This document shows positions 1-34,909 of a stretch of 34,909 nt of DNA, one piece after another. The notes beneath the pieces were generated by a model, which searched no databases, had not been told where the DNA came from, and saw nothing but the letters and a program-made list of their open reading frames with translations. The stretch covers positions 1 to 34,909 of the forward strand of contig NZ_JACXAF010000011.1 of the NCBI RefSeq assembly GCF_014773395.1. Direction: 5' to 3'. Positions within the stretch are counted from its first letter, which is position 1; the number at the start of each line of letters is the position of its first letter. This DNA comes from Neiella litorisoli. Lineage in GTDB: Bacteria; Pseudomonadota; Gammaproteobacteria; Enterobacterales; Neiellaceae. The position numbers were made by a program, and so were the translations under genes.

Positions 1-10
1 AGTGCTGTGG

Positions 11-41
11 CAAGGATGGCTCAAATTACAAGCCATCCTTG
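11..41. terminator. Perfect hairpin near left edge, possible bidirectional terminator
   Basis: Perfect 11-bp inverted repeat (CAAGGATGGCT / AGCCATCCTTG) with a 9-nt loop. There is no clear T-tract on either side, so termination is only a guess. Its core (ATGGCT, loop, AGCCAT) recurs almost identically at 5371-5391, which suggests a dispersed hairpin repeat. Confidence 0.4.
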
Positions 42-53
42 AAGGGTACGAAT

Positions 54-97
54 TAGCCAAGTCTCTTGAACTCTAAGATGTGATCAAGAGACAGGCT
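54..97. terminator. Second hairpin downstream of the lyase gene
   Basis: Arms GTCTCTTGA (61-69) and TCAAGAGAC (84-92) pair perfectly. The stem extends imperfectly outward through AGCC/GGCT. It lies just beyond the stop codon (136-138) of the minus-strand lyase gene, so it could end that transcript. There is no strong T-run. Confidence 0.4.
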
Positions 98-135
98 TAA
101 CGCTGGCTTTTTCAAAACAGTAGGGATTTTTCCGA

Positions 136-2787
136 TTACAGACCGAAAACCTCTGAGTGATCGATGTCAGATTCCCAAGTCGAACCAACACCTACATCTG
201 CTGGCATGATCCGATATAGCTTGCTGGTATCGGCACCAATACCGGCATCATCACCTGCTCCTTGGACAAAACCATTAGCATCAATGCTAGGCGCAGTGGC
301 CGGTGCTGCTGCTGTGATCACACCCGTTCCAGAGACAGACTTGGAAGCCGCACTACCACCGACAATATCATCTGAGTAGTAATGGTCATTCTCAAAGGTC
401 ACTGTGGCTTTGTCACAATCATCAATCAAGGAACCATCATCAACCTTGGTTGCGCCATTAATGCCTGTTAATTCCGTGTTTTCCGCCGGAGCGTAATCAT
501 TGAGTAACAAGTTAGCCATGGATACAGCAGAAGTCAGCGGAGTGTCTGAACAACCTTTGTTGCCCACCATAAACGGCGCCATGCTGTTGACAATGGTGTT
601 GTAGCTAAAGGTGGTCGGTGACGTTGTCAGTGTCGAGTTACCCGAATCACTGTTTTCGTTAGACGTCAGCACCAAAGAAGCACGTTCACTGTCGGAATCA
701 CTGGCTTGGCCGGCAAAGTAGTTATTGCTCACTACATGGCCATATGCTGCAGCATTGACACCAGATTCATATTTGTTGCCGTTCATGCCGATAAAGACGT
801 TGGCGTAGACCGTGTTTTGCTGACCATTTTCCAGCGACACCATGCCGTAGGTATTGGCAAACGTATTGCCATACACATAACTGCCACTGGTTTGCACTTT
901 CACCACCCGAGTCTTAGCCAAAATACCATCGAACAGGTTGTAACGAAGCACGTGACCCGCACTATTCACTGAGTTGGTGCCGGTGGTATCACCTAATTGC
1001 AAGCCATAACCACTGGACTGGCCGCTAGCATCGAAATTCTGGAATAGGTTGTATTCAACAACATGTTGCGCCGGTGGCAATAGATTGCTTTCTTCATCAA
1101 GGCCATTTGCTGAAACCCGAATAAATGAGCCTTTCTTGCCGTCAACTTTGCCAGAGAAAGTATTGCGAGCAACGTGCGCCTTGCTACCACCCACATAGAC
1201 CCATGAAGTAGAGCTTGAAGAGGTATTCGCTTCATTCTCCATCAGCGTGTTGGTCAGGCTAAAGTAGGCAGCCTTGTTGTTGATGTAATAGTCATCAGAC
1301 GAGCTGTCGGTATCACAGGAGGTGTCCGCAACATAGTTGAAATCAACAAAATAGAGTTGGTCAAACTTAACGCCATCTTCGGCCGATGTGCCATCTGCAG
1401 TGGCCAAAATTTCAAAACAGACTTCACCGCTTAGCGCCGCTGTTTCCAATGCCGTACCTGACGCTGCAATGGCGTCGGCTGTGCGGGTTAAATGAACATT
1501 TTTAACATCAACAGTCAGCAGCCCAGCGTTAGAGTAATCGCCCGGCGCCATGCCAATCACATCACCTTCGGCTTCTCCATCAAACGCTGCAGCTAGCTCC
1601 GCAAAGTTGGTGACAATTTTGCTGTAAGCAATTTCTTCGGCCTCAGCACTATGACCTGATTCGTCAAAGCCAGCATCATCAATGTAATTCGCAGTCACAG
1701 ACAACACTTTACCAGCGTCAGCAGCGGTCACCACGTATTCAGCAGCGTTGGCGCCAGAGATATCAACACCGTCCGCTTGCCATTGATAGTTGATCGTGCC
1801 AGTCGCGCCGTTGTCATCATCAACCATCGCCGTGACGGTTTGGCCAACAACTAACTTCGTTGCCTGATCGAGGCTGACTGAGCCCGGCACGTTAATCAAT
1901 GCCGCGGCGACTGGTGCCGTTGCATCAGAAACAATCTCTTCGGCGTTGTCAGCTTGGTCGGTATAGGTTGCCTGCACGCTGAGTACTTGATCGAGCTGGG
2001 CTGCAGTAACCGTGAAGCTTGAACCCGTTGCGCCATCAATCGCAGCGCCATCAGCCAGCCACTGGTAGCTAATCGCGACACCGTCAATGCCATTGTCATC
2101 GGTTACTGATGCAGTCAATACGTCATCAACGACGGGCGCTTGTTTATCAATCGCCACTATACCTGGGGTGTTTGCAACTTTAACCGGATCAGTTGTTGCC
2201 GATGTGACGCTCTCACTAAAGCCATCACGGTCGGTGTAATCCGCCTTAGCGGTAATAGACTTGCCGACATCAGTGTCAGCAATGGCATAGCTTGATTCAG
2301 TCGCACCATCAATTACGGCGCCATCTGCCAACCAGCTGTAGACCACTGCGCTGGGGTCAATGCCATTGCCATCAGCCAGCGTTGCACTGAGGGTTGCGCC
2401 CGTTTCCGCCACACCAGAAAGTGTCAATAGACCAGCTTCGTTACCAATAATTGGATCAGAGGTCTGAGTACGAGTTTCCTCTTTGTTGTTGCGCTCATCG
2501 GAGTAAGCGACGGTCACTCGAATTTGCTTGCCGGCCTCGGCTTCTGTCAGAACATAAGAGCTGGACGTTGCACCGGCAATCGCTGCGCCGTCGGCCATCC
2601 AAGTGTAAACGTCGGTGCCTGCTTTAACGCCGTCTTTGTCGGTAATGGCGACCGACAGAGTTTCGCCAACGCGCGCATCACCAGACAAAGAAGCTGAGCC
2701 TCGGAAATTGCCAATGCCATAACCGTCGTCATTGCTACAGCCGGTTAAAGCTAGAACAACTGCTGAGAGCAATATTTTCTTTTTCAT
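136..2787 (-). CDS. Surface lipoprotein: four Ig-like repeats plus PL6-type (alginate lyase/chondroitinase B) beta-helix
   Basis: Predicted 883-aa lipoprotein. A signal peptide ends in a lipobox (LTGC, Cys17), so the protein should be lipid-anchored in the outer membrane. Four tandem ~88-residue Ig-like repeats follow (about 31-115, 117-203, 206-295, 299-388), each with a Y-x-W-x-A-D-G core and a Y-T/S-D-like end. From about 390 the sequence resembles polysaccharide lyase family 6: a start like VTNFAELAAAF...GDVIGMAPGDY, then repeated N-x-F beta-helix rungs (YNLFQNF, YNLFDGI, YGNTFAN, YANVFIG). PL6 enzymes cleave uronic-acid polysaccharides by beta-elimination. At the places where PL6 enzymes usually carry catalytic Lys and Arg, this protein seems to have Gln632 and Glu653, so activity or substrate may differ. 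The start has an AGGGA ribosome-binding site 8 nt upstream. The family call is fairly firm; the substrate is unknown. Confidence 0.75.
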   Translation of the reverse strand: MKKKILLSAVVLALTGCSNDDGYGIGNFRGSASLSGDARVGETLSVAITDKDGVKAGTDVYTWMADGAAIAGATSSSYVLTEAEAGKQIRVTVAYSDERNNKEETRTQTSDPIIGNEAGLLTLSGVAETGATLSATLADGNGIDPSAVVYSWLADGAVIDGATESSYAIADTDVGKSITAKADYTDRDGFSESVTSATTDPVKVANTPGIVAIDKQAPVVDDVLTASVTDDNGIDGVAISYQWLADGAAIDGATGSSFTVTAAQLDQVLSVQATYTDQADNAEEIVSDATAPVAAALINVPGSVSLDQATKLVVGQTVTAMVDDDNGATGTINYQWQADGVDISGANAAEYVVTAADAGKVLSVTANYIDDAGFDESGHSAEAEEIAYSKIVTNFAELAAAFDGEAEGDVIGMAPGDYSNAGLLTVDVKNVHLTRTADAIAASGTALETAALSGEVCFEILATADGTSAEDGVKFDQLYFVDFNYVADTSCDTDSSSDDYYINNKAAYFSLTNTLMENEANTSSSSTSWVYVGGSKAHVARNTFSGKVDGKKGSFIRVSANGLDEESNLLPPAQHVVEYNLFQNFDASGQSSGYGLQLGDTTGTNSVNSAGHVLRYNLFDGILAKTRVVKVQTSGSYVYGNTFANTYGMVSLENGQQNTVYANVFIGMNGNKYESGVNAAAYGHVVSNNYFAGQASDSDSERASLVLTSNENSDSGNSTLTTSPTTFSYNTIVNSMAPFMVGNKGCSDTPLTSAVSMANLLLNDYAPAENTELTGINGATKVDDGSLIDDCDKATVTFENDHYYSDDIVGGSAASKSVSGTGVITAAAPATAPSIDANGFVQGAGDDAGIGADTSKLYRIMPADVGVGSTWESDIDHSEVFGL

Positions 2788-2881
2788 TCTTGATATCCCT
2801 TGGAAGCTTTATGCTGAGCCCAACCACCCTGGCAGAACGAACAGCAAAACAATACAAACCAATAGCCTTACTAAATTTAAA

Positions 2882-2898
2882 TATTGGCTTTACCAATA
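2882..2898. promoter_or_regulatory. GntR/FadR-type operator-like palindrome, proximal
   Basis: TATTGG-CTTTA-CCAATA is a perfect 6-bp-arm inverted repeat with 5-nt spacer, 95 bp upstream of the lyase start codon. It fits the FadR/PdhR-subfamily pattern ATTGGT-nnn-ACCAAT except for one base next to the spacer. The cognate regulator is not in this window. Confidence 0.5.
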
Positions 2899-3303
2899 AA
2901 CAACACAAACACTGTAATTTGATTAACCAAATTGGTCAGCAATTTTGTTAAATTTGTCATCAATACTGTGATCAACATCTGTAACCAATGAATCTAAAAG
3001 CCATTCAAATGGAATGATGCTAGCTTTTGGCTCGGACAAATCTGTCAGACAAGGCGACCTGTTCTGGTGATGGAAAATCAATAAAAATGGTTGGCACAAC
3101 AGTTTTCAAGGCAAAAAAAATCGCGATTACAGTGCAGGAGGAGTGACTTCATGCAGCTCATTTTATGCTGCAAATTCCGCTTTCTAATGGTGACAAAATG
3201 TCTAGAGTGAGCACATTGGTGCGAACGTAAGCATCATGATTATTGGCATCAAGTAGCAGCTCGCTAAGCGCTATTTATTTTGAATCGTGAATAATAGAGA
3301 CCA

Positions 3304-3320
3304 AATTGGCCTTACCAATT
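3304..3320. promoter_or_regulatory. GntR/FadR-type operator-like palindrome, distal
   Basis: AATTGG-CCTTA-CCAATT is a perfect inverted repeat of the same design and almost the same sequence as the site at 2882-2898. It lies about 420 bp further from the lyase gene, near the deaD terminator. Two such sites in one intergenic region suggest a shared regulator, possibly looping. Confidence 0.45.
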
Positions 3321-3358
3321 CACATATAAAAGGGCTAATTATGGGATATGGAGCAGGT

Positions 3359-3386
3359 AAAAAAAAGCCACCCGATGCGGATGGCT
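3359..3386 (-). terminator. Rho-independent terminator of deaD
   Basis: On the minus strand an 8-bp stem (AGCCATCC / GGGTGGCT, one G-T wobble) with a 5-nt loop is followed by a run of T. It starts 10 nt after the deaD stop codon, the classic intrinsic terminator layout. Confidence 0.85.
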
Positions 3387-3395
3387 CTGGCGTGA

Positions 3396-5183
3396 CTATT
3401 TAGACGAGCGTGGCTTTCGCTTATCAAATTTGCGCGGCTTGTCATTGCCGCCCTTGCGACGAAAATCATCTTGGCCGGGCTTGCCTCGGCGTTTCGCTTT
3501 CGACTTGCTGATTTCTTCGCCATCAGCCAGTTGCAGACGAATAGGCTTACCTAAAATCTTCACCGACTTGAGGTGCGCATAAACATCATCAGGCATCCCT
3601 TTTGGCAAATCGACGTGAGAATGCTCGTCGCCGATTTCAATGGCGCCAATATAACGGCTCTCGATACCTGCTTCATTCGCGATCGCGCCAACAATATGTT
3701 TCGGAGACACGCCATGCTCATAACCAACAGAAATTTGGTAAGTGTCCATATCCACGTCATCACGACGTTGGCGAGGCTTGCGTTCGCGGCGCTCACCACG
3801 GCCTTCTTTGCGATCTCTGGCATCAAAATCACGCTCACGAGCAGGGCGCTGTGGCTTGTCTTTCAAGAACAGCGGTGATTCACCCTGCACCATTTTCACC
3901 AGCGCAGCAGCAATTTCCAGCGCAGGCACATTGTGCTCACTTTGATATTGCTCGATGATTTCCTGATATTTGGCCAACTCAGCATCATCGATACCTAAGC
4001 TTTCGGTGATCCGATCTTTGAAACGTTGCACTCGAATATCATTGACCGCATCAGTCGTCGGCAATTGCATCAATTCGATTTGCTGACGCGTCGCGCGTTC
4101 AATCGATTTCAACATGCGGCGCTCGCGCGGTGCGGCAAATAAAATCGCCTCGCCGCTGCGGCCTGCGCGACCGGTACGGCCAATACGGTGAACGTAAGCT
4201 TCGGTATCGTAAGGAATGTCGTAGTTAAGCACATGGCTGATACGTTCAACATCCAAGCCACGAGCAGCAACATCGGTGGCAATCAGAATATCGATATCAC
4301 CACTCTTCAAGCCTTCAACAGTACGAACTCGCGCTTGCTGTGGCATATCACCATTTAACGCAGAGGCGGCATAACCGCGCGCGCGCAGCTTATCGGCCAA
4401 CTCTTCGGTAGAGTTCTTGGTGCGGACGAAAATGATCATGCCATCAAATGGCTCTGATTCGAGAATGCGAGTCAGTGCATCGAGTTTATGCAGGCCGCTC
4501 ACCATCCACACACGCTGGCGAATAGTCGAGGCGGTCTGAGTCTTGACCTTAATGGTGACTTCTTTCGGGGCATCAAGGTATCGCGTTGCAATACGCTTGA
4601 TTTCTTTTGGCATAGTTGCCGAGAACAGTGCAGTCTGATGCTGTTCAGGCAGTTGTTCTAAAATCCACTCAACGTCATCAATAAAGCCCATGCGGAGCAT
4701 TTCATCGGCTTCATCAAGAACCAATGTTTGCAGGTCTGACAAATCCAGCGTACCACGACGCATGTGGTCCATCACACGACCGGGCGTACCAACCACAACT
4801 TGCACGCCACGTTTGAGCGAGCGGATTTGGCTGCTGTAATTCTGACCACCATAAATCGGCAACACATGGAAGCCTTTGCGGTGAGCCGCATACTTTTGAA
4901 ATGCTTCGGCAACTTGAATCGCTAATTCGCGGGTTGGCGCAAGCACTAAGGCTTGTGGTGTTCTGGCGCTGACATCAATATTGGCAACCAGAGGCAACGC
5001 AAAGGCCGCCGTTTTACCGGTACCAGTCTGGGCCTGACCCAACACATCGTGGCCATTCAATACATGGGGAATCGTTTCCGCCTGAATTGGAGAAGGGGTT
5101 TCGTAACCTACTTCCTGTAGGGCCTGTAAGAGATGATCGGGCAAGCCCAGATCGGCGAAGCTCGCATTGGGTAGTTCAGACAT
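3396..5183 (-). CDS. deaD: ATP-dependent DEAD-box RNA helicase DeaD/CsdA
   Basis: A 595-aa DEAD-box RNA helicase that unwinds RNA duplexes; DeaD/CsdA acts in ribosome assembly and mRNA turnover, especially in the cold. The motifs are complete: Q motif at the N-terminus (FADLGL...PSPIQ), Walker A AQTGTGKT (51-58), PTREL (83-87), DEAD (157-160), SAT (188-190) and the helicase C-terminal HRIGRTGRAGR. A DbpA-type RNA-binding domain follows (about 480-560), then a basic Lys/Arg-rich tail. That tail and RNA-binding domain separate it from RhlB, RhlE and SrmB, and the length is close to E. coli DeaD (about 629 aa). It is monocistronic with its own terminator. The 266-bp upstream region carries a small leader hairpin, which fits the post-transcriptional control known for cold-shock helicase mRNAs. 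Confidence 0.95.
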   Translation of the reverse strand: MSELPNASFADLGLPDHLLQALQEVGYETPSPIQAETIPHVLNGHDVLGQAQTGTGKTAAFALPLVANIDVSARTPQALVLAPTRELAIQVAEAFQKYAAHRKGFHVLPIYGGQNYSSQIRSLKRGVQVVVGTPGRVMDHMRRGTLDLSDLQTLVLDEADEMLRMGFIDDVEWILEQLPEQHQTALFSATMPKEIKRIATRYLDAPKEVTIKVKTQTASTIRQRVWMVSGLHKLDALTRILESEPFDGMIIFVRTKNSTEELADKLRARGYAASALNGDMPQQARVRTVEGLKSGDIDILIATDVAARGLDVERISHVLNYDIPYDTEAYVHRIGRTGRAGRSGEAILFAAPRERRMLKSIERATRQQIELMQLPTTDAVNDIRVQRFKDRITESLGIDDAELAKYQEIIEQYQSEHNVPALEIAAALVKMVQGESPLFLKDKPQRPARERDFDARDRKEGRGERRERKPRQRRDDVDMDTYQISVGYEHGVSPKHIVGAIANEAGIESRYIGAIEIGDEHSHVDLPKGMPDDVYAHLKSVKILGKPIRLQLADGEEISKSKAKRRGKPGQDDFRRKGGNDKPRKFDKRKPRSSK

Positions 5184-5221
5184 TCACGCGCCTTAAAAGA
5201 GAAAATACATCGGTGGAATAT

Positions 5222-5236
5222 TCTTGCGCAGCAAGA
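5222..5236. other. Small hairpin in the deaD leader
   Basis: TCTTGC-GCA-GCAAGA is a perfect 6-bp stem about 40 nt upstream of the deaD start codon, so it would lie in the 5' leader of that mRNA. A regulatory role is possible but not shown. Confidence 0.35.
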
Positions 5237-5370
5237 CTTGTATCCAGTTAGCCTAGTCGCCACCAGAAAAGCTGCACATTAAGTCGCGGAGTGGATGACC
5301 GGGGCGCGGAGTATATCTGGATCTATGTCACAAATATAGATCTTGATGAAGGATTAATCAGTGTTGCTGT

Positions 5371-5432
5371 ATGGCTGAAGTTACAAGCCATTTGGAAATG
5401 GCTATCTGGGCCGATAGTTTTGGCCCAGATAG
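5371..5432. terminator. Cluster of hairpins between malM and deaD
   Basis: Three overlapping inverted repeats follow the malM stop: CTATCTGGGCC/GGCCCAGATAG (5402-5412 and 5422-5432, perfect 11 bp), AGCCATTT/AAATGGCT (5386-5403), and ATGGCT/AGCCAT (5371-5391). The first probably ends the malM transcript, although the T-tract is weak. The last matches the hairpin at 16-36. Confidence 0.5.
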
Positions 5433-5449
5433 AATAGCAAGAGAGATGG

Positions 5450-6490
5450 CTATTTCAGCCCTTTGACCGCCTCAATAAAGCTATCTCGTGCCGTTTTTGA
5501 ACCGGCCCGCTCAGCTTCTTCTACTAAGCGCATGGCGCTATCAATATCACCTTCTGCAACCTTTGAGGTAATCAATTGGTTATAGAATGCCTCGGTTTCA
5601 GCCAACATATTCACCGGTACTTGCCGCACCGTTTGCTGGGCCTGCATACCCGGAGTTGGTGAGCGGTCAGGAATCGCTTGACCAATCGGTTGCGGCGGCA
5701 CATTCGTAGAAACAGCCGGCGAACTAGCGGCGCTCACTTGATGACCAGCAGCACCATTATCAGTAGATTCGCCAACACCAAACCAAGAGTTCACCTTATT
5801 ACTGACTCGCGACATGAAATCAGCATTCGACTCCACCGTGCCTGAGCGCAATTCAAGCTTCACTAAACCGCCGGGAGAATGACGGGCAATCGGATCGTCA
5901 ATATCTGGCGGTACGGTATTGTTGCGCTTAGCGAAGGTTTTAGACGGATGGATTAGCTGAGTTTGACCAGCCATATCACTTGGCGTGGTCATGATCACCA
6001 AGTAGTACTCGGTTTTTGGGTTATCCAAGTACGAACGTTCAATGTTGAACGACATGTCGAGCGAGTCCGGATCGAGCATTTGGGCTTCGGTATAACGAGC
6101 TACACTGGCTGGGATCACCCGAACCGGCGTACGATTTGCGTCGAGTAATAACACCGAAGGGGAAAATACTGATTTCTTGGCGCGACTTTGAATAAATACG
6201 GAAAACGTCGGAACATTTTCTGGCAGCTTAAACGCGGCAAAGTAACTTTTACCAGTATGAAACTCGAATGCCGGAGAATTCTCATCAATCAAGACATCGG
6301 TCGTGCTGTCGAGTGCGACCGGTTGAAATGGTAAATCGGCAATACTGGCACAGCAGCTTTGGGCTTGGCTCAGCGATGTCACCAATGCACTGGCGGAAGG
6401 TTCATCATAAGCACGTGCAGAAAAACTACCTAACATCAGGCTACTGGCAAAGCAGCTCAAGGCCAACACGAAACGTTTACTGTGTGTCAC
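5450..6490 (-). CDS. malM: MalM-family maltose operon periplasmic protein
   Basis: A 346-aa protein with a signal peptide ending near SARA (about residue 27), so it should be periplasmic. It resembles MalM, whose gene follows lamB in enterobacteria and whose function is still unclear. Seen features: a conserved N-terminal region with Cys-Cys (CCASI) and FHTGKSYFAAFKLP, a central all-beta region, a Pro/Ser-rich low-complexity linker (about 245-290), and a C-terminal helical end (AETEAFYNQLITSKVAEGDIDSAMRLVEEAERAG). It is somewhat longer than the E. coli protein (about 306 aa), mainly through the linker. The start is GTG with an upstream GAGGGGAG ribosome-binding site. It lies downstream of lamB behind a strong hairpin, so it may get only part of the lamB transcription. 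Confidence 0.85.
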   Translation of the reverse strand: MTHSKRFVLALSCFASSLMLGSFSARAYDEPSASALVTSLSQAQSCCASIADLPFQPVALDSTTDVLIDENSPAFEFHTGKSYFAAFKLPENVPTFSVFIQSRAKKSVFSPSVLLLDANRTPVRVIPASVARYTEAQMLDPDSLDMSFNIERSYLDNPKTEYYLVIMTTPSDMAGQTQLIHPSKTFAKRNNTVPPDIDDPIARHSPGGLVKLELRSGTVESNADFMSRVSNKVNSWFGVGESTDNGAAGHQVSAASSPAVSTNVPPQPIGQAIPDRSPTPGMQAQQTVRQVPVNMLAETEAFYNQLITSKVAEGDIDSAMRLVEEAERAGSKTARDSFIEAVKGLK

Positions 6491-6561
6491 ACAACTCCCC
6501 TCAACAAGGTATAACTGCTCATTAGACTAATGAGCCATCGATTTGTTCATGAAAGCTAAAG

Positions 6562-6597
6562 AAAAAACCCCCGAATAGCAAGGCTAACGGGGGTTTT
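6562..6597 (-). terminator. lamB-malM intergenic terminator/attenuator
   Basis: AAAACCCCCG / CGGGGGTTTT arms with a 14-nt loop; on the minus strand the stem is followed by a T-run. It lies 33 nt after lamB and upstream of malM, so it can end the lamB transcript or lower malM expression. In E. coli a REP element occupies the same gap. Confidence 0.85.
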
Positions 6598-6629
6598 GCT
6601 TAAACCGTTAAACGGTTAATAGAAGTGGC

Positions 6630-7958
6630 TTACCACCAAGCTTCAACTTGTGCACCTACGCGGATGTCGCCATCATCGTTACGAGCTTCTGCTTGGTCGC
6701 CGAAGAATGAACCAGCATAAACGCGAATCGCAGGACGAGACCAGAAGCTAGGACCGGCAGTCCACTCTTGAGCAATCACAGCTTTGTACAAATCAACGCT
6801 GTCGCCGCTGAAGATATCATCTTCTTTGGTGTAACCAACTTCAAGAGTGGTCTTCATCACGTCATCCCACTTGTACATTGGACGCGCAACAACACTAATG
6901 AGAGTTGGTTTTTCTTCATTGAGTTCGCCATTGTTGTCACCGTGAGTTTCAGATTTGGCGTACATGAACGAGTAGCCCAACTCAACTTTCTCACTTAGGT
7001 TGATTACACCCCAATCGATGAAGCGATAAGATTCTTGCTTCGCACCATCCCACCAAGGCGTAGACAGTGAAGATTCACCACCGTGATTCATCCAAGCAGC
7101 ATCGCCCATCGAGTCTTTACCGTATTGCAAGACAATCTTGTTGAAGCCGCCCATCAAGCCGTGAGAGATCTCTGCAGTGAAGAAGTAACCATCTTCGTCG
7201 CCATAACCCAAGTCGTCTTGTGCATCAGTCAGGTCAGCCCAACCGTAGATACCAACCAACTCCATAGAAGCGCCTTCCCACAGAGGAATACCAGAGTAAC
7301 GTACGTCAAGCTTGTTGCTCTGTACGATGCTGGTGATACGGTTTGCTTCGTCTTTATCATTGATACTGCCGCCGCCAACATGCTGGTCAACGTTGATCCA
7401 AGCTACCGATAGTTTACCAACGCCAGCTTGAACGTTCTCGATACCAACACCGTAGCCTGAGTTGTTCAGGTAGTACCAATCCATGATGTGGATGTCTTTA
7501 CGTTGGTAGAAACGCTTACCTGCCCAAATGGTTGCTTCAGGGGCAAAGTTCAGCACGCCTTCTGCCGCTGCGTAGTACTGACGCATAGACCAGTCACCAC
7601 CACGCCAAGCATTCACTTGATCGTCGTCGTCTGGGTTGTTGTAGGTTGGGTTCCATTGCGCAGAGTTGCCTTGGAAGTCATTTTCAGAAGTGAATACAGG
7701 CATTACTTCGATGCGGAATTTTTTGCCACCTTGGTTGTAAAGCTCTTGTTGGAAGCTCATTTCAACGTAAGTGTCACATTCGTTACCCAAGCGACCTGCC
7801 TTGTGACCGTCAGGACCATTACCATAACAAGTTTGCTCACCACCGTCGCCAGTAGTAGACATGCCCGCACGACCATAGCCGTGGAATTCAACCGCCAAGG
7901 CGCTAGAAGAAACGAGTACCGCAGCGACTGCGGCAGAAAGTGCTTTGATTTGAGTCAT
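6630..7958 (-). CDS. lamB: Maltoporin LamB (outer-membrane maltodextrin channel)
   Basis: A 442-aa outer-membrane porin for maltose and maltodextrins, almost the same length as E. coli LamB (446 aa). The signal peptide ends at ALA-VEFHGYGRAG (about residue 22). The mature N-terminus VEFHGYGRAG, the paired Cys (QTCYGN...GNECDTYVEM), GKRFYQRKDIHIMDWYYLN and the aromatic C-terminus (VEAWW) are family hallmarks of the 18-strand sugar porins. An AAGGGA ribosome-binding site lies 7 nt before the ATG. malM follows. No malEFG, malK or malT is present, so the inner-membrane transporter must be encoded elsewhere. A perfect CRP core sequence 425 bp upstream suggests catabolite control. Confidence 0.95.
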   Translation of the reverse strand: MTQIKALSAAVAAVLVSSSALAVEFHGYGRAGMSTTGDGGEQTCYGNGPDGHKAGRLGNECDTYVEMSFQQELYNQGGKKFRIEVMPVFTSENDFQGNSAQWNPTYNNPDDDDQVNAWRGGDWSMRQYYAAAEGVLNFAPEATIWAGKRFYQRKDIHIMDWYYLNNSGYGVGIENVQAGVGKLSVAWINVDQHVGGGSINDKDEANRITSIVQSNKLDVRYSGIPLWEGASMELVGIYGWADLTDAQDDLGYGDEDGYFFTAEISHGLMGGFNKIVLQYGKDSMGDAAWMNHGGESSLSTPWWDGAKQESYRFIDWGVINLSEKVELGYSFMYAKSETHGDNNGELNEEKPTLISVVARPMYKWDDVMKTTLEVGYTKEDDIFSGDSVDLYKAVIAQEWTAGPSFWSRPAIRVYAGSFFGDQAEARNDDGDIRVGAQVEAWW

Positions 7959-8116
7959 GATGACTTCCCTTATCAGTTATTTTTTGAAAAGCCGCAGCTC
8001 TTCGTTATTACCTATTTGATGAGCGGAAATTTCCAGCTCAACGCCCGGGTGGGCAAAATCACATTGTTATCGTTATTGCAGTTTCCGGAGCCACCGTTAA
8101 CTGCGCTTTAACCAAA

Positions 8117-8132
8117 CGTAACAGTTGTTACG
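8117..8132. promoter_or_regulatory. Inverted repeat, possible operator of lamB
   Basis: CGTAACA-GT-TGTTACG has perfect 7-bp arms, about 160 bp upstream of the lamB start codon. The size and position suit a regulator-binding site, but no regulator can be named. Confidence 0.3.
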
Positions 8133-8382
8133 CCAGTGAAAGATAGTTCAATTTGCTGAGCTGTCAGCAAACTTTGAAATTTTTTTCATTTTTACGTGAA
8201 CTTTTGCACTTTTTAACTGTCCTTGATTGCAATCAGATGACAGTTGGGTGTCAATTTCACTCTTTTATTTTGCTCGTCAAATCCGCTAACTACCTGTCTA
8301 ACGCGCAAATTGTCTAACTGTTGTTCAGCTTAGCCTGTGCTAACCAACGGCGCTGATAGTAGAGACCACTAGCGCCATCATC

Positions 8383-8398
8383 TGTGACCAAAATCACA
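8383..8398. promoter_or_regulatory. CRP-cAMP binding site
   Basis: TGTGA-CCAAAA-TCACA is a perfect match to the CRP core (TGTGA-N6-TCACA), and AAA/TTT-like flanks improve it further. It lies 425 bp upstream of lamB with only the 3' end of yqcA on its other side, so lamB is the likely target, perhaps from a distant promoter with a long leader. Confidence 0.65.
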
Positions 8399-8718
8399 TT
8401 TAAATCAGTTGATGACATCGTGTTTACGCAAGTTGTGGCGCACTTCAAATAGAAAACGGTCTCACGATTGCACCAATTTGGACCAGTTGTTAACGCCTCG
8501 TAAATCAGCTTATTTGGTCGAGAATCGAATAAAATTCAATGGGTTTATCACCACCATAGTTGCCATTGGCTGGCAACAAATAAAACAATAAGCCATACAA
8601 GATCAACACATCGCGCCGATAGCTAACACGGAAGTGCATTAACAACTTGATACAATTCGGCTGATTTTCCAGAACAGGGCTAAGACAGATATAACAGCAA
8701 TGTGCGCTTCGATTCACT

Positions 8719-8735
8719 AAAAGGGGACAACCCCT
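8719..8735 (-). terminator. Terminator of the yqcC-truC-yqcA operon
   Basis: On the minus strand AGGGG-TTGT-CCCCT followed by TTT begins 5 nt after the yqcA stop codon. The stem is short but GC-rich. Confidence 0.7.
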
Positions 8736-8739
8736 GCCG

Positions 8740-9189
8740 CTATAACTGGGCGAGTAAATCGTCAATCCACTCTCTAGCACCGTTGATCGCCTCAAAATGC
8801 TCACAAGCATCAATGTGAAGGGCTGGCATCAGTTGTTGGCAGCCCAACTCATCGAGCAAGTTCGCCATTAAGGTGCCGGCGCCGCAAAAGGTTTCGCCGT
8901 AACTGCTATCGCCCAGCGCTAACACGGCCGCTTTGGTGTCACTGAGCATCGGAAAGGTGTCATTCAATTGGTGATAAAAACCTTCGATGTTGGGTGGCAA
9001 ATCTCCCTGGCCCGTGGTTGACGTCACAACCAGCCAATGTTCAGTAGTAAAATCGGTCACTTGCTGCAAAGTAGCATCGTCAAAGATACTGACTTCGATC
9101 GACTTATCTTGTGCCTTCTCTTGGATTTGGGCTGCTAAATCGGCGGCTCCGCCGTATACCGAACCGACGATGATGGCCAATTGGGTCAT
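8740..9189 (-). CDS. yqcA: Flavodoxin YqcA
   Basis: A 149-aa short-chain flavodoxin of the MioC/YqcA type, a small cytoplasmic FMN electron carrier. The phosphate loop is GSVYGGA near residue 9. The FMN-binding loops are STTGQGDLPPN (about 57-67) and LGDSSYGETFCGAG (about 92-105). It is last of three minus-strand genes (yqcC, truC, yqcA), the same order as in E. coli, 16 bp after truC. An AAGGAG ribosome-binding site lies 8 nt before the ATG. The physiological partner is not evident from the sequence. Confidence 0.92.
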   Translation of the reverse strand: MTQLAIIVGSVYGGAADLAAQIQEKAQDKSIEVSIFDDATLQQVTDFTTEHWLVVTSTTGQGDLPPNIEGFYHQLNDTFPMLSDTKAAVLALGDSSYGETFCGAGTLMANLLDELGCQQLMPALHIDACEHFEAINGAREWIDDLLAQL

Positions 9190-9205
9190 AAATTCTTCTC
9201 CTTAT

Positions 9206-9967
9206 TTATGGTCTGTTGGTTATCAGAGAGGGACAAATAGGCCAATGACGACTCGCCGCCATCAACTGCCACTCCTGCGGGCAGCGCGCCGCGATGGTTA
9301 TTCGCTGTTGACGAGTCGGATGGCTAAACGTCATCTGCTCGGCGTGCAGCATTAAACGCTGCACTTGAGCATAACCGGCAAACGCCCTGTTTTGGCGTCC
9401 ATCCCCATGAGTCGTATCGCCAATAATGGGGTGTCGCAAGTGCGCTAAGTGCCGCCGCAACTGATGCTTGCGGCCAGTTTCCGGTATTAACCGCAGCCAC
9501 GTTAATCGGCTACTTTGGTAACGTCCTGCAGGATACGGCAACTCGAGGTGGGATACCGCTTGGTAATGTGTGATCGCCTGTTGCGCCGGTTTTTGCTGAT
9601 CGGCTAGGCCATCGGTGGTTTTATCAAGTTGCTCTTTGAGAGGGTAATCGATGGTCCCGCTGCCGTACAGCCAACCTCGGACCAAAGCGATATAACGCTT
9701 GTCCACCTGATGCTGCTGAAATTGCTCACCAAGTTGTCGAGCAACATCAGCGCTGCGGGCGAATAGCAACACGCCCGAGGTCGGCCGGTCGAGGCGATGC
9801 ACGGGGAAAACGTGCGAGCCGAGCATATCGCGCACCAATTGCATGGCAAACCATATTTCACCACGAGCCAATGCGGTCCGGTGGACCAGCAAACCACTGG
9901 GTTTGTCGATGGCAACGAGATCATCATCGAGATAGAGAATCGACAGCTCTGGGCGCTCAACAAGCAT
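9206..9967 (-). CDS. truC: tRNA pseudouridine(65) synthase TruC
   Basis: A 253-aa RluA-family pseudouridine synthase; TruC makes pseudouridine at position 65 of certain tRNAs. The catalytic motif HRLDRPTSG (57-65) includes the active-site Asp60. Other family segments are IDKPSGLLVHR near 20-30, KRYIALVRGW, and the C-terminal GRKHQLRRHLAHLRHPIIGD, which binds the RNA substrate. The ATG overlaps the end of yqcC by 11 bp and has an AGGA ribosome-binding site inside it, implying translational coupling. The YqcC/YqcA neighbourhood separates it from RluA, RluC and RluD. Confidence 0.93.
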   Translation of the reverse strand: MLVERPELSILYLDDDLVAIDKPSGLLVHRTALARGEIWFAMQLVRDMLGSHVFPVHRLDRPTSGVLLFARSADVARQLGEQFQQHQVDKRYIALVRGWLYGSGTIDYPLKEQLDKTTDGLADQQKPAQQAITHYQAVSHLELPYPAGRYQSSRLTWLRLIPETGRKHQLRRHLAHLRHPIIGDTTHGDGRQNRAFAGYAQVQRLMLHAEQMTFSHPTRQQRITIAARCPQEWQLMAASRHWPICPSLITNRP

Positions 9968-10268
9968 CGATCTTCCTGATAATGTCGATCAGAGCCGCGC
10001 GCTGTGGCATCTGGTGTCGGTACACTTCATCAGCCAGCGGCGCAATGGCGATGGACTCGGGCAACTGGCGCTGTTCTGCGAGCAATTGCCTCATGGTCGG
10101 TAGAAACACAAATTGCAGCCACTGCGCCAAGCTCAAGGTATCGATGCAAAAGGGCTCTGTGCTGGCCAACGCTTGCGCCGAAGGCGGCTGAGATTGCCAC
10201 AATTGTTGCGCCTTCAGTTCAGTCTCCAGCTGCTCAAGCAGTTTCGCCATGGTTTGGCGACGCACCAT
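9957..10268 (-). CDS. yqcC: YqcC family protein
   Basis: A 103-aa small cytoplasmic protein of the YqcC (DUF446) family, function unknown. Mostly helical; conserved features include LWQSQPPSAQALASTEPFCIDTLSLAQWLQFVFLPTMRQLL and a polar C-terminal helix. The ATG at 10268 has GGGA 6 nt upstream and is preferred over an in-frame TTG six bases earlier; a third candidate start is MAKLLEQ at 10250. It heads the yqcC-truC-yqcA operon and is divergent from the DUF3549-type gene, with about 100 bp between the start codons. Confidence 0.85.
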   Translation of the reverse strand: MVRRQTMAKLLEQLETELKAQQLWQSQPPSAQALASTEPFCIDTLSLAQWLQFVFLPTMRQLLAEQRQLPESIAIAPLADEVYRHQMPQRAALIDIIRKIDAC

Positions 10269-10369
10269 AATCAATCCCGCTTATATAGAAAAATAAGACG
10301 TGGATTTTGCCAACGAAGCACCATCCCTTACAATGCCCAGCCCGATTATTTCAGGATTTAGTCACGCTC

Positions 10370-11392
10370 ATGAGCACCATTGATCAGGTTTTAACCCTTG
10401 GCGGTTGTCATTATACGGTTTACGACATGGGTCGAACCGTACAACGAATTAGCAAGCAGCAATTTGTCGAATTTGAGCAAGGTGCGCTTCCTTACCCGTA
10501 TCCGATCCAAGGTCATGCTTGTTTTGCTGTTGTATTTTCCAAGCCAGACCAAGCCCAAACACCTTATTTGTGGCTGCTGAAATTTGCCGTTGATGAAGTC
10601 AGTAAACTGATTTTTAGCGGTCGCGATGACTTTATCCGGATGGTCGTTCAAGCATTAGGTGAGGACATTGCCAATGCCGATATCGATGCCGAGGCGCTCA
10701 ACAATCATCCATATGCGTTCAAACCATCCACCGAAAAGTTAGCCGTATTGAATGCCCGCATTCGCAATAAACTACACCAACCTGCTTCTATTTATTACGA
10801 GCCAGCTTACCAGTACTTCTGCCATCAACCGACAGAGTCAGGCTGGCAAGCATTGGGCTTTCAGGGCATTGCTGATTTAACCGAACGACTCGATAGCGAT
10901 TGCGCTGCGGCCATCGCCAAGCACTTAGACCAATTGCCCGAACCTGCCTTTTGCGCACTTGCCCAGTGCCTTGAGCACATTGAGCTGCCAGCGGTTATCC
11001 AACAGCAACTACTGAGCTGGCCCAATAACAAACGAGAAACATTCTGGCTTCGAGCTCTCACTGGAGCACAACAGCAACCCGCTGCCGAGGCCATTGCTGA
11101 ACTGTTGGACACTAGCCTGTCGATTGATCTGCTGATCACCCTGTGCGGTCGCCACTGGCGCTATTTCAATCAGCCAGAACGCGCCGTGAACCTACTGGAA
11201 AGCTTACTACGCTGCGACCAAGGTAATATGGTGTTCGCCGCACTTGTTGCGGATTTAACGGCCATTCCTGAATGTCGCCAAGCCACACTGCAAGCACTCC
11301 GTTGGCCACAGCGTTCGGCGGCGCTCAGCCAAGCCATTGGGCAATTGTTTCAGCAGGTCAAACCCGCCCCCCATATTGATGAAAGGAATTAA
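10370..11392 (+). CDS. DUF3549 family protein, function unknown
   Basis: A 340-aa cytoplasmic protein with no signal peptide or membrane segment. It resembles DUF3549 proteins found near truC in Alteromonadales. The N-terminal third is beta-rich and polar (VYDMGRTVQRISKQQFVEFEQG...PYPYPIQGHACFAVVF), followed by YLWLLKFAVDEVSKLIFSGRDDFIRMVVQALG. The C-terminal half is alpha-helical with HEAT-like Leu/Ala-rich repeats. The ATG at 10370 (MSTIDQVLTLGG) was chosen because the 21 residues of the longer frame upstream do not look like protein. Divergent from yqcC, it may share a control region with it. No biochemical role is proposed. Confidence 0.75.
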   Translation: MSTIDQVLTLGGCHYTVYDMGRTVQRISKQQFVEFEQGALPYPYPIQGHACFAVVFSKPDQAQTPYLWLLKFAVDEVSKLIFSGRDDFIRMVVQALGEDIANADIDAEALNNHPYAFKPSTEKLAVLNARIRNKLHQPASIYYEPAYQYFCHQPTESGWQALGFQGIADLTERLDSDCAAAIAKHLDQLPEPAFCALAQCLEHIELPAVIQQQLLSWPNNKRETFWLRALTGAQQQPAAEAIAELLDTSLSIDLLITLCGRHWRYFNQPERAVNLLESLLRCDQGNMVFAALVADLTAIPECRQATLQALRWPQRSAALSQAIGQLFQQVKPAPHIDERN

Positions 11393-11413
11393 CGCCAAAA
11401 TAAATGCTGGTGA

Positions 11414-11441
11414 TGCCTCACTTTATTAATTTCGTGAGGCA
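11414..11441 (+). terminator. Hairpin after the DUF3549 gene
   Basis: TGCCTCAC / GTGAGGCA, perfect 8-bp arms, with a 12-nt AT-rich loop, 22 nt after the stop codon. The downstream tract is not T-rich, so this is a weak or Rho-assisted terminator at best. Confidence 0.45.
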
Positions 11442-11506
11442 ATAAATGGAGATATAACAAGCCATTGCTACAGTTAAAGTCATCTCAACTGGAGGATGAT
11501 TGAGTT

Positions 11507-13141
11507 ATGGGATGGCTTCACAACTTAAGATTTATGGCCAAGCAAATGTTAATTGCGGCCATATTCGGAACAGCAATTGTCGTTTTAATCGTGGTTTCGT
11601 TAAGCGCCACCCGCCAGTTAGGCAACGACACCTCGACCTTTTCCGACAGTTTTTTGCCGCGGGTGAACTTTCTGCTGCAAGCCGATCGTGATTTGTATCA
11701 GTCCATATTGGCAGAGCGCACCCTGATATCGATTGATTCTTCCCATCCTGATTACGCGGCATTAGTCACTCAGCATCAGGAAAATATCCAGCAAGCAGCC
11801 GACCGCGTCAAAAGTGCCCAAGCGCTGGCAACCGATTCAGCACAACTTCGCATGTACAACGATTTTCAAAGCGAGTTAAGTCGCTGGCAAACCGTGTCGA
11901 ATAATGTCCTGAGTACCGCGGCCGATTCCAAGCAACGAGCAGCAACCATGAGCGTGGGCCAGTCCACTGAGCAATTTGAGCGCGCCCGAGACTTGATTGA
12001 TAAGCTCACAGAACTGACTGAGCAAGAAGCCGCTGCAAGCATCAAACACTCCAGAGAGATAAGAGAAAACGTCACCTGGACCATCTGGTCGGTTGCCATC
12101 ATTGGCATTGTCGTCGCTTTTTCAATCGCTTATGTCACAGCCATCTACTCAACCAATGTCATTCACGATGTCCGCGATCGGATCCGTGATATCGCCGAGG
12201 GCGAAGGCGACCTGACCCAGCGGATCAAGGTCCAGGGTAAGGACGAAATTGGCGAACTATGCGTTGCCTTTAATTCCTTTGTTGAAAATCAGGCCGGCAT
12301 TATTGGCCATATTAAAGGCGCCATGTCGGGCCTCAACAATGAGCTGGGTAAAGCCACTCGGCAAATCACCAAGGCACAGCAAGCCACCTCCAATCAGCAA
12401 GCAGAGAATGATCAAATTGCTACCGCAGTCACCGAGATGGCCGCCACGGTACAAGAAGTCGCACGCAATGCCAGTGATGCCGCTTCGGCGACGCACAAGG
12501 CCGACACCGATGTCGACAATGGCCGCGCCGTGGTTAACAAGACCGTTGAGAGCATTGAAGATTTAGTGTCTGACATTGAGAAATCAGCACAGGTGATCCA
12601 GCGAGTAGAAACCGGCAGCCATGAAATTGGCACGGTGATGGATGTCATTAGCAGTATCGCCGAACAGACGAATTTACTGGCGTTGAATGCTGCAATTGAA
12701 GCCGCTCGGGCTGGCGAACAGGGCCGAGGATTTGCTGTGGTCGCCGATGAAGTGCGGACCTTAGCGCAGCGAACCCAAGAATCCACCAGCTCGATCCGAG
12801 ACATTATTGAGCGCTTACAAAGTGAAAGTGCAGCAGCGGTTGAAGCAATGAAAGCCAGTCAGAATGGTACTCAGCAAGTCGTTGAGCTGGCTGCTCAAAC
12901 CGGTGATGTATTAGAGCAAATTAGTGTCGCGGTAAAATCCATCGCCGATATGAATACACAAATTGCGGCGGCTTCCGAGGAGCAGAGCAGCACCGCCGAT
13001 CAGATCTCTGAAAATGGCGTCCGCATTAAGCAAATTGCCGAAGAGACCTATCAAATCACACTCGACGTCACCAGCGCCAATGAGCGGGTTGGCTCTCACA
13101 CCAATGAAGTGGCGCAGTTGGTTGGACGATTTAAGATTTAA
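11507..13141 (+). CDS. Methyl-accepting chemotaxis protein
   Basis: A 544-aa transmembrane chemoreceptor that senses a periplasmic ligand and controls the CheA kinase. Layout: first membrane helix about 14-34; periplasmic four-helix-bundle-type sensor about 35-189 (QADRDLYQSILAER resembles MCP helical sensors); second membrane helix about 190-212; HAMP about 213-265 (EGEGDLTQRI, KDEIGELCVAFNSFV); then the signalling coiled coil with the conserved tip (SSIAEQTNLLALNAAIEAAR, GRGFAVVADEVRTLAQRT) near 380-423. It lacks the C-terminal CheR-binding pentapeptide, ending in VGRFKI. GGAGGA lies 10 nt before the ATG. The ligand is unknown. It converges on the CsrB-like RNA and shares a bidirectional terminator with it. 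Confidence 0.95.
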   Translation: MGWLHNLRFMAKQMLIAAIFGTAIVVLIVVSLSATRQLGNDTSTFSDSFLPRVNFLLQADRDLYQSILAERTLISIDSSHPDYAALVTQHQENIQQAADRVKSAQALATDSAQLRMYNDFQSELSRWQTVSNNVLSTAADSKQRAATMSVGQSTEQFERARDLIDKLTELTEQEAAASIKHSREIRENVTWTIWSVAIIGIVVAFSIAYVTAIYSTNVIHDVRDRIRDIAEGEGDLTQRIKVQGKDEIGELCVAFNSFVENQAGIIGHIKGAMSGLNNELGKATRQITKAQQATSNQQAENDQIATAVTEMAATVQEVARNASDAASATHKADTDVDNGRAVVNKTVESIEDLVSDIEKSAQVIQRVETGSHEIGTVMDVISSIAEQTNLLALNAAIEAARAGEQGRGFAVVADEVRTLAQRTQESTSSIRDIIERLQSESAAAVEAMKASQNGTQQVVELAAQTGDVLEQISVAVKSIADMNTQIAAASEEQSSTADQISENGVRIKQIAEETYQITLDVTSANERVGSHTNEVAQLVGRFKI

Positions 13142-13161
13142 GAGCAAATCATGCCGACACC

Positions 13162-13195
13162 AAAAAGCCGGGGCTGCAAGCAACCCCAGCTTTTT
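13162..13195. terminator. Bidirectional terminator shared by the MCP gene and the CsrB-like RNA
   Basis: AAAAAGC...GCTTTTT outer arms with an inner GGGG/CCCC stem. On the plus strand it has a C-A mismatch; on the minus strand the same position is a U-G wobble, and the inner stem continues as GGGGUUGC/GCAGCCCC. It is therefore stronger for minus-strand RNA, although it can also end the chemoreceptor transcript. Confidence 0.85.
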
Positions 13196-13427
13196 ATGAG
13201 CATCCCGCTCACTCCCCCGTCATAGTCATCCTGATTATGCCAGTATCCGTACTGCCGCCTAATTGGCGTTCCTTATTCCCCTGCGATCAATCCCGATCTG
13301 CATCCTGATAACGTCCTTGCGATCTGAGTGATTAAACTCTCCGAGTTTAATGGAGCATCCAGCTCACTTGACGAGCGTCCTGCTATCACCCCCTGTGATA
13401 CTGCATCCATGCTTGTCGCCAACTCGA
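13162..13427 (-). ncRNA. csrB: CsrB-family regulatory RNA (CsrA/RsmA-sequestering sRNA)
   Basis: CsrB-type RNAs bind many copies of the translational regulator CsrA through GGA motifs in hairpin loops and so relieve its repression. On the minus strand this ~265-nt stretch has about 13 GGA motifs and no open frame. Clear hairpins presenting them (plus coordinates): 13331-13351 (9-bp arms, GGA loop), 13241-13254 (CAGTA-CGGA-TACTG), 13353-13365 (GAGC-TGGAT-GCTC), 13198-13210 (GAGC-GGGAT-GCTC) and 13403-13412 (GCA-TGGA-TGC). The classic CAGGAUG appears at 13227-13233 and 13301-13307, and CAGGACG near 13376-13382. It ends in a strong intrinsic terminator (13162-13195). A -35 TTGCTG (13455-13460) and -10 TACATT (13433-13438) with 16-nt spacing suggest a start near 13427. 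It lies between yqcC and syd, as E. coli csrB does. The length falls between RsmY/RsmZ and E. coli CsrB. Exact ends are inferred. Confidence 0.85.
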
Positions 13428-13432
13428 GATCT

Positions 13433-13460
13433 AATGTACCCCTGCGGTGTTTTTCAGCAA
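13433..13460 (-). promoter_or_regulatory. Putative sigma-70 promoter of the CsrB-like RNA
   Basis: On the minus strand TTGCTG, a 16-nt spacer and TACATT, just before the first GGA hairpin. The upstream DNA (13461-13560) is AT-rich. A full GacA/UvrY-type palindrome (TGTAAG-N6-CTTACA) was not found; only a TGTAAG half occurs at 13588-13593 on the minus strand. Confidence 0.5.
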
Positions 13461-13593
13461 TGGATGCTAAAGAATTGTTAAGTTACACAAACCAAGAAAC
13501 ATAGCAGCACAAGCAATTTATTCGATTATTAATCAACTAGTTAATCTTATTTGATGGGGTTATGACTGCGCCATAGATAACACAAAGTCTTAC

Positions 13594-13623
13594 AAACAGT
13601 GTGCGAAATATCGCACACTGTTT
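13594..13623. terminator. Perfect 13-bp hairpin between the GNAT gene and the CsrB-like RNA
   Basis: AAACAGTGTGCGA / TCGCACACTGTTT with an AATA loop. It lies 54 nt beyond the minus-strand GNAT gene stop and probably insulates the small RNA from read-through. A palindromic regulator site is the alternative. A second short hairpin, GCGGCT/AGCCGC, lies at 13639-13655. Confidence 0.6.
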
Positions 13624-13676
13624 AGGGCCATTCACCGCGCGGCTCAACCAGCCGCCTGAGACCTTTGCGTGATGCC

Positions 13677-14294
13677 TTAGCGATGGAGGAACATCAAGGT
13701 GCCAGATATATTGGCAAACTCAAGCTGCTTAATTTGCTGATAACGATGATTTTCCAGCCATTGAATAGAACGCTGTTGGCTGACAAAAATACCCACGCCA
13801 TCAGCACTACCGCCCTCTTCTAATAAACTCTCAACGCCAGCCAACAAGGTATCGCCAACCCCATGGCCCTGATAATTCGGCGCCGTAGCGAGTAAACTTA
13901 ATTGGTAGCAATTATCCGAGGGCAAAGCCTGACAAATACGTTGCTCTTTTCCTAGCAAGCGGCTGGTACTGACAATCCCCGCGGACAGCAGCATCTTCAT
14001 TCGCCAGTTCCAGAACCGGCCACCAGCAAGCGGCGAGTCTGGCGTTTGTAAACAGGCCACGCCAACTAATAAATCGCTATCAAATGCTCCGATGACCGGC
14101 AAGTGATATTGCCAGAACACATCCAGCTCTTCACGAAAAAGCGCACGCAAACGCTGTTCATAGTTTTCATTGTCAGCATCAAAAATACGCTGAAACATGG
14201 CGTCATCATGATAAGCCTGAAACAGCAGGCTAGCGGCAATTCCAGCGTCTTCCGCGCCCAAATATTGCAATCGCAGTGAGGTTGTTGTTGTCAT
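13677..14294 (-). CDS. GNAT family N-acetyltransferase
   Basis: A 205-aa cytoplasmic GNAT-fold protein that probably transfers an acetyl group from acetyl-CoA. The acetyl-CoA binding motif A is visible as YQLSLLATAPNYQGHGVGDTLL (near 131-152), containing the Q-G-x-G-x-G pattern. A late beta-strand region follows with VGIFVSQQRSIQWLENHRYQQIKQLEF. The N-terminal half (AYHDDAMFQRIF) resembles GNATs acting on small molecules. An AGGGA ribosome-binding site lies close to the ATG. It stands alone between the CsrB-like RNA and the small KfrA-like gene. The substrate cannot be told from sequence. Confidence 0.85.
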   Translation of the reverse strand: MTTTTSLRLQYLGAEDAGIAASLLFQAYHDDAMFQRIFDADNENYEQRLRALFREELDVFWQYHLPVIGAFDSDLLVGVACLQTPDSPLAGGRFWNWRMKMLLSAGIVSTSRLLGKEQRICQALPSDNCYQLSLLATAPNYQGHGVGDTLLAGVESLLEEGGSADGVGIFVSQQRSIQWLENHRYQQIKQLEFANISGTLMFLHR

Positions 14295-14521
14295 TATATC
14301 CCTTACATTGGTCTGGCTTTTTTCCGAACCTACGAGGAATAACCAACAAAGCCAATGGGATCATTTTGGCAACATGCAAATTTGCGTGTCTGAACACATT
14401 TTGTTCAAACCAATGAAGCCCCGTCGGACTGCAAAGATAAACAGCAAAGATAAACAGGCTCTAGGTTTTGCCGGCGCGACTTTGTAAACTGCAACCCTCT
14501 TTCGTTAACTTCAGTCCTGCT
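14295..14521. other. Intergenic region with remnant of a MITE terminus
   Basis: A 227-bp divergent gap. It contains a tandem 13-bp repeat, GCAAAGATAAACA twice (14431-14456). The segment 14445-14463 matches the right terminus of the 26641-26908 element at 18 of 19 bases. The rest shows nothing recognisable. Confidence 0.5.
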
Positions 14522-14830
14522 ATGCCAGATTATCAAGCCATCGTTGATCAAGCCGTTGCTCATATTCGAGCTCAACATCAAGAGCCAACCGTTGCCCGAG
14601 TTAAGCGCCACTTATCACACCCCGTACCTTTGGCTATTCTAATGCCAGCGGTGAAAGCCGCACAGCAAAGTGGCGATAGCGCCGCTTCCGCTCGCAAAGT
14701 GGTAGCGCAAGCATCCGAATCGCCAGAGCTTGAAGCCATGACCACTGAGCAGCTAAGCCAAGCGGTGCGACAGCTGCAACAGCAAGTGCTCTCACTGCAG
14801 CAGCAAATTAATGAATTAAGAGGGAGTTAG
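14522..14830 (+). CDS. Small protein with KfrA-like N-terminal region and C-terminal coiled coil
   Basis: A 102-aa hypothetical protein (MPDYQAIVDQAV...). The N-terminal segment AVAHIRAQHQEPTVARVKRHLSHPVPLAILMPAVKAAQQ has the pattern of KfrA-type DNA-binding domains (PTV-x-x-V-x-x-x-L, then a helix). The C-terminal 35 residues (TEQLSQAVRQLQQQVLSLQQQINELRGS) form a Gln-rich heptad coiled coil, suggesting a dimer. The start at 14522 was chosen because the 18 residues of the longer frame upstream overlap the MITE remnant region. No clear Shine-Dalgarno sequence is seen. It converges with syd, 8 bp apart. DNA binding is an inference. Confidence 0.6.
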   Translation: MPDYQAIVDQAVAHIRAQHQEPTVARVKRHLSHPVPLAILMPAVKAAQQSGDSAASARKVVAQASESPELEAMTTEQLSQAVRQLQQQVLSLQQQINELRGS

Positions 14831-14838
14831 GCGAGGTA

Positions 14839-15396
14839 TTAGAGAATTAGCGGCTTCGCTGATTGTAAAAATTCCATCAGATCTGGTGCTAGGGTATGGC
14901 TCGGTTTGCGGCCCGGTAATTCGGCAACAATCGAGCCATCATCAGCCACTGACACCACCAATTCAGAATCAACAGCCACCCCAATAAAGACACTGGGTTC
15001 GAGCTTAAAGCGTTTTTGAGTGAGCAAATGTCCGGTTAAGTTTTGCAAGAAGCGGACATAGTCATCCTGATTCCAAGGCAACAACAACTCGACCGCGCCA
15101 ATCTCAGATTCAATGGTGATACCCGCGCCATACAATGCATTCCAATAGGCTTTGCCACTAGGATGTAAATCAACCGACATGGCTTGTTCCAATTCAGCAA
15201 ACTGGTCGGCATCGTCGCGCTCTACCGCATGCCACTGGCTGTCACTCCCTTCTTCGGCATCGCTTGGCACACAGGGAGAGGGCCAATCTTGGTCAATCAC
15301 CACCACATGCGGTTCGCCAGTTTGCGATACATAATCGCTCTGGTAGCGGTCAATGAGTTGCTGTAGCGCCTTCGCGGTGGCTTTTCGATCATTCAT
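14839..15396 (-). CDS. syd: SecY-interacting protein Syd
   Basis: A 185-aa Syd protein, a cytoplasmic factor that associates with SecY at the inner membrane and is thought to act in quality control of the translocon. The length matches E. coli Syd (181 aa). Family features are the acidic surface (DAEEGSDSQWHAVERDDADQF), the LHPSGKAYWNALYGAGI region, LLLPWNQDDYVRFLQNLTGHLL, FIGVAVDSELVVSVADDGSIVAELPG and LAPDLMEFLQS. It is divergent from queF, as in E. coli, with a 69-bp gap. Confidence 0.93.
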   Translation of the reverse strand: MNDRKATAKALQQLIDRYQSDYVSQTGEPHVVVIDQDWPSPCVPSDAEEGSDSQWHAVERDDADQFAELEQAMSVDLHPSGKAYWNALYGAGITIESEIGAVELLLPWNQDDYVRFLQNLTGHLLTQKRFKLEPSVFIGVAVDSELVVSVADDGSIVAELPGRKPSHTLAPDLMEFLQSAKPLIL

Positions 15397-15465
15397 TTCA
15401 GTTTTTCATCCGTCGATTGATATACAATAAAGCGGTCATTTTCATCAGCTAATTTATCTTATCCC

Positions 15466-16314
15466 ATGAGCAAGCATTATCATGATGCCCCTGAGCTAAA
15501 AGGCTTAGGGCTTGGCCAACATACCAATTACCCAGAGCAATACGATCCATCCCAACTGCAAGCAGTGCCGCGGTCATTAAACCGCGACGATATCAACATT
15601 AGCGCCGCGGCTTTGCCATTTCACGGCGTAGACGATTGGACCGGTTACGAAATTAGTTGGCTCAACAGCAAAGGTAAGCCGGTGGTCGCGATAGGCCTAT
15701 TCACCTTGCCGTGTACCAGCCCCAACTTAATCGAATCAAAATCATTCAAGTTATACCTCAATAGCTTTAACCAAAGCCGATTTGATTCCATAGCACAGGT
15801 CCAACAGCTGATGAGCAAGGACTTGAGCGAATGTGCAGGCCAACAGGTATCGGTCAAGCTGTTGCTACCACAACAATTTAACCAGTTACCACTGGTTGAG
15901 TTGGACGGTGAATGCCTCGATGAGCTCGATATCGAGGTCGCCAATTTTGAATTCAATAACGAGCTACTAAACGGCGCGGCGAGCGGTCCTGAAGTCGAAG
16001 AAACACTGGTGAGCCATCTGCTCAAATCTAACTGTTTGATCACCAATCAGCCTGATTGGGGCTCGGTGCAGATCCGCTATCGCGGTCCTCAGATCGACCG
16101 TGAGGCATTGCTCCGCTATCTCATTTCATTTCGTCTTCACAACGAGTTTCATGAACAGTGCGTCGAGCGTATCTACACCGATTTGATGACCTTTTGTCAG
16201 CCTCAGCAATTATCGGTTCTGGCCCGCTACACCCGCCGCGGAGGGCTAGACATCAACCCGTTCCGCTCAAACTTCGAACAGCAGCCTGCGCCGCTGCGAT
16301 TGGCTCGCCAGTAA
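15466..16314 (+). CDS. queF: NADPH-dependent 7-cyano-7-deazaguanine reductase QueF
   Basis: A 282-aa long-form (YqgC-like, two-domain) QueF, the same length as the E. coli enzyme. It reduces preQ0 to preQ1 in queuosine biosynthesis. Visible active-site residues: Cys190 (thioimide nucleophile), Asp197, and His229-Glu230. The family motif [14 protein letters not shown] lies at 90-103, and [15 protein letters not shown] ends the fold. The start has only a weak ribosome-binding site. A preQ1 riboswitch was looked for in the 69-bp leader and not seen. It converges with the M61 gene across a strong hairpin. Confidence 0.96.
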
Positions 16315-16328
16315 TGCCAGCCAATCGC
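16296..16328. terminator. Bidirectional hairpin between queF and the M61 gene
   Basis: Perfect 10-bp arms GCGATTGGCT / AGCCAATCGC with a 13-nt loop that contains the queF stop codon. It fits a shared terminator for the two convergent genes, though there is no T-run. Confidence 0.5.
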
Positions 16329-16338
16329 GAAGCCACGC

Positions 16339-18105
16339 TTAACGGTTCGCCAACCAAGCCTTGCGGAGGGCATCGGCCTCTGACGAGGTTTTTGGTGCCA
16401 CCTGCAGTTTGTTGATCAGCTGCTGTGGCGGCGCAAGGGTCACTTCTCGCTTGGTCAAAATACCTTGGCGGAATAAGTGCAAGTGCAACGTCTGGCCCGC
16501 TGCCCAGCTGTGTTGAACGCGATCGAAGTTGCCAGAATGAACAGCAAAGCCGTCCACCGCGACAATCCGATCGCCTTGAGTTAATCCTGCGGTCCATGCA
16601 GGGCTATCGGTTGCGACAGCCCCGACTTTAAGGGCTTCAGCGGCGGCCTTGAGACTCGCTCCAAACCAAAACTTGGCTTTGTCGTTGGCTTTGTTTTGTA
16701 GCCCAGCCTCGGCTAATAGCTCGCTCCAATCAACAGCTAAAGGCGAGTCAATATGCTGCTGCCACCATTGGCCGACATCGGCCGGTGTCGTCACCAATTC
16801 AGCCATCGCCTGTTGCACCTGAGCTTCGGTTAGGCCATTGGGCAAACTAAACCGTTGGTAGAGCAAGCGGTGAAGCGCCGCAACACCAGCTTGATTGTCA
16901 GAGTGCTGCAATAGCCAAATATCGAGCGCCAGCGTCGCAGCAAAACCTTCTTGGTAAATATTGGCGTCGAAATTGTGGCCGTGCTGACCGCCGTGCTGGT
17001 TCCATTTGTACCAGCTGGCGTCGGCAACCGCTTGATGGCTGCCGCCCGGTGTTGCTTGATGGCGGCTCAAGCGTTTGGCCAACCGTTGATAAAACTTGGC
17101 CTCATCCATCAAACCAGATTTCAGCAACAACTTTTCTTGTAGGTAACTGGTTGAGCCTTCAGCCAACCACAGCAAGGTCGAGTGGTGGCGGTGATTCAGA
17201 TCGTATGGCACAAAAGCCGCTGGTCGGTAGGCTTTGACATTCCAAGTATGAACAAATTCATGGGCGACAAGTCCCATGAAATCGAGGTAGTTTTCGTCAT
17301 CATTAAACTTGAAACGATCCCACTGCATAATGGTGGAATTCAAATGCTCCGTGCCACCGCGAATATTGTCGGTGGCATGCACCATAAAGACATATTTAGA
17401 AAACGGGAAATGGCCCCACAATTGGTAAGACGCAACCACTAACTTCTTGATATCCGCATTGAGCTTGTCTAAATCCGCTGGCGTATGGCCCCAGACCACC
17501 AATTCAAATTTGGCCCCTTGGTAATTGAAGGAGCGATATTCATGCTCGCCCGCTTCAACCGGCGAATCAACCAACTGCTGATAGTTATCTGCAATCAACA
17601 CGTTTGCTGTTGCGCCCTGCGCCAACCCTGAGCGCACCTGCCAATGCCGCGGCACCGAGAGTTCTACTTGATATGACTGCTCCTGAACGCCCTCAACCGC
17701 CACCACCGCGGCAGCAAAATCGACAAACAAATGGGATTCATCCAAGTGGCGAGTGCGCATCGCCAAGTCATCGGCAGTCAATAAATAGCGGATCACCGCG
17801 CTGTCGCTGCCCGCTAATGGCGCCTGCCATTGGTGATCGGAAATAGCCGTGACCGGCAACGGATTACCTTTGCTATCAACGACTTCAAGATTAGTCATCG
17901 CGCTGGCAAAATCGAGTTGCTCGTAGCGACCCGTTCGCCAAATCGGCATGGCAAATTGCAGGGTCTGACCGTCGAGCTGGTCCATCTCAATTTCAACTTG
18001 CAACTGATGTTGTTCTGTCGCAACGGGAGTAAGCCTGACAAGCGATTCAGCGGAGCAATAAAAAGCAACCGTGAATGTGAGAAATACTATGATTTTGTTC
18101 AACAT
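16339..18105 (-). CDS. M61 (glycyl aminopeptidase-like) zinc metallopeptidase with PDZ domain
   Basis: A 588-aa exported peptidase. It has a signal peptide (cleavage near CSA-ES, about residue 19), so it is probably periplasmic. An N-terminal beta-rich M61 region (LRF/P-type: TLQFAMPIWRTGRYE) is followed by a gluzincin catalytic domain with HEFVHTWN (HExxH-type zinc motif, near 285) and the third ligand Glu in WLAEGSTSY, 20-odd residues later. A C-terminal PDZ domain (about 490-565) includes WTAGLTQGDRIVAVDGFAV. M61 enzymes remove N-terminal residues, often Gly or Ala. It is monocistronic, convergent with queF and divergent from the TPR gene. Confidence 0.88.
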   Translation of the reverse strand: MLNKIIVFLTFTVAFYCSAESLVRLTPVATEQHQLQVEIEMDQLDGQTLQFAMPIWRTGRYEQLDFASAMTNLEVVDSKGNPLPVTAISDHQWQAPLAGSDSAVIRYLLTADDLAMRTRHLDESHLFVDFAAAVVAVEGVQEQSYQVELSVPRHWQVRSGLAQGATANVLIADNYQQLVDSPVEAGEHEYRSFNYQGAKFELVVWGHTPADLDKLNADIKKLVVASYQLWGHFPFSKYVFMVHATDNIRGGTEHLNSTIMQWDRFKFNDDENYLDFMGLVAHEFVHTWNVKAYRPAAFVPYDLNHRHHSTLLWLAEGSTSYLQEKLLLKSGLMDEAKFYQRLAKRLSRHQATPGGSHQAVADASWYKWNQHGGQHGHNFDANIYQEGFAATLALDIWLLQHSDNQAGVAALHRLLYQRFSLPNGLTEAQVQQAMAELVTTPADVGQWWQQHIDSPLAVDWSELLAEAGLQNKANDKAKFWFGASLKAAAEALKVGAVATDSPAWTAGLTQGDRIVAVDGFAVHSGNFDRVQHSWAAGQTLHLHLFRQGILTKREVTLAPPQQLINKLQVAPKTSSEADALRKAWLANR

Positions 18106-18183
18106 ACGAGCTTGAAACCTGTTTCTGTTAGCGTTAGTTGGTTACACTTAACGCCTGTAATTTGTCATTAAAACGTGAGAGCC

Positions 18184-20421
18184 ATGACCAACTTTGCAAG
18201 GATGCTTTGGGTTAGTTTGCTGCTGATCAAACCAGCAGTTGCGGTCACTGATGCGCCTCAATGGGCGGCATTGTACCAGCAGCAGTGGCATCAGTCTGAA
18301 CAATCCCTGACCGATCGCAGCAAAAGCTTTGTCGACTCTCAACTTCCTTCGTTCGATCCTCAATCCCTGATAGACCTTAGTGCCTCAGAACGACGACAAG
18401 TTGCACAAGCAGCGGCAATTTATTTACGAACCGCGCCTTTTCGTGCTAACGGCCATACCTTTAATCAATACGCCCAGTTGATTATCGATTTGGCGATCAT
18501 GATTAAAGATCCGCTGCTCGAAGCTGAGGGTTATTACCATCTGGCACGGGACTCGGTGGAACACCGACAGCTCATTCAGCATGGTGAGCGACAGCTCAAT
18601 CAAGCGCTGCAAACCCTGTCATCGCAAGCCATCGCTGATGAAACCACTCACAGCATTGTGCTGGCTCACCTGTACTTACTGCGCGGCCAAATTCAGCTGC
18701 AGCGCAATCAGAATATTGAGGCCATCGAATCGGCAGAAACGGCATTAGTGCTAGCCGAAGCTCAGCAATTGCCCTGGTTAACCACCAATGCCATGTTTCT
18801 GTTGGGTGAAAGCCAGTTGCAGCTACAGCAACTGGATTTAGCCATCGAAGCGTTCTATCAAGCACTTAATTACTCAGAGCAGCAACAAGATCTGCTTCAA
18901 ACCACCAAAGCTTATGTCAACATCGGTTTGGTTTATCAACAACAAGGGCGCCAAAAAGACGCGATTAATCAGTTGCACCAAGCGGCGGAGCAATATCAGC
19001 AATTAGCCGAAGATTTGTTGCTGGCGAAAACACTGAACCAGCTCGCTAATCTTCATCATCAGGCCGATCAACTGAATCAGGCCATCGCCATTTATCTCAA
19101 TTCGCTGGCACTCTACAAGCAGCAAAACCATGCCAAAGGTGTCGCGGTAGTGAGCCAATCCATCGCTGATGTCTACCGTCAATTCGGCGAGCTTAATAAA
19201 GCTCGGCGCTATTTTCAGGACGCCCAACGACTGTTTCGGCAAATTCACGACAACGAGAGTCTATTGCAGCTCAGCCTGCTGGATGCCGAATTGCTCGATG
19301 CTGAGGGCCACACCGATCAGGCCTTGACCTTGCTGGAACAAACCAAGCAAGAAGTAGCCGACAACAGTGATTTGGCGATTGAGATCCGCAAGGTCATGAT
19401 CCGGCTACTGTTAAAGCAAGGCCAGTTCGAGCAAGCCAGTCGGCTAATGCAGCAAGAGCTCGATTATCTGGAACATCACGTCAACTCATCGATTCACATG
19501 CGGGTTAATCAGGTCCAGAGCAGCCACCAGATCCAGTTGCTGCAAAAACAACTTGATGACTATAAAAACAGTGCGGAAAACAAAGCGATACTGGCAGAGC
19601 GTTACCTCAACTACGCCAGCGGCTTATTCGTTATTGCGGTGCTGGCAATCGGCTCTATTTTGGGTCAGTGGCGCAAGCTTAGAACCCAACAGCATCGAAT
19701 CAAAGATCTGACTTATGATGCCTCTCACACCCAGTACACCGGGCTTGGCAATGGCCGCATGCTGGTGCCGCATTTGGTCAAGGAAACACTCAAATTACAG
19801 CGCCAGCAAGAAAATTGGTACGCCTCCGGAGCAACCGGACAACGCCCCACGGGCAAACTACTGACACTGATTCATGTGCCATTTTTGACCCATTTGCATC
19901 AGCGCTACGGGTTCGAGAGTGGTCGCAAAATCGAAATGAAGTATGGCCAGTTTTTACGTAGCCGATTTGCCGACCTGACTTTATTTCAACCACGAGATGA
20001 TGTCATCGCGGTGATCTTACCTAGCGCCTCAATTGAGGCTTCTGCGCAACGGGTGATTGATACCTTGCATGGTTTCGCGCCGCCAGGAATGACCAAGCGC
20101 AAACCACTGAGCGTGGCATTGATGCATTATCCGTTCACCCAAAAAAATAGCAAAGCAGTGAATGCCAGTGCTGCCAGTGAAATGTTGTTACTTGCGCTAA
20201 ACGCCGCCATGGAAATCACTGAGCGTCACAACAGTGATGTCTGGGTTGGCCTTGAAGCCTTGGAAACGGCCCCCGTCAGCTTGTTTCATTCTCGCCCCCG
20301 AGATAATACCTTGCTCGGCATTGATAAAGGCTTTATTCGGGTGCTATCGAACGCCGATAAAAGTGATATTAATTGGCCTTTTAAGTCAGAAAATCAAAAT
20401 TTTGTGCAGCGAGCCGAGTAA
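18184..20421 (+). CDS. Membrane protein: TPR sensor plus degenerate GGDEF domain
   Basis: A 745-aa protein with a signal peptide (MTNFARMLWVSLLLIKPAVA). A long periplasmic TPR array (about 70-440) contains several 34-residue repeats such as AIEAFYQALNYSEQQQDLLQTTKAYVNIGLVYQQQGRQKDAI. One membrane helix (YASGLFVIAVLAIGSIL, near 478-498) leads to a short coiled coil and a cytoplasmic GGDEF-like domain. That domain keeps the entry motif as TGLGNGRML, but the GGDEF signature appears as PRDDVIAVILP, so cyclase activity is unlikely. It probably senses through the TPR region and signals through the degenerate domain. It sits 107 bp upstream of an active-looking cyclase. A GTG at 18175 is an alternative start. 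Confidence 0.8.
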   Translation: MTNFARMLWVSLLLIKPAVAVTDAPQWAALYQQQWHQSEQSLTDRSKSFVDSQLPSFDPQSLIDLSASERRQVAQAAAIYLRTAPFRANGHTFNQYAQLIIDLAIMIKDPLLEAEGYYHLARDSVEHRQLIQHGERQLNQALQTLSSQAIADETTHSIVLAHLYLLRGQIQLQRNQNIEAIESAETALVLAEAQQLPWLTTNAMFLLGESQLQLQQLDLAIEAFYQALNYSEQQQDLLQTTKAYVNIGLVYQQQGRQKDAINQLHQAAEQYQQLAEDLLLAKTLNQLANLHHQADQLNQAIAIYLNSLALYKQQNHAKGVAVVSQSIADVYRQFGELNKARRYFQDAQRLFRQIHDNESLLQLSLLDAELLDAEGHTDQALTLLEQTKQEVADNSDLAIEIRKVMIRLLLKQGQFEQASRLMQQELDYLEHHVNSSIHMRVNQVQSSHQIQLLQKQLDDYKNSAENKAILAERYLNYASGLFVIAVLAIGSILGQWRKLRTQQHRIKDLTYDASHTQYTGLGNGRMLVPHLVKETLKLQRQQENWYASGATGQRPTGKLLTLIHVPFLTHLHQRYGFESGRKIEMKYGQFLRSRFADLTLFQPRDDVIAVILPSASIEASAQRVIDTLHGFAPPGMTKRKPLSVALMHYPFTQKNSKAVNASAASEMLLLALNAAMEITERHNSDVWVGLEALETAPVSLFHSRPRDNTLLGIDKGFIRVLSNADKSDINWPFKSENQNFVQRAE

Positions 20422-20528
20422 GCTTGGAAAAAATAGAAAGATTGCTTGTACGGGCAAGATTCTGACTTCTAGAATTAATAAATCGCTGGTACGTAGCGTA
20501 AACAGGTCCGCAAGCAGGAGTTAACGTA

Positions 20529-22034
20529 TTGAAGGACATGAATAAAGCATATCGAGACTTAGAGTCTAAGTTTTTAAGCGACAGGGAAACTCTGGGTCGG
20601 CTGGTCGAGCGCATGTCTCATGCATGCAAAGGTCAGCAAACGGAACTCGATAACAAGCTCGCGGCGTTGCGAACTTCGCTGAAAGAAAATGCCGATCTAG
20701 AAAACATTCGGCCGCTGACCGACCAAGTAGAAAACCTGCTGCAACAAGCCTCTGCAAGAATCGATGCCGATCTGGCGCAGGCCAAACAGAGCTTTTTTGA
20801 ATCCTGTTCGACCCTGCAACGCGCTCGGGGTCTGGAGCCGGAAACTCGGCGCCAACTACGCGCTGTGATCGAACAATCACAACTACCAGAAACCAAATTA
20901 ACTCATTTGCTGCCCCATTTGAGTACCTTGTCAGAGCTGTACAGCCAAGTGCTGGCCAATCTCCACCAGCAAAAAGGCATTGAACCGCAAACTTTACCGA
21001 AAAGCGTTCACGCGCTGAGTAACGCCCTGCTCAACGTGTTATCCGAATTCGACTTTGAAGCCAAAGCAGCACAAGCGATTAAAGAGCAGCGCAGCGCTCT
21101 GGCCCATGCTTCCAAGCCCGAAGAGTTGGTGACCATTTGCGTCGACTCGATGAAGATCATCATTGACGCCGTTAAGGTTGAACGCACTGGCTCAGAGCAA
21201 TTTTTAAGCCGCCTGAACGCCAGTTTGGATCGCATTAACCAAGCGTTGGAGCAATCGGTCAGCACTTCGGCGCAGCTCAACCAAGTGCAGCTGGAAACCG
21301 AAAAACAAATCCGCCAACAACTCTCTGCACTGTCGCAAGATGTGGAAGCCAGCGATCGCTTAGAGCCGTTGAAAGTTCAAATCGCTAGCCGGCTCGAATC
21401 GATCAATGATTTGCTGGCCAAACGCTCGAGCAACACCGAATTGGAACAAAAGTTGGAAGAAAGCTTGCAGCAAATGAGCAAGCGCTTAACCGAGCTTGAA
21501 AGCGAATCGAAGAATTATCAGACTCGGCTGGAAGAACAGCGCCACAAGCTTTACGTTGACAACCTAACCGGCCTGAAAAATAGAGCCGCATTCGATGAGC
21601 GCTTTGAAATTGAATTTGAACGCGCGCAACGTTATCAATTACCGCTGACCCTAGCGGTGATGGATTTAGATCATTTCAAAGCGATTAATGATACCTATGG
21701 TCACATCGCTGGCGACAAGACTCTTGGCGCCGTTGGCAAACTGCTCAAGCAGTGGCTGCGCGCTTCCGATTTTGTTGCCCGTTACGGTGGCGAAGAGTTT
21801 GTCTTGCTATTGCCGCAGCAGACCATCGCCTCTTCCACCCCAATGCTCAATAAGCTGTGCAAGAAAATTGCATCCATTCCGTTCATTTATAAAGGACAGA
21901 AACTCAACGTTACCATGTCAATTGGTGTCGCTCAGGCCGACCCTAAAGAATCTCGCATTGCGCTTTTTGATCGCGCTGACAACGCGTTATACCAAGCCAA
22001 AAACAACGGCCGTAATCAGATCGTTACGGCCTAA
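20529..22034 (+). CDS. Diguanylate cyclase (GGEEF) with long helical N-terminus
   Basis: A 501-aa cytoplasmic enzyme predicted to make c-di-GMP from two GTP. Residues 1-330 are helical and coiled-coil rich with no membrane segment (for example ELEQKLEESLQQMSKRLTELESESKNYQTRLEEQRHKLYVDNL). The C-terminal cyclase domain has DNLTGLKNRAAF, the metal-binding DLDHFKAINDTYGH, the GGEEF active site near residue 420 and, five residues before it, an RxxD inhibitory site (RASD), so product inhibition is expected. TTG at 20529 has AGGAG 10 nt upstream; an ATG at 20538 with GAAGGA almost touching it is the alternative. It follows the degenerate GGDEF gene and precedes ppnN. Confidence 0.93.
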   Translation: MKDMNKAYRDLESKFLSDRETLGRLVERMSHACKGQQTELDNKLAALRTSLKENADLENIRPLTDQVENLLQQASARIDADLAQAKQSFFESCSTLQRARGLEPETRRQLRAVIEQSQLPETKLTHLLPHLSTLSELYSQVLANLHQQKGIEPQTLPKSVHALSNALLNVLSEFDFEAKAAQAIKEQRSALAHASKPEELVTICVDSMKIIIDAVKVERTGSEQFLSRLNASLDRINQALEQSVSTSAQLNQVQLETEKQIRQQLSALSQDVEASDRLEPLKVQIASRLESINDLLAKRSSNTELEQKLEESLQQMSKRLTELESESKNYQTRLEEQRHKLYVDNLTGLKNRAAFDERFEIEFERAQRYQLPLTLAVMDLDHFKAINDTYGHIAGDKTLGAVGKLLKQWLRASDFVARYGGEEFVLLLPQQTIASSTPMLNKLCKKIASIPFIYKGQKLNVTMSIGVAQADPKESRIALFDRADNALYQAKNNGRNQIVTA

Positions 22035-22051
22035 AAATTATAAAACCAAGC

Positions 22052-22073
22052 AGCTGCTCAGCAGTGAGCAGCT
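22052..22073 (+). terminator. Hairpin between the cyclase gene and ppnN
   Basis: AGCTGCTC / GAGCAGCT, perfect 8-bp arms with a 6-nt loop, 17 nt after the cyclase stop codon. No T-tract follows, and ppnN begins 21 nt later, so partial termination or mRNA processing is possible. Confidence 0.4.
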
Positions 22074-22094
22074 TGTAGGCTGGAGGCTCGTCAT

Positions 22095-23450
22095 ATGATC
22101 ACTCAAATTAATCCCGTTGGCTCAATGGATCTACTTTCACAATTGGAAGTTGATCGACTCAAACAAACATCCACCTCAGAACTGTATCGATTATTTCGCA
22201 ATTGTTGTTTGGCGGTGCTCAATGTGGGCGCCCAAACGGACAATAGCCGCGAAATCCTCGATAGCTATAAAAGTTTTGATATTAACGTGTTACGCCGAGA
22301 GCGTGGGATCAAACTGGAACTATTGAACCCGCCCGAACAATCCTTTGTTGATGGCGAACTGATCCGCGGCATTCAAGAACATTTGTTTTCCGTGCTGCGA
22401 GATATTCTTTATGTTGAAAACCAGTACCAAAACAACCGCTTAATTAACCTCACCAGCTCAACCCATGTGACCCACGTGGTATTCGACATTTTACGCAATG
22501 CGCGGGCAATCCACTCGCAAGCCGACCCCAACATGATTGTCTGCTGGGGAGGTCACTCGATTGGTGAGAAGGAGTTTCTTTACACCCGCTCGGTTGGCTA
22601 CCAATTAGGATTGCGAGAGCTGAACATCGTCACCGGCTGTGGTCCTGGCGCGATGGAAGGCCCGATGAAAGGTGCTGCGATCGGCCATGCCCAACAACGA
22701 CAACGCAATTGCCGCTATTTGGGTCTGACCGAGCCAAGTATTATCGCCGCCGAACCACCCAATCCGATTGTCAACGAACTGGTGATCATGCCGGATATTG
22801 AAAAGCGGCTCGAAGCATTCGTCCGTTTAGGGCATGGTGTGATTATCTTCCCTGGCGGCGTTGGCACGGCCGAAGAGCTGCTGTATTTGCTTGGCATTTT
22901 ACTGCATCCCAAAAATGCAGCAGAGCCGTTACCTGTGGTGCTGACCGGGCCACAAAGCAGCGCCGATTACTTTAATCAAATTGATCAGTTCATTGCCGAC
23001 ACGCTCGGTAGTGAAGCGCAAAACCGTTATAAAATCATTATTGACGATCCGGTCGCGGTGGCACGCTACATTAGTGACAAAACCCAAGACGTTCGCGAGC
23101 ACCGCAAAGCACTTGGCGATGCATACCACTTCAACTGGTCGCTGCACATTGAGCCTGAATTTCAACTGCCGTTTGAGCCCAATCACGAGTGCATGGCGGA
23201 GCTCAACCTTCACCATAATCAGTCATCTGCAGCGCTTGCTTCAGCACTGCGCAAGGCTTTTTCCGGCATTGTTGCTGGCAACGTCAAAGAGGCAGGCATC
23301 AAAGCCATTGAGCGCAATGGGCCATTTGTGCTCCACGGTGAAAAAGACTTGATGGCGCGATTGGACAAGTTGCTCCAAGCCTTTATTGAGCAAGGCCGCA
23401 TGAAGCTGCCGGGCTCAACGTATCACCCGTGCTACACGGTACAAACCTAA
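22095..23450 (+). CDS. ppnN: Nucleotide 5'-monophosphate nucleosidase PpnN (YgdH)
   Basis: A 451-aa cytoplasmic enzyme that cleaves purine/pyrimidine nucleoside monophosphates into base and ribose 5-phosphate; E. coli PpnN is stimulated by (p)ppGpp. The central LOG-like Rossmann domain has the family motif [15 protein letters not shown] (near 253-267) and [21 protein letters not shown] (near 180-200). N- and C-terminal PpnN-specific domains are present, and the length matches E. coli YgdH (454 aa). GGAGG lies 8 nt before the ATG. xni starts one base after the stop codon, so the two are translationally linked. In E. coli ppnN follows queF and sits near sdaCB and xni; sdaCB is missing here. Confidence 0.95.
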
Positions 23451-23451
23451 C

Positions 23452-24198
23452 ATGGCACCGAATCTAGTTATCTTCGACGCGATGAATGTATTGCGTCGAA
23501 TTTATGCCGCCATTGAGCATACTCACGACAGTATTGAACGATTGCAGCAACAGTCTTGGCACAAAATGGCGCAATGTCTGGATGCGTATCAGGCCTCTCA
23601 TGCCGTCGCCGTGTTTGATGGCGAACAACCCGGTTGGCGCCATCAACTCTGGCCCGCTTACAAGGCAGGACGAAAACCTTTGCCAGCAGAGCTAGCTCAG
23701 GGACTTGATTCGATTCAACAATATTGGTGGCAGCAAGGCGTTGATAGTGTCTTACCCAGCCATGATGAAGCTGATGATGTGATCGCCACGTTGACCGTCA
23801 AAGCGGCCGAACATGGCGTCAATGTCATTATCATTTCTACCGACCAAGGCTTTTGTCAGTTGCTGGGGCCATCAATTCAACAGTACGATTGCTTTACTCG
23901 GCAACCACTGACCATTGCGCACTATCAGCAAAAATTTTCGATTTCGCCGCAACAATGGCCGCAATACAAAGCCCTCACCGGCGAATCGAGCAGTGATATT
24001 CCTGGCATATCTGGTTTTGGTCCGGCCACAGCGCGGGCATTTATCGAACAAAATTATGATGTCTCAACGCTGCCACCAGCAAAACAACAAAGTTGGCAGC
24101 AAGAACACGAGTTAGTCGCTATATTTCAACAATTAATGACGCTGAATACCGAGCGAGAACTCGGCTTCAAACTGTCAGATTTACGGTACCCCAAATGA
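23452..24198 (+). CDS. xni: Flap endonuclease Xni (ExoIX, YgdG)
   Basis: A 248-aa 5'-nuclease of the FEN superfamily, close in length to E. coli Xni (251 aa). The N-terminal acidic site starts LVIFDAMNVLRRIYAA, then FDGEQPGWRHQLWPAYKAGRKPLP, and the metal cluster DEADDVIATL. IISTDQGFCQLL and the helix-hairpin-helix-type DNA-binding GISGFGPATARAFIEQ follow. Xni acts on 5' flaps and lacks one of the metal-site residues of PolA/FEN enzymes. It begins one base after ppnN, and its stop overlaps the SDR start (ATGA). Confidence 0.94.
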   Translation: MAPNLVIFDAMNVLRRIYAAIEHTHDSIERLQQQSWHKMAQCLDAYQASHAVAVFDGEQPGWRHQLWPAYKAGRKPLPAELAQGLDSIQQYWWQQGVDSVLPSHDEADDVIATLTVKAAEHGVNVIIISTDQGFCQLLGPSIQQYDCFTRQPLTIAHYQQKFSISPQQWPQYKALTGESSSDIPGISGFGPATARAFIEQNYDVSTLPPAKQQSWQQEHELVAIFQQLMTLNTERELGFKLSDLRYPK

Positions 24199-24884
24199 CT
24201 CAGAACGTTTTAATCACCGGCGCTAATCGCGGCATTGGGCTGGAATTTTGCCAACAGTACCTCGCCGCCGGCGCCCGCGTATTTGCTTGCTGCCGAACAC
24301 CACAACAAGCCACCGAGTTAAATGCTCTGGCCAATGACTATCGGCAACTCACGGTATTGCCATTGGACATTGCCTCGCACCAGCAAGCCGCCGATATTGT
24401 CACTCAGCTAAACGGTGTCACGCTCGATGTATTAATTAACAACGCCGGTATTTATGGTGCTAAAGGTGCCAGCCTTGAGGCAATCGACGCAGAGGAGTGG
24501 CTCCATGTGCTGCACATTGACGCCATAGCGCCGGTGTTATTGACTCGTACCTTGCAGCCTTTACTTGGCAACGGCAGCAAAGTCGCCTTTGTGAGTAGCA
24601 AGATGGGTAGTATCGCCGATAATCAATCCGGCGGCAGTTACATGTATCGAAGTGCCAAAGCAGCCTTAAATGCAGCGGTGAAATCCCTAGCGATCGATTG
24701 GCATGAACACGGCATCCGCATTGCTCTGTTGCACCCTGGCTGGGTCAAAACCGATATGGGTGGCCCAAATGCGCTGATTTCAACCGATCAGTCGGTTGCC
24801 GGCATGAAAAATGTTATCGACTCGTTATCGGCCAATGACAACGGCCAATTCATTAACTATGATGGCGCCCCAATTCCTTGGTAA
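24195..24884 (+). CDS. SDR family NAD(P)-dependent oxidoreductase
   Basis: A 229-aa short-chain dehydrogenase/reductase, cytoplasmic. It has the Rossmann motif TGANRGIGLEF (8-18), DVLINNAGIYG, the catalytic Ser in FVSSKMGS and the YxxxK motif as YRSAK. The layout resembles small SDRs of the C-factor/sniffer type; substrate unknown. The start at 24195 overlaps the xni stop codon (ATGA). An in-frame extension to 24093 is rejected because it lies wholly inside xni. It is part of the ppnN-xni-SDR-HDOD operon, with 22 bp to the next start. Confidence 0.9.
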   Translation: MTQNVLITGANRGIGLEFCQQYLAAGARVFACCRTPQQATELNALANDYRQLTVLPLDIASHQQAADIVTQLNGVTLDVLINNAGIYGAKGASLEAIDAEEWLHVLHIDAIAPVLLTRTLQPLLGNGSKVAFVSSKMGSIADNQSGGSYMYRSAKAALNAAVKSLAIDWHEHGIRIALLHPGWVKTDMGGPNALISTDQSVAGMKNVIDSLSANDNGQFINYDGAPIPW

Positions 24885-24906
24885 CGGCACAATGAAGGAC
24901 TTCTGA

Positions 24907-26643
24907 ATGGCTGATGTTGGCAAACAAATTTCCGATCTTCACCAAATGGCGCAAGAGCTATTGATTGCGGTGAATATGCCGGAAAAAGCTGATTTGCCAA
25001 GCACTGCCAAACGGCTGGCCGCCAAACTCTGCGCTTTTGCCGCTTCCGACCGGCCACTGACCATGTCGTTACTGGCCATTTACAGCAATCAACACCAACC
25101 GGCCGCTCAATGGATCGTCAAAGCCGGCGCCTTAACGGCGCTGTTGGGTTTGAAATTAGGTTTCCAGGAAGCGATTTGGCGCCGAGTGGTGAGCGCCGCA
25201 GTGACAATGGATTTATCCGTCGTCGATATTCTCCAAACTCGGGTAAAAGGTGGCAGTTTCAGCGCCGATCTTAAGACCCGTTGGCGCAAACACCCTGCTC
25301 TAAGTTTTGCCCTACTCCGTAAAGCTGGGGTCAATGATGGCATGTGGCTGAGCCATGTTTTGCAGCATCATGAACGGCCCAATGGTTTAGGCTTTCCCAG
25401 CCGAGTGAGTGGTAATAACCTGCTGCCGACCTCGCCGTTATTGACGCTGGTATCCGACGCGCTGGAATTGCTGATGCCAACGGCCAAGCGCCAGGGTTTG
25501 CATCCAGAGCAAGTCATCGCACGCTTGTATTGGCGTCGCCACCATTATCACCGCTGCCACCTCAACGCCTTAGTCGAATTATTCCAGCCTGTGCCGGTTG
25601 CCGCCCAGTTAGGCTTGAAGCGAGGGGGCATTGCCATGGTGGTTCGGCAGCCCGTCAGCAATTACTTGTGGGCAGTGAAGCATTATGCTCGTCAGGGCCA
25701 AAAAGGCATTGAAGTCATTAAGTTGATGGAAAACGACGTCGCTCGGGTCTATCCCATGCTGAAAGTCGACAAAATGGATTTGATGGCGCTATGGCTTGAA
25801 GGTCACCGGCAAATGAGCAACAGCCTAAGTAAACCTTGGGCAGAGCCGGCGCTGCAGCCGAGCGAGCTCAAGGTCAAGCTCAGCCAATTGCTGAACCAAG
25901 AAAGCCCCAATATTACCAAGGTCTCTGAATACATCGCGTCAGAGCCGGTGCTGTCAGAAACCTTATTCAAGATGGCAAACCGAGAAATCGACAGCGCCAA
26001 ACCGACCAAGGCAATCAAGCATGCCATCATGATGATCGGCTTGGACCGACTCGGTCCCATGCTGCTGCGTAGCGATTTGTTGAGTCAGTGCCGGCAGCGC
26101 CGCTTTCCGCTCGATCACTGGGCTTATCAGTACACCGATTTATTTGCCGAATGTGCTGCTCAAATCGCCACTCACAGCTACTTCATGATGCCAGAGCAAG
26201 CCAGGACAATGGCCACATTTGCCGTTATCGGGTGGTTTTCCGATAGCGAACTGAATCAGCGAATTCAGCTCAAAGATCGCCAGCAAATCGAAGTAGAACT
26301 ATTTAGCGTGTTTGAATTGCTGTCCGCCACACCGCACGAAGAGTTGGCTAGCAAAGGACTAGAAGCGGCGCGTCAATGGAAAATGCCGCTCAGTTTGCTA
26401 CAAGCATTGGAAGTGTTTGCCGGCGAGTACCTGCCCGAAGAAGTGCCGATGAAGTCGCGCCACCCTTATTATTTGTTGGTACTGGCCAGCCACATGATGA
26501 TTCAGTTGCTTGGAAAAGACAGTGACTGGAATGAGCGCACTGCCTTGATGACGCGACTGGACATCAGCAATCAAAAATTCAATGAGGCGCGCGATGCAGT
26601 ATTAGCCTGCGGCTCAGTGATTTGCCCCTTGCCCAAGGGCTAG
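24907..26643 (+). CDS. HDOD-domain signalling protein with degenerate HD-GYP-like N-terminus
   Basis: A 578-aa cytoplasmic protein. The N-terminal half resembles an HD-GYP domain but lacks the metal-binding HD pair: it keeps HPALSFALLRKAGV and HHERPNGLGFP, where active HD-GYP enzymes have HHE-x-x-DGxGYP. The C-terminal half (about 310-510) matches HDOD: ITKVSEYIASEPVLSETLFKMANREIDS, then AIKHAIMMIGLDRLGPMLL, where HDOD domains have lost HD catalysis. It is probably a binding or scaffold protein, not a phosphodiesterase. AAGGA lies 7 nt before the ATG. It is last of the operon. Its TAG stop (26641-26643) coincides with the first bases of the MITE-like element. Confidence 0.82.
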   Translation: MADVGKQISDLHQMAQELLIAVNMPEKADLPSTAKRLAAKLCAFAASDRPLTMSLLAIYSNQHQPAAQWIVKAGALTALLGLKLGFQEAIWRRVVSAAVTMDLSVVDILQTRVKGGSFSADLKTRWRKHPALSFALLRKAGVNDGMWLSHVLQHHERPNGLGFPSRVSGNNLLPTSPLLTLVSDALELLMPTAKRQGLHPEQVIARLYWRRHHYHRCHLNALVELFQPVPVAAQLGLKRGGIAMVVRQPVSNYLWAVKHYARQGQKGIEVIKLMENDVARVYPMLKVDKMDLMALWLEGHRQMSNSLSKPWAEPALQPSELKVKLSQLLNQESPNITKVSEYIASEPVLSETLFKMANREIDSAKPTKAIKHAIMMIGLDRLGPMLLRSDLLSQCRQRRFPLDHWAYQYTDLFAECAAQIATHSYFMMPEQARTMATFAVIGWFSDSELNQRIQLKDRQQIEVELFSVFELLSATPHEELASKGLEAARQWKMPLSLLQALEVFAGEYLPEEVPMKSRHPYYLLVLASHMMIQLLGKDSDWNERTALMTRLDISNQKFNEARDAVLACGSVICPLPKG

Positions 26644-26908
26644 AGCCTGTTGATCTTTGCTGTGTGTTTTTGCAGCAATTTATTGGTGATTTAGGCAAGG
26701 AAGTGATTATGAAGTTGACTGGCCGTCAATGAATAATCGCTGACGCTGAATAAATTGCCAATAAACGCTGCCCGAAGGGTTCGTCAAAATGCTCATTTCG
26801 CTACGTCGCTCGCTATTTGTATAGATGGCTATAGGGCATAGCTCGCTTCTTGCTCAAAAGAGCATTTTGAACGAACAAAATTCATACACCAAAGATCAAC
26901 AGGCTCTA
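26641..26908. mobile_element. MITE-like element with perfect 19-bp terminal inverted repeats
   Basis: A 268-bp non-coding element. Termini TAGAGCCTGTTGATCTTTG (26641-26659) and its exact complement (26890-26908) are perfect; the next 8 bases still match at about 6. If the repeats start at GAGCC, the element is flanked by TA, which would fit an IS630/Tc1-type TA target duplication. Internal inverted repeats occur: GCAATTTATT/AATAAATTGC, and CAAAATGCTC near 26784 with GAGCATTTTG near 26861. There is no transposase, so it would depend on one in trans. It sits between convergent operons and starts at the HDOD stop codon. With a TA duplication the stop TAG is restored either way. Confidence 0.8.
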
Positions 26909-26934
26909 GGGGCTGCTGATCGTCATCCAAGCTG

Positions 26935-28047
26935 CTAGTTGAGTTTGGGATAGCCAACGAAAACCGTGATCTCCTCACGGTCGTGGTACAAGTGCTTGGC
27001 TTTAATCACCATGCCATCTTGCAGCTCATCGCGCAGAATATTCATGCAGGTTTGCACTTCTTCCCAACGCGCTTTCATCGGCAGCTTCAAATTAACAATG
27101 GCGTTGCGGGTATTGCCTTGGGCAAACCAGTCAATAACCATGTGAACCACTCGACGAGGCTTATCGGCCATGTCACAAACCATCCATTCAGACGGCGCAT
27201 TTTCTGGCCACTTGAGGCGCTTGCCATTGCCAAATTGACGGTTGATCCACGAGATTGGTTTGCGTTTTGGATCAAAGCCAAAACCGTCTTCACGGAAGTG
27301 TTTGACCTGACCGGTTTCCATTAAGCTATCGGCCATCGGGCCATTATCGACCGACGACACAAACAGTCCTCGGCGCACCAGTTGATAAGTCCAGCCGCCA
27401 GGGCAAGCCCCCAAATCGACCGCCTTCATGCCCGATGTCATCCGCGCAGCTAATTCGGCCTCAGAGAAAAATGACAGTAAGGCCTCATCCAGTTTCAGGG
27501 TTGAGCGGCTTGGTGCTGCTGATGGCACGCGTAGGCGCATAATGCCGTTGACGAACGGGCTATGACGGCCCGGCTCACTGACACCAACAAATGCCTGAGT
27601 GCCCGCCAGCAAACAAACATGCAGTACCGGCAAGCTGTTATCTTTAATGAGCTTGCCTTGTTTTTGCAGCCCTTTACTCAACGGTACCGCTAGCTTTTTC
27701 GCCAGTCGGTTAAGAGATTTACCTTCATTGGTATCAGGCGTTTCCATTCGAAGTTCACTGAACGGCCCCTGCTCTGCGACTTGTGCGAGTATTGGCCCGA
27801 CCCGATCTTCGGGATCGAAATTAATGGTATCGCCATAAACCAGCTGGCGAGCAAAAATCAGACTGCGGATCGGCACTTGCGCCAACGCTGCTGCATCTTC
27901 TTGCTGATAAGTTTCATAAATCGCGAAGCCAGTATCTTTGCTGGCTCTTACGTAGCCCCAGTTCTCATACTTTTCGGCCAGCGCAGCGAATTCCGCTCCG
28001 GTTTCACTCTCAAAACCAGCGCGGCAGTACAACATAATCTGTTTCAT
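26935..28047 (-). CDS. rlmM: 23S rRNA C2498 2'-O-ribose methyltransferase RlmM
   Basis: A 370-aa SAM-dependent methyltransferase that modifies C2498 of 23S rRNA, close in length to E. coli RlmM (366 aa). An N-terminal THUMP-like RNA-binding region starts at MKQIMLYCRAGFESE. The SAM site is AVDLGACPGGWTYQLVRRG (near 210-228), followed by VDNGPM, WMVCDMADKPRRV and the catalytic Lys-containing IVNLKLPMKARWEEV. The start at 28047 was chosen because it begins the conserved sequence, has AAGGGG 8 nt upstream and overlaps the ygdD stop as ATGA. It is the last gene of the gcvA operon; no terminator was seen before the MITE. Confidence 0.95.
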   Translation of the reverse strand: MKQIMLYCRAGFESETGAEFAALAEKYENWGYVRASKDTGFAIYETYQQEDAAALAQVPIRSLIFARQLVYGDTINFDPEDRVGPILAQVAEQGPFSELRMETPDTNEGKSLNRLAKKLAVPLSKGLQKQGKLIKDNSLPVLHVCLLAGTQAFVGVSEPGRHSPFVNGIMRLRVPSAAPSRSTLKLDEALLSFFSEAELAARMTSGMKAVDLGACPGGWTYQLVRRGLFVSSVDNGPMADSLMETGQVKHFREDGFGFDPKRKPISWINRQFGNGKRLKWPENAPSEWMVCDMADKPRRVVHMVIDWFAQGNTRNAIVNLKLPMKARWEEVQTCMNILRDELQDGMVIKAKHLYHDREEITVFVGYPKLN

Positions 28048-28409
28048 GTGCGTTGCCCCTTCCAACAGCCCACTAGTAGCGCTGCCCAGGTTAAAATCAA
28101 TAAACTGCCGCCCAGTGGCGTCATCCACCAGATGGCTTTCCAGTTGGCCAGAATCAGGCCATAAATGCTGCCGCTGAACAAGCTAATCGCCACCACAAAA
28201 CTCGCCGCCAAAGCATTTGCCCATCGCTGCGATAATGGCATCAAAGCCAGCCCAATAAGCGCTAAGCCATGCCACATCTGATAACGCACGGCAACTTCGA
28301 GGCTTTGCTGCTGAGCTGCAGACACAGCCGCGCCATGGCTGACATAAGCGCCCATGGCAACGGCCAGCAGGCATAAGCAAATGCCCGCAGAGGCGACTAG
28401 TCTGAACAT
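28044..28409 (-). CDS. ygdD: YgdD family (DUF423) inner-membrane protein
   Basis: A 121-aa polytopic membrane protein of the DUF423/TMEM256 family, function unknown. Four hydrophobic stretches are visible: VASAGICLCLLAVAMGAY, MWHGLALIGLALMPL, ALAASFVVAISLFSGSIYGLIL, and MTPLGGSLLILTWAALLVG. Conserved small residues (GAYVSHGA, WWMTPLGG) are typical. AGGAG lies 5 nt before the ATG, inside the end of the hydrolase gene (13-bp overlap). It also overlaps rlmM, as in the E. coli ygdD-rlmM pair. Confidence 0.92.
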   Translation of the reverse strand: MFRLVASAGICLCLLAVAMGAYVSHGAAVSAAQQQSLEVAVRYQMWHGLALIGLALMPLSQRWANALAASFVVAISLFSGSIYGLILANWKAIWWMTPLGGSLLILTWAALLVGCWKGQRT

Positions 28410-29002
28410 AGCTGCTCCTGAATAAATCGAGCAGATAACAACGCTGCCTGCTGAATATGTTGCTGCTGATTTAAACCACTGGCTTTGCGGGGTTTAAAAC
28501 TATGGTCGCCATCGGCAAGCCAAGCCAATTCAACTGACCGAGATAACGAATAGCCAGCCACTTCTTGCTGATTACCGAAGGTATCGCGTTCACCTTGAAC
28601 AATGAGCAGCGGTTGCTCCAACTGCTGCAAATGCTCCACTCGCAAGCGCTCTGGCTTGCCAATGGGATGAAACGGATAGCCATAGGCAATACCGGGTAGT
28701 TTCAGGGTATCGAGCAACATCGTTGCGACGCGCCCACCCATGGATTTTCCAGCCAGATACAGCGGTAAATCAGTGGGCAAGGATTCAACTTGTTCTGTCA
28801 TGGCTTGCAATAGCACCGGTAAGCGATCCGGCGGCCGCTTTTTGTTTAGCGCTTTGGCTTTCACCATGTAGGGAAAATCAAACAGTACCGGCTCAATGTG
28901 CTGCGCTTGCAACTGCTCCGCCAGCGCTTGCATAAACTCAGAGTCACTGCCGGCGCCCGCGCCATGGGCTAACAAAACCCGAGCGATTGGCTTAGTTTTC
29001 AA
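28397..29002 (-). CDS. Alpha/beta hydrolase-fold family protein
   Basis: A 201-aa cytoplasmic alpha/beta hydrolase-like protein of the KANL3/Tex30 type. Visible features: oxyanion-region LLAHGAGAGSDSEFM near 10-24, nucleophile elbow GKSMGG (Ser87), a likely acid in GERDTFG and the catalytic His in DGDHSF. Substrate unknown. The only plausible start is TTG at 29002 with GGAG about 9 nt upstream, inside gcvA (11-bp overlap). It is inserted between gcvA and ygdD, which are adjacent in E. coli, and its overlaps with both neighbours imply coupled translation. Confidence 0.85.
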   Translation of the reverse strand: MKTKPIARVLLAHGAGAGSDSEFMQALAEQLQAQHIEPVLFDFPYMVKAKALNKKRPPDRLPVLLQAMTEQVESLPTDLPLYLAGKSMGGRVATMLLDTLKLPGIAYGYPFHPIGKPERLRVEHLQQLEQPLLIVQGERDTFGNQQEVAGYSLSRSVELAWLADGDHSFKPRKASGLNQQQHIQQAALLSARFIQEQLCSD

Positions 29003-29924
29003 CAGGGTTTGCTCCGGTCATGCGTTTAATCGATTCTTGCTCTTTGCGCACACGCTCAAGCATCCAGTCACGAAAGGCTTTAATTTTACCCAGATCAGCT
29101 TGCGAAGGTTCACACACCAGATAGTAGGAGTCCTGACTGGTTAAGGCTTCAGTAAACGGACACACCAATCGGCCACTAAGCAACTCTGGTTGCGCCAATA
29201 CGCTATTGACCAATGCGACGCCTTGGGAGTGAACTGCTGCCTGCAACACCATCGCAGTGTGACTAAATATCGGCCCGTGGTTCACATTGACCCCTTCGAT
29301 ATTCATCATCTTGAGCCAGGCTTTCCAGTCTTTGCGGTCAATGTCATGAAGCAACACATGGCGCTTCAAATCCTGCGGCGTTTCCAGCGGGATCCCTTGA
29401 TCAAACAGCTGCGGAGAACACACAGTGACCAGCAGCTCGGCATGGAGTTTATCGGCAACCACCCCAGTCCATCGGCCGCGGCCAAAGTAAACGGCAATAT
29501 CGACATCTTCGGTAAGCGAGCCTTCATCACGGTCAACCGCCTTGATCCGAACATCAATATCCGGATGCAGCATATGAAACTCATTAAGCCGTGGCACCAA
29601 CCACTGAATGGCAAAGCTCGGCGGCAAACTAATGGTTAACGCCCCTTTGGCGGTGCTGGCAAGGACACGTTCAGTGGCTTCGGTTAACTGGGTAAAGACT
29701 TCTTTGATGTCCTGAAAGTAGCTCTGGCCCTGCTCCGTTAGTAACAAAGAGCGATTCTTTCGCCGGAACAGTTTTAGCCCTAGAAATTCTTCAAGCCCTT
29801 TGATTTGGTGACTCACTGCAGCCTGAGTAACAAACAATTCTTCCGCAGCGCGAGTAAAACTCATATGACGAGCAGCAGCTTCGAATGCTTTAAGGGCATT
29901 TAGTGGAGGTAAACGACGCGACAC
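28992..29924 (-). CDS. gcvA: LysR-type regulator GcvA
   Basis: A 310-aa LysR-family regulator; E. coli GcvA (305 aa) controls the glycine-cleavage operon. The N-terminal winged HTH is MSRRLPPLNALKAFEAAARHMSFTRAAEELFVTQAAVSHQIKGLEE, typical of GcvA. The effector domain includes ALTISLPPSFAIQWLVPRL and HPDIDVRI. The start is GTG with GAGG 5 nt upstream. It heads the minus-strand gcvA-hydrolase-ygdD-rlmM unit. Its target gcvTHP is not in the window. The call rests on family pattern plus synteny with ygdD and rlmM. Confidence 0.9.
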   Translation of the reverse strand: MSRRLPPLNALKAFEAAARHMSFTRAAEELFVTQAAVSHQIKGLEEFLGLKLFRRKNRSLLLTEQGQSYFQDIKEVFTQLTEATERVLASTAKGALTISLPPSFAIQWLVPRLNEFHMLHPDIDVRIKAVDRDEGSLTEDVDIAVYFGRGRWTGVVADKLHAELLVTVCSPQLFDQGIPLETPQDLKRHVLLHDIDRKDWKAWLKMMNIEGVNVNHGPIFSHTAMVLQAAVHSQGVALVNSVLAQPELLSGRLVCPFTEALTSQDSYYLVCEPSQADLGKIKAFRDWMLERVRKEQESIKRMTGANPVEN

Positions 29925-30030
29925 AACAACCTCACTGATAACATTTTCTAATGGGTGGGATTATAGAGCAAAAGCTTGTCGAAACTGAACCCAAGAATGA
30001 CAAAATAACCCGAGCAGCGGCCCGCCTGCG

Positions 30031-31311
30031 TTACAGTTTGATTTTCCACGCCACTGGCTTGCCATGGCGGCCTTGCCAATGGCTGCCGACTAAGTACATA
30101 GCCCCCTCATCGTCGCGGGTCACTGAGCCATAGATTAAGCGGTTGGCCGGAATGGTTGGCAACGGATGAACCGCAGCCTGATTGAGTTCGATATCGTAGG
30201 TTAGCCATTGTGCGGTCTCGGCACGGTTGCTGCGGGCAACCGCGCCAAGGTACTTATCGCCATCAAGGCTAAAGAGGCTTTCGATGGTTGCCTTACCTTT
30301 CGGATGCATTGGCCCCATTGCCACCAGCTTATCGAGCCCAACGCCATCAGCGACAATACGATAGAGTTGCCCCTGATGAGTGACAAAATAAATATCACCA
30401 TTGGCCATTTCCGCATGACCGGTTATACCGTGATGCTTATGCCATTCCTTGCGATGGTAATTGGTCATGGGGTAGCTGGCGATCCAATTTAAGCGGTGGT
30501 CATATTGCTCGAGCGACGCGTAGCTAAACCCGTCTTCGGTGGTCGCAACTTTGGGCACATAGACATTGGCAGCGGAGTCGACCAGAAAATTGCGCGACAC
30601 ATGAGCTGTTGCTGAATCAACCGATACCGAACGAGTGACACCACTGACCACATCATATTGGTAGATTTCATGGCCCCAGTAACCCAGCGCATAAACAAAG
30701 CGTCCGCGCGCTTGCAAAGCAACCAGGGCATGAGGCGTTGCTGCCAAATGTTGCCACTGATCAGAACTTGGCCGAGTGCGCCATAAATGACCGCCCCAAG
30801 TTGGCAAGGTGAGCTGACTTTGTGATTCGCCGCCCTCATCAAAACTAGAAAAATAGAGGTAGCCATCATCCGCAGCAACGATCTTACTGTGTAATTTGTT
30901 TTGCTGAACATTGTCAGGGGCTACCCCCTGCGAGACCAGTTGGCTCACGGTATCGCCAAGGGACTTCAACTCGCCACTGTATGGGTTGTAGCGAACCAAT
31001 TGCGAGGTACCACGTTGGCCACCATGGCTTGACACCCCAAAATAAATCGCGCCCTTATCGTCGCGGCCAGTGGCGCCCCAAATGGCATCCATTTCCGGCA
31101 GCAGGTCCAGTTGGGAAAAATCGATCTGCTCAACCTGGGGGCGACTATCTGCGGCGACCGGATGAAACACTGTTCCCAGATTTTGTTCGAGCGAACGCTG
31201 CTGTAATCGCGGCTGCGATGCTGGCTTGCTGGGCTCCTGCGATTCTGGTGCGGGCGAGCAGGCTATCAGTAACACTAAAGCGAATGCATGAATTCCTATC
31301 AGCTTATCCAT
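30031..31311 (-). CDS. Lipoprotein with predicted beta-propeller fold, function unknown
   Basis: A 426-aa predicted lipoprotein. The signal peptide ends in LIAC (Cys18), followed by a Pro/Ser/Gln-rich linker to about residue 40. The rest has repeated short beta segments with Gly/Asp turns and aromatic blade ends (AIYFGVSSHGG, LYFSSFDEGGE, VYALGYWGHEIYQYD, DIYFVTHQGQLYRI, AMYLVGSHWQGRHG), which suggests a WD/NHL-like beta-propeller. The start follows the PHP gene by 9 bp with CGGGAA just before the ATG, so the two form an operon. No catalytic residues are recognised; it could be a partner or substrate receptor for the PHP protein. Confidence 0.7.
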   Translation of the reverse strand: MDKLIGIHAFALVLLIACSPAPESQEPSKPASQPRLQQRSLEQNLGTVFHPVAADSRPQVEQIDFSQLDLLPEMDAIWGATGRDDKGAIYFGVSSHGGQRGTSQLVRYNPYSGELKSLGDTVSQLVSQGVAPDNVQQNKLHSKIVAADDGYLYFSSFDEGGESQSQLTLPTWGGHLWRTRPSSDQWQHLAATPHALVALQARGRFVYALGYWGHEIYQYDVVSGVTRSVSVDSATAHVSRNFLVDSAANVYVPKVATTEDGFSYASLEQYDHRLNWIASYPMTNYHRKEWHKHHGITGHAEMANGDIYFVTHQGQLYRIVADGVGLDKLVAMGPMHPKGKATIESLFSLDGDKYLGAVARSNRAETAQWLTYDIELNQAAVHPLPTIPANRLIYGSVTRDDEGAMYLVGSHWQGRHGKPVAWKIKL

Positions 31312-31320
31312 TTCCCGTTG

Positions 31321-33837
31321 TTACCCCTGCCCTTGAATCCGAATCGGATTGGAGTAGAACCAATAGTCTCGTCGGCCAGTTTGTTGGCTGACCCCACGCA
31401 ACCGAACGACAGTGGAGTCAGAATTAATTGGCAACGGATGCGTGACCTCAATTCGGCCTGTCGCAGTTGCCTGAAATGGCAGCGGGTAAGTTCGGATGCT
31501 ATTCGACATCACCACAATCAGCTCAAGCTCCGTTAATGGCGCGCGTTGTCCTTGCCAATCTTGCGCGGCTAATTGAATAGCAACATTGACTCGTGCCTGC
31601 TGGCCTTTGCGATTCTCTCCGACCTGGCCCATGACCAGCGATTGACCATTGGAGGTGGACACTGAAAAATCGAGGGCATCGACAAAGCGACCATGCTGAG
31701 CCCAGAACTGGCCCGCGTGAAGCGCGCGAATCACATCGTTGTGACGATTGCTGCGGGCATAAACATGGGTGCTGGAAAACTGGCAGGGCCAATAATCCAT
31801 TTGGGTATTGTGGAAGTCTGAGTTCGCTCTTGCGCCCCAAACATTTAAGCCACTTTGCAGCAACTGGTCCCATTGTCCGCCCACTTTAGCGACCGCCGGA
31901 TCCCAGCCACCGATAGTGCGATGTTTGAGCGAATAAGAGCCATTATTCTTGCCCTTTTTCTTTTGGTGCCCTGGAGCCCCTGACATCCCAACCACCAGAT
32001 CGCTCGCGGCCATCCAAGTTGTCATGTCATGACCCACTTCGCTCAGGTAAAACGACTTCCGGCTTGGGTGATTGTAAAACACCACAGGTTGGGTGCCGTA
32101 GACATTGATATCGGCCAGATACTTCAACCCAGGCTCAGCAGTCATCATTTCTTCCGAGCGCTTTTTGTAGCTATCGTAGCGATTTCGAAAGGTTGAAATT
32201 TGGGCCAATACATCATCTGATTGAGGAAACAGCACGGTGGCATGTTCTCGCCCCATAAACGGCGCAATATTCCATTCGAGCCCAGTCAATATCGACATGT
32301 CTGGATGGGCATAGTCAGCATTACGAATGGCTTCGACATAGGACTTGCTGGCTACCTTCTTTAAATTTCGATCGCCGTGATCGGCAATGGCAATGGCGTC
32401 ACACCCAAATGATGCTGCTTTATCGGCGACCTCGGCAACGGTATGAGAGCCATCAGAGAATTTGGTGTGGATGTGAGTATCGACGATAAACCAATCGCCA
32501 CGCTCTATGGTGTCGACTGGCGCTTGATAAGCGCGAGTTCGCGCCCCGTTATCATTGCCCGAATAGAGCGGTAACTGCTCGATGCGTTTGTCAATATGAC
32601 GCTCTAACGCACGATATTTTTCCGATCCAACGCTATCAAATATGAGTTTGAATTCCTGCTCTCGCAATCCTTCAGGTAGGTCGTGAACCATAGGAAAGAA
32701 GCTGTTCTCAGAACCTTCAAACGCCAACAAATCCTGGGCAGCACGGGCGTGATCATCGTCGCCAATCCACTCAGAAAACTTCAGTCCGGCTTTGTCGGCG
32801 GCAAGGTCGGCAAAGCTGTAACCTGAGCCGCCCTGATTGGCATCGAGTAATTCCTTGATCTCACCAATACTAAACGCCAATTGTGCCCGGCCCAATTGTT
32901 CAAGAATGGCGGAATACAAAAAGTGAAGCGCCAAGTCTTTGCGGCCTTGCAATGACGCCGAGCGACGCTTGCCGACATCGGGCTTGTTGTCGTATCCGGC
33001 CAATGAAGCGAAACGGTAGGTACCAAACTTGATCGCTAATGCCCAGAGCGCAGCGGTATTTTCTGTCGCCGGGTCCGCCCCTGCCGATGTTCTCGCCATG
33101 GCGGTGCGCATTACTTCCGTCATGTAAGGCGCTAGCGATGGCGATGAGTTATCCATTGTCCGCAAGGTGGCCAAATAGATATCAATGGTAGCGGTGTCGA
33201 TTTGTTTCTGGCGGTGAATGGTTTTAGCGGTGTTAGCTAGCCCCTGAATGCCACCTTTGATTTGCTCTCGAAAATCAACCGGTTTATCTGCAACCAAAGC
33301 CAATTGTCCCGCGCGAAACTGGGCGCCAGAAATAAGTTGATCTAAGGTGCGCTTCGCATCATCACCAAACACCCAACCAAAGCCTGTCACCGCTACCGCT
33401 TGAATTAGACCAGAAGGCAGCGGGATACTGCCTATACGGCAGTCTTGTAAACCGCTGGCATCAAAGTCGGGCAGCAACATGCAGGATACATTGAGGTATC
33501 TTGAGCCAGCAATTGGAACACTGGCAGAGCCAGCAACCGCCATACCATATGGGGTGACAGAGCCAGCAAATTGCATGTTGGGAATGGAGTAACTGGCGAC
33601 CGCCATAATGGCGTCGATATCTTGCTGGCTGAGATTCAATTCAACTTTGCTACGCCGAGCAATCAACTGCTGCCGGATGGCTTTGACTTTGTTTTTGGCG
33701 GCTTGAACATCTCGGGGAGATAGCGTTTTGGTTGGCGCAACCACAGGCTCGCTACTGAGCAATGCAAAAACAAACACGCCGGTCAAAACCAGACCGGTTA
33801 TTCCTATCACCAGTAATTTGCGCAGTATGCTTTTCAT
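31321..33837 (-). CDS. Membrane-anchored PHP-domain metallophosphoesterase with unknown N-terminal region
   Basis: An 838-aa protein anchored by one N-terminal membrane helix (LLVIGITGLVLTGVFVFALL). Residues 40-440 are unrecognised, starting LNLSQQDIDAIMAVASYSIPNMQF, with two Cys (NVSCMLLPDF...LQDCRIG) that could form a disulfide outside the cytoplasm. A PHP domain follows from about 450: DTHIHTKFSDG, IAIADHGD, TGLEWN, FYNHPS, and ARANSDFH, so the metal-ligand set looks complete. A C-terminal beta domain (about 750-838) includes YWFYSNPIRI. PHP domains hydrolyse phosphoesters; with this topology it may act on an envelope substrate. A GTG at 33846 is an alternative start. First gene of a two-gene operon. 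Confidence 0.8.
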   Translation of the reverse strand: MKSILRKLLVIGITGLVLTGVFVFALLSSEPVVAPTKTLSPRDVQAAKNKVKAIRQQLIARRSKVELNLSQQDIDAIMAVASYSIPNMQFAGSVTPYGMAVAGSASVPIAGSRYLNVSCMLLPDFDASGLQDCRIGSIPLPSGLIQAVAVTGFGWVFGDDAKRTLDQLISGAQFRAGQLALVADKPVDFREQIKGGIQGLANTAKTIHRQKQIDTATIDIYLATLRTMDNSSPSLAPYMTEVMRTAMARTSAGADPATENTAALWALAIKFGTYRFASLAGYDNKPDVGKRRSASLQGRKDLALHFLYSAILEQLGRAQLAFSIGEIKELLDANQGGSGYSFADLAADKAGLKFSEWIGDDDHARAAQDLLAFEGSENSFFPMVHDLPEGLREQEFKLIFDSVGSEKYRALERHIDKRIEQLPLYSGNDNGARTRAYQAPVDTIERGDWFIVDTHIHTKFSDGSHTVAEVADKAASFGCDAIAIADHGDRNLKKVASKSYVEAIRNADYAHPDMSILTGLEWNIAPFMGREHATVLFPQSDDVLAQISTFRNRYDSYKKRSEEMMTAEPGLKYLADINVYGTQPVVFYNHPSRKSFYLSEVGHDMTTWMAASDLVVGMSGAPGHQKKKGKNNGSYSLKHRTIGGWDPAVAKVGGQWDQLLQSGLNVWGARANSDFHNTQMDYWPCQFSSTHVYARSNRHNDVIRALHAGQFWAQHGRFVDALDFSVSTSNGQSLVMGQVGENRKGQQARVNVAIQLAAQDWQGQRAPLTELELIVVMSNSIRTYPLPFQATATGRIEVTHPLPINSDSTVVRLRGVSQQTGRRDYWFYSNPIRIQGQG

Positions 33838-33951
33838 TGACGACACGCTCGCGGCTCAATCCCTGACCAAATGATGTTCGAGAATAACCTTTTTCCAGTG
33901 TTCGAGCGAGCCACAATATCACGCTGCGAAGGTTGCTCACGGGCATTGAAC

Positions 33952-34003
33952 CGGCAATGAGGGCAATAGCAAACCTCACCCCATGCTGACGCTCAAGCAC
34001 ATC
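33952..34003 (+). repeat. 52-bp direct repeat, copy 1
   Basis: Matches 34302-34353 at about 49 of 52 bases (core AGCAAACCTCACCCCATG, then CTGACGCTCAAGCACATC). The partner copy also has an inverted mate at 34402-34418. Confidence 0.8.
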
Positions 34004-34075
34004 AAAGCCAATGTCTGAGCAGCGAGCCGGCAGCCAACAACACCCTTCGGTGACGCTCAAGTCCATCCATGGAAC

Positions 34076-34107
34076 GCTCTACACCCGACATCCATGTCGG
34101 CTGAAGC
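34076..34107 (+). repeat. GCTCTAC/GAAGC hairpin, stem type 1
   Basis: GCTCTAC, two bases, CCGACAT-CC-ATGTCGG, two bases, GAAGC. The flanks and spacing are the same as at 34362-34393, with a different stem sequence. Confidence 0.75.
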
Positions 34108-34199
34108 ACCTCAGTGCATTGTTAGCAGCCGCTTTGGGATTCGACGGTTGCGGTCAGCGCACGCTCGGTTTGGGAGTAGCTTGGGAGTTGGATAGTCGA

Positions 34200-34229
34200 G
34201 CTTCTGCCGCAGGGAAGCGGCAGTAGAGC
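34200..34229 (-). repeat. GCTCTAC/GAAGC hairpin, stem type 4
   Basis: On the minus strand GCTCTAC leads into a TGCCGC/GCGGCA stem with loop TTCCCT and then GAAGC. Same flanks as the plus-strand copies, different stem. Confidence 0.7.
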
Positions 34230-34301
34230 CTACATGGAAGTATTCACGGCGTCTCGACTAGACAATTCGCAAGCTGCGATGATTACACTGAACTGTTGAA
34301 T

Positions 34302-34353
34302 CGGCAGTGAGAGCGATAGCAAACCTCACCCCATGCTGACGCTCAAGCACATC
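34302..34353 (+). repeat. 52-bp direct repeat, copy 2
   Basis: Copy of 33952-34003. Its GCGATAGCAAACCTCAC (34313-34329) pairs with GCGAGGTTTACTATCGC (34402-34418) at 15 of 17 positions, making a large imperfect palindrome around the hairpin at 34362-34393. Confidence 0.8.
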
Positions 34354-34361
34354 CTTGTGTC

Positions 34362-34393
34362 GCTCTACATGCGGCATCCATGCCGCCTGAAGC
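34362..34393 (+). repeat. GCTCTAC/GAAGC hairpin, stem type 2
   Basis: GCTCTAC, two bases, GCGGCAT-CC-ATGCCGC, two bases, GAAGC. It has the same architecture as 34076-34107, with paired (compensatory) base changes in the stem. Confidence 0.75.
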
Positions 34394-34510
34394 AGCAAGT
34401 AGCGAGGTTTACTATCGCCCTAGGCGCTCCGGAGCGCTGCTGGAAGCCGTTTTATTGCGTCACAAACTCCGCAGCTCCCTAGAGCGGGTTTTCGATTGCT
34501 GACGAAGACC

Positions 34511-34538
34511 TTCCGCAGCAGGGATGCTGCGGTAGAGC
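34511..34538 (-). repeat. GCTCTAC/GAAG hairpin, stem type 3
   Basis: On the minus strand GCTCTAC, CGCAGCA-TCCC-TGCTGCG, GAAGG. A third stem sequence within the same conserved flanks. Confidence 0.7.
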
Positions 34539-34598
34539 TTACATGGAAGTATTCACAGCGTGTCTGAGTTAGGAAACGATAACTTGCTCTTTAACGCT

Positions 34599-34819
34599 AA
34601 TGTCTGAGCAGCGAACCGGCAGCCAACAACACCCTTCGGTGACGCTCAAGTCCATCCATGGAACGCTCTACACCCGACATCCATGTCGGCTGAAGCACCT
34701 CAGTGCGTTGTTAGCAGCCGCTTTGGGATTAAGCGATTGTGGTCAGCGCACGCACGGTTTGGGAGTAGCTTGGGGGTTGGATAGTCGAGCTTCTGCCGCA
34801 AGGAAGCGGCAGTAGAGCC
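34599..34819 (+). repeat. 221-bp direct repeat, copy B
   Basis: Second copy of 34010-34230, about 95% identical. It carries its own type 1 hairpin (34665-34696) and type 4 hairpin (34789-34818). Differences cluster at 34729-34740, between the hairpins. Confidence 0.85.
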
Positions 34820-34826
34820 ATCAGGG

Positions 34827-34846
34827 GACAACTTTATAAAGTTGTC
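34827..34846. repeat. Perfect 20-bp palindrome
   Basis: GACAACTTTATAAAGTTGTC is exactly self-complementary. It lies 7 nt after copy B of the duplication, where the two copies diverge. It may be a cruciform, a binding site or the end of another repeat unit. Confidence 0.6.
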
Positions 34847-34909
34847 GCGCAGGCAGGAAGCCGGAGCGGGGCTTTGCAGAGGGCAGGAGCCCGTCAGCAA
34901 AGTATTCAC

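Follow-up and report, generated by a model that had tools for sequence, protein, structure and literature searches.

CsrB-type RNAs and the PrrB/RsmZ RNAs share the same working principle. In E. coli, CsrB (b4408) is an RNA of 369 nt that is encoded between yqcC and syd. The account of its promoter in PMC4682653 describes a UvrY site, TGTGAGAGATCTCTTACA, centred at -183/-182 and followed 5 bp downstream by a second, partial UvrY site, with a putative IHF site in the interval from this box to the promoter. For Shewanella oneidensis, PMC3171408 reports two genes, csrB1 and csrB2, predicted at 420 and 421 bp, with transcripts from about 450 nt that were detected by northern blot and that dropped more than 100-fold without uvrY or barA. 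The presence of multiple csrB copies in one genome has already been described (PMC6262261), and three such RNAs are reported for Alteromonas (PMC5864184). A literature search on the genus name, covering titles and abstract openings, found no paper on Csr RNAs for Neiella.

We analysed a 34,909-nt stretch of the Neiella litorisoli genome, hereafter referred to as the window, and conclude, with a probability of about 95%, that a csrB gene encoding a predicted sRNA of ~265 nt occupies the minus-strand segment 13426..13162 and corresponds by position to E. coli csrB (Table 1). An earlier note on this DNA had placed a CsrB-family RNA at 13162..13460, an interval that takes in the core promoter as well as the predicted transcript. 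The order of genes in the window is yqcA, truC, yqcC, DUF3549, MCP, the RNA gene, GNAT, an unnamed ORF, syd and queF, where the names yqcA and truC were assigned from Pfam family and position. We checked the MG1655 order, yqcA-truC-yqcC-csrB-syd-queF, and found that it is contained in the window order with equal strands; the earlier note had stated that E. coli csrB lies between yqcC and syd, and this agrees in both order and strand. The Neiella sRNA likewise lies between yqcC/DUF3549 and syd, on the strand of syd and yqcC. By contrast with E. coli CsrB, the Neiella copy is too diverged for the Rfam CsrB model (RF00018), and it is surrounded by the additional DUF3549, MCP and GNAT genes and a further ORF.

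Table 1. Features of the csrB locus in the window; positions count from the first base of the window.
Feature	Position	Strand	Basis
Predicted CsrB-type sRNA, ~265 nt, 13 GGA	13162..13426	-	GGA density, fold, hairpin loops, conservation, covariation
Intrinsic terminator of the sRNA	13162..13195	-	Both-strand fold; orthologue terminators
-10-like hexamer TACATT	13433..13438	-	Chosen by pattern
-35-like hexamer TTGCTG	13455..13460	-	Sequence and alignment; 16 nt from -10
Predicted IHF site, full consensus match AATCAACTAGTTA	13531..13543	+	Consensus match; between box and promoter
Extra UvrY half-site TGTAAG	13589..13594	-	Sequence; 5 bp downstream of palindrome
Putative UvrY/GacA palindrome, TGTGCGATATTTCGCACA on minus strand	13600..13617		Pattern match, spacing
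yqcC (DUF446), neighbour as in E. coli	9957..10274	-	Pfam
DUF3549 protein, common neighbour in marine relatives	10307..11392	+	Pfam
Methyl-accepting chemotaxis protein (MCP), convergent with sRNA	11507..13141	+	Pfam
GNAT acetyltransferase, upstream neighbour	13677..14294	-	Pfam
syd	14839..15396	-	Pfam

We counted 13 GGA motifs on the minus strand of 13162-13460 and one on the plus strand, matching the roughly 13 on one strand that the earlier note had given. This block was the GGA-densest of 69,220 segments of 299 nt on both strands, with nine GGAs in the next separate block. Relative to 2000 dinucleotide shuffles of the same G-rich stretch, the count taken alone was weakly elevated (mean 9.6, P=0.086); relative to mononucleotide shuffles, P was 0.033. 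We then asked how many GGAs lie in hairpin loops, holding the GGAs fixed and shuffling the remaining bases 500 times. At a stem score of at least 3, 9 of the 13 GGAs were in loops, a number reached in 6 of the 500 shuffles. At a score of at least 3.5 the number was five, which was a weak result (49/500 shuffles; an initial run with a somewhat longer sequence again gave five, a number reached in 110 of 1000 shuffles). Five GGAs remained at a score of at least 4 (7/500), and three at a score of at least 5 (3/500). The claim that most GGAs lie in loops is hence correct when 3-bp stems are counted (9/13), and does not extend to stricter stems (5/13 at 3.5 or more). The motif CAGGAUG, which had also been noted, is present twice as CAGGATG, with the GGA at 13305 and 13231. 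The fold of 13155-13480 was more stable than that of shuffled sequences (z -4.18, 0/100).

The region upstream of the gene has the layout of a csrB promoter. With the transcription start set as the seventh base after the -10 hexamer, the centre of the putative UvrY palindrome falls at -183/-182, as in E. coli csrB, and the RNA is 265 nt long; the 5' end at 13426 is a prediction made from promoter spacing alone. Matches to the pattern TGTGNGANATNNCNCACA with 0-1 mismatch occur at four loci in the 4.32-Mb genome, namely the window copy and three tandem CsrB-like copies. Allowing up to 2 mismatches gave 29 and 27 matches on the two strands, as compared with 19 and 14 for the reversed control, and with so many control matches only the sites with 0-1 mismatch are informative. 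The predicted IHF site is a full match to WATCAANNNNTTR, which we take to be the IHF consensus. We compared 13 copies from four genomes, of which seven, including the window copy, have an IHF-like site +62 to +65 nt from the box centre; the pattern used for this comparison was looser than the full consensus, which the window copy also meets. The distance from the box centre to the end of the -10-like hexamer was 171-176 nt in all 13 copies, and 176 nt in the window copy, with each hexamer defined as the final match to the pattern beyond the first 150 nt of the stretch, a rule that leaves some freedom of choice. Counterparts of the -10-like hexamer in other copies include TAAATT, TAGATT, TATCTT and TACAGT, and the -35-like TTGCTG is invariant across the four syntenic copies. 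A scan with the sigma-70 consensus found no passing promoter at Neiella csrB, and we therefore read the promoter from the conserved spacing instead. The position of the palindrome, the second partial site and the intervening IHF site all resemble those described for E. coli csrB in PMC4682653.

When 59 genomes were searched at the DNA level, the stretch was recovered from four, its own among them. The matches were 82% identical over 359 query bases in G002, 74% over 148 in G001, and 74% over 75 in G004, with G001 and G002 being genomes of the same genus, Neiella. All three matches are syntenic orthologues with a box upstream, 14-16 GGAs per 300 nt, and a terminator of 12-14 bp; in G001, syd is on another contig, such that orthology there rests on DUF3549, the MCP gene and sequence. 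In a four-way alignment, 29 of 39 GGA columns were invariant, as compared with 37 of 96 other G/A columns (P=1.4e-4). For 8 of the 13 GGAs of the RNA, each of the four rows shows a GGA either in the matching columns or no more than two or three columns away, and the other five are each absent in one row (four in G004, one in G001). We observed changes on both sides of the pair in 24 of 61 consensus pairs, against a shuffle mean of 10.5 and with none of 500 shuffles reaching this number; this result is favoured by the derivation of the consensus structure from the same four-row alignment. The RNA body was also better conserved than the spacer between box and promoter in every comparison (83% versus 59% identity with G002, 61% versus 41% with G001, 57% versus 41% with G004). 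The gene, its promoter architecture and its conservation are established computationally. Both the CsrB-type identity that had been proposed and the minus-strand length of ~265 nt find support in the UvrY box, the IHF site and the promoter spacing, as well as in synteny, conservation and covariation.

The earlier note had suggested a search with the Rfam CsrB, RsmY and RsmZ models, and this check did not yield a match at the gathering score for any family anywhere in the window. The best permissive match to the Neiella copy was PrrB_RsmZ (RF00166), with 20.8 bits and an E-value of 0.012 against a cut-off of 44, although its locus and promoter are of the csrB type. Three other permissive matches were dismissed: MIR319 and ar35 cover the terminator hairpin only, and DUF3800-I matches the plus strand (E 4.1) across the end of the MCP gene and the terminator. 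A search of the same genome with RF00018 did not list the window csrB position, and detected two tandem copies on contig C9 (34.1 and 31.7 bits, both below the cut-off of 71). A third, more diverged tandem copy (L001 about 535-750), absent from the RF00018 list, was found by sequence, box search and GGA density. These three CsrB-like genes (L001:535-1740, equal to G000:C9 about 58986-60191) each have their own UvrY box, and adjoin an ORF that we presume to be deoC-like. They are similar to the window copy in kind of box, spacing, GTTGGC start region and number of GGAs (14-15), and differ from it in locus, in length (about 230 nt) and in that two of the three were found by RF00018. Of the three orthologues of the window copy, only that in G004 was matched as CsrB (19.0 of 71 bits, E 0.095). 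Since window csrB is not recognised by Rfam at its cut-offs, the case for it rests on the other evidence; the gathering score sets a limit for detection and does not describe a biological property, and the two scored tandem copies miss it too. The earlier note had counted against its own proposal the combination of a better CsrB homologue elsewhere and a sequence not conserved in relatives. Better-scoring homologues do exist, in the form of the tandem copies, but the sequence of the window copy is conserved in relatives, indicating that window csrB is a further copy at an E. coli-like position. Multiple csrB copies being already known, the Neiella set is a further case of a known kind.

The existence of the tandem trio raises the question of whether the window copy is in decay, i.e., is being lost after the trio took over, and gives little or no working RNA. 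Its place outside the Rfam thresholds would fit such a fate, as would the smaller number of GGAs in stable loops than in the orthologues (5/13 versus 10/16, 9/14 and 7/13 at a threshold of 3.5) and the replacement by GGGGG of one loop GGA that is present in G001, G002 and G004. We nonetheless consider decay quite unlikely, because the box palindrome, IHF consensus, -10 and spacing are all intact, the RNA body is better conserved than the box-promoter spacer, the pair changes are compensatory and the GGA columns conserved, and the two tandem copies scored by RF00018 are below the cut-off as well.

We also compared the csrB neighbourhood across genomes. DUF3549 was found in 29 of the 59 genomes searched, including that of N. 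litorisoli, and was not found in 14 control genomes, E. coli among them. We examined 63 named DUF3549 loci, which are not independent, since 52 are from Shewanella and the records of G001 and G002 are included. Four of the 63 extend less than 5 kb after DUF3549 and were excluded from the block count; in 56 of the remaining 59, the 5 kb that follow DUF3549 include a block with 13 or more GGAs per 300 nt on the minus strand (the exceptions are L143, L162 and L196). A UvrY-like box, by a slightly relaxed pattern, lies near the GGA block in 54 of these 56, and a plus-strand GGA-rich block after DUF3549 was found in none of the 59. The nearest GGA-rich block starts at most 1 kb from DUF3549 in 41 of the 56 loci, and 52 of the 63 have a GNAT relative beyond DUF3549. 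The Shewanella loci are thus like that of Neiella in having GGA-rich minus-strand blocks after DUF3549, mostly with UvrY-like boxes; the named loci often have more than one block, whereas the Neiella locus has one shorter copy. The earlier note had suggested that the DUF3549, MCP and GNAT genes were added around csrB. This is supported in part. DUF3549 and GNAT are, by their frequencies, common neighbours in marine groups. The MCP gene, by contrast, looks like an insertion local to the lineage, since it is present in G000, G001, G002 and G004, and the 41 loci with a block at most 1 kb from DUF3549 have no room for it.

Matches to RF00018 were found in 30 of the 59 genomes, including that of N. 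litorisoli. With coordinates compared by eye, six of the 30 have a match between DUF3549 and syd (G016, G021, G026, G035, G045, G055) and four have one beside DUF3549 or syd (G010, G011, G024, G049). The remaining 20 have their listed matches at other places, which makes the DUF3549-syd locus a common but not a universal site for csrB. In G005, the DUF3549-syd interval has no GGA-rich block and no box, and three csrB matches are on another contig. Several genomes have repeated or additional copies. G015, a genome of the same order, has five tandem RF00018 matches of 80.2 to 91.5 bits that make up a long csrB array (G015:C1:4533806-4536939). Crowded or overlapping RF00018 matches in G007 (G007:C1:595028-595758) and G053 (G053:C1:606745-607576) appear as if CsrB-like units were repeated in one GGA-rich stretch. 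G004 has a further GGA-rich block (L124:4842-5141, equal to G004:C6 about 222641-222940), with a one-mismatch box upstream, that is partly matched by RF00018.

The hairpin at 13162-13195 can be formed on both strands. On the minus strand it is fully paired with U-G wobbles (-22.9 kcal/mol), and on the plus strand it has mismatches (-15.1 kcal/mol), confirming the earlier observation that the wobble favours the sRNA strand. The scan that looked for a sigma-70 promoter also returned two terminator-like matches, both elsewhere, with the hairpin 13195-13162 not among them. The hairpin may also end the convergent plus-strand MCP gene, less stably. Its position just after the MCP stop and its ability to form on both strands could suggest that the stretch belongs to the MCP gene, as a plus-strand 3' untranslated region or attenuator, and that the GGAs are incidental. 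We regard this as very improbable: the hairpin is stronger on the minus strand, the GGA excess is confined to that strand, the UvrY box and IHF site are placed as a minus-strand promoter needs, and in the 41 of 56 named loci described above the block is too close to DUF3549 for an MCP gene to intervene. The stretch had been described as gene-free, and it is without evident genes, the longest ORF wholly inside it having 49 aa and those overlapping its edges having 90, 78 and 58 aa with TTG or GTG starts; that the 49-codon TTG ORF, a minus-strand frame within the RNA, marks a short protein-coding gene instead of an RNA gene is scarcely credible given the 1- and 2-base gaps in the body of the four-orthologue alignment and the base-pair covariation among the orthologues.

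A csrB gene at this locus would act in a genome that encodes the remainder of the Csr circuit. We identified CsrA (100.8 bits, cut-off 70.1), UvrY (401.2 bits, cut-off 280, with an intact frame of 217 aa) and BarA (1171.6 bits, cut-off 890). By analogy with the known pathway, we infer that the BarA-UvrY-CsrB-CsrA mechanism operates in Neiella. BarA would phosphorylate UvrY, and phosphorylated UvrY would bind the palindrome at 13600-13617, with IHF bending the DNA at 13531-13543. Minus-strand transcription would begin near 13426 and stop at the hairpin 13195-13162. The RNA would then offer up to 13 GGA motifs, mostly in hairpin loops, that may sequester CsrA from its mRNA targets, and the three tandem sibling RNAs encoded on the other contig would act alongside it. 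What is known of the family thus leads us to expect that Neiella csrB is transcribed, that UvrY and IHF bind upstream of it and that its RNA titrates CsrA, and effects on motility, c-di-GMP and carbon storage would likewise follow from the known pathway. The divergence of the window copy and the GGGGG in one of its loops leave room for a weaker or specialised role. It is conceivable, if doubtful, that csrB at the E. coli-like site is now a distinct, weaker sponge, that the tandem array elsewhere took over the bulk of CsrA titration, and that the two sites answer different conditions despite both having UvrY boxes.

Overall, the Neiella copy looks like an ordinary CsrB-type RNA, a class that is already well known, and its presence is a gain for annotation that is unsurprising biologically. 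Such genes are easily found from a palindrome placed at constant spacing in the promoter, from GGA density and from a DUF3549 neighbour, whereas the Rfam cut-offs miss them here. The analysis fills in the Csr circuit of a marine lineage, with four CsrB-type RNA genes led by UvrY boxes alongside CsrA, UvrY and BarA.
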